Positions 1 to 64,000 of a stretch of DNA of 64,000 bases are shown here, in pieces. The translations under genes and the position numbers were made by a program. Origin of the DNA: Rhodospirillaceae bacterium. GTDB lineage: Bacteria > Pseudomonadota > Alphaproteobacteria > TMED109. How positions within the stretch are numbered: position 1 is the first letter of the stretch; every line of letters starts with the position of its first letter. The stretch covers positions 1 through 64,000 of the forward strand of contig CACEBX010000002.1 in NCBI GenBank assembly GCA_902557845.1, written 5' to 3'. The notes below the pieces were generated by a model that was not told the DNA's origin, made no database searches, and saw only the letters and a program-made list of their open reading frames with translations.

Positions 1-769
1 CTAATGCACTATATTCATCTTCAGCAAAATAGTCTGCAACGCCAGAAAATGATGTATGTAACTCTGCTCCTCCTAGCTCTTGAGGGTTACTAACTTCTCC
101 AGTCGCTGCTTTAACTAAATGAGGCCCCCCTAAAAAAATAGTTCCATTATTTTTCACTATAATTGTTTGGTCTGACATTGCTGGTATATAAGCTCCACCT
201 GCTGTACAGGACCCTAGAACTGCTGATATTTGAGGAATTCCTTGTGAAGACATCTTTGCCATTTCATAAAAAATTCTTCCAAATCCATCCTTATCAGCAA
301 ATATCCCAGTTTGTTCTTGTAAATTAGCTCCACCTGAATCAACTAAATGGATACAAGCTAAATTATTTTCTCTAGCAATTTCCAAGCTTCTTAAATGTTT
401 TTTTACTGTAATTGGATAATATGTTCCTCCTTTCACTGTTGCGTCATTTGCAATTATCATACAATCCCTACCAGAAATTTTTCCTATAACCGATATAATT
501 CCTCCACTAGGAATATCATTTTTTTTAAAGTTTAAAGCTGCCAAACAACCAACTTCAATAATATTCTTCTTATCATCTAGTAAATACTTCACTCTTTCTC
601 TAGGAAGCAACTTTCCTCTTTTTATATGTTTCTTTCTTGCATCAAGTGACCCTCCTATTTTAACTAATCGTTTTTTTTTATTAAGGTCAGAAACAAGTTC
701 TTTCATAGACTCAAAATTTTTTTTAAACTTTTTATCTTTCTTATTTAAATTAGATACAAGAACTTTCAA
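1..769 (-). CDS. mccB: Methylcrotonyl-CoA carboxylase, beta (carboxyltransferase) subunit, N-terminal part
   Basis: Carboxyltransferase subunit that moves CO2 from carboxybiotin to 3-methylcrotonyl-CoA in leucine breakdown. About 256 N-terminal residues are visible; the rest lies beyond the left edge. The motif [12 protein letters not shown] near residue 230 is the methylcrotonyl-type signature (the propionyl enzyme has TGPEVVKTVT there), and DSGGANL and GSCTAGGAY are typical of acyl-CoA carboxyltransferases. I place the start at a TTG (769-767) that overlaps the stop of the upstream thiolase gene. The ATG at 706 would delete about 21 residues, including FKKNFESM, which aligns with the family N-terminus. 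The biotin-carrying alpha subunit is not in the window and probably follows on the left. Confidence 0.9.
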
Positions 770-1953
770 TGTATTAACTCCAAGGACATTGCTGTTGCTT
801 CACCTCCACCTATGCATAAGGAAGCAATACCTTTTTTAAGGTTTCTATTTTTTAGATTATTAATAAGTGTTGATACGATTCTTGACCCAGAGGCTCCAAC
901 TGGATGCCCCAGGGCACATGCTCCTCCATTAATATTTAATATGTCTTTTGCAATACTAAGTTCTTTCATGACTGCCATAGGTACTACGGCAAAAGCTTCA
1001 TTAACCTCAAATAAATCAACATCTGTTTTTTTCCAACCAGACTTATCTAAAACTTTGCTAATTGCTCCTATGGGAGCAGTGGTAAACCAGTTTGGTTCAT
1101 GACTATTAGTCGCATGTGCAACTATTCTTGCTAGTGGCTTAATTCCTTTTTTATCTGCAGTACTTTCTTTCATTAAAATTACCGTTGATGCGCCATCTGA
1201 TATAGAAGAAGAATTAGCAGCAGTAACAGTGCCATTTTTTCTAAAAGCTGGCTTTAAATGTGGAATTTTTTCAATATTGGCTTTAAAAGGTTGTTCATCT
1301 TTATTTATAATTTTAGTTCCTTTTAAAGATAATACAGAAACTTCAACTATTTCCTCATTGAATGCACCTTCTTCATTTGCTTTTTTTGCTTTTTGCAAAG
1401 ACTCAATAGAAAAATTATCCTGTTGTTCTCTCGAAAATTGATAATATTCTGCAGTATCTTCAGCAAAACTGCCCATTAGTTTTCCTTCTTCATATGCATC
1501 CTCTAATCCATCTAAAAACATATGGTCCTTAATTTGATCATGCCCCATCCTTAACCCTTTTCTAACTTTAGCTAAGATATATGGTGCATTACTCATACTT
1601 TCAATTCCTCCTGCTATGACTATCTTGTTTGTTTCTGAAGCTATACTATCGTATCCCATCATAATTGACTTCATACCGGAACCACACATTTTATTAATCG
1701 TAGTTGCACCAACTGTAACTGGAATACCTGCTCCAATGCTTACTTGTCTTGCAGGAGCTTGGCCTAAGCCTGCTGGTAAAACACAACCCATAATAACTTC
1801 ATCAACCTCTTGACTATTTAATTTAGTTTCTTCCAAATTCTTTTTAACTACTATACTTCCCAACTCAGTTGCTTTTAAACTAGATAAATCTCCTTGAAAA
1901 CTTCCCATAGGTGTTCTTTTTGCACTCACTAAAACAATACTTTCTTCACTCAT
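766..1953 (-). CDS. Acetyl-CoA C-acetyltransferase (thiolase)
   Basis: Thiolase II family enzyme, 395 aa, full length. The three catalytic residues are visible: Cys90 in [10 protein letters not shown], His350 in [14 protein letters not shown] and Cys380 in CIGGGEA. It interconverts acetoacetyl-CoA and two acetyl-CoA. In leucine degradation it would cleave the acetoacetyl-CoA formed after HMG-CoA lyase, which fits its position between isovaleryl-CoA dehydrogenase and methylcrotonyl-CoA carboxylase. A good Shine-Dalgarno (AAGGAG) lies about 8 bases before the ATG, so it is translated from a leadered message, probably together with ivd. Its stop overlaps the TTG start of mccB, suggesting translational coupling. 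A polyhydroxybutyrate role (PhaA) cannot be excluded, but no pha genes are nearby. Confidence 0.93.
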
Positions 1954-1971
1954 AAATTCACTCCTTAATAA

Positions 1972-3144
1972 TTAATTATATTTTTTAAATACTTCTCTAC
2001 CAATTAACATTCTTCGAATTTCGTTAGTTCCTGCACCAATATCATATAGTTTAGCATCCCTAAGCAATCTTCCTGTTGGATATTCATTTATATATCCATT
2101 ACCCCCTAAACATTGAATTGCTTCTAATGCCATCCAAACTGCTTTCTCTGAAGAATATAACAAAACACCGGCAGCATCTTCTCTAGTAATTTTTCCATTG
2201 TCACAAGCTTTGGCTACCATGTAACAATATGACTTACAAGCGTTCATAGTAGTATACATATCAGCAATTTTTCCTTGCATTAATTGAAATGTTCCTATTG
2301 GTTTACCAAATTGTTTTCTATCAGAAATATAAGGAATTACTATATCCCAACAAGAAGACATAATTCCTAGAGGGCCTCCACTTAATACTGCCCTCTCGTA
2401 ATCTAAACCACTCATCAATACTTTAGTTCCTTGATTTAAACTTCCTAATATATTTTCATTAGGAATCTCACATTCTTCAAAAACTAATTCTGCCGTATTA
2501 GAACCTCGCATTCCTAACTTATCAAGTTTTGGAGAAACAGAAAATCCTTTGAAGCCCTTTTCCACGATAAATGCCGTTATTTTATTTTTACCTTCCACTT
2601 CACCAGTTTTTGCATAAACTACAAACACATTAGCGTTAGGAGCATTAGTTATCCACATTTTTGAACCATTTAAAATAAACTTATCTTCTACTTTTTTAGC
2701 TGTGAGTTTCATGCTTACTACGTCAGACCCCGAACCTGTTTCACTCATAGCTAAAGCTCCTACATGTTCGCCACTAATAAGTTTAGGTAAAAATTTTTCC
2801 TTTTGTTTTAATGACCCATTTAAACGTAATTGATTTACACATAAGTTAGAATGTGCTCCATACGACAAGCCCACTGAAGCAGAAGCTCTGCTAATTTCTT
2901 GCATTGCAATTATATGTTCCAAATAACCTAGTCCACTTCCACCAAATTTCTCTTCAACTGTAATACCTAATAAACCCATACTACCAAGTTTTTTCCACAA
3001 CTCAGATGGAAAATTATTACTCTTATCTATTTCTTCCGCTAATGGAGCTATTTCTTTATCGCAAAAAGCTCTAATGCTTTCCTGAAGAGCATCTATTTCT
3101 TCCCCTAAATTAAAATTAAAATTTTCTGGTAAATTAGAAATCAT
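1972..3144 (-). CDS. ivd: Isovaleryl-CoA dehydrogenase
   Basis: FAD-dependent acyl-CoA dehydrogenase, 390 aa, converting isovaleryl-CoA to 3-methylcrotonyl-CoA, the step before methylcrotonyl-CoA carboxylase. The substrate assignment rests on where the catalytic base sits. In [14 protein letters not shown], Glu250 matches the isovaleryl-type base, while the usual acyl-CoA dehydrogenase Glu position near residue 370 ([10 protein letters not shown]) carries Gly/Ala. The FAD and substrate segments MSETGSGSD and WITNAPNA are present. There is no Shine-Dalgarno; a TATAAT lies six bases before the ATG, so it may be transcribed leaderless as well as by read-through from mgtE. HMG-CoA lyase, enoyl-CoA hydratase and mccA are expected beyond the left edge. 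Confidence 0.93.
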
Positions 3145-3150
3145 AAAAAA

Positions 3151-3178
3151 ATTATAATAATATTAATTACATTAACAA
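3151..3178 (-). promoter_or_regulatory. Candidate leaderless promoter of ivd
   Basis: TTGTTA (3173-3178), 16-base spacer, TATAAT (3151-3156), then six bases to the ivd ATG. The expected transcription start falls at or next to the start codon. No Shine-Dalgarno is present. The -35 overlaps the end of mgtE. Confidence 0.5.
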
Positions 3179-4552
3179 GTATTTTGCTAAACCTAAAAAA
3201 ATAACAAACCCCAATATGTCAGTAATTGTAGTCAATAACACCGTAGCAGCAACAGCAGGATCTACTTTAAAATAGGATAAAATTATTGGTATTGCTGCTC
3301 CAAAAGTTCCAGCTAGAATTAAGTTAAATAACATGGCAAAAGCTATAATAAGTCCTAATAAATAATCTCCAAACCATAATCCAGTAATAATTCCTATTAA
3401 AAAGGCAAAAAATAATCCATTGTAAAGGCCTACTAAAATTTCTTTTCCAAAAACTCTAAAGGAGTTTGAAGAAGTAAGTTCTCTAGTTGCCATTGCTCTT
3501 ACCGCTACTGTAAGTGTTTGAGTTCCTGCATTTCCTCCCATAGAAGCTACTATAGGCATTAGTATTGCTAAAGAAACTAACTTTTCTAGCGTTGTTTCAA
3601 AAATTGCTATTGCAACTGAAGCCATTATAGCTGTTAATAAATTGATGCCTAACCAACCAAATCTACTTCTTGCTGTTTTAAAAGCTGCTAAATATAAGTC
3701 TCCCTCTCCCGAAACTCCTCCTAACTTAAGTATATCTTCATCAGCTTTTTGTCTTATCAAATCCACTACGTCATCTACAGTTATCATTCCCACTAACCTT
3801 CCTCTTTGGTCTACTACAGGTGCCGAAGTTAATTCATATTGATCAAATAAAAACGCAATATCCTGTCTCTTATCACCTACTCTAATTATTTTAGGGTTTG
3901 TAGTCATAATATCAGATATTTTTACATCTCTTTCTTTTCTCATTGCTATATATAATGGAACTGTTCCTACCGGAACATGCCTTGAGTCAACTGCAAACAG
4001 AGCATAGAATTCATCTGGTACTGCCTTAGAAAGCCTCAAATAATCAATTACTTTTCCTATAGTCCAATTTACAGGAACGGATACATAATCTGTTTGCATG
4101 ATTCTTCCTGCTGAATCCTCAGAATAGTTTAGAGATTTTTTAATAAGTTTTTTTAGGGCATTAGGCATTCCTAATAAAATTTTTTTTCTTAGGTCTTCAT
4201 CACATATTTCTAAAACATATGTAATGTCATCTGTATCTAATGTTGATAACATTTTAATTAAGTGTTCCAAACTAAAATATTCAATTATGCTTATCAAAAT
4301 AGGAACGTTCATAGATGGTAAAGTTTCTGCTGGAAACTTATCAGATAGTATAAATATAACATTTTTTCTGTATTCTTCAGAAAGCACTTCTAATACATCG
4401 GCTGCATCCGCCGGATGAATTTTATTTAAAAGGGATATTACTTTTTCTTTTTTGTTTTTATCTACATAAGTTACAATATCACTTACTGTTTGTGATGTAA
4501 TTCCAATAGAGTTAGTATTGGAAATAACATTTTTTGTATTAATATTGGACAT
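3167..4552 (-). CDS. mgtE: MgtE-type magnesium transporter
   Basis: Inner-membrane Mg2+ channel/transporter, 461 aa, the usual family length. Order of domains: cytoplasmic MgtE N domain (about 35-135, with HPADAADVLEVL), two CBS domains (about 140-265, containing DIMTTNPKIIRVGD and APVVDQRGRLVGMITVDD), then five hydrophobic helices (about 285-461). The signature MGGNAGTQTLTVAVRA lies in the pore region. The CBS and N domains sense intracellular Mg2+ and gate the pore in studied members. It is first in a leftward set with ivd, thiolase and mccB, an unexpected pairing. It starts only 20 bases from the divergent lipB. A TATACT lies eight bases before its ATG. Confidence 0.95.
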   Translation of the reverse strand: MSNINTKNVISNTNSIGITSQTVSDIVTYVDKNKKEKVISLLNKIHPADAADVLEVLSEEYRKNVIFILSDKFPAETLPSMNVPILISIIEYFSLEHLIKMLSTLDTDDITYVLEICDEDLRKKILLGMPNALKKLIKKSLNYSEDSAGRIMQTDYVSVPVNWTIGKVIDYLRLSKAVPDEFYALFAVDSRHVPVGTVPLYIAMRKERDVKISDIMTTNPKIIRVGDKRQDIAFLFDQYELTSAPVVDQRGRLVGMITVDDVVDLIRQKADEDILKLGGVSGEGDLYLAAFKTARSRFGWLGINLLTAIMASVAIAIFETTLEKLVSLAILMPIVASMGGNAGTQTLTVAVRAMATRELTSSNSFRVFGKEILVGLYNGLFFAFLIGIITGLWFGDYLLGLIIAFAMLFNLILAGTFGAAIPIILSYFKVDPAVAATVLLTTITDILGFVIFLGLAKYLLM

Positions 4553-4560
4553 ATATTTAA

Positions 4561-4589
4561 AGTATATTTTTTATGAAAATAATAAATAA
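4561..4589 (-). promoter_or_regulatory. Candidate promoter of mgtE inside the 20-base divergent gap and lipB 5' end
   Basis: TATACT (4561-4566) with a weak -35 TTATTT (4584-4589, 17-base spacer, inside lipB). Transcription would begin within one or two bases of the mgtE ATG. On the other strand TATATT (4563-4568) lies four bases before the lipB ATG, so both genes may fire from interlocked -10 elements. Confidence 0.4.
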
Positions 4590-5217
4590 AAAACATCAAC
4601 AAATAGAGTTTTTAATATCAAAAAGCTTGGTTAACTATGAAGAAGCCATAAATTTTATGGAACAAAGGGTAAACTATATAGCCAAAGGTAAAAAAAATGA
4701 GGCAGTATGGTTTTTAGAACATCCCTCAGTATATACAACTGGAAGATCCTTTGAGTCTAAAACTGATAATATTGACAATATACCTATATATAATACAGGA
4801 AGAGGAGGCAAAGTAACTTGGCATGGACCAGGTCAAAAAATTATTTATTTTATGATTAATATTAAAGACAGAAAAAGTGATATAAGAGGATTCGTGCATA
4901 ATATTGAAAGATATATAATACACTGTCTTAGAGAACTAGATATTGTTGCTTATAAAAAGAAAGGCTTAATTGGAATTTGGACGAAAGATAAAAAAGGAAA
5001 TGACGCAAAGATTGCTTCATTAGGATTAAGAGTATCTAGGGGAATCATTTATCATGGTTTATCAATAAATATAGATTGTGACTTATCAAATTTTAAAAAA
5101 ATAGATCCATGTGGATTAAAAAATTCTTACGTTACTTCTATAGCATCAATTAAAAAAAGCATTGTTAAAAAACAAATTGATGAAATATTACAAAAAAATA
5201 TCATTAGAATTTTTTAA
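4573..5217 (+). CDS. lipB: Octanoyltransferase (lipoate biosynthesis)
   Basis: Transfers octanoate from octanoyl-ACP to the lipoyl domains of 2-oxoacid dehydrogenases and GcvH, the first step of lipoate synthesis. The family motif RGGKVTWHGPGQ is at about 78-89. The catalytic pair is recognisable: Lys146 in AKIASLG and Cys180 in IDPCGLKN. At 214 aa it is full length. It is the only rightward gene in the first 40 kb. It is divergent from mgtE with a 20-base gap and convergent with pccA, whose stop shares the TTAA at 5214-5217. lipA is not in the window. Confidence 0.95.
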   Translation: MKIINKKHQQIEFLISKSLVNYEEAINFMEQRVNYIAKGKKNEAVWFLEHPSVYTTGRSFESKTDNIDNIPIYNTGRGGKVTWHGPGQKIIYFMINIKDRKSDIRGFVHNIERYIIHCLRELDIVAYKKKGLIGIWTKDKKGNDAKIASLGLRVSRGIIYHGLSINIDCDLSNFKKIDPCGLKNSYVTSIASIKKSIVKKQIDEILQKNIIRIF

Positions 5218-7190
5218 TTAATTACTTCAAATTTAATTAGGTTTTGTTCTGCAGCTACTGCCTCGCCTTTTTCCACAAATACTTCTACAACTTTGACTTT
5301 ATTCTCAGATTTTAAAATATTTTCCATTTTCATAGCATCTAATATTATTAAAGTTTCACTTTCGCTAACAATATCTCCTTTTTTAATTAGTAAGTCTACT
5401 ACCTTACCAGGCATAGGAGAAACTAAGTAATTACTTTCTTTCTTTAAACTGCTTTTAGGTAAATTATTAAAACTATTATACTCTAATTCTCTAAATACAT
5501 TAATTTCTATAAAATACCCTCTAAAAAATACCTTATAGTGATTTTCATTTTTGGAAACTCTGAGGTTATAAAAGTTTTCATTTATCTTAATTGTATTTAT
5601 TTGAGATTGTGGATCTACTAATAGCTCCACGCGAAACATTTTACCTTTTTTTTCTAAGATTAACTCTGATGAATTAATTTTAAATATATTAAAATCAAGC
5701 TTATTTTTGTCAAAAACTAATGTCCATTTTTTACTTATTTTATTGAAATCAGAATTAACTTCTTTTAAATATTTTAAATGATTAGATAATGCTGTTATTG
5801 CCATTATTTCTAATTTATTTAGATCAGTAGTTTTTCCCTTAAATCCATCTTTATAATAACTAGAAATAAAGTTAGTATCAATTTTTGCTTCATAAAATTC
5901 TTTAGTTTGTAAAATATTTATCAAAAAGTCTTGATTAGTCTGAATACCTTGGATATTAACTTCTTCTAAAGCTTGTATAATTTTTTGTATTGCTTCATTT
6001 CTATTTTTTCCTTTAGAAATTACTTTTGCCAATAGAGAGTCATAATAAATTGATACAATATTACCTTCTTTGTATCCACTATCAGTTCTGATGTTCTTAG
6101 AAAGGTTCATTCTTTTAATTTTTCCTGCAGAGGGCAGAAAGTTCTTTATAGGGTCTTCTGAGCAAAGTCTTGCCTCCACAGCCCAACCATTCGTTTTTAT
6201 ACTTTCTTCAGATAAAGAAAGTTTTTTTTCCTCTGCTACATTTATCATTTCTTTTACTAAGTCTATACCTGTAATTTCCTCAGTAACAGGATGTTCGACT
6301 TGTAACCTAGTATTCATTTCTAAAAAATAAAAATTTTTATTTTTATCTACTACAAACTCTACTGTTCCTGCTGAATAATAATTAACTGCCTTAGCTAATC
6401 TTACTGCTTGTTCACCCATACTTCTTCTTACTTTTTCATTTAAAAAAGTACTGGGAGCCTCTTCAATGATTTTTTGATGTCTACGTTGTATAGAACATTC
6501 TCTTTCTCCTAGAGAAATAATATTACCAAATTTATCTCCCAAAATTTGGATTTCTATATGCCTTGGATTTTCTATATACTTTTCTATAAAAATTCTATCA
6601 TTTCCAAATGCATTTTTTGCCTCGCTTTTAGCAGCTTTTATTAATTCCTTTAAATCATCTTTTTTGTAAGCAATCCTCATTCCCTTTCCACCTCCTCCTG
6701 CAGAAGCCTTAATCATTACAGGAAAGCCAATATCGTTAGAGGTTTTTATTGCTTGATTATAATCTTTAATTTCCTTGTTTAAACCAGGAATACAATTAAC
6801 TTTAGCTTTCATAGCTATTTTTTTTGAGGAAATTTTATCCCCCATTTCCTTAACTGCCTTAGCTGGAGGACCTATAAATATAATATTATTTTTTTCTAAC
6901 AAGCTTGAAAATAAGTAGTTTTCTGATAAAAATCCATAGCCAGGATGAACAGCATCTACTTTTAACTCTTTACAAATATTTACTATTTTGTTTTTGTCTA
7001 AATAACTTCCTTTAAGTGGATCATTGCTTAAAAAATACGTTTCATCCATGTAATCTAAATGTAATGAACTTTCATCTTGCTTAGAGTATATTCCAACTGT
7101 TTTGATTTTTAGTTTGTTACAGGTTTTTGCTATCCTAATTGCAATTTCACCTCTGTTAGCTATTAATATTTTTTTTATTTTTTTTTTCAT
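5214..7190 (-). CDS. pccA: Propionyl-CoA carboxylase, biotin-carrying alpha subunit
   Basis: Biotin carboxylase plus biotin carboxyl carrier, 658 aa. Order: biotin carboxylase N-terminal domain (LIANRGEIAIRIAKTC), ATP-grasp domain with the glycine loop KASAGGGGKGM (about 160-170) and EMNTRLQVEHPVTE (about 290), biotin carboxylase C-terminal domain, a linking domain, and a C-terminal biotinyl domain whose DAMKMEN carries the biotinylated lysine. It sits two bases after pccB, whose product is clearly propionyl-type, so I assign propionyl-CoA carboxylase. The enzyme makes methylmalonyl-CoA from propionyl-CoA arising from valine, isoleucine, methionine or odd-chain acids. No methylmalonyl-CoA mutase is visible. 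It could also serve as a general acyl-CoA carboxylase alpha subunit. Confidence 0.92.
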   Translation of the reverse strand: MKKKIKKILIANRGEIAIRIAKTCNKLKIKTVGIYSKQDESSLHLDYMDETYFLSNDPLKGSYLDKNKIVNICKELKVDAVHPGYGFLSENYLFSSLLEKNNIIFIGPPAKAVKEMGDKISSKKIAMKAKVNCIPGLNKEIKDYNQAIKTSNDIGFPVMIKASAGGGGKGMRIAYKKDDLKELIKAAKSEAKNAFGNDRIFIEKYIENPRHIEIQILGDKFGNIISLGERECSIQRRHQKIIEEAPSTFLNEKVRRSMGEQAVRLAKAVNYYSAGTVEFVVDKNKNFYFLEMNTRLQVEHPVTEEITGIDLVKEMINVAEEKKLSLSEESIKTNGWAVEARLCSEDPIKNFLPSAGKIKRMNLSKNIRTDSGYKEGNIVSIYYDSLLAKVISKGKNRNEAIQKIIQALEEVNIQGIQTNQDFLINILQTKEFYEAKIDTNFISSYYKDGFKGKTTDLNKLEIMAITALSNHLKYLKEVNSDFNKISKKWTLVFDKNKLDFNIFKINSSELILEKKGKMFRVELLVDPQSQINTIKINENFYNLRVSKNENHYKVFFRGYFIEINVFRELEYNSFNNLPKSSLKKESNYLVSPMPGKVVDLLIKKGDIVSESETLIILDAMKMENILKSENKVKVVEVFVEKGEAVAAEQNLIKFEVIN

Positions 7191-7192
7191 AT

Positions 7193-8719
7193 TTATAGTG
7201 GAATGTTGTCATGCTTTTTATAAGGGTTTTCAAGTTTCTTTTTCCTTAAAAGCTTAAAACCATTAGCTATTTTCAGTCTAGTATTGCTGGGTAATATCAC
7301 CTCATCTATATATCCTCTAGAGGCAGCATTATAAGGGTTAGAAAAATTTCTTTCGTAATCTATTATTTTTTCTTTTAATTTTTCCTGCTTTATTTTTTTG
7401 AAAATTATCTTTGCTGCACCCTCTGCTCCCATTACCGCAATTTCAGAAGTAGGCCATGCATAATTAAGATCTCCTCTCAAGTGCTTTGAAGCCATTACAT
7501 CATATGCACCTCCATAAGCTTTACGGGTAATTACTGTAACTTTAGGAACAGTTGCTTCAGCATAAGCAAATAATAACTTTGCTCCATGCTTGATAATTCC
7601 GTTAAACTCTTGGTCTGTACCAGGCAAAAACCCAGGAACATCAACGAGGGTTAATATAGGAATATTAAAACAATCGCAAAATCTTACAAATCTTGCTGCT
7701 TTTCTTGAAGAGTTAATGTCTAAACAGCCTGCTAAATGCATAGGCTGATTTCCTACGACTCCAATAGAAAATCCATCAACTCTAATAAAACCAATTATAA
7801 TATTAGGCGCATAATCTTTTTGTACTTCAAAAAAATCTTCGTTATCTGCTAGCTTTGAAATTAAATCTTTCATATCGTAAGGTTTATTTTTATCCTTAGG
7901 TATTAAATTATCTAGAGATGGTATTTCAGTATTAAAACTAGTATCATTTTTTTTAATTTTCATTTCAGATTGATTTGATGATGGCAAGAAATCAACCAGT
8001 CTTCTAATCTGTTGTAAAACTGCTATTTCATTATCAAAAACAAAATCAGCCACACCTGACTTTTTTGCATGAGTTGTTGCTCCTCCTAAATATTCTGAGG
8101 TTACTTCCTCATGAGTAACAGTCTTAACAACTTCAGGCCCTGTAACAAACATATAAGAAGAGTTATTTGACATAAATATAAAATCAGTTATTGCAGGAGA
8201 ATATACAGCACCTCCTGCGCATGGGCCTAGAATTGCAGATATTTGTGGTATAACTCCAGAGGCTAAAACGTTTCTTTGAAAAACCTCTGCGTATCCTCCT
8301 AAGGAAGAAACTCCTTCTTGAATTCTTGCTCCACCTGAGTCATTGAGTCCTATTATGGGTATGCCAATTTTAATAGCCATGTCCATTACTTTACAAATTT
8401 TATTAGCATGTTCTTCACCTAAAGAGCCTCCGTAAACTGTAAAGTCCTGACTATAAACCATAACAGCATTACCGTTAATAGTACCATGTCCCGTAACGAC
8501 TCCATCTCCAAAAATACTATTATCTATACTTCCTACTTCCACATTTTTACTTTTAACTAACATACCTATTTCTTGGAATGAGGAATCATCTAGTAAAATA
8601 TTTATTCTTTCTCTCGCAGTAAGCTTGCCTTTTTTATATTGTGCTTGTGTACGTTCTTTACCTCCTCCTAAATTAGCCTGCTTCGTTAATTTAATTAATT
8701 TTTTAAAAATTTCCCTCAT
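7193..8719 (-). CDS. pccB: Propionyl-CoA carboxylase, beta (carboxyltransferase) subunit
   Basis: 508 aa, full length. N- and C-terminal crotonase-like carboxyltransferase domains carry GLNDSGGARIQEGV (about 120), GPCAGGAVYSPA, MFVTGPEVVKTVT and, in the second half, VDVPGFLPGTDQE and RKAYGGAYDVM. TGPEVVKTVT is the propionyl/acetyl-type signature and differs from the methylcrotonyl-type sequence in mccB. It transfers carboxyl from biotin on PccA to propionyl-CoA. The gene begins at the base next to the stop of the ATP12-type chaperone gene and ends two bases before pccA, so the three are probably one message. Confidence 0.95.
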   Translation of the reverse strand: MREIFKKLIKLTKQANLGGGKERTQAQYKKGKLTARERINILLDDSSFQEIGMLVKSKNVEVGSIDNSIFGDGVVTGHGTINGNAVMVYSQDFTVYGGSLGEEHANKICKVMDMAIKIGIPIIGLNDSGGARIQEGVSSLGGYAEVFQRNVLASGVIPQISAILGPCAGGAVYSPAITDFIFMSNNSSYMFVTGPEVVKTVTHEEVTSEYLGGATTHAKKSGVADFVFDNEIAVLQQIRRLVDFLPSSNQSEMKIKKNDTSFNTEIPSLDNLIPKDKNKPYDMKDLISKLADNEDFFEVQKDYAPNIIIGFIRVDGFSIGVVGNQPMHLAGCLDINSSRKAARFVRFCDCFNIPILTLVDVPGFLPGTDQEFNGIIKHGAKLLFAYAEATVPKVTVITRKAYGGAYDVMASKHLRGDLNYAWPTSEIAVMGAEGAAKIIFKKIKQEKLKEKIIDYERNFSNPYNAASRGYIDEVILPSNTRLKIANGFKLLRKKKLENPYKKHDNIPL

Positions 8720-9406
8720 TTATTTCTCAGATTTTTTAAAAAGTAGATAAAGATTAATGATTTCATTAAAGTAACTTTTTTTCTCTAATAACTTTTCTTT
8801 TGCTTCTTTGTCTTGTCCCCATTTTTTAAGATTATAGTCTTCTTCTAAGCTTAAGCACTTCCATGCATGCTTAAAGTTTATATTGTTTGCTAAAAAATTT
8901 AAAGCAATTATATTTGAATTTGATATATTTGTTATGTAATAATAAGAAGTTAATTCTTGTTTATTTAGTTTTTTTAAAATTTTACCTAGTCTAACTTTAT
9001 TAGTAGCCTTATGCTTGACTGGAATGACTCCATTAGTAATATTAAAGGTAAGCTTATATTTTTCTTCTACAAAAGAAATTAAAGGATCCCATAATTTTTT
9101 TTGAAAGCTTTCTAATTCAGAGTTTTTCACTGCTCGATAACATAGTAAATCTGTACTTAAGAAAAATAGTATTTTATCTATAATATCTGATTTACTACTT
9201 TTATCTAAATCAAAACTAAAAAATAAAACTCTTAAAAAAAAACTTTTTTCTTTATTTTTGCTTTTAAAACATGCTGACATATATTTAGAAAGTTGCTTTG
9301 CTGCCTTATCGTCAGCTACTTTAATTTTATTGTTACCGTTAGTTTTTATAAACTTGTTACTTTTAAAAAAAAAGTAATATTTTCCTTTTTTTATAACTTT
9401 AATCAT
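8720..9406 (-). CDS. ATP12-type F1-ATPase assembly chaperone
   Basis: 228 aa. The segment STDLLCYRA followed by an alternating pattern ending KLWDPLISFVEEKY (about 85-115) matches the ATP12 chaperone family, which in mitochondria binds the alpha subunit of F1-ATPase during assembly. In bacteria the family is essentially alphaproteobacterial, which makes this gene a good taxonomic marker. The N-terminal 80 residues are lysine-rich and poorly conserved. It abuts pccB with no gap and follows the pseudouridine synthase by eight bases. No ATP synthase genes are nearby, so the job is inferred from the family alone. Confidence 0.85.
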   Translation of the reverse strand: MIKVIKKGKYYFFFKSNKFIKTNGNNKIKVADDKAAKQLSKYMSACFKSKNKEKSFFLRVLFFSFDLDKSSKSDIIDKILFFLSTDLLCYRAVKNSELESFQKKLWDPLISFVEEKYKLTFNITNGVIPVKHKATNKVRLGKILKKLNKQELTSYYYITNISNSNIIALNFLANNINFKHAWKCLSLEEDYNLKKWGQDKEAKEKLLEKKSYFNEIINLYLLFKKSEK

Positions 9407-9414
9407 TACAATTA

Positions 9415-10353
9415 TTAGTATATAAAATTATATAATTTCAATGTATATAAAAAGTGAGGTGGAATTTCAGCTTCAACAAAATAATCTTTTTTATTAAGTT
9501 TAAAACTAATACTTTTAGCATGTAAATGCATTTTTGTATTGATGTCTAAAAATTTATTATTTTTTTTTTCTAAAAGTGTATACTTTTTATCTCCTAATAT
9601 AGGGCAGCCTTCAGAAAGTAAATGAACTCTTATCTGGTGAGTTTTTCCTGTTTTTGGGTATACTTCTAAAAGAGATAATCCTGCTTTATGATCAAGAGTT
9701 TTAAAATAAGTTATAGAATTTTTTTCTTTATTTTTAATAACTCTCATTTTTTCTATTTTATTAATTTTGATTTTATCAATCGCTTCTTTTATAGCTCCAA
9801 ATTCATGTTTAGGACTTCCCTCAACTAGTGTCCAATATGTTTTTTTTATATTATTTTCTCTAAATAAAAAAGTTATATTTTTAGCTGTTTCTTTTGACTT
9901 AGCTATAATTAAAATTCCTGTCGTATTTTTATCAATTCTGTGAGTTAGTCTTAATACTTTAGTTTTTGAACATAGGAAAGGCAATGCATCATCAATACTA
10001 AAATTAATCTTAGTACCACCTTGAACAGGTATCCCATATGGTTTATTTAAAATTATTATTTCATTATCTTCAAATATTATTGATTTTTTAAGAATGGTTT
10101 TAAAGTCATCATTTATATTATTTTTTTTTACTTTATTTTGAGCTAATTCTAAATCCTCTTTATAATAAATTTTATCTAGACAGTTAAGTTTATAGCTAGC
10201 TTTTTTTTTAAATCCATTAACCTTGAATGCTCCTGTTCTGATTTTTTTTTGAATTATTGAATAGGGTATTTGTGCAAAGTTTTTAAATAAAAATTTATCC
10301 AACCTTACACCGGCATCATTAGAGTTTGCTGTTATAAACTTTAGCTTAATCAT
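9415..10353 (-). CDS. rluC: Ribosomal large-subunit pseudouridine synthase, RluC/RluD type
   Basis: 312 aa. An N-terminal S4 RNA-binding domain (about 15-60, VRLDKFLFKNF) is followed by an RluA-family catalytic domain with the motif THRIDKNTTG, in which Asp141 is the catalytic aspartate. LNKPYGIPVQGG and KTGHQIRVH-like sequence (GKTHQIRVHL) are family landmarks. It isomerises specific uridines in 23S rRNA. RluC rather than RluD is inferred from the S4 domain and the alphaproteobacterial neighbourhood and is not certain. No Shine-Dalgarno is present: TATACT lies five bases before the ATG, pointing to a leaderless message starting between rplQ and this gene. Confidence 0.88.
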   Translation of the reverse strand: MIKLKFITANSNDAGVRLDKFLFKNFAQIPYSIIQKKIRTGAFKVNGFKKKASYKLNCLDKIYYKEDLELAQNKVKKNNINDDFKTILKKSIIFEDNEIIILNKPYGIPVQGGTKINFSIDDALPFLCSKTKVLRLTHRIDKNTTGILIIAKSKETAKNITFLFRENNIKKTYWTLVEGSPKHEFGAIKEAIDKIKINKIEKMRVIKNKEKNSITYFKTLDHKAGLSLLEVYPKTGKTHQIRVHLLSEGCPILGDKKYTLLEKKNNKFLDINTKMHLHAKSISFKLNKKDYFVEAEIPPHFLYTLKLYNFIY

Positions 10354-10358
10354 ATTAC

Positions 10359-10364
10359 AGTATA
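10359..10364 (-). promoter_or_regulatory. -10 element for leaderless rluC transcript
   Basis: TATACT followed by five bases and the rluC ATG, without a Shine-Dalgarno. No convincing -35 is visible at 16-18 bases. An inverted pair TACAGT/ACTGTA brackets the upstream region (about 10356-10398). Confidence 0.35.
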
Positions 10365-10409
10365 AACTTTATAAAAGTAATATATTTATAAAACTGTAGC
10401 TAAGAAATT

Positions 10410-10853
10410 TTATTTCACATCTTTCTTTTTTTCATCAGAATCTTTTATCTTTACCTCTTTATCTTCAGGCTTTACTATCTGGTTTTTTGCTTGCTTATTT
10501 CTATCTACAAATTCTATTATTGCCATCGGCGCAGAATCTCCATAACGATATCCCTTCTTAATTATTCTGGTATAGCCGCCTTTTCTCTCTTTATATCTTT
10601 CAGAAAGTTCATTTACGACTTTATTAAAGTCAGCTTTTTTAGGTAATCTAGAAATTAATTGTCTTTTAGCATGCAAGGTTCCTTTTTTTCCAATTGTAAT
10701 CATCTTCTCAACAAGAGGTCTTAAATCTTTAGCTTTAGGAAGTGTAGTAGTTATCTGTTCATGCTTAATTAAAGCTGCTGCTAAATTTTTAAAAAGGGCC
10801 TTTCTATGCGCACTGCTTCTATTTAATTTTCTTCCACTAATTCTATGTCTCAT
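10410..10853 (-). CDS. rplQ: 50S ribosomal protein L17
   Basis: L17, last gene of the alpha operon, 147 aa. The family N-terminus [20 protein letters not shown] is intact, and [19 protein letters not shown] is the conserved C-terminal core. The roughly 25 residues after it form a charged lysine/aspartate tail absent from short L17 forms such as that of E. coli, though tails are common in alphaproteobacteria. L17 binds 23S rRNA near the exit tunnel. It follows rpoA by 12 bases, and a 56-base gap separates it from rluC. Confidence 0.97.
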
Positions 10854-10865
10854 ATCTGTTCCTAA

Positions 10866-11882
10866 TTAATAAGGGTCTTCTATTTGTTTTGCTAAACTTT
10901 CTATATTTTCAGGTGGCCAGTTTTCAATATGCATCCCTAAACCTAGGCCCATTTCAGAAAGCACTTCTCTAATTTCATTTAAAGATTTTCTTCCAAAATT
11001 AGGGGTCCTTAACATCTCATTTTCAGTTTTTAATACCAAGTCACCTATATACAAAATATTATCATTTTTTAAACAATTAGCTGAACGTACAGAAAGTTCT
11101 AATTCATCAACCTTTCTCAATAGATTTGGATTAAGTTTTGGCTCGCTTTGAGTTTCAACTTCTTTGACTTCTTCTTCTTCTTCAAAATTTACAAAGAACG
11201 AAGCTTGATCAGAAATAATTCTTCCAGCCAGAGCAACTGCATCCTCAGGCACTATTGTACCATTAGTTTTAATTTCCATGGTTAATTTATCATAATCTGT
11301 AGCTTGTCCAACTCTAGTATTCTCTACTTTATAAGCTACATTTCTTATGGGACTAAATATAGCATCTACTGGAATTAAACCTATGGGGTTATCTTTTGTA
11401 TTTGTTATTGATGATGGAACGTATCCTTTTCCTTCTTCTACTGTGAGGATCATTTTAAACTCTACTTCCTTATTAATATTACATATTATTAATTCAGGAT
11501 TTAATATATCTACATTTGCTAAAGGCTCTATCATGGATGCTGTTACCTGACAAGGTCCTTTAATTGAAAGGTTGAGTTTTTTTGTTCCACCTTCATGAAT
11601 TTTAACTGCTAGTTGTTTTACATTAAGTGTGATTTCTACAACATCCTCGGCTACTCCAGGAATTGAAGAAAATTCATGTAATACCTGATCAAATTTAACT
11701 GCTGTTACAGCAGCACCTCTTATAGAAGATAACAATACTCTTCTTAGTGCATTGCCCATAGTTTGACCAAAGCCTCTTTCAAGTGGCTCTACCACTAAAG
11801 TAGCATCTCTGAGTTTGTCATTGCCTGGAGTAAATTCAATTTTTGATGGTTTAATTAGTTCTTGCCAATTTTTTTGTAGCAC
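10866..11882 (-). CDS. rpoA: RNA polymerase alpha subunit
   Basis: 338 aa. The N-terminal assembly domain (about 1-235, with [17 protein letters not shown] for dimerisation and beta contacts) is joined by an acidic linker ([11 protein letters not shown]) to the C-terminal domain (about 255-325, [13 protein letters not shown] and [14 protein letters not shown]), which contacts UP-element DNA and activators. The start is GTG with an AAGGAA ribosome-binding site. It is translated between rpsK and rplQ, the standard alpha-operon position. rpsD, placed before rpoA in E. coli, is absent here, as is usual in alphaproteobacteria. Confidence 0.98.
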
Positions 11883-11935
11883 TTTGTAATTCCTTATATT
11901 ATTAGTGATTAATTATTAAGTATTAAATTTCTTTC

Positions 11936-12316
11936 CTAAACTCTCCTTCTTTTAGGAGGTCTACATCCATTGTGAGGTATAGGAGTAACGTCTTTAATTG
12001 AAGTTATTATAAATCCAGTTGCTTGAAGAGCTCTAAGAGCAGACTCTCTTCCTGCTCCAGGACCTCTTACCTGAATTTCTATAGTTTTAACACCATTCTC
12101 CTGAGCTTTTTTTCCAGCATTTTCTGCAGCTAATTGAGCAGCAAAAGGTGTAGATTTTCTGGACCCTTTAAACCCCTCAGACCCTGCTGAAGACCATGAG
12201 ATTGTATTCCCTTTAGAATCAGTAATTGTTATTATAGTATTATTAAATGTTGCATTAACATGTGCAACACCCATTGGGATATTTTTTTTAATTTTTTTCT
12301 TTTTAGTTTCTGCCAT
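11936..12316 (-). CDS. rpsK: 30S ribosomal protein S11
   Basis: S11, 126 aa from the ATG at 12316. A longer frame reaches 12379 but would run well into rpsM, and the family starts near MAETKKKK, so I use the shorter form, seven bases after the rpsM stop. Conserved landmarks are [28 protein letters not shown] and the basic C-terminus [12 protein letters not shown]11 helps form the mRNA path on the 30S platform with S7. Confidence 0.97.
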
Positions 12317-12323
12317 TCTATCT

Positions 12324-12695
12324 CTAAGCCTTCTTTTTTCCTGAAATTGGAGCTGATTTACCTTTTCTGGTTCTAGCATTAGTGTTAGTTCTTTGACCTC
12401 GAACTGGTAAACCCTTCCTATGCCTTAAGCCTCTGTAGCAACCAAGGTCTATAAGTCTCTTAAGGTTAACTGTAATTTCTCTTCTTAAATCACCTTCAAC
12501 TGTGTAATTTTTTTCAACTATATCTCTTATTTTAGATAATTCATCTTCGGTAAGACTATTAACTCTTTTATTGGCATCTAAAGATGCAACTTTACATATT
12601 TGTTTAGCCCTAGTAGCACCAATACCATAAACATATGTTAAAGCGACTTCTATTCTCTTACCACTAGGTATATTTACACCTGATATCCTTGCCAA
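12324..12695 (-). CDS. rpsM: 30S ribosomal protein S13
   Basis: S13, 123 aa, at the head of the 30S subunit, contacting P-site tRNA and the 50S bridge. [10 protein letters not shown] and [19 protein letters not shown] are diagnostic. The start codon is TTG, supported by AGGAG six bases upstream and by the family N-terminus beginning exactly there. A strong promoter lies just upstream, so rpsM begins its own unit (rpsM-rpsK-rpoA-rplQ) apart from read-through out of secY-adk. rpmJ, often found next to rpsM, is absent. Confidence 0.97.
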
Positions 12696-12733
12696 CTTAT
12701 TCTCCTAAATGAAATTTTCTTTTAAAAAGCTTT

Positions 12734-12761
12734 ATTATAGTAAAGGTTTTAATCAAGTCAA
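12734..12761 (-). promoter_or_regulatory. Sigma70-like promoter of the rpsM-rpsK-rpoA-rplQ unit
   Basis: TTGACT (12756-12761), 16-base spacer, TATAAT (12734-12739). It lies in the 72-base gap between adk and rpsM, with about 30 bases from the predicted start site to the TTG start of rpsM and an AGGAG in the leader. One of the best promoter matches in the window. Confidence 0.75.
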
Positions 12762-12767
12762 CTAACA

Positions 12768-13316
12768 TTATATACCTATTACTTTTTTAATATCATCGAA
12801 AACTTTTTCTATATCTTGCATTCCATTAATATTAAACAATATTTCTCTATTTTCATAAAATGGTATTAACGGTTGAGTCAGACTGTTATAAGATTTAAAT
12901 CTATTTTTTATAATTTCTGGCTTGTCATCAGACCTTCCTCTATCAATAAGCCTTTTTATTATACTTTCTTCATCTACTTTAATTCTTAAAACATATTCAA
13001 TTTTTTGATTTTTCTCCAATAAAGAGTCTAATCCAATTGCTTGATTTATAGTCCTAGGAAATCCATCTAGTACAAAACCATTTACACAATCTTCAAGGGC
13101 TATTCTTTCCTTTACAATAGATAGTACTATTTCATCAGATACTAGTCCTCCATTTTCCATAATTTCTTTAGCCTTTTTTCCAACATCAGAACCTGAAGTA
13201 ACTGCTTCTCTTAACATATCCCCAGTGGACAAATGAGGCACTTTTAAACTTTCACAAATATTTATTGCCTGTGTTCCTTTTCCGCTTCCAGGAGGACCAA
13301 ATAATATAATATTCAC
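12768..13316 (-). CDS. adk: Adenylate kinase (short form)
   Basis: 182 aa; catalyses ATP + AMP to 2 ADP. The P-loop GPPGSGKGTQ is at 7-16, and STGDMLR and DGFPRT form the AMP-binding region. The lid is the short type: where long forms carry a 25-30 residue zinc or beta lid, this protein has only the short stretch LIDRGRSDDKPEII. Short-lid Adk is common in alphaproteobacteria. The ATG overlaps the last base of the secY stop, the usual secY-adk coupling. Confidence 0.96.
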   Translation of the reverse strand: MNIILFGPPGSGKGTQAINICESLKVPHLSTGDMLREAVTSGSDVGKKAKEIMENGGLVSDEIVLSIVKERIALEDCVNGFVLDGFPRTINQAIGLDSLLEKNQKIEYVLRIKVDEESIIKRLIDRGRSDDKPEIIKNRFKSYNSLTQPLIPFYENREILFNINGMQDIEKVFDDIKKVIGI

Positions 13317-14656
13317 TAAATTCTTCCCCTAAGTTTTGCTTTTTTTATTAAGCCTTCATACTGATGAGCAATAAGATGAGAATGTACCTGTGCTACCAAA
13401 TCCATGGTTACAGTCACAACTATAAGCAAGCTAGTTCCTCCTAAGTAAAAAGGAACAGAGTACCTTGAAATAAGAAGTTCTGGAAGCAAACAAACTGCAC
13501 TCAAGTAAATTGCACCAATTACAGTAAGCCTAGTTAGAATAAAGTCTATATAATCTGCAGTAGCTTCGCCTGGCCTTATTCCAGGAACAAAACCACCATT
13601 GTTCTTAATATTATCCGCAGTATCTTTAGCATTAAAGACTACGCTAGTGTAAAAAAATGCAAAAAAAACAATTGCAGATACATATAAAAGCATATAAAGA
13701 GGCTGCCCTCTTCCTAGTAATGATGTTATGTTCAACAACCAGTCTGGTCCACTACCAGCATTGATACTAATTGCTGTTACAGGCAATAACAATATTGAAG
13801 AAGCAAAAATAGGAGGTATAACTCCAGCAGTATTTATTTTAAGTGGAAGATGACTGGCTTGGCCTTGCATAACTTTCATACCAACTTGTCTTTTTGGATA
13901 TTGTATTATTATTCTTCTTTGACCTCTTTCCATAAAAACTATAAAAGTAATTACTAAAACTGCTAAAATTAAAAAAAATAATATTAATAATCCAGATATG
14001 GCACCAGTTTTTCCTAGCTCTAAAGTAGAAATTAAAGCAGCTGGTAACTCAGCAACAATTCCTGCCATAATTATTAAAGAAATTCCATTTCCTATTCCTC
14101 TAGCAGTTATCTGTTCTCCTAACCACATTAAAAAAACAGTAGCCCCCGTAAGAGTAATTACAGTAGTAATTTTAAAAAAAAGTCCAGGGTTGTCTATAGC
14201 AGGTCCTTGAGAATTAGTCATTCCTTCTAATCCAGAAGCTATGCCTAAGGCTTGAATACTTGCTAAAAAAACTGTTCCATACCTAGTATATTGAGTTATT
14301 TTTTGCCTTCCACTTTCTCCATCCTTTTTAAGCTGGGCTAAGTGAGACGAAGTGGAGGACATTAATTGTATAATTATAGAAGCAGAAATATAGGGCATTA
14401 TATTTAAAGCAAATATTGACATTCTACTCAAGGCGCCTCCAGCAAACATATCAAACATTCCAAATATACCGCCTGTATTTTGATTAAATATATCATCTAG
14501 GGCTCCAGGATTAACTCCCGGAAGAGGAATATAAGTTCCAAGCCTATAAACTACTAATGCTAATAGTGTAAAAATTATCCTATTTTTTAGTTCAGTCGCC
14601 TTTGCTAAAGCGCCAAAATTTACAGAGGATGCGAGTTGTTCAGCAGCTGAAGGCAT
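13316..14656 (-). CDS. secY: Preprotein translocase subunit SecY
   Basis: 446 aa, ten predicted transmembrane helices, the protein-conducting channel of the inner membrane. FRLGTYIPLPGVNP-like sequence near residue 45 and GIGNGISLIIMAGI (about 190) are family signatures. The cytoplasmic loops used for SecA and ribosome binding are present (MERGQRRI; VPGIRPGEATADYI). It lies between rplO and adk, the standard spc order. Its partner secE is at 39535-39726; secG is not in the window. Confidence 0.98.
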   Translation of the reverse strand: MPSAAEQLASSVNFGALAKATELKNRIIFTLLALVVYRLGTYIPLPGVNPGALDDIFNQNTGGIFGMFDMFAGGALSRMSIFALNIMPYISASIIIQLMSSTSSHLAQLKKDGESGRQKITQYTRYGTVFLASIQALGIASGLEGMTNSQGPAIDNPGLFFKITTVITLTGATVFLMWLGEQITARGIGNGISLIIMAGIVAELPAALISTLELGKTGAISGLLILFFLILAVLVITFIVFMERGQRRIIIQYPKRQVGMKVMQGQASHLPLKINTAGVIPPIFASSILLLPVTAISINAGSGPDWLLNITSLLGRGQPLYMLLYVSAIVFFAFFYTSVVFNAKDTADNIKNNGGFVPGIRPGEATADYIDFILTRLTVIGAIYLSAVCLLPELLISRYSVPFYLGGTSLLIVVTVTMDLVAQVHSHLIAHQYEGLIKKAKLRGRI

Positions 14657-14658
14657 TA

Positions 14659-15168
14659 TTATTGCTCCTGTTTTTTAGGCTTTTGTTTTTTCTGATCTGG
14701 CTTCTTTTCAGAAACTTCTAAAATCAGTTTTCCTTTGCTTTTAGAAATGCTTTCAGAAGCTTTTTTACTAGCTTTATCTACTTTAATCGTAATACTATGA
14801 CTCAATTTTCCATTAGCTAGTAGTTTAATGCCTAGACTATTTTTACGAATTAAACCAGCCTTCAAAAGTTCTATCTTTGCTATCTCTTTTGAGGGATTTA
14901 GCTTTTTAGAGGATATTGCTTTATCTATATCTTTAAGATTTATAATCGAAAATTCTTTTCTAAATGGATTTTTGAAACCTCTTTTAGGTAGCCTTCTGTG
15001 AAGAGGCATTTGACCTCCTTCAAAACCTTTTATAGAAACACCAGATCTGGATTTTTGTCCCTTATGTCCTGCTCCAGAAGTTTTTCCCTTACCAGAACCT
15101 ATTCCTCTACCTACCCTTTTAGGTTTTTTAATGGACCCTTTATCAACAATACTATTTAATTTTAACAT
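14659..15168 (-). CDS. rplO: 50S ribosomal protein L15
   Basis: L15, 169 aa. The glycine-rich N-terminus [20 protein letters not shown], which threads into 23S rRNA, and the segment [17 protein letters not shown] are diagnostic. The C-terminus ends in a lysine/proline/glutamine-rich tail, one of several basic tails on ribosomal proteins in this genome. Two bases separate it from secY and three from rpmD. Confidence 0.97.
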
Positions 15169-15171
15169 AAT

Positions 15172-15363
15172 TTATTTAATTTCATATTTTACTAAATGTG
15201 CTACTTTTTTAACCATACCAAAAATACTTTCATTGTAATCTAATACTTTTGTTCTATTTAATTTATTTAATCCAAGTCCAATCAAACACTTTTTCTGATA
15301 GCCTTTCCTTCCTATTGGACTTGCTATTTGGGTAACAACTAAAGTTTTTTTTGTTTTATTCAT
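15172..15363 (-). CDS. rpmD: 50S ribosomal protein L30
   Basis: L30, 63 aa, the small bacterial form. The pattern VTQIASPIGRKGYQKKCLIGLGLNKLN matches the family only in broken form when written out; key pieces are SPIGRK and LGLNKLN. It follows rpsE without any gap and precedes rplO, exactly its conserved place. L30 is absent from some bacterial lineages, so its retention here is informative. Confidence 0.95.
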   Translation of the reverse strand: MNKTKKTLVVTQIASPIGRKGYQKKCLIGLGLNKLNRTKVLDYNESIFGMVKKVAHLVKYEIK

Positions 15364-15969
15364 CTACTTATTATCTTTCTTGTTATCTTCTTTTTTATCT
15401 TTCTTGGATTTTTTATTATTACTTTCTTCTTCACGATCTTTGGACTCAATATTTGTTTTTTTTCCAAAAATACTACTTACTTTTAAACCTCTTCTAGATG
15501 CAATGCTTCTTGGTGATTGAATATTTTTTAAACCTTCAAATGTTGCCCTTACCATATTATAAGGACTAGAACTTCCAACTGACTTTGAAACAACATCTTG
15601 AATTCCTAAAGTTTCAAACACTGCCCTCATTGGACCTCCTGCAATTATTCCAGTGCCAGGTGGAGCGGTTCTCAAAATAACTTTTGATGCCCCATGTCTT
15701 CCTTTAATATCATGGTGAATAGTTCTACCTTCTTTTAAAGGAATTCTTAGCATTTTAATTTTTGCTTTTTGAGTAGCCTTTTTAATTGCCTCAGGAACTT
15801 CTTTTGCTTTACCGGTACCAAATCCTACTCTACCTTTTGTATCGCCAACTACTACTAATGCAGCAAAACCAAATCTCCTACCGCCTTTTACAACTTTTGC
15901 TACTCTATTAATACTAACTAGTTTTTCAGTTAATTCAGTTCCATCCATGCTTTTTATTTCTTTTTCCAT
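15364..15969 (-). CDS. rpsE: 30S ribosomal protein S5
   Basis: S5, 201 aa. The double-stranded RNA-binding-like N-terminal domain ([18 protein letters not shown]) and the second domain ([28 protein letters not shown]) are complete. S5 forms part of the mRNA entry channel and influences fidelity. About 30 residues at the C-terminus are a lysine/aspartate/asparagine-rich low-complexity tail. It lies between rplR (10-base gap) and rpmD (no gap). Confidence 0.97.
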
Positions 15970-15979
15970 TTATAAATAC

Positions 15980-16348
15980 CTAAAACTTTAAACCTTCTTT
16001 TCTAACTGCTTCTGCAAATATTTTCACTCTTCCATGATAAAGGTATCCTCCTCTATCAAAAACAACACTTTTAATTCCCTTTTTCTCAGCTCTTTTTGCT
16101 ATCTCTAAACCTATATATTCTGCGGCGCTTTTATTTCCACCTTTATCTTTTAGCTTCTTTTTTATGTCTTTTTCTAGAGTAGAAGCTGACACTAAAGTAA
16201 TCCCTTTTTTATCATCTATTATTTGAGAATAAAAATTAGTATTACTCCTGAAAACAGTTAATCTAAAATCAACAGTAGAATTAGATTTTAATCTAAACCT
16301 ATTCCTTGATTTTCTTTTTGTTAATAGTATTTTACTTTTTGCGCTCAT
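15980..16348 (-). CDS. rplR: 50S ribosomal protein L18
   Basis: L18, 122 aa, binds 5S rRNA together with L5 and L25. [19 protein letters not shown] and the C-terminal [20 protein letters not shown] are diagnostic. The N-terminal 25 residues are basic and probably disordered when free. It starts at the base before the rplF stop, so the two are likely translationally coupled. Confidence 0.97.
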
Positions 16349-16882
16349 TTACTTTTTCTTACCTTCTTTTCTTCTAATAAATTCTTCTTGGTATTTTATA
16401 CCCTTTCCTTTATATGGCTCTGGCTTCCTTAACCTTCTAATTTCAGATGAAAACTGGCCTACTTTTTGTTTATCAATTCCAGAAACTAAAATTTCAGTAG
16501 GCTTAGTACATTTGACTTCCAAGTCATTAGGAATTGCCAATTTTATATCATGGCTATATCCTAATTGCAAAGTTAATATATTGCTTTCAATAGAGGCTCG
16601 ATAGCCTACACCATTTATTTCTAGTATTTTTGAAAATCCCTCTGAAACACCAGTTACCATATTATTAATCAAAGTTCTTGTCATTCCCCAACTAGCTTTA
16701 GCATCCTTGCTATCATTTAAAGGAATAACTCTAACTTTATCTTGTTCCTTTTCTAATTTTACAGTGTCTGGAAAATTAGCATTCAATTCTCCTTTAGCTC
16801 CTTTTATTGTAATACCATTTTCTATAATAGAAACATCAATTCCATCTGGTAAATCTATTATTTTTTTTCCTACTCTAGACAT
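16349..16882 (-). CDS. rplF: 50S ribosomal protein L6
   Basis: L6, 177 aa, two repeated alpha-beta domains. The N-terminus MSRVGKKIIDLP and the C-terminal rRNA-binding signature KPEPYKGKGIKYQ are intact. L6 sits near the sarcin-ricin loop and contacts the elongation-factor site. Three bases separate it from rpsH. Confidence 0.97.
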   Translation of the reverse strand: MSRVGKKIIDLPDGIDVSIIENGITIKGAKGELNANFPDTVKLEKEQDKVRVIPLNDSKDAKASWGMTRTLINNMVTGVSEGFSKILEINGVGYRASIESNILTLQLGYSHDIKLAIPNDLEVKCTKPTEILVSGIDKQKVGQFSSEIRRLRKPEPYKGKGIKYQEEFIRRKEGKKK

Positions 16883-16885
16883 ATT

Positions 16886-17281
16886 TTAATAAACTCTGCA
16901 TAAAACTTCTCCTCCGATGTTAATTTCTTTGGCTTTGAAATTAGTCATAACACCTTTGGATGTAGATACTATAGAAACCCCCATATTGTTTTTATAAACT
17001 GGCATACTTTTTACTGAAGAGTAAATTCTTAGGCCTGGTTTAGAAATTCTTACAATTTTTTTAATAACAGGGTCTCCATGAAAGTACTTGAGAGATATTT
17101 CAATATCCTTGCCTTTGATACCTTCGATCTCAACAAAGTCTCTTATAAAACCTTCTTCTTTTAAAACTTTTAATATAGCTAGTTTAATTTTAGAAGAAGG
17201 ACAGGTTACATTAGCTTTTTTAACCTGCTGCCCATTTCTTATTCTGGTAAGTAAATCACTGATAGGGTCTGTCATTGTCAT
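16886..17281 (-). CDS. rpsH: 30S ribosomal protein S8
   Basis: S8, 131 aa, primary 16S rRNA binder. It begins MTMTDPISDLLTRIRNGQ and ends with the family signature SIVSTSKGVMTNFKA. In E. coli S8 is the autogenous repressor of the spc operon, acting near rplE; I see no obvious S8 target in the short gaps here. It follows rpsN by ten bases. Confidence 0.97.
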   Translation of the reverse strand: MTMTDPISDLLTRIRNGQQVKKANVTCPSSKIKLAILKVLKEEGFIRDFVEIEGIKGKDIEISLKYFHGDPVIKKIVRISKPGLRIYSSVKSMPVYKNNMGVSIVSTSKGVMTNFKAKEINIGGEVLCRVY

Positions 17282-17291
17282 TTTATTTCCT

Positions 17292-17597
17292 TTACCAACT
17301 AGCCTTAATCATACCAGGTATTTGTCCTGATGCTGCTAAATCTCTTAATGCAATCCTAGATAACTTTACTCTTCTGTAAAAACCTCTTGGCCTTCCTGAT
17401 AATTCGCACCTATTTCTTACTCTTACAGCGCATCCATTTTTGGGCAAAGAAGCTAACTTTGTAACAGCTTGGAATCTATCCTCAGGAGTTGTCTTTTTAT
17501 TCATTATAATTTTTTTTAACTCTTTTCTTTTCTCAGAGAATTTTTCAACTTTCTTTATTCTCGATTTATTTTTTTCTATAGCACTTTTTTTTGCCAA
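17292..17597 (-). CDS. rpsN: 30S ribosomal protein S14 (long, zinc-independent form)
   Basis: S14, 101 aa. This is the long form that lacks the zinc ribbon CxxC pairs of the short form. [16 protein letters not shown] and the C-terminal [11 protein letters not shown] are diagnostic. It lies between rplE and rpsH as expected. Only one rpsN copy is visible here. Confidence 0.97.
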
Positions 17598-17608
17598 AAC
17601 TTTCTCCT

Positions 17609-18148
17609 TTAAATATTAATAGGTAAATTAAACTTCTTTAATAATTCTAGTCCCTGCTGATCATTTCTTGCACTTGTCACTATTGTAATATCCATACCTC
17701 TAAGTTCATCTAAATTATCGTAATCTATTTCAGGGAATACAATTTGCTCTTTAAGCCCAAGAGAATAGTTGCCTCTTCCATCAAAACTTTTCTTTGAAAG
17801 CCCTCTAAAGTCTCTTACTCTAGGCAAAGCTATATTAACTAACCTATCTAAAAATTCGTACATTCTAGTTTTTCTCAAAGTTACTTTTACTCCTACGTTA
17901 CTACCTTCTCTTAGTTTAAACCCTGCAACAGATTTTCTAGCCTTAGTAACAACTGGCTGCTGTCCGCTGATTAATTTCATGTCACTAAGAGCACTCTCTA
18001 TCTTTCCTTTTTCCTGGGAGGCTTTTCCTACTCCCATATTTACCGTAATTTTTTTCAACTTTGGAACTGCCATATCATTTTTTATTTTCAAACTCTCTTT
18101 AAGAGACTTTTTAATTTCTTTTTCGTATAATTCTTTTAATCTAGCCAT
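17609..18148 (-). CDS. rplE: 50S ribosomal protein L5
   Basis: L5, 179 aa, binds 5S rRNA and contacts P-site t[38 protein letters not shown] and the terminal [17 protein letters not shown] are diagnostic. Its start overlaps the final base of the rplX stop by one base. It is followed by an 11-base gap before rpsN. Confidence 0.97.
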
Positions 18149-18471
18149 TATTTATCAATAACCTCTCCGGTAAGTTTGCTAAAACGAACTTTTCTTCCAT
18201 CCTGTAAAAATTTATAACCAATTTTCGTTGCTTTATTTTTTGTACTCTCTAAAAATGCAATATTAGAAATATTTATAGGGCTTTCTTTCTCCTTTATACC
18301 CCCAGGATCATTTTGTGTAGGTTTAGTGTGTCTTTTCACTATGTTAATTCCTCTAACGGTTACCTTATTTTTTTCAGGAAATACCTTAAGCACTTCTCCT
18401 GTGTCTCCTTTATTTTTTCCTGCAGTGACTATAACTTTATCTCCTTTTTTTAATTTTATTTTAACAACCAT
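18148..18471 (-). CDS. rplX: 50S ribosomal protein L24
   Basis: L24, 107 aa, an assembly-initiator protein with a KOW motif ([20 protein letters not shown]) near the N-terminus and [12 protein letters not shown] in the middle. One-base overlaps at both ends, with rplN and rplE, make a tightly coupled set. Confidence 0.97.
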
Positions 18472-18839
18472 TACAAAACCTCCGGAGCAAGAGAAACAAT
18501 TTTCATAAACTTCTTTGCTCTTAATTCCCTAGTTACAGGTCCAAAAATTCTAGTTCCTATAGGCTCTTGTTGTTTGTTAATTAAAACTGCAGCATTTTTA
18601 TCAAACCTTATAGCACTTCCATCATTTCTTCTAATTTCTTTTGCAGTTCTAACTATTACTGCGTGATGCACATCACCCTTATTTACTTTTCCTCTAGGTA
18701 TAGCCTCTTTTATAGAAACTATTATTACATCTCCTACGCTAGCAAATCTCCTTTTTGAACCTCCAATAACCTTTATACATTGGACTCTTCTAGCTCCTGA
18801 ATTATCTGCTACCTCTAAATTGGTCTCATTTATTATCAT
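18471..18839 (-). CDS. rplN: 50S ribosomal protein L14
   Basis: L14, 122 aa from the ATG at 18839. A longer frame begins at 18869, but the family N-terminus is [16 protein letters not shown] and 122 residues is the usual length, so I use the later start. [14 protein letters not shown] and FGPVTRELR are diagnostic. It starts 14 bases after rpsQ ends. Confidence 0.97.
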
Positions 18840-18853
18840 TTTTATTCCTAACT

Positions 18854-19078
18854 CTAAATAACTACCCAAGTTTTTAATTTAGAAATTGGCTTAGTTTCTT
18901 GTATAGATACCTTATCTCCAATTTTTAAACCGTTGCTTTCATCATGGGCATGATATTTTTTATATTTTTTTATATACTTTTTGTAAATAGGGTGTTTTAG
19001 CATCCTTTCAACTTTTACTACAACAGTTTTAGTGTTGCTAGCACTACATACAGTACCATTTAGAACTCTTCTAGGCAT
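18854..19078 (-). CDS. rpsQ: 30S ribosomal protein S17
   Basis: S17, 74 aa, an OB-fold 16S rRNA-binding protein. [29 protein letters not shown] and the terminal [18 protein letters not shown] match the family. Its start overlaps the end of rpmC by eight bases. Confidence 0.96.
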
Positions 19079-19271
19079 TAGTTTTTTTCTCCTGTAAATT
19101 AAGTAAAGTTTTTATTCTAGCAATTTCTTTTCTAACCACCTTTATTCTTGATGGTTTTTCTAACTGACCCATAGATTTTTGAAACCTTAAGTTCATTCCT
19201 TCCTTTTTATAATTAGAAAGAAGTGCCTCTAGCTCATCTGCAGTTTTAGACTTTAAATCTGTTTTTGCCAT
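19071..19271 (-). CDS. rpmC: 50S ribosomal protein L29
   Basis: L29, 66 aa from the ATG at 19271 ([10 protein letters not shown]). The open frame extends to 19328, but that would overlap rplP heavily. [31 protein letters not shown] is the conserved helical hairpin in outline (key pieces LRFQ and [11 protein letters not shown]). L29 lies beside the exit tunnel, near the trigger factor and SRP docking site. Confidence 0.95.
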
Positions 19272-19272
19272 A

Positions 19273-19689
19273 CTATAGTCTAACTCCTCTAGTAATAAAT
19301 TTAGTTTGAATAGGTAATTTTGCAGCACCTAACTCAAAGGCCCTTTTAGCAAGTTCTTCATTTACTCCATCTAATTCAAATAATATTCGCCCTGGCTTAA
19401 TTCTGCAAGCCCAATATTCTGGGGTTCCTTTTCCCTTACCCATTCTAACTTCAGCTGGTTTTTGTGATACGGGCAAGTCTGGAAATATTCTTATCCAAAC
19501 TCTTCCTTGTCTTTTTATATGTCTAGTTATGGCTCTCCTAGCCGCTTCAATCTGTCTTGCAGTTATTCTTTCAGGTTGTAACGCCTTAAGCCCAAAAGCT
19601 CCAAAATTCAAAGTAAAGCCTCCTTTAGCATTTCCATGGATTCTTCCTTTGTGTGCTTTTCTATATTTAGTTTTTTTGGGAAATAACAT
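19273..19689 (-). CDS. rplP: 50S ribosomal protein L16
   Basis: L16, 138 aa, near the A and P sites of the 50S subunit. [32 protein letters not shown] and [19 protein letters not shown] are diagnostic. One base separates it from rpmC and three from rpsC. Confidence 0.97.
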
Positions 19690-19692
19690 ATT

Positions 19693-20379
19693 TTATTTAT
19701 CCTTATTCTTATTAAAAGGGGGTTTAGTTAGATCAGTTTCTTTTTTTTCGTCTCCAGTTTTTTCTCCATTATAAACCCAGACCTTAATACCTATTGTTCC
19801 ATACGCTGTATGGGAAGTTGATACACCATAATCAATATCCGCTCTCAAAGAATGCAGTGGCACTCTACCTTCTCTATACCATTCAATTCTAGCTATTTCA
19901 GCTCCCCCTAATCTTCCCCCTGAAACAACTTTTATTCCCTTTGCTCCTAATCTCAAGGCAGACTGTATAGCTCTTTTCATAGTTCTTCTAAATGAAGCTC
20001 TTCTCTCAAGTTGCTCTGCAATATTATCTGCAATCAATTGAGCATCTAGCTCTGGTTTTCTAACCTCTACTATATTAAGTTGAACATCACCATTGGTAAT
20101 TTTAGAAATTTTTTGTTTTATTTTTTCAATATCACTTCCTTTTTTTCCTATAACTACTCCCGGTCTAGCTGTATGAATAGTAATAATTGCTTTTTTAGCT
20201 GGTCTTTCGACAATAACCTTACTTACAGCAGCTTGTTTTAATTCTTTACGAATATAATTTTTTATTTTTAGGTCTTCATGCAAAAGGTTGGCATACTCAT
20301 TTCCTTTAGCATACCATTTAGAGCTCCAATCCTTATTAACACTTAGTCTCATAACTATTGGATTAACTTTTTGACCCAT
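19693..20379 (-). CDS. rpsC: 30S ribosomal protein S3
   Basis: S3, 228 aa. A KH domain with [16 protein letters not shown] lies at about 75-90, followed by the C-terminal domain ([20 protein letters not shown] and [18 protein letters not shown]). It forms the mRNA entry channel and its helicase activity with S4 and S5. Its start overlaps the rplV stop by one base. Confidence 0.97.
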
Positions 20380-20732
20380 TATTTTTTCTCCTCAGATTGC
20401 TTTAGTGTTATAGTAAGTTTACTAAATGGTTTTAATATTCTTGCTGCTCTGCCTCTAGCTCTAGCTCTCATTCTTTTCATTACCATTGCCTTTCCAACAA
20501 AAGCCTCCTCAACTACTAACCTATCTATATCTAGAGCATAATTGTTTTCGGCATTAGCGATAGCTGAATTTAAAACCTTTAAAACATCCTTAGATATTCT
20601 TTTTCTTGAGAAAGTTAAATTGTCTATTGCCTTTTTTATACCTTTTCCTCTAATTGATTTAGCTACTAAATTTAGTTTCTGAGGACTTATTCTAAGATTA
20701 CTTGCTCTAGCAGTTGCTTTTGTATTTTCCAT
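20379..20732 (-). CDS. rplV: 50S ribosomal protein L22
   Basis: L22, 117 aa, whose beta-hairpin lines the exit tunnel constriction and is a site of macrolide resistance mutations. [18 protein letters not shown] and the tip sequence [17 protein letters not shown] are intact. It follows rpsS by 14 bases. Confidence 0.97.
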
Positions 20733-20746
20733 TTTCTAATTCCTGA

Positions 20747-21022
20747 TTATTTTTTTGCCTTTTTATCGGCAGTATGCCCATAATAGGTCCTAGTTGGAGA
20801 ATATTCACCAAGTTTTTGCCCTACCATTTCTTCCGATATAAAAACAGGGATAAATTTTTTTCCATTATACACATTAAAGGTCATACCTACAAATTGAGGA
20901 AGAATAGTAGACCTCCTTGACCAAGTTTTTATTGGCCTAGTATTATTTTCCTTTAGTTGAATTTGTACTTTTTTAATCAAATGTCCATCAACAAATGGCC
21001 CTTTCCAAACTGACCTAGCCAT
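20747..21022 (-). CDS. rpsS: 30S ribosomal protein S19
   Basis: S19, 91 aa, in the 30S head next to S13. [37 protein letters not shown] and [12 protein letters not shown] are diagnostic. Two bases separate it from rplB. Confidence 0.97.
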
Positions 21023-21024
21023 AA

Positions 21025-21852
21025 TTACCTACTGTTCCTTCTTTTTAAAATAAATTTATCTGTTCTTTTATTATTTCTAGTTCTTTTTCCTTTTGTAGGC
21101 ACACCCCATGGAGTAACAGGGTTTCTTCCTCCTGAAGTTTTTCCTTCACCTCCACCATGAGGATGATCAACAGGATTCATTACAACACCTCTAACATGAG
21201 GCCTTTTTCCAAGCCACCTGCTTCTTCCTGCTTTTCCTGACTTAATATTTTGATGGTCTGGATTAGAAACTACCCCAATAGTAGCCCTACACGACAAAGG
21301 AACTAATCTTTGCTCACCTGAAACCATTTTTAGCATAGCGTTATTTTTATCTTTACCTACTAACTGTACAGAAGAGCCAGCAGACCTGGCAATCTGACCT
21401 CCTTTTCCTGGCTTTAATTCAACATTATGTAATAAGGTTCCTGCAGGTATATTTTTCATTGGCAAACAATTACCAGGTTTTATATCAACACTATTACCTG
21501 AAATCACTGTATCAGAAACTTTTAGTTTTTGAGGAGCTATAATATAGCTAAGATTTCCATCTTCATATTTAATCAAAGCGATAAAACAAGTTCTATTTGG
21601 ATCGTATTCTAGTCTAATTACCTCAGCCTTCTTGTCATCATGATTTCTTTTAAAATCTATTACTCGATAGTTTCTTTTATGGCCTCCACCTTTCCACCAG
21701 ACAGTTATTCTTCCTTTGTTATTTCTACCTCCTGATTTAGACAAACCTTTTGTTAACTTCTTTACAGGGCCTCCTTTGTGTAATTTTGTTTTATCAACCA
21801 GCACTAAAGATCTTCTAGATGGAGTAGTTGGATTAAAATTTTTTAATGCCAT
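21025..21852 (-). CDS. rplB: 50S ribosomal protein L2
   Basis: L2, 275 aa, needed for subunit association and the peptidyl-transferase centre. The signature [20 protein letters not shown] contains the conserved histidine near the active site. [19 protein letters not shown] is the N-terminal landmark. Its start overlaps the rplW stop by one base. Confidence 0.98.
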
Positions 21853-22142
21853 TAACTTACGCCTCCACTATAATCCAAAGTTTCACCTTTTGCTAAAGTT
21901 ATAACTGCTTTTTTAAAATCACTTCTCTTACCTTTAGTTCCTTTAAATATTTTTTTCTTACCTTTAACCTTAATAGTATTTACAGCTTTTACTTTTACCT
22001 TAAAAACTTTTTCAATAGATTTTTTTATTTCATCTTTCGAAGAGTCTATTCCTACTTTAAAAACAAACTGATTATTTTCAGAAATTTTAGTAGATTTTTC
22101 TGTAACTACAGGAAATTTTATAATGTCATAAAAGTTTTTCAT
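21852..22142 (-). CDS. rplW: 50S ribosomal protein L23
   Basis: L23, 96 aa, the main docking point for trigger factor and SRP at the tunnel exit. [31 protein letters not shown] and VKVKAVNT are typical. It begins at the base before the rplD stop, giving no gap. Confidence 0.96.
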
Positions 22143-22775
22143 TTATTTATACACTTCCTCAACATGCTGAATGGCTCCCTTAGAAATTACTAGTGTCTTT
22201 CTTTTTAAAATTAAAGCAGCATTAATTCCCTTACAAGAAATTAAGTCAAAATTCTTCAAGTTTTTAATAGATAACTGAAAGTTTTTATTAACCTTATCAG
22301 TTTCTAAAAAAGTAGCTGACTCAATACCCAATTTTTTAATTTTTGTATTTAAATCTTTTGTTTTAATTTTACTCAATTCTAATTTATCTATAACTTTTAT
22401 ATTTCCTTCTCTAAACTTAGTAGAAAATAATATTCTAAATGCATTTTTTCTTAATTTCGAGTTAAGTTTATATTCATGACTTCTTGGAGTAGGACCATGG
22501 ACAACTCCTCCTCCTTTGAATTGAACAACTTTTTTTGAACCGTGTCTTGCACGTCCCATTCCCTTTTGTTTGTAAATTTTAGCAGTTGACCCAGTTATTT
22601 CTCCTCTTTCTTTAACTTTGTGAGTTCCTTGCCTCTTCTTTGCCAATTGCCAATTAACCAGTCTAGCAATAATAGCATTATCTTCTTTAGCTTGAAATAC
22701 TTTTTCAGACAAGGTTATGTCTTCTAAAGGCTTATTATCTAAATTAGTAATTTTTATTTTTGCCTTACTTACCAT
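22143..22775 (-). CDS. rplD: 50S ribosomal protein L4
   Basis: L4, 210 aa. Its extended loop (KKRQGTHKVKERGEITGS and KGMGRARHGSKKVVQFKGGG) lines the exit tunnel. In E. coli L4 represses its own S10 operon through the operon leader; no such leader can be assigned here, because rpsJ is only 21 bases from tuf. The start overlaps rplC by 11 bases. Confidence 0.97.
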   Translation of the reverse strand: MVSKAKIKITNLDNKPLEDITLSEKVFQAKEDNAIIARLVNWQLAKKRQGTHKVKERGEITGSTAKIYKQKGMGRARHGSKKVVQFKGGGVVHGPTPRSHEYKLNSKLRKNAFRILFSTKFREGNIKVIDKLELSKIKTKDLNTKIKKLGIESATFLETDKVNKNFQLSIKNLKNFDLISCKGINAALILKRKTLVISKGAIQHVEEVYK

Positions 22776-23577
22776 CTATATCTACTTTGTTTTTATCATT
22801 ACTAATTATATCATCCACTTTTTTTTCAGCTTTCACTTCTGGAGAATTTTCTACAGATTCTTTATTATCCATTTTTTCTTCTGAAACTATCTCTTCTTTT
22901 TTTAAACTCCTTGAACCAATTGGATATGGTGCATGGGGTGGTAAAACTTTCTTTTTGGCATCAGTAATTGAAACCCAAGCGCCGATTGACCCTGGAACAC
23001 CTCCTTTAACTAAGAGCAAGCCTCTTTCTTCATCTATAGATACCACCTCTAGATTTTGCATAGATACAGTTTTGTTTCCTAACTGACCTGCCATCTTTTT
23101 TCCTTTCCATACCTTTCCTGGATCTTGGCTATTTCCAGTTGAACCATGGCTCCTGTGAGAAATAGAAACTCCGTGACTAGCTCTTAAGCCAGAAAAATTA
23201 TGTCTTTTCATACCCCCAGCAAAACCCTTTCCTATTGAAGTAGCCTTTACATCAACAAACTGTCCAACAACAAAATGAGAAACATCAATCTTTGTTCCAC
23301 TTTCAACTAAACTATCTTCAGAAACTCTAAACTCCTTAATTTTTTTAACTGGTTCTGTTTTTAGTTTTGCAAAAAAACTCTTTTCTGGTTTATTTAATTT
23401 TGCTGGCTTGCTCTCACCAAAACCTACAACTAATGCATTATAGCCATCTGTATCTGTTTTTCTTAATTTGAGAACTTTAGCAGAAGGTATTTCTAGAACA
23501 GTAACGCTATTGTGCTTTCTGTTCTGGTCAAAAACACGAGTCATACCAAGTTTTTTAGCCATTAACCCTGTTCTCAT
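22765..23577 (-). CDS. rplC: 50S ribosomal protein L3 with long acidic tail
   Basis: L3, 270 aa. The core [39 protein letters not shown] and [16 protein letters not shown] is complete by about residue 205. Usual bacterial L3 proteins end near 205-240 residues. Here roughly 55 further residues, rich in Lys, Glu, Asp and Asn, follow the segment [15 protein letters not shown]3 initiates 50S assembly and reaches the peptidyl-transferase centre. It overlaps rpsJ by four bases. Confidence 0.97.
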
Positions 23578-23885
23578 AACTTAATCTCCACATCTACACC
23601 AGCAGCTAAATCTAATTTCATTAAAGCATCTACTGTTTGAGGAGTAGGAGAAACAATATCTAAAACTCTCTTATAGGTTCTAATTTCAAATTGTTCCCTT
23701 GATTTCTTATCAACGTGAGGTGACCTATTTACAGTAAATCTTTCAATTTTTGTAGGTAAAGGAATAGGACCTCTAACATCGGCTCCTGTTCTTTTTGCAG
23801 TATTTACTATCTCATGAGTTGAACTATCTAGAACTCTATGATCAAATGCTTTTAACCTTATGCGTATGTTTTGATGTTCTGCCAC
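23574..23885 (-). CDS. rpsJ: 30S ribosomal protein S10
   Basis: S10 (NusE), 103 aa, both a 30S head protein and a partner of NusB/NusG in transcription. [36 protein letters not shown] and [12 protein letters not shown] are diagnostic. It lies 21 bases after tuf, so the S10 operon appears to be transcribed with the str operon. Confidence 0.98.
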
Positions 23886-23906
23886 TGTAATTCAACCCTC
23901 TAATTT

Positions 23907-25097
23907 TTACTCAATAATTTCTGATACAACACCTGCACCTACAGTTTTGCCACCTTCTCTAATAGCAAACTTTAGTCCTTTTGTCATAGCAATAGGAGAA
24001 ATTAAGTTTACTGTTAAACCAATGTTATCTCCAGGCATAACCATTTCAGTTCCACTAGGTAACTCAACTGTTCCCGTTACATCTGTAGTTCTAAAATAGA
24101 ACTGAGGTCTATAATTTCCAAAAAATGGGGTATGTCTACCTCCTTCTTCTTTTGTTAATACATAAGTTTCTGCTTTAAACTTAGTGTGTGGTTTAATAGA
24201 ACCTGGCTTAGCAAGAACTTGTCCTCTTTCAACATTTTCTCTATCTATACCTCTCAACAAAGCCCCTATGTTATCTCCAGCCTCTCCTCTGTCTAATAAT
24301 TTTCTAAACATTTCAACGCCGGTACAAACTGTTTTAGTGGTATCCTTAATACCAATAATTTCAATTTCGTCATTAACATTAATCACACCCGACTCAACTC
24401 TTCCTGTCACAACTGTACCTCTTCCAGAAATAGAAAATACATCTTCTATAGGCATTAAGAACGGTTGATCAACAGGCCTTTCTGGTTGAGGAACGTATTT
24501 GTCGACCTCTTCCATAAGCTTGAGGATGGCAGGCGCTCCTATATCTGACTTATCACCTTCTAATCCTTTTAATGCAGAACCCTTAATTATAGGAATATCA
24601 TCTCCCGGAAATTCATATTTAGATAAAAGTTCTCTAACTTCCATCTCCACAAGCTCAAGTAATTCAGGATCATCAACTTGATCTACTTTGTTTAAAAAAA
24701 CTACAAGTGCAGGAACTCCAACTTGCCTAGCTAAAAGTATGTGTTCTCTTGTCTGTGGCATTGGGCCATCAGATGCAGAAACTACAAGTATACCTCCATC
24801 CATTTGTGCAGCACCTGTTATCATATTTTTCACATAATCAGCATGTCCTGGACAATCAACATGAGCATAATGCCTATTTCCTGTTTCATACTCTACATGA
24901 GCTGTATTAATTGTAATACCTCTTTCTTTTTCTTCAGGCGCCTTATCAATCTCATCATATGCAATACTTGTTGCGCCTCCTGTTTCTGCTAATACTTTAG
25001 TTATAGCGGCAGTAAGTGTTGTCTTACCGTGATCCACATGTCCAATGGTACCAATATTTACATGTGGTTTGGTTCTTTCAAATTTTTCTTTAGCCAT
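23907..25097 (-). CDS. tuf: Translation elongation factor Tu
   Basis: EF-Tu, 396 aa, GTPase that delivers aminoacyl-tRNA. G motifs: [11 protein letters not shown] (G1), [12 protein letters not shown] (G3) and [10 protein letters not shown] (G4). Domains II and III follow ([22 protein letters not shown]). It sits between fusA (35-base gap) and rpsJ, the classic str arrangement. Only one tuf copy is visible; streamlined genomes usually keep one. Confidence 0.98.
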
Positions 25098-25132
25098 ATT
25101 AAATCTCCGTTTTCAAAATTAAAATATTATTA

Positions 25133-27211
25133 TTAACTCGCTAGCTTAGCCTTCAACTCTTCTTCAACCATTGCCGGTACTAAATCATACTTATCAAATT
25201 GCATTGTGTAAACAGCCCTTCCTTGAGTCATTGATCTAAGATTGTTAACATATCCAAACATTGTAGCTAGAGGAACATTAGCTTTAACTAAGGTCGCATT
25301 TCCTTGTGGATCCATGCCCTGAACTTGCCCTCTTCTACTATTTAAGTCACCTATGACATCACCAACAAATTCTTCTGGAGTAACCACTTCAACTTTCATC
25401 AAAGGCTCAAGAAGTTTAGGACTTGCTTTTGATAAAGCATCCTTAAATGCTGTTCTTCCTGCAATCTCAAAAGCCATCACACTAGAGTCAACATCATGAT
25501 ATGCTCCATCATACAAAGTAACACTTACATCAATAACAGGATATCCTGCAACAACCCCATTTTGCATAGCACCTTCTATACCCTTTTGAACGCCAGGTAT
25601 ATACTCTTTAGGAATATTTCCGCCAACAACTTTATTAACAAATTCTAAACCACAACCAGGTTCGCCTTTTTTAACAATCATTTTAACCCTAGCAAACTGT
25701 CCTGCACCTCCCGATTGTTTCTTGTGAGTATAATCAACATCAGAGTCGGATGTGATAGTTTCTCTGTAAGCCACCTGAGGAGCTCCGACATCAGCCTCAA
25801 CTTTAAATTCCCTTTTCATTCTGTCTACAATAATATCAAGATGCAACTCTCCCATTCCCTTAATTATGGTTTGTCCACTTTCATTATCGGTAGAAACACC
25901 AAATGAAGGATCTTCTGCAGCAAGTCTAGTTAGCGCTTCTGACATCTTCTCTTGATCTGCTTTTGTTTTTGGTTCTACAGCAACCTCTATAACTGGATCA
26001 GGAAAATCCATTCTTTCCAAAATTACTTTGTTATTAACATCACTTAGAGTATCTCCCGTTGTTACAGATTTTAAACCACAAATTGCTATAATATCTCCTG
26101 TTCGCGCTTCTTTAATATCTTCTCTGCTGTTAGCATGCATTTGAAGCATTCTACCTATTCTTTCTTTTTTTTCCTTAACGGTATTCTCAACTGTGCTACC
26201 ACTATTTAGAACTCCTGAATAAACTCTTGCAAAAGCTAGTGTACCTACAAAAGGGTCTGTCATTATTTTAAATGCTAGGGCAGAAAATGGTTCATCATCT
26301 GAACATTTTCTTTGTAACTCTTTCTCACCATCTATGGCAACTCCATTAACAGGAGGTAGGTCAAGGGGTGATGGTAAGAAATCTATAACAGCATCTAACA
26401 TAGGTTGTACACCTTTATTTTTAAATGCTGAACCACATAAAGTAGGAACAAAGTCTCCTTTTAGCGTTCCTTTCCTGATACAGCTTTTGAGAGTATTAAC
26501 ATCAGGCTCATTACCTTCTAAATATTGTTCCATTACTCCATCATCTTGCTCAACAGAAAGTTCAACTAACTTTTTTCTATAATCTTCAGCTTTATCTTTA
26601 AGATCGTCTCTTATTTCTTTGGTCTCAAACTTAGCACCTAATATATCTTGTTTCCAAACAACTTCTTTCATGGTGAGAATATCTACTATTCCTTCAAACT
26701 CAGCTTCGCTCCCTATAGGCAATTGAATAACCAACGGTACAGCTCCTAATCTATCAGAAATCATGTCTACACATCTATAGAAATCAGCACCTACTCTGTC
26801 CATTTTATTTACAAAACACATTCTTGGAACATTATATTTATTAGCCTGCCTCCATACAGTTTCTGATTGAGGTTCAACTCCTGCAACGCTATCAAAAACA
26901 GCAACAGCACCGTCTAAAACTCTTAGCGACCTTTCGACTTCAATAGTAAAATCAACATGACCAGGAGTATCAATAATATTTATTCTGTGCTCTTTCCAAA
27001 AGCAAGTAGTAGCGGCTGAAGTTATTGTAATTCCTCTTTCCTGCTCTTGTTCCATCCAGTCCATAGTTGCTGCTCCATCGTGAACTTCACCAATTTTATG
27101 AGAAACACCTGTGTAATAGAGCACTCTCTCTGTTGTTGTAGTTTTTCCTGCATCAATATGTGCCATAATACCAATATTTCTATAATCTTTTAACTCTGTT
27201 TTCCTAGTCAT
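25133..27211 (-). CDS. fusA: Translation elongation factor G
   Basis: EF-G, 692 aa, GTPase driving translocation and, with RRF, recycling. G1 is [16 protein letters not shown]3 is [16 protein letters not shown] and G4 is [12 protein letters not shown]. Domain II and domains III-V follow, including [14 protein letters not shown] (III) and [14 protein letters not shown] (V). Length and order are normal. It lies between rpsG (16-base gap) and tuf. Confidence 0.98.
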
Positions 27212-27227
27212 TTTTTAATATCCATAA

Positions 27228-27701
27228 TTACCACCTGTAATGTGCGAAAGCCCTATTTGCCTCAGCCATCTTCCTAGTATCTTCATTTTTCTTAATAGAA
27301 GATCCTCGCTTAAAAGATGCGTCTAATAATTCACCTGCTAATCTATCGATCATTGTGTTTTCATTTCTTTTTCTAGCTGAGTCTATTATCCACCTTATCG
27401 CTAGAGCCTGCTTTCTTCTAGGAGAAACCTCAACTGGCACCTGGTAAGTTGCTCCGCCTACACGCCTAGACCTTGTCTCTATTTGAGGCTGAACATTTTC
27501 TATAGCAGACTTAAAAACATCTAGAGGAGACTTCTCTTTTTCTTTTTTCTCAATTCTATCAAAAGATGAATATATTAGCTTTTCTGCTGTATTTTTTTTT
27601 CCGTCAATCATTAATGCCCTTACAAACTTAGCTAATACCACATCCTTATATCTAGGATCTGGTAAGATTTCTCTTTGCACTGATTTTCTTCTTCTAGACA
27701 A
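27228..27701 (-). CDS. rpsG: 30S ribosomal protein S7
   Basis: S7, 157 aa, primary binder of the 16S 3' major domain. [31 protein letters not shown] and [11 protein letters not shown] are diagnostic. In E. coli S7 represses the str operon by binding the rpsL-rpsG gap, but here that gap is only 14 bases, too short for the same structure. Confidence 0.98.
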
Positions 27702-27715
27702 TTTATAACTCCATA

Positions 27716-28087
27716 CTACTTAGGTCTCTTAGCTCCATATTTAGACCTTCTCTGTTTTCTATTACCAACTCCTTGGGTATCCAAGGTTCCTCTAACAACA
27801 TGATACCTTACTCCAGGAAGATCTTTAACTCTTCCACCTCTAATCATTACAACTGAATGTTCTTGAAGGTTGTGCCCTTCTCCAGGAATATAGCTTGTTA
27901 CTTCAAATCCATTAGTCAATCGAACTCTAGCAACTTTTCTTAATGCAGAGTTAGGTTTTTTAGGAGTAGTAGTGTAAACCCTAGTACACACACCTCTCTT
28001 TTGAGGACAAGCTTCAAGAGCTGGCACTTTATTTCTTTTAGTTTGGGACTTTCTGCCCTTTCTAACCAATTGATTAACAGTTGGCAT
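27716..28087 (-). CDS. rpsL: 30S ribosomal protein S12
   Basis: S12, 123 aa, at the decoding centre. [17 protein letters not shown] places Lys at position 43, and [17 protein letters not shown] has the conserved Lys-Asp pair at about 88-89, so the residues that commonly change in streptomycin resistance are wild type. It is the first gene of the str-S10 unit, with a strong promoter just upstream. Confidence 0.98.
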
Positions 28088-28127
28088 TTTAATTTCCTTT
28101 TATAAATTTTATTTACCAGAAACACGC

Positions 28128-28156
28128 ATATTATTGGCACCTAGCGAAACCGTCAA
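28128..28156 (-). promoter_or_regulatory. Sigma70-like promoter of the rpsL (str) operon
   Basis: TTGACG (28151-28156), 17-base spacer, TAATAT (28128-28133), in the 127-base gap between rpoC and rpsL. The leader to the rpsL ATG is about 35 bases and carries AAGGAAA near the start codon. Confidence 0.7.
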
Positions 28157-28214
28157 GTACTAATTACAAAAAAATATTAGATAGTGTTGTTTTTTTGCAA
28201 CAATATATAAGAAG

Positions 28215-31200
28215 TTAGGATTGTTGCTCACTTTCTAGTTGTTTTGCTTGCTTTTCCTTAATACGCTTTTCATTCAATACAGCTAATTTTTTAAATTTAG
28301 TCATAGTTCTTCCGGTACCTGCTGGAATTAGTCGTCCTACTATAACATTTTCTTTGAGACCTGCTAATTTATCTTTTTTACCTGCTGTTGCTGCCTCTGT
28401 CAGAACTCTAGTAGTCTCTTGAAAAGATGCCGCTGAAATAAAGGAATTAGTTTGCAAACTAGCCTTTGTTATTCCATTTAATATTGAAATAAATTTTGCC
28501 GGATCCTTTCCATTTTCTACTGCACCTTTGTTTGCAGTTTCCATATCATCCCTATCAACCTGCTCTCCTGCAATAAAATCGGTGTCACCTGCATCTGTTA
28601 TTTCAACCTTTTGAAGCATTTGCCTTGCAATTACCTCTATATGCTTATCATTAATTTTTACACCTTGTAACCTATACACATCTTGTATTTCATTAACTAA
28701 GTAATTTGCTAACTCTTCAATCCCTAAAACTCTTAGAATATCGTGAGGAACGGGATTTCCGTCCATCAATAAATCTCCTTTGTTAACTATATCTCCTTCT
28801 TGAACCATTATGTGTTTTCCTTTTGGAACTAAATATTCTACTTGATTATCATTATTATCAATATCTACAACAATTAATTTTTTATTATTTCTTACATCGT
28901 TTCCAAACTCTACTCTCCCTCTTATGTCAGATATAAATGAATAATCTTTAGGTTTTCTCGCCTCAAACAATTCTGCAACTCTAGGCAAACCGCCAGTTAT
29001 ATCTTTTGATTTTTGAAAGTCTAATGGTATTCTAGCTAACAAGTCTCCAGCATTAATTTTTTTACTTTTCTTACCTGGAGTATGTCCAATGGACAACACT
29101 GCAGAAACTGGAAGCTCATAAATCGCTTGCGAACCATTTGATAATTTTAGTATTTTATCATTCTCATCAATTATTTCCATTCTAGGTCTATAATTTGGTT
29201 GCTTTGTTGCACCTGGCACTCTCCAATCTTTAACAACCTGGCTAGTCATGCCTGTGTCTTGAGATGTTGTTTCTTCTAGAGTATCTTTATTAACATCTAC
29301 AAATCTAACAAAACCTTGTTTTTCAGTAATAATTGGTCTAGTATAAGGATCCCATTCTGCAATTTTTTGTCCTTTTTCAATTTTACTTTTTTCTTTTAAC
29401 AAAATATTTGAGCCATAAGGTATTTTTTCTCTAAATCTTTCTCTGCCATTATCATCTTTAATTATAAGTTTACAGTCTCTGTCTAATACAGTTCCTATAC
29501 CTTTTTTATCATAAATTACATTAGACCCCTCAATATAAAGAGTTCCTGATATATTAGCTTCCAATCTGGAAGGCTCAGCTCCTGCTTGCGCAGCACCTCC
29601 TATATGGAATGTTCTCATAGTTAATTGAGTTCCTGGCTCTCCTATAGATTGAGCGGCAACTACGCCAACTGCCTCACCAATATTAACCTTTGTTCCTCTA
29701 GCTAAATCTCTTCCATAGCAAGTTGCACACATACCTGAAGACAGGGCGCATGTAAGAGGACTTCTAACTTTGACAGCATCTATTTCAGCACTGACTATTT
29801 TATTAACTAAATCCTCATCTATAAAATCTCCTAACTTTGCTAACAAAGTTTCATCTTCAGGATTTTTCAAGTCCTCAGCCAAATATCTCCCAATAATCCT
29901 TTCTTCTAAACTTTCTATAACTTCACCTGCATCTATTACAGCTTTTTTCATTACACCTTTAGTAGTTCCACAATCTTCTGTAGTAATTATTAAATCTTGA
30001 GCAACATCTACTAGTCTTCTGGTTAAATAACCAGAATTAGCAGTTTTAAGAGCGGTGTCTGCGAGACCTTTTCTTGCTCCGTGTGTAGAATTAAAATATT
30101 CTAAAACACTAAGTCCTTCTTTAAAGTTTGAGATTATAGGCGTTTCAATAATTTCTCCATTTGGTTTAGCCATTAAACCTCGCATCCCTGCAAGTTGCTT
30201 CATTTGAGCAGTAGAACCTCTTGCACCAGAGTCTGCCATCATAAACACTGAATTCATGCTTTCACCCTTGCCTATTGACATCTCATTCATCATTTTTTCC
30301 GCTACGTTGTCAGTACATTTAGACCAAGCGTCAATAACTTTATTGTATTTTTCTCCTTGCGTAATAAGTCCATCAGAATATTGTTTTTCATAATTTTTTA
30401 TTAAATCTCTAGTATCATCAACTAATTTAGTTTTAGCTTCAGGTATAATCATATCGTCTTTACCAAAAGAAATACCAGCTTTGCATGCATTTTTAAAGCC
30501 TAATTCCATTAATCTATCTGCAAAAATAACAGTTTCTTTTTGTCCACAAAATCTATAAACCACATCAATAAGACCAGCAAGTTCTTTTTTACTAAGCATT
30601 TTATTTATCATTGAAAAAGTTATATTTCTATTTTTTGGTAAAATTTCCGATATTAAAATCCTACCTGCAGTTGTTGTAAGAAGCTTAACCTCTTTTTCAT
30701 CATTTTCATTAATAATTTCAACTCTACATTTAATTTTTGCATGAAGAGAAACAGCCTTTGCTTCAAGCGCATGTTTTACTTCTTCTACCGATGAAAAAAC
30801 TAACCCTTCGCCTATTTCATTTTCCTTTTCTAAACTTAAAAAATATAAACCTAGCACAATATCTTGCGTTGGAACTATTATTGGTTTTCCATTAGCTGGG
30901 CTAAGAATATTATTTGTTGACATCATTAAAACCCTAGCCTCTAGCTGAGCTTCTACTGATAAAGGAACATGGACTGCCATTTGATCTCCATCAAAGTCAG
31001 CATTAAATGCTGTACAAACTAAAGGATGAAGCCTTATAGCCTTTCCTTCAATTAAAATAGGTTCAAAAGCTTGTATGCCAAGTCTATGAAGTGTAGGAGC
31101 TCTATTTAATAATATGGGATGCTCTCGTATAACTTCATCTAATATATCCCATACTTCAGGTCTTTCCTTTTCTACCATTTTTTTAGCTGATTTTATTGTT

Positions 31201-32372
31201 GTAGCTAAGCCACGAATTTCTAACTTTGAATAAATAAAAGGTTTAAAAAGCTCTAATGCCATCTTCTTTGGAATTCCACATTGATGTAATTTTAACTCAG
31301 GACCAACGACGATAACTGATCTTCCTGAATAATCGCATCTCTTTCCTAAAAGGTTTTGCCTAAAACGTCCTTGTTTTCCTTTAAGCATATCAGCTAAAGA
31401 TTTTAAAGGGCGTTTATTTGAACCTGTGATTGGTCTTGCTCTTCTGGTATTATCAAATAAAGCATCAACTGATTCTTGTAACATTCTTTGTTCATTTCTT
31501 ACAATTATATCGGGAGCCTTTAAATCTTTTAGTCGTCTTAATCTATTGTTCCTATTAATAACTCTTCTGTATAGATCGTTTAAATCAGAAGTAGCAAACC
31601 TTCCTCCATCTAATGGAACTAAAGGTCTTAAATCAGGTGGTATAACAGGCAAACTTGTTAAAATCATCCACTCAGGTTTATTTCCTGAAAAAATAAACTG
31701 CTCTACAAGCTTGAGCCTTCTAAGTAATTTTTTCTTTTTAATGTCAGATTTTGATGTGCTTAATTCTTCTTTAATATTTTCTCTTTCCTCCTCCATATTC
31801 ATTGACTCAAAAATCTTTCTTATTGCCTCTGCACCAATCCCAGCTGAAAATGAGTCCGCAGGATTTTCATCGAGAGCCTTATTATACTCTTCATCTGACA
31901 ATATCTGCTTAAACTTTAAGTTTGTTAAGCCTGCCTCTATAACTATATGATTTTCGAAATAAAGAACTCTCTCAACATCTTTCATAGCCATATCCAATAA
32001 TAGACTAATTCTTGATGGTAAAGATTTCAAAAACCATATGTGTGCAACTGGAGCTGCTAACTCAATATGCCCCATTCTTTCTCTTCTAACTTTAGATTGA
32101 ATTACTTCCACTCCACATTTTTCACAAACAATTCCTCTATGTTTCATTCTCTTATATTTTCCACACAGACATTCATAGTCTTTAACTGGCCCAAATATTT
32201 TTGCACAAAAAAGACCTTCTCTCTCAGGTTTAAATGTTCTATAATTAATAGTCTCTGGTTTTTTTACTTCGCCAAAAGACCATGACCTAATCTTCTCAGG
32301 ACTGGCTATAGATATTTTAATTAGGTCAAAGTCATTATTCATATTCTCTAAACTTTTCATTACTTTATTCAT
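28215..32372 (-). CDS. rpoC: RNA polymerase beta' subunit
   Basis: 1385 aa. The N-terminal zinc ribbon is [13 protein letters not shown] followed by CEKCG (about 70-90). The active-site loop [12 protein letters not shown] carries the three Mg-binding aspartates. The second zinc site uses [14 protein letters not shown], and the trigger loop [16 protein letters not shown] is intact. The start [16 protein letters not shown] agrees with alphaproteobacterial RpoC N-termini. An AGGAG lies before the ATG, eight bases after rpoB. No strong terminator follows; a weak TGTTG/CAACA hairpin lies just downstream. Confidence 0.98.
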
Positions 32373-32380
32373 ATTTTCTC

Positions 32381-35300
32381 CTAATTATCCTCTTGAGTTG
32401 TAATTTCTTGAGGATTTTCATTTTGTGACAAACCTACATCTAAACATAATGATTGCATTTCTTTAACAAGTACATTAAAGGACTCAGGAATTCCAGCTTC
32501 AAAACTAGTTTCTCCTCTAACTATTGATTCATAGACCTTGCTTCTGCCTGCAACATCATCTGACTTAACAGTAAGCATTTCCTGTAATGTATATGACGCT
32601 CCATATGCTTGCAATGCCCAAACTTCCATTTCCCCGAATCTCTGACCACCAAACTGGGCTTTTCCTCCAAGGGGCTGTTGAGTAACTAGGCTGTAGGGTC
32701 CTATTGATCTTGAATGAATTTTATCATCGACAAGATGATGTAATTTTAACATATATATGTACCCTACAGTAACCTTTCTATTAAAGGCCTCACCTGTTCT
32801 TCCATCAACAAGAGTAACTTGTCCTGAATTGTCTAGACCCACAGCTTCCAATATTGCTTTAATATCTGTATCTCTAGCACCATCAAAAACTGGAGTAGCC
32901 AAATTTAGACCATTTTTGACCTTAGATAAAAGTTTAATAATTTCATCATCGGCAAGCTTATTGATTCTTTCTTCAAAATATTTAGGAGAGAATATTTTTT
33001 TTAATACTTTTTTACATCCGGTAACTTTTGAAGAAGTATCCTGTGAAGTACTATTTACTATTTCTTTAATATTTTTACCAAGACCTGCTGATGCCCAACC
33101 TAAATGTGTTTCTAATATTTGCCCTACATTCATTCTCGATGGCACGCCTAAAGGGTTTAAGACAATATCTACTGGAACACCATCTTCTGTATGAGGCATA
33201 TCTTCAATAGGGGCAATCTTCGATATCACTCCTTTATTTCCATGTCTTCCTGCCATCTTGTCTCCTGGTTGAAGCTTCCTTTTTACCGCCACGAAAACTT
33301 TTACCATTTTCAAAACACCTGGCAACAAATCATCACCTGATTGAACTTTGTCAACCTTTTCCTTAAAGTTAAGAAGAATTTCATTTATTTCAGCATCAAA
33401 TTCATTTTTTAAACTCTCTATACTAGTCATAGTTTGTTGATTCTTAGTAGCGATTTTCCAAATCTGCTTATTATCAAATGAATCTAATATTTTTTCAGTT
33501 AATACTTGTCCATCTTTTACACCTTTAGCTTTCCCAGAAAAATGCTTTCCTACTAATAAACTCTTTAGACGCTTGAAAATATTTTCTTCAATAATTCTTA
33601 TTTGGTCATCTTTATCTTTAGCTAACCTTTCTATTTCTTCCTTTTCTATAGCTAATGCTCTTTCATCTTTCTCCACACCCCTTCTGTTAAAAACTCTGAC
33701 TTCAACTACTGTTCCAGAAACACCACTTGGTAGTCTCAAAGATGAATCTCTTACATCTGAAGCTTTTTCTCCAAATATCGCTCTTAATAACTTTTCTTCT
33801 GGAGTCATTGGTGTCTCTCCTTTGGGCGTTACTTTTCCTACCAAAATATCATTTGATCTAACCTCAGCTCCCACATACACTATGCCAGTTTCATCTAAAT
33901 TTTTTAAAGCTTCCTCTCCTACATTTGGAATATCTCGTGTGATGTCCTCCGGGCCAAGTTTTGTATCTCTAGCCATTAATTCAAACTCTTCGATATGAAT
34001 AGAAGTAAAAACGTCGTCTCTTACTATTCGTTCAGATATTAGAATAGAATCTTCATAGTTGTATCCATTCCAAGGCATAAAAGCTACTAGAACATTTTTA
34101 CCTAGTGCTAGCTCTCCGTTATCAGTAGCTGGTCCATCTGCAATAACATCTCCCCTTTCAACTCTATCGCCTACCATTACTAATGGTCGCTGATTGATTG
34201 ATGTATTTTGATTAGACCTTTGAAATTTCAATAAATTATAAACGTCCACCCCTAGAGTAACATCATACTTTTTTTCATCAGTATGCCTTACAACAATTCT
34301 CCTTGCATCAACTTGCTCTACAAAACCTCCTCTTTTTGCTACTACTGCAGCAGATGAGTCTTTTGCTACAACACCCTCCATCCCTGTTCCAACCATTGGT
34401 GACTCAGAGACTACTAACGGCACTGCCTGCCTCATCATATTAGATCCCATTAAAGCCCTGTTTGCATCATCGTTTTCTAAAAATGGTATCAGTGAAGCTG
34501 CAACAGATACTAATTGCTTAGGCGAAACGTCCATGTATTCTATTTTATCTGTAGTTGCCATAGTAAAGTCTCCATTGTGTCTGCAAGAAACCAAATCTCT
34601 AACAAATTCATTGCTTTTTGTAAGAGGAGCATTAGCTTGGGCAATGACAAAGTTGTCTTCTTCTATTGCTGATAGATATTCAACATCATGACTAACTTTT
34701 GCTTTAGACACTTTTCTGTATGGACTTTCTATAAAGCCATACTTATTAACTTTTGCATAAGTAGCAAGGCTATTAATTAATCCAATATTAGGACCTTCTG
34801 GTGTTTCTATAGGACAAATTCTACCGTAGTGAGTTGGATGAACATCTCTTACTTCAAAGCCTGCTCTTTCTCTTGTTAAACCACCCGGACCCAAAGCTGA
34901 TAATCTTCTTTTATGTGTAATTTCAGACAAAGGATTAGTTTGATCCATGAACTGACTCAATTGCGAACTACCAAAAAACTCCTTTAATATTGACGTTAGT
35001 GGTTTTGCATTTATAAGTTCTTTGGGAACAAGTTTTTCTTCTGGAACAGAACCCATTCTTTCTTTAATAGCTCTTTCCATCCTTACCAAGCCAGTTCTAA
35101 ATTGATTTTCTACTAGTTCCCCTACAGACCTTACTCGTCTATTTCCCAAATGATCAATATCATCATATTCACCTATGCCATCTTTTAGATTAACAATGGT
35201 GTCTATCACACTTAGTATATCTTCTCTATTTAGTTCTCCGTAAGATTCTTCTACCTCTGATCCAATTCTTGAGTTAAGTTTTACTCTTCCTACAGAAGAT

Positions 35301-36697
35301 AGATCATATTTTTCAGATTTGAGTTTTATTATTTCATCATTCAAAACCCATAAATTTGGAATAGAGTTTTGTCTAGCTACTGTTCCAATCGTAACCAATG
35401 ACCATTCTTTTTCTTTTTTTAATATCCAAACTCCTTCTTGCTCAATTGATTCTTTGCTTAAAGTAAGCGCTTTGTCTTTCTTTGAATTAGAAGAATAAAA
35501 ATTTAATTCATCAAGAGGTGTATCAATCCTTGAAAAGAAGAGATCATAAAACAATTTTTCAGAACTTTCTTCGGTAGGAGGCTCACCTGGTCTCATAATT
35601 TTATAGATTGATGCCAATGCATCTGCTCTTTTTACTTCCTTTTCTGCTATCATAGTATTTCTTATATAAGTGCCAGATTTATTGCTGGTAATTAAAACTG
35701 AAAAATTAGTTAATTTATTTTCTCTTAATAAGTCAATCAGTTTTTCTTCTATTTCATCTCCTGCTTCGCCATAAATCTCTCCAGTTTCATTGTTAAAAAT
35801 ATCATTAGCTAAATACTTGCCAAAAATTGCTTCATCTGGAACTAAAATATTAGTTATCTTTTTTTCCTCAAATTCTCTATTATGTCTATTGGTAAGTCTC
35901 TCTCCTTTCGAAAGAAGTATTTCATTATTATCAGCATTTATTAAATCAAAATTAAGTTCACCTTTTAACTCTTCAAAGTCATATGAAATACTAATTTGAT
36001 TATTTTCTTTGAGATTAAACTCTGAAGAATTGTAAAATCTAGATAATATACCTTCATTATCTAATCCCATGGATTTAAGTAAAAATGCTAAAGACAGTTT
36101 CTTTCTTCTATCAATTCTAAAAAAAAGTAGGTTTTTTGCATCAAACTCTACATCAAGCCAAGATCCCCTGTATGGAATTACTCTAGCAGCATTGCTTGCG
36201 TCAAAAAAAACTCCTGGCGACCTATGCATCTGACTAACTATAACTCTTTCTGTTCCATTGATAACAAAAGTAGCCTTGTCAGTCATTAGTGGTATATCTC
36301 CTAAATACACCTCCTCTTCACGTGCATCTTTGCCAATTTCTTGATTTGTTTCTTCATCAATCTTAATTATATCTAATCTGAAAATTACTTTAAGTGCCGC
36401 AGCATAAGTTAATCCTCTTTGCCTACATTCTATAACATCATATTTTGGTCTATCTAACTTGTAAGAAATATATTTTAAAGTCATTCTCCCTTGATAGTCT
36501 TTAATTGGAAAAACACTTGCTAAAGCATCATGAATTCCAATATGGGATTCTTGATTTTCTAAAGTTTTGGAAGTAAGCAGTTGTTGATAAGAAGACTTTT
36601 GAATTTCAATTAAATTTGGCATATCCGCTATATCTTGCAGAACACCAAATTGGTGTCTAAGAGGTTTTCTATTTTTAAGAGAAAGTTTGTTAGCCAT
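32381..36697 (-). CDS. rpoB: RNA polymerase beta subunit
   Basis: 1438 aa, slightly longer than the E. coli protein. The rifampicin region [20 protein letters not shown] with [10 protein letters not shown] has the sensitive-type Asp, His and Ser residues. [14 protein letters not shown] and the C-terminal [19 protein letters not shown] are diagnostic. It is separated from rplL by 93 bases holding a stable hairpin, and from rpoC by eight bases. Confidence 0.98.
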
Positions 36698-36743
36698 GAG
36701 GTTCCTATTCTAAAATAAATTAAAAAAAATAAATGTCTAGTTT

Positions 36744-36777
36744 TCGGGCAACTAATCGCTAAAATTTAGTTATCCGA
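36744..36777 (-). terminator. rplL-rpoB intergenic hairpin (attenuator or RNase processing site)
   Basis: In the transcript TCGGATAACTAA pairs with TTAGTTGCCCGA: twelve positions with one mismatch and one G-T wobble around a ten-base loop. A U-rich stretch follows only after about 12 bases, so it is not a strong intrinsic terminator. E. coli has a partial attenuator and an RNase III site at the same place. Confidence 0.55.
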
Positions 36778-36790
36778 AAAAAAAGTTTTC

Positions 36791-37168
36791 TTATTTCAAA
36801 TCTATTTTAGCGCCAGACTCTTCAAACTTTTTCTTTATCTCTTCTGCTTCTGCTTTAGCAACACCCTCTTTAATTGTTTTTGGAGCACCCTCTACCATAT
36901 CTTTTGCTTCTTTTAAACCTAACCCAGTGGCAGCTCTAACTTCTTTAATAATATTAATTTTTTTGTCTCCAACATCTGTTAAAACTATGTCAAATGTATC
37001 TTTTTCTGCCGCTTTTTGTTCATCAGCACCACCACCCGCTGCTGCTGCTGCTGCAACTGGAGCCGCTGCTGATACGCCCCATTTTTCTTGTAGTAGTTTC
37101 GACAGCTCTGCTGCTTCCATTACTGAAAGCTTAGAAAGCTCGTCAACCATTTTATTTAAATCTGTCAT
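36791..37168 (-). CDS. rplL: 50S ribosomal protein L7/L12
   Basis: L7/L12, 125 aa from the ATG at 37168 ([11 protein letters not shown]); the frame extends five codons further upstream but the family starts here. N-terminal dimerisation domain, an alanine/glycine-rich hinge (about 40-55), then the factor-binding domain with [23 protein letters not shown] in outline (key piece [17 protein letters not shown]). It forms the multi-copy stalk with L10. Confidence 0.97.
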
Positions 37169-37190
37169 AACATTACCTTTCAATTAAAAT

Positions 37191-37700
37191 TTAGTTTTTC
37201 TTAGAAAAATTATTAAACACTCCCACTAATTCTATTCCAGCAGCATTTAATAGCTGCACCAAATTTTGGTGTGGTGCTAGTAAATAACTTGCTATTTCAC
37301 TTCTTAAATCTTCTAACGAAGAAAGTTTAGATAACTTATTAAACTCTTCTTCATCAATTATTTTTTGGTTAAGGCTTGCCTTAACTACTTTAAATTTTTC
37401 ATTTTCATCTGAATATTTTTTTACAGCCTTAATTCCTGCTATAGGGTCTTTGGAAAAAATAATTGCTGTTGGACCTTTAAAATAATTTTCTAATGCTTCA
37501 TAAGGTGTTTCTTTAGAAGCAATTTTAACTAAACTATTTTTAGCAACACAAAATTTGGACCCAATTTCGTTAATTTTTTCTCTAAATTCGGTTAGTTCAG
37601 AAGAATTCAATCCCAAATAATGAGTAACAACCACACCCTCTGATTCCTCAAAATATTTTTTTAAGCTTTTTACTGCGATTTTCTTTTGTTCTTTATCCAT
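37191..37700 (-). CDS. rplJ: 50S ribosomal protein L10
   Basis: L10, 169 aa from the ATG at 37700 (MDKEQKK). An upstream in-frame TTG at 37721 lies inside the leader structure and is not the start. L10 carries the L7/L12 dimers on a C-terminal helix and in complex with them represses its own mRNA. KYFEESEGVVVTHYLGLNSS and GPTAIIFSKDP are family landmarks. There is no strong Shine-Dalgarno; a U-rich stretch separates the leader stem from the ATG. Confidence 0.96.
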   Translation of the reverse strand: MDKEQKKIAVKSLKKYFEESEGVVVTHYLGLNSSELTEFREKINEIGSKFCVAKNSLVKIASKETPYEALENYFKGPTAIIFSKDPIAGIKAVKKYSDENEKFKVVKASLNQKIIDEEEFNKLSKLSSLEDLRSEIASYLLAPHQNLVQLLNAAGIELVGVFNNFSKKN

Positions 37701-37716
37701 TTTTAACCAAAAAAAA

Positions 37717-37772
37717 GTCAAAGACAGACAATACCGTCTGTGAAGGAATTATTGCAACCTACAGTCTTTGAC
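37717..37772 (-). ncRNA. Ribosomal protein L10 leader (autoregulatory RNA)
   Basis: In the transcript an outer stem GTCAAAGAC/GTCTTTGAC (37764-37772 with 37717-37725) encloses TGTAGGTTGCAATAATTCC and an inner hairpin ACAGAC/GTCTGT (37736-37741 with 37724-37729). The two stems compete for a few bases at the base of the inner hairpin. The kink-turn-like bulged side matches the L10 leader family known upstream of rplJ. It would bind L10(L12)4 and shut off rplJ-rplL translation. Confidence 0.8.
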
Positions 37773-37780
37773 AGAAAATT

Positions 37781-37808
37781 AACTTAAATCATTACAAAAT
37801 AAAGTCAA
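37781..37808 (-). promoter_or_regulatory. Candidate promoter of rplJ-rplL-rpoBC
   Basis: TTGACT (37803-37808) with a 16-base spacer to a poor -10 TAAGTT (37781-37786), placed between rplA and the L10 leader. The -35 is good and the -10 weak. E. coli has its main rplJ promoter at the same place. Confidence 0.4.
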
Positions 37809-37811
37809 GTT

Positions 37812-38492
37812 TTATTTGTAAGATACTTTTATTGACGGTCCCATAGAAGAAGAAATATATATATCTTTTAAATAATTTCCTTTTACTCCTTTTGGTTTAG
37901 CCTTTACAATAGTATCTATAAAATATGTTATATTTTCTTTTAACTTATCTTCAGAAAAACTAAGTTTCCCTATTCCCGAATGAACTATTCCAGTTTTATC
38001 AGCCTTATACTCAATTTGACCTTTTTTAACATCTTTTACTTTTTTAGCAACATCATCTGTTACAGTTCCCATTTTTGGGTTTGGCATTAAACCTTTAGGA
38101 CCTAAAATTTTTCCATATTTTCCAACTAAAGGCATCATATCTGGTGTTGCTATTACAATGTCTATCTTAATTTTATTTTTTTGTATTTTTTCTGCTAAGT
38201 CTTCTTGCCCAGAAAAATCTGCTCCAGCTTCTGTAGCTTCCTTAAGCTTCTCATCTTTTGCAAATACAGCAACCTTAAGTTTTTTTCCAGTTCCATGAGG
38301 CAAACTAGCCAAGCCTCTTACAACCTGGTCTGATTGCTTTGGATCTATTCCTAAATTTACAGCAATATCTAGAGTTTCATCAAATTTAACAGTCTTCCCA
38401 CTTTTTATTGCTTTAATTGCATCATTTACATTATATGTACTATCCTTAATACCCTCTTTAAAGCTTTTGTACCTTTTTCCTCTTTTACTCAT
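37812..38492 (-). CDS. rplA: 50S ribosomal protein L1
   Basis: L1, 226 aa, forms the mobile L1 stalk at the E site. [26 protein letters not shown] in outline (key piece [11 protein letters not shown]), [22 protein letters not shown] in outline (key piece [15 protein letters not shown]) and the C-terminal [10 protein letters not shown] are diagnostic. It follows rplK by nine bases. In E. coli L1 represses rplK-rplA. Confidence 0.97.
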
Positions 38493-38501
38493 CCTAACCC
38501 T

Positions 38502-38933
38502 TTAATCTATAACTTCAACACCCATTGACCTTGCAGTTCCAGCAATAATTTTTGCTGCTTGATCAATATTGTTTGTATTTAAATCAGGTAACTTTTCCTC
38601 AGCAATTTTTTTTAATTGTTGCATTGAAATTTTTCCAACAGCATCAGATATACCAGTTGTTCCCGAACCTTTTTTTAAATTAATTTCTTTCTTAATATAA
38701 TAGCTAGCAGGAGGTTTTTTTATAGAAAAATCAAAACTTTTATCTTGAAAAACTGTAATTACTACAGGGCACGGCATTCCCTTCTCAAGGTTTTCAGTTT
38801 TAGCGTTGAAGGCTTTACAGAAATCCATTATATTAAGCCCTGCTTGACCCAAGGCAGGCCCTATTGGTGGAGAAGGACTAGCTTGCCCGGCAGGAACTTG
38901 CAACTTCACATAGCCAGAAATTTTTTTTGCCAT
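38502..38933 (-). CDS. rplK: 50S ribosomal protein L11
   Basis: L11, 143 aa. N-terminal domain [20 protein letters not shown] with the proline pair targeted by thiopeptides, [16 protein letters not shown], and the C-terminal rRNA-binding domain ending [10 protein letters not shown]. It forms the GTPase-associated centre with the 23S 1070 region. Its own promoter lies in the 54-base gap behind nusG. Confidence 0.97.
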
Positions 38934-38962
38934 TTTTAAGTACCTAATTCTAAAAAATAATT

Positions 38963-38991
38963 TTTATATATGTAAATGTGATTTTAATCAA
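38963..38991 (-). promoter_or_regulatory. Sigma70-like promoter of rplK-rplA
   Basis: TTGATT (38986-38991, overlapping the nusG stop), 17-base spacer, TATAAA (38963-38968). The predicted start site leaves a leader of roughly 25 bases. It matches the position of the rplK promoter in other bacteria. Confidence 0.6.
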
Positions 38992-39533
38992 CATTTTTCT
39001 ACTTGAGAATATTCTAGCTCTACCGGAGTTGCCCTGCCGAAAATAGATACCGCTACTTTTAACCTAGACTTTTCTTCATCAACTTCTTCAACTACTCCAT
39101 TAAATGAAGCAAACGGTCCATCTGCCACTTTAACAGTCTCGCCAACTTCATAACTAACTGTAGAAACAGCGCTTTCCATGCCTTCTTGTATTTGATTAAG
39201 TATCCTCTCAGCTTCATCTTTTCTCAAAGCAACGGGTCTATTACCCGCACCAAGAAAATTACTAACTCTTTTAATTTTTTTTATTAAGTGCCATGTATCA
39301 TCGTTCATTACCATATTGATCATAATATATCCGGGAAAATATTTTTTCTCACCTTCAACTTTTTTTCCTTTTTTTATTTCGAAAATTTTCTGAGTAGGCA
39401 CAAGATAGTCTTGAAATAATTTTTCTAGTTGCTTTTTTTTAACCTCATCTCTAATTGAATCAATAACTTTAGATTCGAACCCCGAATGAGTATGAATAAT
39501 AAACCATCTGTAGTCTAAATTTTCTTCTTCCAT
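38988..39533 (-). CDS. nusG: Transcription elongation/antitermination factor NusG
   Basis: 181 aa. An NGN domain ([18 protein letters not shown] at the N-terminus; [11 protein letters not shown]) binds RNA polymerase, and a C-terminal KOW domain (about 125-181, [22 protein letters not shown] in outline) binds S10 or Rho. One base separates it from secE, the standard secE-nusG pair. Confidence 0.97.
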
Positions 39534-39534
39534 A

Positions 39535-39726
39535 TTACAAACCCATCAATGTTTTAATAAACCATGCAATTATATTATCGACTAAAAGAAAAAAAATTGA
39601 AAATACTACCACCATCAATAACACCATAGCAGTGGTGATAAGTGTTTCTTTTCTAGTAGGCCAGACAATCTTCTTACCCTCTTTTTTTACTTCTTTAACA
39701 AAGTTGATAATGTTTATAATTTTCAT
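39535..39726 (-). CDS. secE: Preprotein translocase subunit SecE
   Basis: 63 aa from the ATG at 39726 ([19 protein letters not shown]); a longer frame starts at 39747 but adds nothing conserved. An amphipathic helix with the signature [11 protein letters not shown] is followed by one transmembrane helix, the single-TM form typical of alphaproteobacteria. It clamps SecY in the translocon. It follows tRNA-Trp closely and is probably on the same primary transcript. Confidence 0.96.
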
Positions 39727-39767
39727 AAGTTCCTCAACATATTCCAAAAAAAATAATTAGTCAATCA

Positions 39768-39843
39768 TGGCAGGAGTGGAGGGACTCGAACCCACAGCCC
39801 CCGGTTTTGGAGACCGGTGCTCTACCAATTGAGCTACACTCCT
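39768..39843 (-). tRNA. tRNA-Trp (anticodon CCA)
   Basis: 76 bases including an encoded 3' CCA. The 5' acceptor AGGAGTG pairs with CACTCCT, the anticodon stem-loop reads CCGGTCTCCAAAACCGG, and the T loop is GTTCGAGTC. The order tRNA-Trp, secE, nusG is common in bacteria. Confidence 0.97.
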
Positions 39844-39850
39844 AAATTTT

Positions 39851-39924
39851 TGGAGCGGGTGAAGGGAATCGAACCCTCGTAGCCAGCTTGGAAGGCTGGA
39901 GCTTTACCACTAAGCTACACCCGC
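39851..39924 (-). tRNA. tRNA-Gly (anticodon TCC)
   Basis: 74 bases including an encoded CCA. Acceptor GCGGGTG/CACCCGC, anticodon stem-loop CCAGCCTTCCAAGCTGG, T loop GTTCGATTC. Only seven bases separate it from tRNA-Trp, so both are cut from one precursor. Confidence 0.97.
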
Positions 39925-39965
39925 CTACTATAATTTTTAGCAGTAATTATTAAGCAAAAAAGCAG

Positions 39966-39993
39966 ATTATATAGAAAAATTTCAATTAGACAA
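39966..39993 (-). promoter_or_regulatory. Sigma70-like promoter of tRNA-Gly-tRNA-Trp-secE-nusG
   Basis: TTGTCT (39988-39993), 16-base spacer, TATAAT (39966-39971), about 40 bases before the tRNA-Gly 5' end. An inverted repeat AAGAC/GTCTT (39992-40006) abuts the -35 on its upstream side. Confidence 0.65.
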
Positions 39994-40060
39994 GACATAT
40001 AGTCTTATAATAAAAATATAGTAGCTACAATGCTTGTTAGTAATGAGAATAATTTTATAA

Positions 40061-40100
40061 AGTAAAAGTTTTACTAGAATTAAGCTTTGTATATTATAAT
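40061..40100 (+). promoter_or_regulatory. Perfect 15-bp dyad and -10 element before the WbqC-like gene
   Basis: AGTAAAA-G-TTTTACT (40061-40075) is a perfect inverted repeat. A TATAAT follows at 40095-40100, and TTTACT (40070-40075) within the dyad could serve as a weak -35 (19-base spacer). The layout suits a repressor site over a promoter. The 243-base gap 39925-40167 otherwise holds only the tRNA promoter. Confidence 0.35.
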
Positions 40101-40167
40101 GTTAATTAATAAATCAAGATGTGTATTATGAAATTCTCTTTATTTAAAAAATATTAATAAAAATTAA

Positions 40168-40851
40168 ATGAATATAGCAATTCACCAACCCAATTTTTTT
40201 CCTTGGATAGGCTATTTTTATAAAATTAAATCCTCGGATTGCTTTGTTTTTTTGGATGATGTTCAATATTCAAAAAACTCTTACACAAACAGAGTAAATA
40301 TTATTAATGAAAAAAAACAAACCTGGCTAACCTTGCCAGTTTATTCCAAATTAGGCTTAAAAATAAACAACATTCATGTAGCAGATAAATCATGGAAAGA
40401 TAAACATCTTTCTAAAATCACTAATGCTTATAAAAAGACCAAATTTTTTTTAGAAGTTTTTGATAAAGTTAAAAGTCTTTTTGATGAAATAGAATCAGAA
40501 AATCTGGCTGTAATTAACCAACTTATAATTCGCAATGTATCAAGTTGGTTAGAACTTAATAAAAAATTCTATACTTCTTCAGATTTAAATATAAATAAAG
40601 ATTTAAAAGGAGACGATAGGCTAATAGAAATTGTTAGAACTTTAGGGGGTAAAATATATTTTTCTGGAAAAGGAGGAAATAAGTATCAAAATGAAGAAAA
40701 ATTTAAGTCTGCTAATATATCATTGAGATATTCTAATTTTAAAGAAAAAGAATACACCCAAAAATCAGATTATTTTATTTATGGGAATAGCATCCTAGAT
40801 TTACTTTTTAATCTGGGAATGAGAAAAGCTATTCAATATCTAGAAAGTTAG
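40168..40851 (+). CDS. WbqC-family surface glycan protein
   Basis: 227 aa, full length for the WbqC-like family. The N-terminus AIHQPNFFPWIGYFYKI followed by FVFLDDVQYSKNSYTNR is the family hallmark. RLIEIVRTLGG and the C-terminal LDLLFNLGM are also typical. Members occur in O-antigen and glycolipid loci; their reaction is not established, and a role in amino-sugar modification is only suspected. No Shine-Dalgarno is visible. It is the first gene of the island next to the tRNA pair. It is convergent with the formyltransferase, with only eight bases between the stops. Confidence 0.8.
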   Translation: MNIAIHQPNFFPWIGYFYKIKSSDCFVFLDDVQYSKNSYTNRVNIINEKKQTWLTLPVYSKLGLKINNIHVADKSWKDKHLSKITNAYKKTKFFLEVFDKVKSLFDEIESENLAVINQLIIRNVSSWLELNKKFYTSSDLNINKDLKGDDRLIEIVRTLGGKIYFSGKGGNKYQNEEKFKSANISLRYSNFKEKEYTQKSDYFIYGNSILDLLFNLGMRKAIQYLES

Positions 40852-40859
40852 ATTTTAAA

Positions 40860-41459
40860 TTAGTATTGATAGAATTGCTCAAAGCCTACAAAACTATGTT
40901 CTCTTCTTTTTATTTCCTTTTCATCTAAATTTTTAAAATTACACAGTTTTATTAAATCAACTCTTTTTGTAACTCTTCCTTCCCACTTTCTTTTTTTTAC
41001 TTTTATAAAACCTTTCAAAATACTGTTTACCAATCTTCTAATAAGTATTTTTGATGTTATAACTCCTATATTTTTATACTCTATAGCTGATAATTTATTA
41101 TTTATTTTAATTAATTCAAAATCTATAATTTCACCACTATCTACTTCCTTTTGCATAAAATGTGCTGTAGAGCCAAATATCTTGCTTTTTGAATAACAAG
41201 CCCAATGATGAGGATCTCTACCAGGAAAGTTATATGAACCAGGATGGATATTTAAAGCTAACTTAAAATTATCAAAAGTTTTTGTGGGAACAATTATGTT
41301 AGTATTACAAGAAATAAGAATATTCTCTGAATTAATGCTTTTGTTTTCTAACCTATTTAGACTATCAATAAATATAATTTCTTTGTTATTGAACTCATAT
41401 ATTTTAAAAAATTTTTTTTTTGTTAAAATATAAATATTTTTTATCTTACTTATTTTCAT
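40860..41459 (-). CDS. Formyltransferase-family protein (probable sugar N-formyltransferase)
   Basis: 199 aa. The formyltransferase core is present: ALNIHPGSYNFPGRDPHHW contains the Asn-x-His pair, and HFMQKEVDSGEII holds the Asp of the Asn-His-Asp triad used by methionyl-tRNA and sugar formyltransferases. The N-terminal Rossmann half is shortened to about 90 residues. The C-terminal KWEGRVTKR and KEIKRREHSF are as in sugar formyltransferases. In context it probably formylates a 4-amino-4,6-dideoxy sugar made with RfbA/RfbB and an aminotransferase. The substrate is inferred. A TAAATT five bases before the ATG may be a leaderless -10, but this is weak in such AT-rich DNA. Confidence 0.75.
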   Translation of the reverse strand: MKISKIKNIYILTKKKFFKIYEFNNKEIIFIDSLNRLENKSINSENILISCNTNIIVPTKTFDNFKLALNIHPGSYNFPGRDPHHWACYSKSKIFGSTAHFMQKEVDSGEIIDFELIKINNKLSAIEYKNIGVITSKILIRRLVNSILKGFIKVKKRKWEGRVTKRVDLIKLCNFKNLDEKEIKRREHSFVGFEQFYQY

Positions 41460-41668
41460 TATTAAATTTAAATATTATTAAACAACATAAGTATAATAAT
41501 TGAAATAGACAAAAATTTTTTTATCAGTCTTATATAGTACTTTATCTAATAAATTGTATAATTGAATTTAAAAGTTAGTCAAAAATGAATTATTAATATT
41601 GTAATAAGGCTTATAAAATAATAGATTTTATTTTATACTTATTCTCATAAAACCAATAAAAAAATTAA

Positions 41669-42439
41669 ATGGATAACAAGGTTAATGTTTTTAAAAAAGA
41701 TTTAGATGAATGTATTAGAAGTACTAATTTTGATAACTTTTCTCTTTTGATGCTTCATGTGAAGCTGAAAACAATTAAAAAATTTTATAAAGAGTCATAC
41801 GAAAAATTAACAGGCGATATAATTAATTCATTAAAAAAAACTAAACCAAAAAATATTATAGTCCCAACATTTACTTATTCGTTTACCGAAAAAAAATGTT
41901 TTGATAATTTAAATAGCAGATCAGAGGTAGGTAAATTTTCTGAGACGTTTCGTTTAAAGCACTCTGTCTACAGAACTAATGATCCTCTTTTTAGTTTAGC
42001 TCATACAGAAAATTATGATAATGAATATAAAGAACTAAATAAGCTTGCAGCTTTTACTAAAGACTCTGTATGGAAATATCTTTTTAATAACAATGTAACT
42101 ATTGTAAATATAGGCTTAAGTCATCTTATTATAAGTTTAATTCATTATATTGAGTTTCTTTGCGATGTTCCTTATAGAAAAATATTTATACTGCAAGGAA
42201 TGATGATAGACAATAATGAGAAAGCCAACATATCCTATACTTTCTATGCCAGAGATAAAAATAGTAAATACGGATTAAATTGGGATAAAATAGAGAAGGA
42301 CTTAAAAAGTAATAGGCTTTTAAAGTATTCTGATAATAATATTTTGAATTTTAATTGGATAAAAGCAAAAGATTTAAGTAAATTTATTATGTTAAGAATT
42401 AAAAGTAACCCCTACTACCTTGTTCATAAAATAGATTAA
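41669..42439 (+). CDS. AAC(3)-fold acetyltransferase
   Basis: 256 aa with the pattern of the aminoglycoside N3-acetyltransferase family: IIVPTFTYSF, RSEVGKFSETFRLKH, VYRTNDPLFSLAH, and a late IHYIEFLCDVPYRK where the catalytic His-Glu region lies. Family members act on aminoglycosides, but relatives in polysaccharide loci are thought to acetylate amino sugars. The neighbours (a glycosyltransferase two bases downstream, glycan genes on both sides) favour sugar acetylation. I would not read it as antibiotic resistance. No Shine-Dalgarno is visible before the ATG. Confidence 0.75.
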   Translation: MDNKVNVFKKDLDECIRSTNFDNFSLLMLHVKLKTIKKFYKESYEKLTGDIINSLKKTKPKNIIVPTFTYSFTEKKCFDNLNSRSEVGKFSETFRLKHSVYRTNDPLFSLAHTENYDNEYKELNKLAAFTKDSVWKYLFNNNVTIVNIGLSHLIISLIHYIEFLCDVPYRKIFILQGMMIDNNEKANISYTFYARDKNSKYGLNWDKIEKDLKSNRLLKYSDNNILNFNWIKAKDLSKFIMLRIKSNPYYLVHKID

Positions 42440-42441
42440 TA

Positions 42442-43620
42442 ATGATAAGAAAAAGCATTTTACTAATAGACTCAGAAGGAGGGCATGGTGGATCATCTAA
42501 AAGTTTATTGACAATGATAAAACATTTAAATAAAAAAGATCTTTTTTTAAAAGTTTTATGTAAAAAAGATAGTTGGATTATAGAAGATTATAAAAAAGTT
42601 GGTATTAAATGTGACGTAGCTCCATATCTTCCAACCTATACTGTTTTAGATACAGTCAGTAAAAATATAATTGCAATTAACTTATTTGCATTTAGAAAAC
42701 TATTAGTTTTTTTTCTAAAACGAAAAATATTTAAAAACCAAATAAGTAATTTTGACTTAGTTCACTTGAATCATTCTAATTTATGGTTTTTAGCCTTATG
42801 GATAAAACTTATATTACCTAAAATTAAGATAGTAGTACATATTAGAACTATGCCCTATAAAAACTTTTTTTCTAGGTTACAATACAATGTTCTTCTAAAA
42901 TATACTGATAAACAAATATTTATAACTAAAAATGAATTCTTTCATTTTAAGGAGTTAACAAGGACATTTCCATCTAATACAATAATAAATAATCCCGTAG
43001 AAAAAAATAAAACTATTGCTCATAAATATTCTTTTTTAAAAAAAAATAAAAAATTTTTAATTGGATCTTTTTCTAATTACTCTTACTACAGAGGAACAGA
43101 TAGAATATTTGATGTAGCAACTTATATTCCAAGAGAAATACTAAAAAATATAACTTTTATTATAGCAGGTGATATTAATATTCCAAAAGGAGCAAAGAAA
43201 AAACTAAAACATTTAAGACAATTTAATAACTTACAAGAGTATGTAAATGAAAAAAAATTAGAAGATTTTTTTTATTTTGCAGGCCACGTTAAAGATGTAG
43301 AAAATATACTAATACATATGGATCTTACTCTTAAATTAACAAGAGAGAATAATCCGTGGGGAAGAGATATCATTGAAAGCATGATTTATGAAGTTCCAGC
43401 ACTAAGTATTGGTAAGTATGATTTATTTATTAAGAATAAATATTCCGGAGTTCTTTTTCAAAAGTATGACGCCAAAAGCATTGCTGCTAAAATTACTTAC
43501 TTGTATAAAAATAGAAAAATTTTATCTAAATTCAAAAAAAATTCAAAAAAAATTGTTTTAGATAAATGTAATCCTAAAATCGCTGCTTCTAAAGTAAGAG
43601 ATATATGGCTAAGTTTATAA
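42442..43620 (+). CDS. Glycosyltransferase, GT-B fold (GT4-like)
   Basis: 392 aa. The N-terminus ILLIDSEGGHGGSSKSLL has the glycine-rich loop of GT-B enzymes. HIRTMPYKNFFSRLQY and IFITKNE lie at the end of the first domain. The second domain has GSFSNYSYYRGTDRIF, FYFAGHVKDVENIL and NPWGRDIIESMIYEVPAL, the last matching the GT4 donor-binding E(x7)E-like region. It would add one sugar to a lipid-linked glycan on the cytoplasmic face. Donor and acceptor are unknown. It is two bases from the acetyltransferase gene, with which it is likely co-translated. Confidence 0.85.
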   Translation: MIRKSILLIDSEGGHGGSSKSLLTMIKHLNKKDLFLKVLCKKDSWIIEDYKKVGIKCDVAPYLPTYTVLDTVSKNIIAINLFAFRKLLVFFLKRKIFKNQISNFDLVHLNHSNLWFLALWIKLILPKIKIVVHIRTMPYKNFFSRLQYNVLLKYTDKQIFITKNEFFHFKELTRTFPSNTIINNPVEKNKTIAHKYSFLKKNKKFLIGSFSNYSYYRGTDRIFDVATYIPREILKNITFIIAGDINIPKGAKKKLKHLRQFNNLQEYVNEKKLEDFFYFAGHVKDVENILIHMDLTLKLTRENNPWGRDIIESMIYEVPALSIGKYDLFIKNKYSGVLFQKYDAKSIAAKITYLYKNRKILSKFKKNSKKIVLDKCNPKIAASKVRDIWLSL

Positions 43621-43657
43621 TATTCCTGTCTGCACTCTGTATATAAGGAAAGAATGA

Positions 43658-43700
43658 TTAACCTTTGATAAAATAGAGTTTATTATTTAACCTATGATAA
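43658..43700. repeat. Imperfect direct repeat upstream of the 606-aa transferase gene
   Basis: TTAACCTTTGATAA (43658-43671) and TTAACCTATGATAA (43687-43700) differ at one of 14 positions, and their starts are 29 bases apart. They lie in the 115-base gap before the gene at 43736, in a place suited to a paired regulator site. Confidence 0.4.
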
Positions 43701-43735
43701 TTGTTTTTTTTATATAAATCCACTAAATTACATAT

Positions 43736-45556
43736 ATGAAATCATTAGAATTATTTAGCTTTAAATTTGTATTTTGTGACAGCAAAAAAGCAATTCTATG
43801 GGCTAAAAAAAAAGGACTAAAAAATAATGCTACCATTTTGACTTCTTCACCTTCATTGCTAGAAGATAAAAAGCTAAAAACCTATTCTCTAGATAGATTA
43901 TGGTCTGTTAAAAAAATGGAGGTATTCAGAAATAAAATTTCTGTACATTCCAATATGGTTTTTAATTTTTTAATATCAAAAAAAATCTTAAAAAAAGAAG
44001 AAGCCTTGTTAGTTGCTGGAGCAGTTACTGATTACCATAAAACTATTTATAAGGCAGCTTGTTTAAAAAATATAAAAATAGATTATAAATATTTATTTTT
44101 GAAAATTATAGGAGACTATGGGAGAAAAAAACCTAAATTAAATCCACCTTGGGAAGAGCTATTTAAATATAATCAAAACCTAGAAGTTTTTAATTTTAAG
44201 CTTACCAAATTAGAAACTTCTAAATCAAGTAAAAGGCATAACTTTTTACTCTTTTTAAAAAGAATTTATATTGGGGGTATTGAGAGTATTTTTTATCGTT
44301 TAATGCTGAAGCTTTCTTTTATGTGGACAAAAAATAAAAAATTTTTCATTTTAGGTGAGAATGAATTATTGATAGAGACATCTTTTTTTCTAGGACTAAA
44401 GGGTTATAAACCAATATATTTAGATACTTCAAATAGAAGTCTAGGTATAAAAAAATATAACAATAGAACCTTAAAAAAAAAATTAATGCCATTAATTAAA
44501 ATTATTACTCAAAAATATGTTTCTAATGATTTTTTAAAAGCCAGTTTAGATATATTTTTTAAAGATTTAAATATAAGATTTGAAGAGTTTTATAAAAATA
44601 AATATTGTACTAATAAATATCTAAAAAAATTAAAAATACTATCCAAAAATGTATTACTTACCCCTAATCATATTAACCCTAAGAATTTAGGAATCTTATC
44701 AGCATTTAAAAAAAATAATATTCCTATTATATCCTTTCAACATGGTGTTACTCCAGAAATTACATCAGTTTCTGACGCCATAAGCTCTACTCATCCCGCA
44801 AATAATGTTGATGTCTTCATTGCTTTCAATGAAAACTCAACCAAAGTTGCTGAACAACAAACATATATTAAAAGTAAAAGCTTTATATCAGGATTGCCTA
44901 AAAGATACTTTAGAACAAATAAAAGGTTTAATCTAAGAGTTAAAAACAAAAAAGATGTATTATTTTTATCTGGAGTGTTATACAGAGGCAATGTAAGTAG
45001 CTTTAATGGAAACCTATCTGACATAAATAGATATTATAAAGAAAAGTATTTAATAAAAAATATCTTAACTAAAATTCCTCATAAAGTTTATTATAAGCCC
45101 TATCTGCTGGAAAATTTGAGATATCTGGATACAGACCCTGCAATAAAACTCATAAAAAAATCAGAAACTATTTCATTAATTGAAGAAAAAGTAGATGCAA
45201 GATATATTTTATCAGATTACAAAGTTTTAATTGTTCAAGGAGCATCTAGCACATTGTCCTGGTTAATATTCTCTAAAAAACCTATCATATTCATAAATGA
45301 TAAAGATCAATGTCCTGTAAATAAAGAAGTTACTAAATTATTAAAGACATCCTTATTTTACTTTGATAGCGACAATAAAAACTTTCAACAAGATATTTTA
45401 ACAATTTTATCTAAACCTATTAATGAAATAAAAAATCTTTATAAGAAAAAAGAAAAGAATAGGGAAAAGCTAATAAAGCTTTTTTTTAGCACCTACAGTA
45501 TGCACTCAGGAAAAAGGGCCGCGAATTTTATAGAAAATAATTATTTTAATAAATAA
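43736..45556 (+). CDS. Putative surface-polysaccharide transferase, unassigned family
   Basis: 606 aa, not confidently recognised. The C-terminal half looks like a GT-B type domain: IISFQHGVTPEITSV (about 340), DVFIAFNEN, FISGLPKRYF, KVYYKPYLLENLRYLD and SDYKVLIVQGASSTLSWLIF followed by KPIIFIN, which is reminiscent of glycerophosphotransferase-like and LIC12162-type transferases. The N-terminal 200 residues contain GAVTDYHKTIYKAACL and are otherwise featureless and lysine-rich. No signal peptide or clear transmembrane segment is visible. Its position between glycosyltransferase and GNAT genes supports transfer of a sugar or phosphopolyol during glycan assembly; that is inference. Confidence 0.55.
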   Translation: MKSLELFSFKFVFCDSKKAILWAKKKGLKNNATILTSSPSLLEDKKLKTYSLDRLWSVKKMEVFRNKISVHSNMVFNFLISKKILKKEEALLVAGAVTDYHKTIYKAACLKNIKIDYKYLFLKIIGDYGRKKPKLNPPWEELFKYNQNLEVFNFKLTKLETSKSSKRHNFLLFLKRIYIGGIESIFYRLMLKLSFMWTKNKKFFILGENELLIETSFFLGLKGYKPIYLDTSNRSLGIKKYNNRTLKKKLMPLIKIITQKYVSNDFLKASLDIFFKDLNIRFEEFYKNKYCTNKYLKKLKILSKNVLLTPNHINPKNLGILSAFKKNNIPIISFQHGVTPEITSVSDAISSTHPANNVDVFIAFNENSTKVAEQQTYIKSKSFISGLPKRYFRTNKRFNLRVKNKKDVLFLSGVLYRGNVSSFNGNLSDINRYYKEKYLIKNILTKIPHKVYYKPYLLENLRYLDTDPAIKLIKKSETISLIEEKVDARYILSDYKVLIVQGASSTLSWLIFSKKPIIFINDKDQCPVNKEVTKLLKTSLFYFDSDNKNFQQDILTILSKPINEIKNLYKKKEKNREKLIKLFFSTYSMHSGKRAANFIENNYFNK

Positions 45557-45576
45557 TAGAGGTCAGGCGCATTGCA

Positions 45577-46653
45577 TCAAAACCATTTATGATACCAAAG
45601 TTCTGTTCTCTTTGTTAAAAAGCCTGAGTTTTGATAAAGCCTTTGCGCTCTGTAATTTCTTCCTTGTGTCACAACTAATACTTTTTTAATTTTTTTTAAT
45701 GATAAAAAAACTAGTAAATTATTAATTAGTTTTTTCCCATACCCTTTTCCTGAATAAGTACCTCCAACACCAAAAAGTCCAATTGTAGCTTGTTTATGAT
45801 CAGTGTATTTTAAAGTACAGTATGCTACTGGTTTTTGTTTTTCACAATAAACAAAACATACGTCATCGAACGTTCCATATATGGCTTTATAAGTCCATTG
45901 ATCATAAAACTCTTGAACTTGTTTTTTATTAAAATTTCTATCAAAATAGTATCTGCTTTCTTTGTATAAAGATTTTGATAAAGCTTGTATTTCTTTTACT
46001 TCGCTTTTTTTTGCTATTCTAAATTCCTTATCGCATTTAAGTTTAGCATATTGTTTATCTATTAACTCACACTCAAAAGTAATTCTAATATCCTTGAAGT
46101 TAAAATTATTTTTTTCTGCTAAAATTACACTTTCTCTATCATGACAATCACAAAGATATTGTAACAACCTTACTTTTTCATTTTTAAATAATAAGTCAAT
46201 TCTATATAAAATATTTTTTGTTAATATTCTGGTTGAAATAATATAAACAGGGTATCCCCAAAAGTTAGTATCCCACTTTAATTTATTTATAACATTTAAA
46301 ATAGAAATAAAATCCAATGGTAATTTGTTATTATTTATTTTGTACTTTAATCCAGTGAAGCATTTACTGCTTTTTTTATATTTGTAGTCAATTAACAAAT
46401 CGCATTTTTTTCTATGCTTATATTCCTCTAAATAAATAAGAATGATTTTATTATTAATTATTTTTTTTTGAATATTTGAGTCTAAACTATTTGAAATTAC
46501 TATATCGGCATAAATTTTTTGTTTTTTTTCTTGATCATCAACGTAACACATACTTACCTGACTGGAGGTTTTTTTAAGCAGATCATAAGCTAACCTAAGC
46601 TGATTTGAATAATCATCTTTTCTATTATTTTCAAAAATAAATAAAATTTTCAT
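45577..46653 (-). CDS. WecD-like GNAT acetyltransferase with PseG-like N-terminal segment
   Basis: 358 aa. The C-terminal 230 residues resemble dTDP-4-amino-sugar acetyltransferase WecD: KWDTNFWGYPVY, SRYYFDRNF with FYDQWTYKAIYGTFDD, and the acetyl-CoA loop FGVGGTYSGKGYGKKL followed by VTQGRNYRAQRLYQNSGF. The first 120 residues are extra. ADIVISNSLDS and CDLLIDYKYKK recall the N-terminal half of PseG-type sugar-nucleotide hydrolases, without the usual GxGHxxR motif. A natural role is N-acetylation of the 4-amino sugar made from the RfbA/RfbB product. TATAAT lies five bases before the ATG with no Shine-Dalgarno, suggesting a leaderless message. Confidence 0.75.
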   Translation of the reverse strand: MKILFIFENNRKDDYSNQLRLAYDLLKKTSSQVSMCYVDDQEKKQKIYADIVISNSLDSNIQKKIINNKIILIYLEEYKHRKKCDLLIDYKYKKSSKCFTGLKYKINNNKLPLDFISILNVINKLKWDTNFWGYPVYIISTRILTKNILYRIDLLFKNEKVRLLQYLCDCHDRESVILAEKNNFNFKDIRITFECELIDKQYAKLKCDKEFRIAKKSEVKEIQALSKSLYKESRYYFDRNFNKKQVQEFYDQWTYKAIYGTFDDVCFVYCEKQKPVAYCTLKYTDHKQATIGLFGVGGTYSGKGYGKKLINNLLVFLSLKKIKKVLVVTQGRNYRAQRLYQNSGFLTKRTELWYHKWF

Positions 46654-46658
46654 ACCAA

Positions 46659-46664
46659 ATTATA
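46659..46664 (-). promoter_or_regulatory. -10 element for a leaderless transcript of the WecD-like gene
   Basis: A consensus TATAAT followed by five bases and the ATG at 46653. No convincing -35 is present. Confidence 0.4.
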
Positions 46665-46819
46665 ATAAACTATTATATATATAAACTATATATTAATTAC
46701 TTTTCTAGATCATAATTATTATTCTGTCATAATGATATTTTTAATATAAGAAAATGAGCTTATGCTTTTAACTTATTATTTTATATTCTAACTTTTTTAG
46801 TAGTATTATAGGAGCAAAT

Positions 46820-47857
46820 ATGAAAATTCTTATAACAGGTGGTTGTGGCTTCATAGGTTCAACTTTAATTGAAAGAATATTTTATAATACTAGCTATAAA
46901 ATATTTAACATTGATAAATTAACCTATGCTTCTAAAAATTCCTTTTGTAAAGAAATAAAAGCTAGCAATAGATATAGTTTTAAAAAATTAGATATTTGCA
47001 GTCCTAAAATTATAAATATATTAAATGAATTCAAACCAAATGTTTTAGTTCATATGGCTGCAGAAAGCCATGTTGATAATTCTATAAACTCTCCCTCAGC
47101 GTTTATAAAAACTAATATTCTCGGAACTTATAATCTTTTGGTTCATACTAAAAAGTATTTAGAAAATAATAACAAAATAAGAAATAAATTTAAATTTATT
47201 AACTTTTCTACCGATGAAGTATTCGGAGATCTAGATGACTTAAAAATAAAACTATTTAGCGAGAATACAAAATATAATCCTAGCTCACCATATTCAGCAT
47301 CTAAAGCCTCAGCTGATCATTTAGTGAAGGCATGGTATAGGACATATAAAGTGCCTTCAATTATAATAAATAGCTCTAATAACTATGGTCCACGACAACA
47401 TGATGAAAAATTAATACCTTTAGCAATAAAAAATGCTTTACATGGAAAAAAAATTCCTATTTATGGTAATGGAAAACAAAAAAGAGATTGGTTATTTGTA
47501 AATGACTGTGCAGATGCAATAATAAAAGTTTTTGAAAAGGGCATCATAGATCAAAGCTACAATATAGGAGCAAGAACAGTTTTTAAAAATATAGACCTAA
47601 TCAGAAAAATTTGTCAAATACTAGACAAAGTTTATCCAATCAAACTAAACGGTAAAATTAAAAATAAAATCAACTCTTATTTTGATCTTACATATTTTGT
47701 AAAAGATAGGCCTGGACATGATAAATGTTATGCTATTAATCCTAGGAAAATTGAATGTGATTTAAAATGGAAACCAAAATATTCAATAAATGATGGATTA
47801 AAAGAAACAGTTTTATGGTACATTGATAATCATAAGAAAATGAATGCAAATGACTAA
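46820..47857 (+). CDS. rfbB: dTDP-glucose 4,6-dehydratase
   Basis: 345 aa extended short-chain dehydrogenase. NAD loop ITGGCGFIGSTLIE at the N-terminus, active-site STDEVFGDL (the Asp-Glu pair that drives dehydration, about 132), YSASKASADH (Tyr-x3-Lys, about 159) and NNYGPRQHDEKLIP. It makes dTDP-4-keto-6-deoxyglucose. A clear Shine-Dalgarno (AGGAG, seven bases before the ATG) sets it apart from most genes of the island. It heads the long rightward operon 46820-55540 and overlaps rfbA by 14 bases. Confidence 0.95.
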   Translation: MKILITGGCGFIGSTLIERIFYNTSYKIFNIDKLTYASKNSFCKEIKASNRYSFKKLDICSPKIINILNEFKPNVLVHMAAESHVDNSINSPSAFIKTNILGTYNLLVHTKKYLENNNKIRNKFKFINFSTDEVFGDLDDLKIKLFSENTKYNPSSPYSASKASADHLVKAWYRTYKVPSIIINSSNNYGPRQHDEKLIPLAIKNALHGKKIPIYGNGKQKRDWLFVNDCADAIIKVFEKGIIDQSYNIGARTVFKNIDLIRKICQILDKVYPIKLNGKIKNKINSYFDLTYFVKDRPGHDKCYAINPRKIECDLKWKPKYSINDGLKETVLWYIDNHKKMNAND

Positions 47858-48731
47858 TAATAGAAAAGGTATTGTTTTAGCTGGTGGGTCTGGATCTAGA
47901 CTTTACCCACTCACTCTTGCAGTAACTAAACAGCTTATGCCAGTTTATGATAAACCAATGATATATTACCCTATTTCGGTGTTAATGCTTTCTAATATTC
48001 AGGATATTGCTATTATTACTACTAAAAATTATCTTTCTAATTTTAAAAACTTGCTGGGTTCTGGCTCACAATTTGGAGTAAACTTTGAATATTTTGTTCA
48101 AGAAAAACCAGCAGGACTTGCTGAAGCATTTTTAATTACAGAAAAGTTTATTAATAAAGAACCAGTTTGTCTAATTCTAGGAGATAATATATTCTATGGA
48201 CAAGGTTTGAAGGATAAGATTTTGCCTGCAAATGATAGAAAAGAAGGCGCTACCATCTTTGGCTACCAAGTAGAAAATCCATCACGCTTTGGTGTAGTAG
48301 AATTTGATAATAATGGAAAAGCTATCTCTTTAGAAGAAAAGCCAGATATTCCTAAGTCAAACTTTGCTATAACAGGTTTATATTATTATGATAATGAAGT
48401 TATTGAAATAGCTAAAAGTATAAAGCCATCTGCAAGAGGAGAACTTGAAATTACTGATGTAAATAATGAATATTTAAATAGAAATAAACTAAAAGTAGAA
48501 GACTTTGGAAGAGGGTTTGCATGGCTAGACATGGGAACACATGACAGTCTTTTAGAAGCTTCACAATTCATAAAAACTATAGAACAACAACAAGGATTAA
48601 AAGTTGGCTGTTTAGAAGAAATAGGATACAGAAATGGTTGGATCACTCTTAATAACTTGGTTCAAAGTGGAGAAAGTTTAAAACATACTAGCTATGGAAA
48701 ATATATAATAAAAATTACATCAAGCTTATAA
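47844..48731 (+). CDS. rfbA: Glucose-1-phosphate thymidylyltransferase
   Basis: 295 aa. KGIVLAGGSGSRLYPLT is the nucleotide-binding signature, and KQLMPVYDKPMIYYP, LILGDNIFYGQG and FAWLDMGTHDSLLEA are typical. It joins dTTP and glucose-1-phosphate to give dTDP-glucose for RfbB. Two in-frame ATGs (47844 and 47850) lie inside the end of rfbB, so the exact start is open by two codons. rfbC and rfbD are absent, so the product probably goes to an amino sugar rather than rhamnose. Confidence 0.95.
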   Translation: MQMTNNRKGIVLAGGSGSRLYPLTLAVTKQLMPVYDKPMIYYPISVLMLSNIQDIAIITTKNYLSNFKNLLGSGSQFGVNFEYFVQEKPAGLAEAFLITEKFINKEPVCLILGDNIFYGQGLKDKILPANDRKEGATIFGYQVENPSRFGVVEFDNNGKAISLEEKPDIPKSNFAITGLYYYDNEVIEIAKSIKPSARGELEITDVNNEYLNRNKLKVEDFGRGFAWLDMGTHDSLLEASQFIKTIEQQQGLKVGCLEEIGYRNGWITLNNLVQSGESLKHTSYGKYIIKITSSL

Positions 48732-48736
48732 TAAAA

Positions 48737-49564
48737 ATGAATGCAAACAAAGAACATTTCTTAAATTTATCAAAAAAAGTAACCCTTGTTACTGGAGCTA
48801 ACGGTCAGATTGGCCTTACACTTATAAATAAGTTGCTTCAATATAAGGCAAAAGTTATTGCAATTGATATTAAAGTGTCAAATATATTAAAGTTAAAAAA
48901 AAATAAAGTAATTAGTGATAGTGAGTTGCTAATCGTAAAGTGTGATATTAGAAATAGTCGTGAAATTAAACAAGCCTATAAAAAAGGAATAAATAAATTC
49001 AAATTTATAGACTCATTAATTTGCAATGCAGGAACTGCAGTTTTTGAATGCTTTTCCGAGAGAGACAATAAATCGCTTGATAAAGTTATAGATGTAAACA
49101 TAAAAGGAACTTTTTTTTGCATACAAGAATTTATTAAAAATTTCAAAAAAAAACAAAAAGAAGGAACTATTGTAAATGTTGCTTCACATTATGGGCTAAT
49201 AAGCCCTGATCCAAGAATCTATGTTGATACCAAAAGAGCTAGCTCAGAAATATACGGAGCTTCCAAAGCTGCCATAATACAGATGACAAAATATTTTGCA
49301 ATACATGCAGTAGATAAAAATATTAGAACTAATTCTATTTCTCCAGGTGGCGTTTCAGACGATGTTAACGAATTAAAGGAAGGTGTTCTTCAAAAAATAA
49401 AACAAGGAAAAGGTTTCAAATTAGAATATAGCAAAAGATGTCCAATGAAAAGATTAGCTACCGTAGATGAAGTAGTAAACCCAATTCTATTTTTACTTTC
49501 TTCATCATCCAGTTATATAAATGGCCACAATATTGTTGTTGATGGAGGATTTTCTGTATGGTAA
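48737..49564 (+). CDS. Short-chain dehydrogenase, PtmA-like
   Basis: 275 aa classical SDR. Cofactor loop VTGANGQIGLTLINK, ICNAGTAVF, catalytic Ser in NVASHYGLISPDP, Tyr-x3-Lys in YGASKAAIIQMTKY, and NSISPGGV. The stretch after the serine resembles PtmA-type oxidoreductases of flagellin-glycan loci that make legionaminic-acid-like sugars. It is four bases after rfbA and nine before the NeuB-like gene. It probably reduces or oxidises a sugar intermediate; the exact substrate is unknown. Confidence 0.85.
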   Translation: MNANKEHFLNLSKKVTLVTGANGQIGLTLINKLLQYKAKVIAIDIKVSNILKLKKNKVISDSELLIVKCDIRNSREIKQAYKKGINKFKFIDSLICNAGTAVFECFSERDNKSLDKVIDVNIKGTFFCIQEFIKNFKKKQKEGTIVNVASHYGLISPDPRIYVDTKRASSEIYGASKAAIIQMTKYFAIHAVDKNIRTNSISPGGVSDDVNELKEGVLQKIKQGKGFKLEYSKRCPMKRLATVDEVVNPILFLLSSSSSYINGHNIVVDGGFSVW

Positions 49565-49573
49565 AAAAAAATA

Positions 49574-50422
49574 ATGCATGATCTCAAAAATTTTAACTTC
49601 AAAACAGAATTTAATACATTCATTATTGCTGAAATTGGAATTAACCATGGTGGGAAGATAAAAAAAGCACTTGAACTTATTAAATCTGCATCTAAAACAG
49701 GTTGCGATGCGGTTAAATTTCAAACTTATATTAGTGAAAAAAGAGCTCCAAAAAACAAATTTTCAGAACTACATGATATACTAAAAAGCTGCGAACTAAA
49801 ATTTTCTGAATTTTCGATTATTAAAAATTATTGTGATGAACTAAATATTGAATTTTTTTCCACAGCATTTGATGAGGAAAGCATTGATTTTTTAAATTCA
49901 ATAGAAATGAATATTTTTAAAATATCTTCATTTGACTTAATAAATCATAAGCTTATAGAAAAAATTTCTAGCCTAGGGAAAACCAATATATTGTCTTTAG
50001 GTATGGGAAATAAAAAAGAAATTGATACAGCCTCTAAAATACTAGCAAGAAATCCTAAATGTAAAAATGCTCTTTTACATTGCATATCATCTTATCCTAC
50101 AAAAGAAGAAAATGCTCACCTTGTCACTATAAATTTTTTAAAGGAAAAATATAAAGATTTTATTATCGGACTTTCTGACCACACCGTAAATATAAAAGTT
50201 CCTTCCTACGCAGCCGTTTTAGGTGCTCAAATAATTGAGAAACATTTCAAAATAAACGAAAATATGAATTGTATTGATGAAAGTGTTTCTATAACTGAAT
50301 TACAAATGAAAAAATTAGTTTCTGAAGTAAGGTTAATTGAAAAAATTATGGGTGTAGATAAAGAAGATCTGACAAAGGAAGAAAAAGATATAATAAAATA
50401 TAGAAGAAATAATATACTCTAA
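49574..50422 (+). CDS. NeuB-family nonulosonate synthase without SAF domain
   Basis: 282 aa TIM-barrel PEP-condensing enzyme. IAEIGINHGG, CDAVKFQTY, FFSTAFDEESIDFL, LLHCISSYPT, GLSDHT and EKHFKINEN cover the PEP- and metal-binding elements of sialic/legionaminic acid synthases. The chain stops right after KYRRNNIL, where family members normally continue with a linker and a 60-residue antifreeze-like SAF domain. The stop is clean and the next gene begins 11 bases later, so the domain is absent rather than frameshifted out. It should condense PEP with an amino-sugar aldose to a nine-carbon, or similar, acid. Confidence 0.85.
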   Translation: MHDLKNFNFKTEFNTFIIAEIGINHGGKIKKALELIKSASKTGCDAVKFQTYISEKRAPKNKFSELHDILKSCELKFSEFSIIKNYCDELNIEFFSTAFDEESIDFLNSIEMNIFKISSFDLINHKLIEKISSLGKTNILSLGMGNKKEIDTASKILARNPKCKNALLHCISSYPTKEENAHLVTINFLKEKYKDFIIGLSDHTVNIKVPSYAAVLGAQIIEKHFKINENMNCIDESVSITELQMKKLVSEVRLIEKIMGVDKEDLTKEEKDIIKYRRNNIL

Positions 50423-50433
50423 AAATTAATAAT

Positions 50434-51756
50434 ATGAATAAAAGTAATTTAGGCCAAAAATTATGGAAAAGAGCCCTTAAAGCAATGCCTGGCGGAAATG
50501 GTCTCCTTTCAAAAAGACCAGATAGGTATTTGCCTGAATATTGGCCTACATATTATTCAAAATGCAAGGGTATAGAAATTATAGACCTTAACGGAAATAA
50601 ATTCATTGATATGGCTCAAATGGCAGTAGGTTCGGCAATTTTAGGATACTCAAATAAAGAATTAGTATCTTCTGTCAATAATACATCATTAAATGGAGTA
50701 AATTGTACTTTAAACTCACCTGAGGAAGTTTATTTATCAGAAAAATTATTAGATTTGAATCCATTTGCTGGAGGCGTTAAGTTTGCTAAAACAGGGGCAG
50801 AAGCAATGAACATTGCTATAAGGATAGCTAGGGCATATGCAAATAAAGATAAAGTAGCATTTTCAGGATATCATGGTTGGAGTGATTGGTATTTAGCTAC
50901 AAATTTGGGAAAGTCTGATAATTTGAAAGGCCATTTGCTTCCAGGACTAAGCACAGATGGGGTTCCTAAAGGTTTAAAAAATACTGTAGTTCCTTTTATT
51001 TATAATGATGTAGATGATTTTAAGAAAGTTTTGATTAATAACCCAGATATTGGAGTTATATGTGTAGAAGGAGCAAGGTTTGATTATCCAAAAGATACTT
51101 TTTTAAAAGCTATTATGGATATAGCAAAAAAAAAAAAAATAATTATAGTTTCAGATGAAATCACCTCTGGATGGAGAGTTACGGATGGGGGAGTTTACAA
51201 AATTAATGGGTTTAAACCAGATATTGTTGTTTATGGAAAAGGCTTAGGTGGTGGTTATGCAATATCTGCTGTAGTTGGTAAAAAAAATATTATGGAAGTT
51301 GCAAACGATACATTTATAAGTTCTACGATGTTTACAGAGAGAGTTGGGTTTAGTGCAGCTTTAAAAACTATAGAAATTATTTGTCGTGATCAAGTATGGG
51401 AACATCTGATTGAAATGGGAACTATTATAGGGGATGCTTGGATGGACCTATCAATAAAACATAATTTAAAATTAAGTATTAATGAATTCAAACCTCTCAT
51501 ATCATTTAAACTAGACTATGGAGAAAAGAATAATTTAATAAATACTCTTTTTATTCAAGAAATGCTTAAAAGAGGCTATATTGCTTCTAATAGTATTTAT
51601 ATTTCTTATGCACATAAAAAAACAATTTTAAGTAAATATATAAAAGCTGTTGATAAAGTATTTGCAATAATGAAAAAAACTATTGAAGAAAATAAACTAG
51701 AAAAAAAACTTAAAGGATCTGTAAGGAGTGATGCATTTGGCAGGCTGACGAAATGA
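50434..51756 (+). CDS. Class III aminotransferase (glutamate-1-semialdehyde aminomutase-like)
   Basis: 440 aa PLP enzyme. GNKFIDMAQMAVGSAILGY, KFAKTGAEAMNIAIRIARA, SGYHGWSDWY, IIVSDEITSGWRV (PLP-binding Asp) and YGKGLGGGYAISAVVG (Schiff-base Lys) show the fold. It differs from true HemL in its insertions and sits within a sugar cassette, so a sugar or small-molecule amination is more likely than tetrapyrrole synthesis. The coding sequence has a run of 14 A at about 51126-51139 (IAKKKKIII), a possible slippage site. It overlaps the next gene as ATGA. Confidence 0.85.
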   Translation: MNKSNLGQKLWKRALKAMPGGNGLLSKRPDRYLPEYWPTYYSKCKGIEIIDLNGNKFIDMAQMAVGSAILGYSNKELVSSVNNTSLNGVNCTLNSPEEVYLSEKLLDLNPFAGGVKFAKTGAEAMNIAIRIARAYANKDKVAFSGYHGWSDWYLATNLGKSDNLKGHLLPGLSTDGVPKGLKNTVVPFIYNDVDDFKKVLINNPDIGVICVEGARFDYPKDTFLKAIMDIAKKKKIIIVSDEITSGWRVTDGGVYKINGFKPDIVVYGKGLGGGYAISAVVGKKNIMEVANDTFISSTMFTERVGFSAALKTIEIICRDQVWEHLIEMGTIIGDAWMDLSIKHNLKLSINEFKPLISFKLDYGEKNNLINTLFIQEMLKRGYIASNSIYISYAHKKTILSKYIKAVDKVFAIMKKTIEENKLEKKLKGSVRSDAFGRLTK

Positions 51757-52502
51757 AGTTATTAATTGTTCAAGCTAGAATGAGTTCAACTAGATTACCT
51801 GGAAAAGTTTTAAAAAAAATATGTGGAAAACCAATACTACTAATTTTATTAGAAAGAGTAATGTTGTCTAAAAATATTGATAAAGTTGTAGTAGCTACCA
51901 CCACTAATACTATTGATAAAAAAATAATAAAGTTTTGCACAGAATATGGGTTTGATTATTTTTGTGGAAGCGAACAAGATGTGCTAAATAGATATTATAA
52001 TTGTGCCAAACATTATAATGCTGAGCTAATTATTAGAATAACTTCAGATTGCCCACTTATAGATCCAATTGTAATTGATAAAACCATAAGTTTGTTTGAG
52101 AAAAATAATGTTGACTATGTTGCCAATACTATCCCTCCAGAAACAAGGAGGTGGCCTGACGGAAGTGATGTTGAAGTATTTTCGTACAAAGGGTTGTGTG
52201 AAGCTGAAAGGAATGCAAAAGGATTAGAACGAGAACACGTTACTTTTTATTTTTGGAAAAGAAAAAATCTTTATAAAACTTTGCAATTAGGAAATAAAAA
52301 TAATTGGGCCAATTATAGGTATACTTTGGACTACAAGGAAGACTTTATTAATTTAAAAAAAATAATTAATATGATGAATGAAAAGAATGTTTTTGGCTAT
52401 ACAGAAGAAATTATTGAAATTATAAAATGTAATTTTAAAGATAATAATTTAGAAAAAAAATTTTCATTTGGTTACGGTTGGAAAAAAAATAAAGCTAGAT
52501 AA
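51753..52502 (+). CDS. SpsF-like cytidylyltransferase
   Basis: 249 aa. The N-terminus LIVQARMSSTRLPGKVLKKI is the signature of SpsF-type CMP-sugar synthetases. FCGSEQDVLNRYY, IIRITSDCPLIDP and REHVTFYFW follow. It would activate the nonulosonate-like acid from the upstream NeuB-like enzyme as a CMP-sugar, though SpsF relatives may use other acids. It begins in the stop of the aminotransferase gene and overlaps the next gene by about 35 bases. Confidence 0.85.
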   Translation: MKLLIVQARMSSTRLPGKVLKKICGKPILLILLERVMLSKNIDKVVVATTTNTIDKKIIKFCTEYGFDYFCGSEQDVLNRYYNCAKHYNAELIIRITSDCPLIDPIVIDKTISLFEKNNVDYVANTIPPETRRWPDGSDVEVFSYKGLCEAERNAKGLEREHVTFYFWKRKNLYKTLQLGNKNNWANYRYTLDYKEDFINLKKIINMMNEKNVFGYTEEIIEIIKCNFKDNNLEKKFSFGYGWKKNKAR

Positions 52503-53544
52503 TAACATAAAATTACTCTTCAGATGTGATGCTGGAACTAAATTAGATTTAGGAACTGGTCATGTGGTTAGAGTTATTAGGCTAATTGAAAAATTATTAA
52601 CACAGCGCTTATTAAAAGAAAAACAAATTTATATCATGTATAGACATGAAAAAGGATTTGAATTAGCTAAATCCTTAATTAATAAATCAAATTATAATTT
52701 TAAAAAAATAGAATTTAAAGCTAATAAAATTAAGGTTGAGGAAGAACTAATATTAAAAAGCAATGCAAATTTAATTGTATTTGACGTATTAGAGGCTAAT
52801 AAAAACCTATTATTAAATTTAAAGAAAGCGAAAAGGTATTTAATTGGTTTTGATGATGTAGGTTTAGGAGCTCGCTATTATGACAACCATATAATTTCTT
52901 TAATTGAACCTAAGGTTCATAATAATAACTCCTATATTGGTTATAAATATCTTAACTTATCAGAGACAATAAAGAAGAAAACATACACGAGAAAAAATGT
53001 TAAAAATATTGTAATCTCAGTTGGAGGAAATGATAAAAGACAATTAGTTAAATTATTAATTTTAGTATTAAAATCTAACTCAAATAAATTAAATTATAGC
53101 TTTATTATAAGTAAGGAAACATACTTAAAAGTTAAAAAAATAAAAACAAAAATATTTAATAATAAAAATTTTATATTTCATGTAAACCCAAAAAATTATT
53201 CAGAAATAGTTGCTAGTGCGGATATAGGAATTGTAAGTGGCGGACTAACTTTATTTGAATTTGCATCAGCAGGAGTCCCAACAATATGTATACCTCAACA
53301 CAAACATCAGCTCATCAACATTGTAAAGTTAGAAAAAAAAAATATAACTATAGGTTTAAAAAATATGGTTAAAGTGGATAAATTAGAAATAAAAAAACAT
53401 ATAGACTATTTAAGATACAATTATATAGCAAGAAAAAAAATGTATAGTAACTCTATAAAGTATATTGATGTAAAAGGTTTAAAAAGAATAAATAAAATAT
53501 TTTATGAGGTTAAAAAAATAGTATTAAAAAACTTTAATAAATAA
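52468..53544 (+). CDS. PseG/SpsG-like sugar-nucleotide hydrolase
   Basis: About 358 aa. LLFRCDAGTKLDLGTGHVVRVIRL in outline holds the PseG motif GxGHxxR (key piece GTGHVVR) with the catalytic His. GGNDKRQLV begins the second domain, with IVSGGLTLFEFASAGVP and CIPQHKHQLIN near the nucleotide site. PseG cleaves UDP from the precursor sugar to give the free aldose used by the synthase, which fits the neighbouring NeuB-like enzyme. The start is uncertain: no ATG fits the N-terminus; TTG at 52468 is the only standard codon and lies inside the preceding gene, while ATA at 52507 would sit at the family N-terminus. Confidence 0.8.
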   Translation: MVTVGKKIKLDNNIKLLFRCDAGTKLDLGTGHVVRVIRLIEKLLTQRLLKEKQIYIMYRHEKGFELAKSLINKSNYNFKKIEFKANKIKVEEELILKSNANLIVFDVLEANKNLLLNLKKAKRYLIGFDDVGLGARYYDNHIISLIEPKVHNNNSYIGYKYLNLSETIKKKTYTRKNVKNIVISVGGNDKRQLVKLLILVLKSNSNKLNYSFIISKETYLKVKKIKTKIFNNKNFIFHVNPKNYSEIVASADIGIVSGGLTLFEFASAGVPTICIPQHKHQLINIVKLEKKNITIGLKNMVKVDKLEIKKHIDYLRYNYIARKKMYSNSIKYIDVKGLKRINKIFYEVKKIVLKNFNK

Positions 53545-53590
53545 AAATAATATTATAATGTAATAAAAATTAGAATTGATAAAAATATAA

Positions 53591-54742
53591 TTGAAAAAGA
53601 ATAAGAGAAAATTTATAACCTTTGGTGCGCCTAGCATTACGAACAATGAACTAGTGAGTATAAGCAGAGTACTTAAAAGTGGATGGCTAGGTACAGGTCC
53701 CAAAGTTACTTTATTTGAAAAAGCATTTAAAAATTACAAACAATCAAAGTTTGCCGTATCATGTTCATCTGCTACGGCTGCTCTTCACTTAAGCTTAATT
53801 AATTGCAAATTAAAACCAGAAGATGAAGTTATTACGACAGCAATGACATTCTGTTCTACTATTAACTCTATTATACATAGTGGAGCAAAACCTATAATTG
53901 TAGATATTGAAGCCTCTACTGGTAATATTGATATAAATCAAATTAAAAGAGTTATTAATAAAAATACAAAAGCAATCATTCCTGTACATTATGCTGGAAG
54001 GCCTTGTAATATGAACCAAATTATAGAAATAGCAAAGAATAGTAATTTGAAAGTTATAGAAGACTGCGCTCATGCCATAGAAACAGAATATAAGGGTAAA
54101 AAAGCAGGCACAATAGGTGACTATGGATGTTTTAGTTTTTATGTAACCAAAAATTTAGCAACAGGAGAAGGAGGTATGATACTTACTAAGTCTAAGCAAG
54201 CAGCAAAAAATCTAAAAATACTATCCCTGCATGGTATGGATAATGATGCTTGGAAAAGATATTCCTCTTTAGGATATAGACACTATAAAGTTATTGCGCC
54301 TGGTTTCAAATATAATATGACTGATATGCAAGCTGTTATTGGCATAGAGCAACTTAAAAGAATACATGTAAATTGGAAGGTAAGAAAAAAAATTTGGAAT
54401 AGTTATTTTGATGAGCTAAGCAAAACTAATTTATTTCTTACCCCTAAGGAAAGTTCTGGAAACAAATTAGGCTATCACTTATTTCCTATCATTCTAAATA
54501 AGAAAATAAGTATTTCGAGAGATGAGATGTTAGTAAAACTTAATAAATCTGGAATAGGTTGTGGTGTTCACTATGAAAGTATTCCTGCACACCCTTTTTA
54601 TAAAAAAAAATATGGCTGGAATTTAAATGACTATCCTATAGCTAAAAATTTTGGAAAAAATGTTTTGTCTCTTCCTATTACTCCTCTTATTAAAGATAAT
54701 GATATAGACTATATTATTGGCACTGTAAAAAAGTATTTATAA
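53591..54742 (+). CDS. DegT/DnrJ/EryC1/StrS sugar aminotransferase
   Basis: 383 aa PLP enzyme. SGWLGTGPKVTLFEKAF, CSSATAALHLSL, IPVHYAGRPCNM, IEDCAHAIETEYKGKKAG and FYVTKNLATGEGG (the internal-aldimine Lys) are all present. It aminates a 4-keto-6-deoxy nucleotide sugar, either the dTDP sugar from RfbB or a UDP sugar on the nonulosonate path. The start is TTG (53591), without a good ribosome-binding site. A TATAAT at 53554-53559 in the 46-base gap could give it a promoter of its own. Confidence 0.9.
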   Translation: MKKNKRKFITFGAPSITNNELVSISRVLKSGWLGTGPKVTLFEKAFKNYKQSKFAVSCSSATAALHLSLINCKLKPEDEVITTAMTFCSTINSIIHSGAKPIIVDIEASTGNIDINQIKRVINKNTKAIIPVHYAGRPCNMNQIIEIAKNSNLKVIEDCAHAIETEYKGKKAGTIGDYGCFSFYVTKNLATGEGGMILTKSKQAAKNLKILSLHGMDNDAWKRYSSLGYRHYKVIAPGFKYNMTDMQAVIGIEQLKRIHVNWKVRKKIWNSYFDELSKTNLFLTPKESSGNKLGYHLFPIILNKKISISRDEMLVKLNKSGIGCGVHYESIPAHPFYKKKYGWNLNDYPIAKNFGKNVLSLPITPLIKDNDIDYIIGTVKKYL

Positions 54743-54784
54743 TGAAAGATTATCTTAATATGTTTAAACTAGAAAAATAACTAA

Positions 54785-55540
54785 ATGATAATTAGAAAAT
54801 TAGATTTTAAATTTGATTTATATGGATATAAATCTCTATTATGTTTTTTAAAAAAAGAAAAATTTAAGTTTAAATTCTTTTGGGAAAGTCTGTACAAAGG
54901 AAAAAATATTATTATGAGGCATGATGTTGACTTTTGCCCATTAAGAGCTTTAAAAATAGCGGAAGTTGAAGAAAAATATAAAGTAAAATCTACATATTTT
55001 TTTTTGGTAAATACAAATCTATACAATATTTATTCTGATTTAAATAAAGATGTCCTAAAAGAAATTTTAAAGAAAGGTCATAAAATAGGTCTTCATTTTG
55101 ATGCTTCTTTATATAAAAAAGAAAATGAACTTCACCAAGCCTGTTTATTAGAACTTAAAATATTAGAAAATTTAATAAAAAAGAAAGTTCAAATAATAAG
55201 TTTTCATAGACCTAGTATGGAAAAGCTCTCATTAAATAAAAAAATAGCTAATATAGAACATACCTATATGGAAAAATATACAAAAAGAATTGATTATTGT
55301 TCAGACTCTCAAGGTGCTTGGCGCTTTTCAAATCCAAAAAGCTTAATAGAAAAAAACAATTCAAAAAAGAATTATTGTTTGCACTTATTAACCCATCCAA
55401 TATGGTGGACAACACCATCTAACCTTAGTCCAGCTAAAAAAATAGAATACCATATTAATAATTACTTAGAAAAATATAAAAAGCTTGCAGCTAAAAATTG
55501 CAAACCTTATTCAAAACACTTAAGAACATTGAAAAAATAA
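54785..55540 (+). CDS. Polysaccharide deacetylase-like protein
   Basis: 251 aa. NodB-type landmarks: IIMRHDVDFCPLRAL (metal-binding Asp-His region, about 40), KSTYFFLVN, KGHKIGLHFDASLY (His pair) and IISFHRPS. No signal peptide is visible, so it appears cytoplasmic. It may de-N-acetylate a lipid-linked or nucleotide-linked sugar before other acyl groups are added. It ends the rightward operon that begins at rfbB. The substrate is unknown. Confidence 0.75.
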   Translation: MIIRKLDFKFDLYGYKSLLCFLKKEKFKFKFFWESLYKGKNIIMRHDVDFCPLRALKIAEVEEKYKVKSTYFFLVNTNLYNIYSDLNKDVLKEILKKGHKIGLHFDASLYKKENELHQACLLELKILENLIKKKVQIISFHRPSMEKLSLNKKIANIEHTYMEKYTKRIDYCSDSQGAWRFSNPKSLIEKNNSKKNYCLHLLTHPIWWTTPSNLSPAKKIEYHINNYLEKYKKLAAKNCKPYSKHLRTLKK

Positions 55541-55590
55541 ATGCATTGAATTTATTTTTATTTACTTGGTAAAAGTTTTATTAGTTTCAG

Positions 55591-56193
55591 TTAATTTTTA
55601 ATGCATTCGCCGGCCTTAACTAAACTATTATCAGGAATAATACTTCCTGGTAATATTGTAGACCCTGCTCCAATTAAAGAATTTTTTCCAATTTTTACCC
55701 CTCCACATACAGTAGCACCTGGCGCTATATGACAATTATCATTTATGTCACAATCGTGATCAATTGAAGCATTGGTATTTATTATAGTATTCCTTCCTAT
55801 TACAGATGAGTTTTGTACTATTGCACCAGCCATAATTTGTGCTCCTTCTAATATTAATGAGCTTTTTGAAACAAAAGAGAATTTATGTATGATAGTTAGA
55901 AATGAAAAGCCTTTTTTTTTAAATTTATCATAAACCTGCTTCCTTTTATTAGGTTTCACACTTATCATACCTAGTCCATTACACAAAATAAACTTTTCTT
56001 CAGGATAGTTTTTAATTAAAAGATCATTTTCTCCAATTAGCTTTAGTGGGTAAAAGAATTCATTTAATTTTTTTTTAATATCCATAATTGCTATAACATT
56101 TAAAGTACTTTTAGACAGAGTGTCATATACTACTTTAGCATGACCTCCAGATCCTATAATTATAACTTTTTTTCTTTTATTATCTAATCTCAT
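55591..56193 (-). CDS. NeuD/PglD-type sugar O/N-acyltransferase
   Basis: 200 aa. N-terminal Rossmann-like segment KKVIIIGSGGHAKVVYDTL binds the sugar nucleotide. The C-terminal left-handed beta-helix of hexapeptide repeats (about 100-200) includes NASIDHDCDI with the probable catalytic His, and the acetyl-CoA site GKNSLIGAGSTILPGS. Relatives acetylate UDP-4-amino sugars (PglD) or sialic acid (NeuD). It overlaps the methyltransferase gene by four bases. Confidence 0.88.
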   Translation of the reverse strand: MRLDNKRKKVIIIGSGGHAKVVYDTLSKSTLNVIAIMDIKKKLNEFFYPLKLIGENDLLIKNYPEEKFILCNGLGMISVKPNKRKQVYDKFKKKGFSFLTIIHKFSFVSKSSLILEGAQIMAGAIVQNSSVIGRNTIINTNASIDHDCDINDNCHIAPGATVCGGVKIGKNSLIGAGSTILPGSIIPDNSLVKAGECIKN

Positions 56194-57083
56194 TTGATAT
56201 TTTTTTTAATAAATATTTCTAGCATAAAAAATTTAGAGAAAAATTTTGCCAAGACATTACCAATGATTGGGAAAGTAAATATTTTTTGAAAAAGTAATCT
56301 AATAAATAAAGTAATCCCTTTTAATTCTGTATTATCTGATTTAATTGAAAGTCTTTTATAGGTAACATCATTAACTAAAAGGTTATTTTTTTTTATTTTA
56401 TTTTTTAAGGACCATGGCCAATCTAAAAAGAGATGGCTGTTAATAAACTCTCTTTTCTTAAGGTTATTCTTGAAGAATAATTTGTAAAAACTTTTTGGCA
56501 ACCAATGTATAAGCCACACTTTGGTATGTGCTTCATAAGGAACAAGCCTATGTGGAACTTGATGGTATATAACACCAAAATCTTTAATCACTCTCTTTTC
56601 CTCTAATATAAAATCTATTTTTTTTGAAGGCTCTAAGTGTTCAATTACCTGCTGGGAGAAAACTAAATCAAAAGTTTCATTCTTGAAAGGCAGTTTATAC
56701 CCATTATATATTTTTACTCTATTAAGAGTACTGTCTTTAAAAATCAGCTGAAAGAACTTATTTAAATTTCTTACGGCTTTTACCACATCTGGGTTTTTAT
56801 CAAAATTTACAGTTACACCCCAAATATCCTTAAAATCTTTAAGAGCTAAGAAACAAAGAGTTGCGCCTCCACCACAACCATGATCTAAAAGCTTAATATT
56901 TTTATTTTTACAACTAGGTAATAAGTTCTTAAAGTTCATAAATTCTCCCAAGTGATACGGGTTTAGATTTTTAACTCTTTTGTCATTTTTGAGCTGCATC
57001 CATAATTTCAATTTTTTTGAGTCAGAAGTTTCATCATGAACCATTTTTTTTATATGATGCAGAAAATAATTCCAATCATTCAT
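56190..57083 (-). CDS. Class I SAM-dependent methyltransferase
   Basis: 297 aa. Motif I KLLDHGCGGGATLCFL (about 60) and the post-motif FDLVFSQQVIEHLEPSKK (about 135) mark a Rossmann-fold methyltransferase. The C-terminal 60 residues are hydrophobic and basic and may touch the membrane. In context it probably O-methylates a glycan residue. A Shine-Dalgarno (AGGA) lies about eight bases before the ATG. A dyad ATACTTTATAAGTAT (57119-57133) lies upstream. Confidence 0.82.
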   Translation of the reverse strand: MNDWNYFLHHIKKMVHDETSDSKKLKLWMQLKNDKRVKNLNPYHLGEFMNFKNLLPSCKNKNIKLLDHGCGGGATLCFLALKDFKDIWGVTVNFDKNPDVVKAVRNLNKFFQLIFKDSTLNRVKIYNGYKLPFKNETFDLVFSQQVIEHLEPSKKIDFILEEKRVIKDFGVIYHQVPHRLVPYEAHTKVWLIHWLPKSFYKLFFKNNLKKREFINSHLFLDWPWSLKNKIKKNNLLVNDVTYKRLSIKSDNTELKGITLFIRLLFQKIFTFPIIGNVLAKFFSKFFMLEIFIKKNIK

Positions 57084-57171
57084 TATTTTTTCCTGTGTTG
57101 TTGCATGCTATTTTAATCATACTTTATAAGTATATACCTTTAATTAAAATAATTTTATAAATTAATAGAGA

Positions 57172-58266
57172 TTATTTTCTTTCTAAAAATTTTTTCAACT
57201 CAAAAACTAAACTATTATCTTTTATTTTAGCATTGAGTAAGTTTAGAATAAATGTTTTTTTTATTAAGGTTCTACATCTTAAAAAACCATTTTTAATAAG
57301 AATAGAACTATTGGTTTTTTTTATTTCATAAGCATCCTCCCACAATGTTACTACAGAAATATTATTTGCCACACCCCATTTAAAAACAAAACCTAGCAGT
57401 TCATTAAAAATAGATTTATTTAAATATAGAATATCCTTTATTTCAACGTTTTTAAAATTTTTTTCGTTAATTTTATTAAATACAACATATCCGACAAGTT
57501 TTTCTTCTTTATAATATCCATAGATTAAATATTTAAAATATGGGTTTTTTAAATATCTCCAGCTTAAGTATTTTTCATTTCTATTAATCATTAAGTAATG
57601 ACTTGGTGCACTTTTCTTTATGATTAAAAATAATTTTTTAATATCCTCAAATTGTTCTTGTTTCATCAAAACAATATTATTTTTTTTTCTTACAAAGAAA
57701 AATAGGAGAGGCTTAATTATGAGCTGCTTCCAAAAAAAGTTAAGAACTTTTAAAAATACTTTCTTAAAAAAACTAGTTTTATTATTTTTTTTATAAAAGT
57801 GATAATCATATCTCAAAATTAAACTACTAGTATATAAGTTAATTTTTTTTACAGAATAACCACCATATAAATAAGACTTGTGGCCTAGTTTATTTGGAAA
57901 ACCATATGCAAGAAAAACTTTTTCTTTTTTCATAGTCTTTATAGCACTTTTTACTACTTCTCTAAAGACTCTTTGGTTTGTCCCGGTTATTTTTCTTATA
58001 AGTTCTAGATTTGCATAAGATCCTTCTGACTTTGCTACTAGAACTTTTTTATTATTAATAATAAACTGGCTTACTATAAAGGAATTATGTGCTACGTAAG
58101 TCCCATTAATTTCTGCTATAAAACTGTAACCAGCTTTATTACTATGCAAATACTCCCAATTCCATTTTTTGACATTTAAATCCGGCAATGCTGCCTTTAC
58201 TATTTCAAATTGCTTTTTACTTATTTTTTTTAAATTAACTTTTTTGATAATTAGTTTATTTTTCAT
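57172..58266 (-). CDS. GNAT-family acetyltransferase
   Basis: 364 aa. KKWNWEYLHSNKAGYSFIAE, KSEGSYANLELIRK and AYGFPNKLGHKSYLYGGY in the first half, then WRYLKNPYFKYLIYGYYKEE and a second GNAT-like half, match the double-GNAT proteins common in surface glycan loci. It is the last gene of the leftward trio with the asparagine-synthetase-like and ceramidase-fold genes, overlapping the latter by four bases. The acyl donor and acceptor are unknown. Confidence 0.7.
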   Translation of the reverse strand: MKNKLIIKKVNLKKISKKQFEIVKAALPDLNVKKWNWEYLHSNKAGYSFIAEINGTYVAHNSFIVSQFIINNKKVLVAKSEGSYANLELIRKITGTNQRVFREVVKSAIKTMKKEKVFLAYGFPNKLGHKSYLYGGYSVKKINLYTSSLILRYDYHFYKKNNKTSFFKKVFLKVLNFFWKQLIIKPLLFFFVRKKNNIVLMKQEQFEDIKKLFLIIKKSAPSHYLMINRNEKYLSWRYLKNPYFKYLIYGYYKEEKLVGYVVFNKINEKNFKNVEIKDILYLNKSIFNELLGFVFKWGVANNISVVTLWEDAYEIKKTNSSILIKNGFLRCRTLIKKTFILNLLNAKIKDNSLVFELKKFLERK

Positions 58267-59498
58267 TGACTACAATAAAGGTCTAGCACTTTATTTATGC
58301 TTTTTCTAATTGCTTCTTCATTCTCTTTTGAAATTCTACTACTGATGTTAAAGTTTACTCTGCTTTTATCTACCTCATAACCACCTTTCATTATATCATC
58401 ATTAGTAGGCAAATACCCTATCATTCCATTGGAATACCCTACACATACAATAGTAGTATTATTATATTTACTAATATTATAACCGGATAATATTTCACCA
58501 TTTAAGAAAATAATAATAAGTTTGCCCCAATTCCAAACTAGAATATTTAGTTTTTTATCAAAAATAGTTCCGTCTTCTAACTTAAGATTGTAGTTAACCT
58601 GACAAGAATCTTTAATATTATCAATAAAAAAAACATACTTTTCCTTTTCTGCATTTATTACTGACCTGACTATTGAGTTGCTAATCTTATTTGCATCACT
58701 ATGATTTGGCTTTCTAAACCTTTTTCCCACCAAAAATGTAATAATATAATCTTTAATAGTCTTGTTTTTTTTTATCATCCTTGGTCTGATATCTCCGCAA
58801 AAGCCCTGTAAGAAAAATATCATATTGCTTCTATTTTTTAGATTTTTTTTAATTTTTCCAATATAGTCAGCCCCTATTACATTTTTAGGCGCTGATACAG
58901 GATGACAATTTACTTTGATAATTGACCCTTCAATTTTTCTAGTTTTTTTATTTATTAGATCTATTAAATCAATACTTCCATCAATTTTCTTACTAAAATT
59001 AGGCAAATTTTGCATACTATATTTAAACCCTTTTTTAAAGTTTAATGCTGACTTTCTTCTGTTTATGGAAAACTCATGATTAAAAAGCCTTTTGAATCCC
59101 ATAATAATATTTTTCTTTGGTTTCTGTATCGCAGTAGCATAGCATTTCAATAATGAAGTAATTATATAATTATCAAATTCTTCAGAATATAATGGAAATT
59201 TAATCGTACTCTCAGGGTTCGGTGTTCCATGTGTATGGCTCGCAGATAACACTATTTTTTCTATATCTAGATTTTGTTCTTTCGCAATATATTCTCTTAC
59301 TAACTTAACACATTTATCTGAAAACCAAATGATATCAGAAGTAATTAAAATATTCTGTATAGAGTTTTTTATTTTTAGTATTAGCACACTACAATAACAA
59401 TGCTCTGATATGCTTGTCTGAATATTGTATTTAAAAAAGTTTTTTATATTAATTTTTTTATTATGTGACTGTATATACAAAAGACTCTTAGTATTCAT
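58263..59498 (-). CDS. Neutral/alkaline ceramidase-fold protein, catalytically divergent
   Basis: 411 aa. Family landmarks are present: SASHTHGTPNPES (His88, His90), NCHPVSAPKN (His199), LNGEILSGYN (Glu) and GYSNGMIGYLPT with GGYE (Tyr region), which would hold the zinc as in neutral ceramidases. The GDVSPN box that carries the ceramidase nucleophile Ser reads GDIRPR (about 235-240), with Arg in place of Ser. No signal peptide or transmembrane helix is visible, unlike secreted ceramidases. I take it as a cytoplasmic zinc protein of unknown reaction, perhaps on an amide in glycan synthesis. It overlaps both neighbours by four bases. Confidence 0.75.
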   Translation of the reverse strand: MNTKSLLYIQSHNKKINIKNFFKYNIQTSISEHCYCSVLILKIKNSIQNILITSDIIWFSDKCVKLVREYIAKEQNLDIEKIVLSASHTHGTPNPESTIKFPLYSEEFDNYIITSLLKCYATAIQKPKKNIIMGFKRLFNHEFSINRRKSALNFKKGFKYSMQNLPNFSKKIDGSIDLIDLINKKTRKIEGSIIKVNCHPVSAPKNVIGADYIGKIKKNLKNRSNMIFFLQGFCGDIRPRMIKKNKTIKDYIITFLVGKRFRKPNHSDANKISNSIVRSVINAEKEKYVFFIDNIKDSCQVNYNLKLEDGTIFDKKLNILVWNWGKLIIIFLNGEILSGYNISKYNNTTIVCVGYSNGMIGYLPTNDDIMKGGYEVDKSRVNFNISSRISKENEEAIRKSINKVLDLYCSQ

Positions 59499-61108
59499 TT
59501 AACAAGATCCTTTTTCTTTAAGTATTTTTCTACATGCCATGCAACTGAACTTCTTGCTACTCGTTTATCTTTAATTATATCAAAGTAATTAAAATATGGG
59601 TAGTGAGGATTTAATTCTGTAAAATAAGATAAATACTTTTTATCAAATTTTTCCCATTTCTTTTTTCCTTTAAATAGAAAAAATATTTTAAATAAGTTTC
59701 TTAGATATTTTAAAAAAGCTGGAGAAATATAATATTTGTTAATTGGCATATTTTTCCAAACATTTCCCCAGTTATTTGAAATAAGCATATATTTATATAA
59801 GGCTTGATTTAGTTTAAATTTATAAGGTACCTTATTCCAGAATTCTAAATAATGGTCATGCCAAAGTGGCAACTCCCAATTTATATTAAAAAAATCATAA
59901 ACTCTTTGTCCTTGAATTACATAATTGCTTTGTCTATTTATAAATTCTACATATTCATAAATTTTGTAAATCTCTTTTTCAGGTAAATTCATAATACTTT
60001 TAGGAATACTTTTTAAAATTAAATTCTTTATTTTATCATATTGTCCTGTAGAAAAGTAATTTTCCCACAATGAAAAATGCTTTAGCAATATGTAATTAAG
60101 TATAAAGTCTAACTTAGAGTTTTTATTCGTTAGGCTTTCGTTATATCTAGGCAAATGTCCACCTGATATAAAATCACCTGTATTACCATTTATAATTACA
60201 GATTCTTTATGAATAACTTTTCCTGAAATTAATTTTTGAACTGCAAATAAATCTTGAACATATGACCAAGATGCTAGAGTATCAGAAAATGCCGTATATT
60301 TTTTATAGGTATCAGATTTAAAATTGTAATTTTGATTTCTATTATTTAATTCTACAAAATACCAAGGATAGTTAAGTTTTTTAGCAAGTGTTTTTGCCGT
60401 TACAGCTTCAAAATTATTTTTTTTTCCATACGAATAGCATGCTACATTTTTTGCTTTTAAATGGTGCAAAGCAGAGACAATTAGTCTTGAGTCGTACCCT
60501 CCTGATAAGGGAACTATTATTTTTCTTCCTTTGTTTCTATTTATTAATTCTTCAATAATAGATAATGTTATATTAGATAATTTTTTACTTAATCTACTTT
60601 TACTATCTTGGAGTAGCTTTATTTTTTTTATAAAAGTATAGTAGTTAAAATATTTTAATGTTTCATTTTTTATTAAACATGCTTCCCCTGGGAGGAGTTG
60701 CCACAAGTTTTCATATAAAGTATTCCTGCCTATACAGTAACCCGACATCCTCACGGATAATACTGAGTCTATATTATTTATATTAGTTATTTTTTTTTTA
60801 AGACTAGGAGCATGATTACTAAATTGATATTTCTTTCCTATTTTTGCAACAAATATAGGAGTAGACTTTATTCTATCCACAAAAGCCAAAGATAAACTAT
60901 TATTTATTTTTAAGATTACAGCATAGTTTCCCTTAAAATTTTTTAAATGTTTTTTTAAAAAACTTATACTTAATTTATCTAGATTTTTATTAATTTTTGA
61001 TACAAAAATTTTAAGTAAATCTATGTCTATATTTCCAAAATAATAAGTATCTATTTTTTTTATCTTGATATTGTTCCAACTTTTACTATTTTCTATATAA
61101 GAAAGCAT
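59495..61108 (-). CDS. Asparagine-synthetase-like ATP-dependent amide synthase, no glutaminase Cys
   Basis: 537 aa. The N-terminal 150 residues have the Ntn-glutaminase outline (FKGNYAVILKIN, FVDRIKSTPIFV) but begin MLSYIENS, without the catalytic Cys2. The synthetase domain carries the PP-loop VPLSGGYDSRLIV (SGGYDS at 202-207), which binds ATP. Like beta-lactam synthetase relatives, it could activate a carboxylate and use ammonia or another amine. In glycan loci such enzymes amidate uronic acids. It is first in a coupled trio with the ceramidase-fold and GNAT genes. Confidence 0.8.
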   Translation of the reverse strand: MLSYIENSKSWNNIKIKKIDTYYFGNIDIDLLKIFVSKINKNLDKLSISFLKKHLKNFKGNYAVILKINNSLSLAFVDRIKSTPIFVAKIGKKYQFSNHAPSLKKKITNINNIDSVLSVRMSGYCIGRNTLYENLWQLLPGEACLIKNETLKYFNYYTFIKKIKLLQDSKSRLSKKLSNITLSIIEELINRNKGRKIIVPLSGGYDSRLIVSALHHLKAKNVACYSYGKKNNFEAVTAKTLAKKLNYPWYFVELNNRNQNYNFKSDTYKKYTAFSDTLASWSYVQDLFAVQKLISGKVIHKESVIINGNTGDFISGGHLPRYNESLTNKNSKLDFILNYILLKHFSLWENYFSTGQYDKIKNLILKSIPKSIMNLPEKEIYKIYEYVEFINRQSNYVIQGQRVYDFFNINWELPLWHDHYLEFWNKVPYKFKLNQALYKYMLISNNWGNVWKNMPINKYYISPAFLKYLRNLFKIFFLFKGKKKWEKFDKKYLSYFTELNPHYPYFNYFDIIKDKRVARSSVAWHVEKYLKKKDLVK

Positions 61109-61266
61109 AATTTAAAAAATTTCTTTTTTTATAAATTTCTTATTAAGGCATATTTTTTTTAAGCCTTTTTTTTTTAAGGAATTCAAGTGAGCATTTTTAC
61201 TTTGCATATACAAATACTTAATTAAAGATAGAAAATTTAATTTATCATAGTAATTGAATAAAAAAA

Positions 61267-61295
61267 ATAATATAAAATTTAAATTATCAGAACAA
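61267..61295 (-). promoter_or_regulatory. Candidate promoter of the asparagine-synthetase-like operon
   Basis: TTGTTC (61290-61295), 17-base spacer, TATTAT (61267-61272), giving a leader of about 150 bases. It lies within an open frame (61112-61312) that I regard as chance. Confidence 0.35.
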
Positions 61296-61337
61296 TAAAG
61301 GAACAAAACCAATAAAGGTAAAATTAAAACTAGTTAT

Positions 61338-61366
61338 TTTCAAAATTATTTTATACATGCTATAAT
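61338..61366 (+). promoter_or_regulatory. Extended -10 promoter for the 50-codon ORF and M29-like gene
   Basis: TATAAT (61361-61366) preceded by TGC (extended -10), with a weak -35 TTTCAA (61338-61343) at 17 bases. The ATG at 61372 follows after five bases. Confidence 0.55.
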
Positions 61367-61371
61367 GTAAA

Positions 61372-61524
61372 ATGTTTAAATTTAAAAAAGTTTATCTCAG
61401 CCATATACAGAATACCTGTAACTATTCACTAAGGTCTAGGAATATTAAAAAACTTAATATGCTTAATAACTCTTCAGGAAATGTAAATGAATTATATTTA
61501 AGCCTCTGGCTATTTAATCAATGA
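61372..61524 (+). CDS. Possible small leaderless ORF, 50 aa
   Basis: A 50-codon frame starting MFKFKKVYLSHIQ and ending SLWLFNQ. Its ATG lies five bases after an extended -10, the same layout as several other genes here. Its stop overlaps the next ATG (ATGA, 61521-61524), as in coupled operons. The protein has a basic N-terminus, one cysteine and no recognisable domain. An AT-rich region gives few random frames of this length, but chance remains possible. Confidence 0.35.
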   Translation: MFKFKKVYLSHIQNTCNYSLRSRNIKKLNMLNNSSGNVNELYLSLWLFNQ

Positions 61525-62507
61525 AAAAAAATTTAACAAAAAATGATATCAAGTGGAAAGCTGGTGAGCATATAGTCTCTTATTGTGGTAATCTACGGTT
61601 GGATGAAAAACTATTAATTATTTATGATGATACAACAGAAAATCTTGTAAATTTTATAGAAAAACCTGCATCTAATATCACAAAAAATATAAAAAAAAAT
61701 AAAATTGAAATATTAGAACAGCACGGTTTAGAGCCTCCTTCAGAAACCGCAGCTTTAATGAAGGAATCTAATTTAATAATAGCAATAACAAGCAAGTCAT
61801 TAGCACATTCTAGTGCTAGGAGTAATGCTTGTTTAAATGGAGCTAGATATTTAAGTTTGGCAGAATATACACAAGATGTTTTAGAAAATGAAGCTATTTT
61901 TGGTGTAAAAAAGGACAAAATTAATTATCTTAAAAAGATGGAGCAGATTCTTAACCAAGGTAAAATTGTTAAAATAAATTCAAGTCTAGGAACAAGTCTA
62001 GAATTAGATATTGAAAAAAGAATTGCTAATAATTGCCCTGGCTTTGTTGAAAAACCAGGAGAACTAGGATCACCTCCTGATATGGAAGTGAACATTAGCC
62101 CTATTGAAGAGTATAGTTTTGGTAATTTGGTAGTTGATGGGTCTATAACTCATCCAGATTTAGGTTTATTAAAAAGTCCTATAACTTTAGAAATAAAAAA
62201 AGGAAGAATATATAAAATTTATGGAAAATCAGAAAGCAAAATATTAAATGATTTATTTAATAAACAAAATAATGAGAAAACAAAAATTTTAGCAGAGTTA
62301 GGCATTGGATTTAATGAAATGGCTAAGCTATGTGGAAATATGCTAATTGATGAAGGAGCTGCTAATTGTATTCACTTTGGCTTTGGTTCTAACTCAACTG
62401 TAGGAGGGAAAAATGAAGTATCATTTCATTTAGACTTCGTCATAAAAAATGCAGATATGTTTGTAGATAATGTTTTGATAGTAAAAAATGGAAAACCTGT
62501 GTTATGA
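61521..62507 (+). CDS. M29 aminopeptidase/dihydroxypyridine-dioxygenase-like metalloprotein
   Basis: 328 aa. The C-terminal half matches the aminopeptidase T/NicX superfamily: ILAELGIGFNEMAKLCGNML, DEGAANCIHFGFGSN, VGGKNEVSFHLDFV. The Glu, His and the His-x-Asp pair are the metal ligands in studied members. The family includes leucyl aminopeptidases and the iron dioxygenase NicX, and sequence alone does not separate them. The ATG overlaps the small ORF and the stop overlaps the ligase gene (ATGA at 62504-62507), so it works with the ligase. Its presence in a glycan island is unusual. Confidence 0.75.
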   Translation: MKKNLTKNDIKWKAGEHIVSYCGNLRLDEKLLIIYDDTTENLVNFIEKPASNITKNIKKNKIEILEQHGLEPPSETAALMKESNLIIAITSKSLAHSSARSNACLNGARYLSLAEYTQDVLENEAIFGVKKDKINYLKKMEQILNQGKIVKINSSLGTSLELDIEKRIANNCPGFVEKPGELGSPPDMEVNISPIEEYSFGNLVVDGSITHPDLGLLKSPITLEIKKGRIYKIYGKSESKILNDLFNKQNNEKTKILAELGIGFNEMAKLCGNMLIDEGAANCIHFGFGSNSTVGGKNEVSFHLDFVIKNADMFVDNVLIVKNGKPVL

Positions 62508-64000
62508 AAGTAGAGCATATTCCATTTGGAAAAGGGTTTAATAGTGTTGTTAATTTATATAAAAATAATATTGCATTTTTAGACACAAATACTAATAAGA
62601 AATTTACTTATAGTGAAACTAATATTCTAGTAGATAAGTGTTTAAAATTTTTAAAACAAAATGGTTTAAAGAAGAGTGATACATTTCAGGTAATTCTTCC
62701 TAATTCATTAGAATTAATTATTCTTTTTTTAGCAGCTGGAAAAGGAGGCTTTAACATCATGCCTAGTTCCACTGATTCTACTGACTCTGAATTAATTCTA
62801 TGTAATGACATAATTAAAGCAAAGTTAGTGATTACGGAAAAAAAAAATAAGCTAGATAAAATTTTTAAAAAGAAATGTAAATTAAAAAAAATACCTCTAG
62901 AGTGTAATTTTTCTTGGCTTTCTAATACTTTAGATAAAAGTTATTCTGAAGGGGGAAAATTATTTATAATGACTAGTGGAACAACTGGGCAACCTAAAGC
63001 TATGGTAATCAGTCTTGATAGACTATGGTCTAGTGCAATAAATTTTAGTAAAATGTATAAAGATCTAAATTCTGAATCATGTATATGGAATTACTTACCT
63101 ATGTCATATTTAGGTGGGTTATTTAACCTTTGTTACATACCTTTAAATAAAGGAAGTAAAATTATAATTTCCTCATCTTTCGATAGCTTAATGGCATTGA
63201 CATTTTGGCAAAATATAAAAAAGTATCAGATAAATGTTCTTTGGTTGGTTCCTAGCTTATTGAGATTGCTTATGAAACTTTCTAAAAGAGTAAGTATTGA
63301 AGAAAACCTAAAGCTTAGTGCTAAAATTAAATTTGCTATGTTAGGCACTGCGCCTATATCACTAAGTGAAAAAAAGCTTTTTGAGAAAACCTTTAATATA
63401 CCTCTTTATGAAAACTATGGGCTTTCAGAAACTACTTTTATTTCTGCTGAAACTCCTTTAAATCATAAGAAAAGAGGAGAAAGGACTGTAGGGCATATAT
63501 TACCCTATATCAAAACAAATTTAAAAAATAAAAAAAAATTAAAAACAGAATTAAAAATAAAGTCTCCTTTTCTATTTCTAGGTTATCTTGATGAAAATGG
63601 CAAAACATCTCTTCCTACAGATAATAAAGGATATTTCTCTACAGGTGATATATGTACTATTAAATATAATAACCTAAGATTAGATGGTAGAGCTAGAGAT
63701 ATTATTAAAAAGGGTGGCTATTTTGTCCAATTAAGGGAGATAGAGGAAAAGTGTAAGAGTATAGATGAAATAGAAGATATTTCAGCATTAGCAATTCAAG
63801 ATGACTTTTATGGAGAAGACTTTGTGATATTTTTTTGCAGCACCAATCCTGAAACAGCAAAAAACAAATTAAAAAAATTTTTAAATATAAACTTTAGTAA
63901 AAGAAAACATCCAAAAGAAATTTTTCACATAGCCTCTTTACCAAAAACAAAAAGTGGAAAGACAAAAAAAAATGAACTTCTTAAATTTGTTCCATATTTT
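62504..64000 (+). CDS. Class I adenylate-forming enzyme (acyl-CoA synthetase-like), 3' end cut
   Basis: 499 codons visible, no stop before the window ends. A3 loop FIMTSGTTGQPKAM (157-162 TSGTTG), A5 YENYGLSETT, A7 STGD, A8 RARDIIKKGGYFVQ and the A10 lysine in KTKSGKTKKNEL (near 485) are all present, so only a few residues are missing. It would adenylate a carboxylic acid and pass it to CoA or an amine. The HPKEI segment before A10 is typical of acyl-CoA ligases. Its partner is the M29-like protein. Confidence 0.85.
   Translation, partial: MKVEHIPFGKGFNSVVNLYKNNIAFLDTNTNKKFTYSETNILVDKCLKFLKQNGLKKSDTFQVILPNSLELIILFLAAGKGGFNIMPSSTDSTDSELILCNDIIKAKLVITEKKNKLDKIFKKKCKLKKIPLECNFSWLSNTLDKSYSEGGKLFIMTSGTTGQPKAMVISLDRLWSSAINFSKMYKDLNSESCIWNYLPMSYLGGLFNLCYIPLNKGSKIIISSSFDSLMALTFWQNIKKYQINVLWLVPSLLRLLMKLSKRVSIEENLKLSAKIKFAMLGTAPISLSEKKLFEKTFNIPLYENYGLSETTFISAETPLNHKKRGERTVGHILPYIKTNLKNKKKLKTELKIKSPFLFLGYLDENGKTSLPTDNKGYFSTGDICTIKYNNLRLDGRARDIIKKGGYFVQLREIEEKCKSIDEIEDISALAIQDDFYGEDFVIFFCSTNPETAKNKLKKFLNINFSKRKHPKEIFHIASLPKTKSGKTKKNELLKFVPYF

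Follow-up and report, generated by a model that had tools for sequence, protein, structure and literature searches.

A ceramidase-fold protein coupled to an asparagine-synthetase-like enzyme and an acyltransferase may tailor amino sugars in a bacterial nonulosonic-acid island

Three coupled leftward genes in the window (the 64,000-nucleotide stretch of DNA analysed here, from a marine bacterium) encode an AsnB-like amide synthetase, called ASNL below, a ceramidase-fold protein, called CER, and a two-lobed GNAT-like acyltransferase. The reading that we tentatively favour, with a confidence somewhat short of even, is that this trio exchanges N-acyl groups in the cytosol and in this way tailors an amino sugar destined for a surface glycan. 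A nonulosonic acid, or a precursor of one, would be the probable target. The zinc centre of CER would remove an acyl group from the sugar nitrogen, ASNL would adenylate a carboxylic acid and couple it either to the amine thus exposed or to an amino acid, and a simple acyl group would be added at the same or another position by the GNAT or NeuD acetyltransferases. Amide hydrolysis by CER, the amino-sugar substrate, the use by ASNL of an amine in place of ammonia, and the sequence of these steps are what we infer. CER most likely serves as a zinc-dependent enzyme of the cytosol that N-deacylates an amino sugar, with ASNL and the acyltransferases re-acylating the freed amine. The gene run and its surroundings are as follows.

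59495..61108, (-) strand: ASNL, AsnB-like amide synthetase without the glutaminase Cys, 537 aa; heads the leftward run
58263..59498, (-) strand: CER, ceramidase-fold zinc amidohydrolase-like protein, 411 aa; signal peptide absent by eye
57172..58266, (-) strand: two-lobed GNAT-like acyltransferase, 364 aa
56190..57083, (-) strand: SAM methyltransferase (Methyltransf_11, E 4.4e-10); follows the GNAT gene in the leftward run
55591..56193, (-) strand: NeuD/PglB-type sugar acetyltransferase (TIGR03570, E 2.4e-53, above cut-off); ends the leftward run
54785..55540, (+) strand: NodB-type polysaccharide deacetylase-like protein (Polysacc_deac_1, E 6e-4, below cut-off); convergent with the run
49574..54742, (+) strand: nonulosonic-acid-type block with NeuB-like protein, class-III aminotransferase, cytidylyltransferase, PseG-like and PseC-like proteins

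The ASNL/CER and CER/GNAT junctions both read ATGA, giving overlaps of four bases each, and the ORF coordinates thus agree with the three overlapping leftward genes described in the first-pass annotation. The run extends beyond the trio, with 88 bases separating the GNAT gene from that of the methyltransferase, which in turn overlaps the NeuD acetyltransferase gene by four bases. Overlapping or nearly overlapping genes are frequent in the window genome. A similar methyltransferase stands two genes before CER in genome G010 (L007, 6063-6989). The whole leftward run sits inside a nonulosonic-acid island, which bears out the glycan setting suggested earlier for the trio.

The amide synthetase had been said to lack Cys2 of the glutaminase, and both its start (MLSYIEN) and the family alignment confirm this. 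Its PP-loop is intact.

60485..60511, (-) strand: PP-loop PLSGGYDSR of ASNL, residues 200-208, from the family alignment

Within this loop L201, S202, G204, D206, S207 and R208 are invariant among the 23 aligned family sequences. ASNL matches Pfam Asn_synthase (PF00733) with an E value of 7.7e-8, above the cut-off, and does not reach the threshold of the equivalog TIGR01536 (40.8 bits versus 267.1 bits). In the profile alignment, about 57 initial columns face 108 residues of human ASNS, which means that the glutaminase domain is also shortened in its first half. The nearest solved folds to the ASNL model (pLDDT 90) are TsnB9 hydroxyamidotransferase, carbapenam synthetase, human ASNS and beta-lactam synthetase, with E values of 3.5e-14 to 7e-13. 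Asparagine synthetase B, the beta-lactam and carbapenam synthetases and TsnB9 share with ASNL a two-domain layout and a PP-loop synthetase domain, whereas the absence of Cys2, the shortened glutaminase half and an identity of about 10-14% set ASNL apart. The beta-lactam and carbapenam synthetases have the Cys-less AsnB fold in common with ASNL and likewise lack a working glutaminase. If the acceptor is an amine, as proposed here, the glutaminase site would be unneeded.

ASNL might instead carry out plain amidation, using free or protein-supplied ammonia on a sugar carboxylate, while CER deacylates elsewhere or trims wrong amides, such that the two act on different nitrogens. Relatives of AsnB in O-antigen pathways, such as WbpS, convert uronic acids to uronamides, and this known chemistry lends the idea weight. 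So does the finding that ASNL is a common family of glycan islands, widespread there and mostly without CER; moreover, a canonical Cys-bearing AsnB is often nearby and could supply the nitrogen chemistry. We nevertheless consider plain amidation rather unlikely, because it leaves unexplained both the tight overlap of the three genes and the proximity of every CER of the window's own family to ASNL (see below). The nearest solved folds also include enzymes that work with amines or with a hydroxamate donor, yet ordinary asparagine synthetases are found among them as well.

The window CER alone has no match in Pfam (none to PF04734 at E 1) or NCBIfam. A profile of its family, however, reaches human neutral ceramidase (4wgk, E 5e-31) and the Pseudomonas aeruginosa enzyme (2zws, E 5e-24), and Foldseek aligns the CER model (pLDDT 92) to 2zws with an E value of 3.9e-22 and a TMq of 0.70; TMq to neutral ceramidase structures spans 0.70-0.74. 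The TM-score by target length (TMt) is 0.47, CER having 411 residues versus 630-690 in ceramidases. The ceramidase fold assigned at first sight is therefore upheld by structure comparison and family profile alike. Neuroligin matches from a single-sequence PDB search with CER were rejected as chance. A PF04734 search of whole genomes gave no match anywhere, controls included, and is thus uninformative. The site residues of CER fall at these positions.

59229..59237, (-) strand: His88-Thr-His90, zinc/catalytic histidines; H88 and H90 invariant in 24 homologues and, where present, in the wider set
58902..58904, (-) strand: His199, putative zinc ligand; invariant in 24 homologues
58785..58787, (-) strand: Arg238 of the GDIRP box, replacing the ceramidase Ser; from alignment to GDVSPN of 4wgk
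58494..58496, (-) strand: Glu335, putative zinc ligand; invariant in 24 homologues and also in the wider set
58413..58415, (-) strand: Tyr362, putative zinc ligand; invariant in 24 homologues and also in the wider set

H88, H90, R147, H199, E335 and Y362 are positions that we take to be zinc-binding or catalytic, assigned from 2zws and 4wgk. The set D-H-H-R-H-E-Y, which includes R147, is retained almost everywhere among CER homologues, in keeping with the earlier statement that the likely zinc residues are kept. The box reads QGFCGDIRPR, and Arg238 indeed aligns with the Ser of the human neutral ceramidase motif GDVSPN, as had been noted. Alignments and model together support the assignment of CER as a ceramidase-fold protein with a kept, putative zinc site.

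Neutral or alkaline non-lysosomal ceramidase (PF04734; 2zws, 4wgk) matches CER in its whole-length catalytic fold, with D, H, H, R, H, E and Y in register. This common fold could mean that CER is a true ceramidase acting on own or foreign ceramide, which we regard as very improbable. Unlike neutral ceramidase, CER has Arg for the GDxSP Ser, lacks a C-terminal domain and shows by eye no hydrophobic N-terminus, in agreement with the missing signal peptide of the first-pass annotation. Also, its partners are amino-sugar and glycan genes, both in the window island and in clade members placed among genes of amino-sugar catabolism.

The Ser position is variable among CER homologues, being R, N, D, M, Q, G or S. 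With the Ser gone, which is usually named as the ceramidase nucleophile (an assignment itself debatable), an Arg-box CER could have ceased to be a hydrolase and serve as an N-acyltransferase or substrate binder only. Neutral ceramidases are able to run in reverse, which also speaks for such a role. We judge this highly doubtful, since retention of the zinc-site residues while the Ser position varies fits a zinc-water amidase. Moreover, neutral ceramidase has been grouped with the Zn2+-dependent amidases whose sites resemble those of HDAC and LpxC (PMC9436119), and the missing Ser in CER therefore weighs less. As to what Arg238 does in place of Ser, our guess is that it binds a negatively charged moiety on the substrate, either carboxylate or phosphate.

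CER belongs to a 19-member clade (SH-aLRT 99) in which 14 members carry Arg in the box, versus none of 40 homologues outside it. The Arg offered earlier as a cue to novelty is thus real, but the cue is weaker than claimed, this being the usual letter of the clade. We also rejected the idea that the Arg box marks a dead enzyme, because Arg is the clade norm and the rest of the site is retained. Nor does the Arg variant sit among secreted ceramidases, a placement that had been raised as a point against the proposal; the clade holds none. Scores to PF04734 within the clade range from none to above the cut-off, with 49.5 bits for L041.

In Photobacterium, Vibrio, Sporosarcina, Pseudovibrio and Tissierella, clade members are found with a sodium:solute symporter, a GlcNAc 2-epimerase and a SIS protein, and most of these loci also carry NagB- and NagA-like enzymes. 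Such catabolic operons already have a NagA-like deacetylase, so it does not follow that CER is an N-deacetylase in them. Other clade loci contain a Wzx-like flippase, DegT aminotransferases or carbamoyltransferases. The little-noticed branch to which CER belongs probably works intracellularly, with amino sugars and not lipids as its substrates. We found no relevant report in the open literature of ceramidase-like genes located in amino-sugar operons or glycan clusters. SrfJ is a glycosylceramidase-like enzyme, of a different kind from CER (PMC9430895).

A broader proposal, which we advance as speculative and on balance unlikely, is that a widespread cytosolic ceramidase-fold branch strips sugar N-acyl groups in both glycan building and amino-sugar catabolism, and that the ligation of a new acid or amino acid by ASNL here represents an undescribed diversification route. 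If true, many ceramidase-like bacterial proteins would probably be sugar N-deacylases, and this would bear on how the amino-sugar operons of Vibrio and Photobacterium, as well as surface-glycan loci in several phyla, are annotated. The large Cys-less AsnB family of nonulosonic-acid islands would also be partly explained. The clade includes cultured members that would permit direct testing, namely Photobacterium kishitanii (CER at L027, 7893-9170), Vibrio sinensis and Sporosarcina.

The window GNAT matches Acetyltransf_17 with an E value of 1.7e-4 and 22.6 bits, versus a curated cut-off of 25. As in nonulosonic-acid pathways that employ NeuD/PglD and GNAT sugar acetyltransferases, the acetyltransferase-like genes here lie in a NeuB island; the trio GNAT differs in that its Pfam matches are all sub-threshold and no PDB match was found. 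Among 97 relatives, convincing matches to it occur only in the window genome and in G002. An N-acyltransferase directly adjoins CER in the trio, in L040 (a GNAT), in L026 (aminoglycoside-3-N-acetyltransferase type) and in L042, where a divergent Acetyltransf_6 GNAT lies beside CER and a Cys-bearing AsnB is also present. GNATs beside CER elsewhere, including that of L040, have no detectable homology to the window GNAT.

The order AsnB-like, CER, GNAT is retained in the congener G002 / NP101 at identities of 58-60%, 53% and 52%, respectively, while the flanks are completely different, which argues for coupling beyond chance. A CER scan of 84,980 species revealed no third genome with the trio. 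The earlier suggestion that the three genes could build and modify an unusual sugar amide is a reasonable inference. The exact trio was found in two congeners only. Most CER-fold homologues occur without the other two genes, a scatter that the first-pass annotation had named as evidence against itself and that weakens its suggestion.

ASNL does not seem to require CER, as 12 of its 16 full-length relatives have no CER-fold neighbour within 10 kb. A contig end does not explain the lack of CER beside ASNL in the congener G001, where no CER start appears in the 0.5 kb that follows ASNL. Conversely, each of the four CER genes in the window's own family has an ASNL gene no more than 10 kb away, and the two are associated (4/16 versus 2/66, p = 0.012) in what is a small test on related genomes.

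The trio might be mere neighbours in a fast-shuffling glycan island, with overlaps that result from compaction of a small AT-rich genome and no single pathway behind them. The abundance of overlaps and near-overlaps in this genome would be expected in that case, as would the limitation of the trio to two congeners and the usual separation of CER from ASNL across all homologues. Yet order has outlasted the wholly changed flanks at 52-60% identity, the convincing GNAT is seen only in the two genomes with the window CER subtype, and N-acyltransferases recur beside CER in other lineages. Mere adjacency is accordingly improbable in our estimation. A viral, phage or plasmid origin was rejected, as viral contigs, phages and plasmids yielded no homologue.

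The N-deacetylases PIG-L/LmbE, NodB and NagA carry out the same reaction as that proposed for CER, metal-dependent N-deacylation of amino sugars, but their folds are unrelated. PIG-L genes are frequent in the same islands, and loci L102, L103, L108 and L109 had suggested that PIG-L replaces CER beside ASNL. Neighbourhood counts do not support this replacement or any specific link to ASNL: PIG-L is near 4 of 16 ASNL genes versus 10 of 66 NeuB genes without ASNL (Fisher p 0.46), and G000 and G010 carry PIG-L as well as CER.

Three leftward genes in the window, joined by four-base overlaps as the first-pass annotation had described (ATGA junctions), constitute the trio:

59495-61108, minus strand, AsnB-like protein without the glutaminase Cys (ASNL)
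58263-59498, minus strand, ceramidase-like protein (CER)
57172-58266, minus strand, GNAT protein

A methyltransferase and a NeuD-type acetyltransferase gene, sharing a four-base overlap, lie 88 bases past the trio on the same strand. This leftward run meets tail-to-tail a rightward block encoding NeuB-like, class-III aminotransferase, cytidylyltransferase, PseG-like, PseC-like and NodB-like proteins, upstream of which are RmlB/RmlA-like, SDR, GNAT, glycosyltransferase, aminoglycoside-3-N-acetyltransferase-type (41669-42436) and WbqC genes. The block and its preceding genes are a glycan island starting past ribosomal and RNA polymerase genes; one 606-aa island protein (43736-45553) has no Pfam match at E 1e-4. 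Divergent from the trio, the genes for an M29-peptidase-like and an acyl-CoA-synthetase-like protein overlap (61521-64000). The host genome is a 1.3 Mb draft; among named organisms, Candidatus Pelagibacterales bacterium NP101 is the closest to it.

CER alone has no match in Pfam or NCBIfam. Combined into a profile, 24 homologues pick up human neutral ceramidase at E 5e-31 and its Pseudomonas counterpart at E 5e-24, and the predicted structure (mean pLDDT 92) has neutral ceramidases as its sole noteworthy solved relatives (E 3.9e-22 to 1.8e-19; TM-score 0.70-0.74, normalised by query length). The ceramidase catalytic site is in register with Asp55, His88, His90, Arg147, His199, Glu335 and Tyr362 of CER, conserved in nearly all homologues, whereas the ceramidase Ser is replaced by Arg, at a position that varies among homologues (R, N, D, M, Q, G, S and others). 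Profile, model and alignment agree with the earlier description of a ceramidase fold with likely zinc residues kept and Arg for Ser.

A tree of 59 homologues, built with the Ser/Arg column left out, places CER inside a 19-member clade (SH-aLRT 99). Arg occupies the Ser position in 14 of these members versus none of the 40 other homologues; it is thus an ancient feature peculiar to this clade rather than a recent loss. The absent Ser might be taken to indicate a dead enzyme. HDAC and LpxC, which are zinc-dependent amidases, act without an active-site Ser. The neutral ceramidase site has been described as similar to the HDAC/LpxC type (PMC9436119); the missing residue is therefore no argument for a dead CER. 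Of more use than the trio is the clade itself, a cytosolic, amino-sugar-linked ceramidase-fold branch in which Arg predominates at the Ser position; the open literature searched yielded no description of its function.

At loci from Photobacterium, Vibrio, Sporosarcina, Pseudovibrio and Tissierella, the clade gene has as neighbours a sodium:solute symporter, a GlcNAc 2-epimerase and a SIS-domain protein; most of these loci also encode NagB- and NagA-like enzymes. Amino-sugar catabolic operons of this content (SSF-type symporter), from Vibrionaceae, Bacillota and Pseudovibrio, include the ceramidase-fold protein at these loci:

L027, 5099-11847
L046, 5079-11855
L028, 5120-11751
L038, 3102-9952
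L029, 5053-9970

Other clade members are in glycan loci. The gene follows a carbamoyltransferase and precedes an MBOAT O-acyltransferase (L007, L037), adjoins a carbamoyltransferase (L041), follows an aminotransferase (L032, L031) or adjoins a GNAT and a flippase (L040). In an Alteromonadaceae glycan setting it abuts an aminoglycoside-3-N-acetyltransferase-type gene (L026, 9104-9988), and elsewhere it sits between an AsnB on one side and, on the other, GNAT-type proteins (L042) or a methyltransferase (L009). What these settings have in common is amino sugars and N-acyl groups, and N-acyltransferases repeatedly adjoin the gene.

Members of the ASNL family (about 520-585 residues) lack the glutaminase Cys and keep an invariant PP-loop in the family alignment; the Cys loss noted previously is thus a trait of the whole family. 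The nearest folds to the ASNL model (pLDDT 90) are TsnB9 hydroxyamidotransferase, carbapenam synthetase, human asparagine synthetase and beta-lactam synthetase. Of 97 relatives, 16 carry ASNL at full length, as do further members of the class; these genes lie in glycan islands. A ceramidase-fold gene lies within 10 kb of 4 of the 16 ASNL genes; the ASNL family is independent of it.

Each of the four ceramidase-fold genes in the window's family lies within 10 kb of an ASNL gene. When the genomes of 84,980 species were scanned with a pattern for the ceramidase-fold protein, 48 loci came up, and of these NP101 alone has the full trio; divergent copies escape such a scan. NP101 keeps the order (identity 58-60% for ASNL, 53% for CER, 52% for GNAT) beside different neighbours, namely APS kinase, ATP sulfurylase and a pyruvate-kinase-like gene. 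Convincing GNAT matches occur in 2 of 97 relatives' genomes, the same two with the window's ceramidase-fold subtype.

CER would be a cytosolic zinc N-deacylase and ASNL a synthetase that forms amides but no longer uses glutamine, with one or two acetyltransferases completing the set; such a combination in a nonulosonic-acid island suggests acyl-group exchange on a sugar nitrogen. The earlier interpretation, that the trio could make and edit an unusual amide on a sugar or lipid-linked glycan, is partly supported. The fold, the site, the glycan setting and the conservation, including NP101 gene order, are observed; we infer the substrate, the chemistry of CER and ASNL, and the step order.

Several ASNL genes have a class-III (glutamate-1-semialdehyde-like) aminotransferase and a cytidylyltransferase in their vicinity (window 50434-51753; L109 399-4116; L137 from 7916; L151 from 7915, where the two are apparently fused). 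A PIG-L gene is also present at L109 and L137; PIG-L deacetylases standing in for CER failed a simple control and were dropped as evidence. In glycan islands of the window's family, often near ASNL, an APS kinase, ATP sulfurylase and pyruvate-kinase-like group co-travels and may be a source of activated sulfate for glycans:

L010, 4088-7091 (genome G000:C2, about 68.1-71.1 kb)
L006, 4101-7133
L101, 2716-5720
L151, from 1587
L156, from 4104
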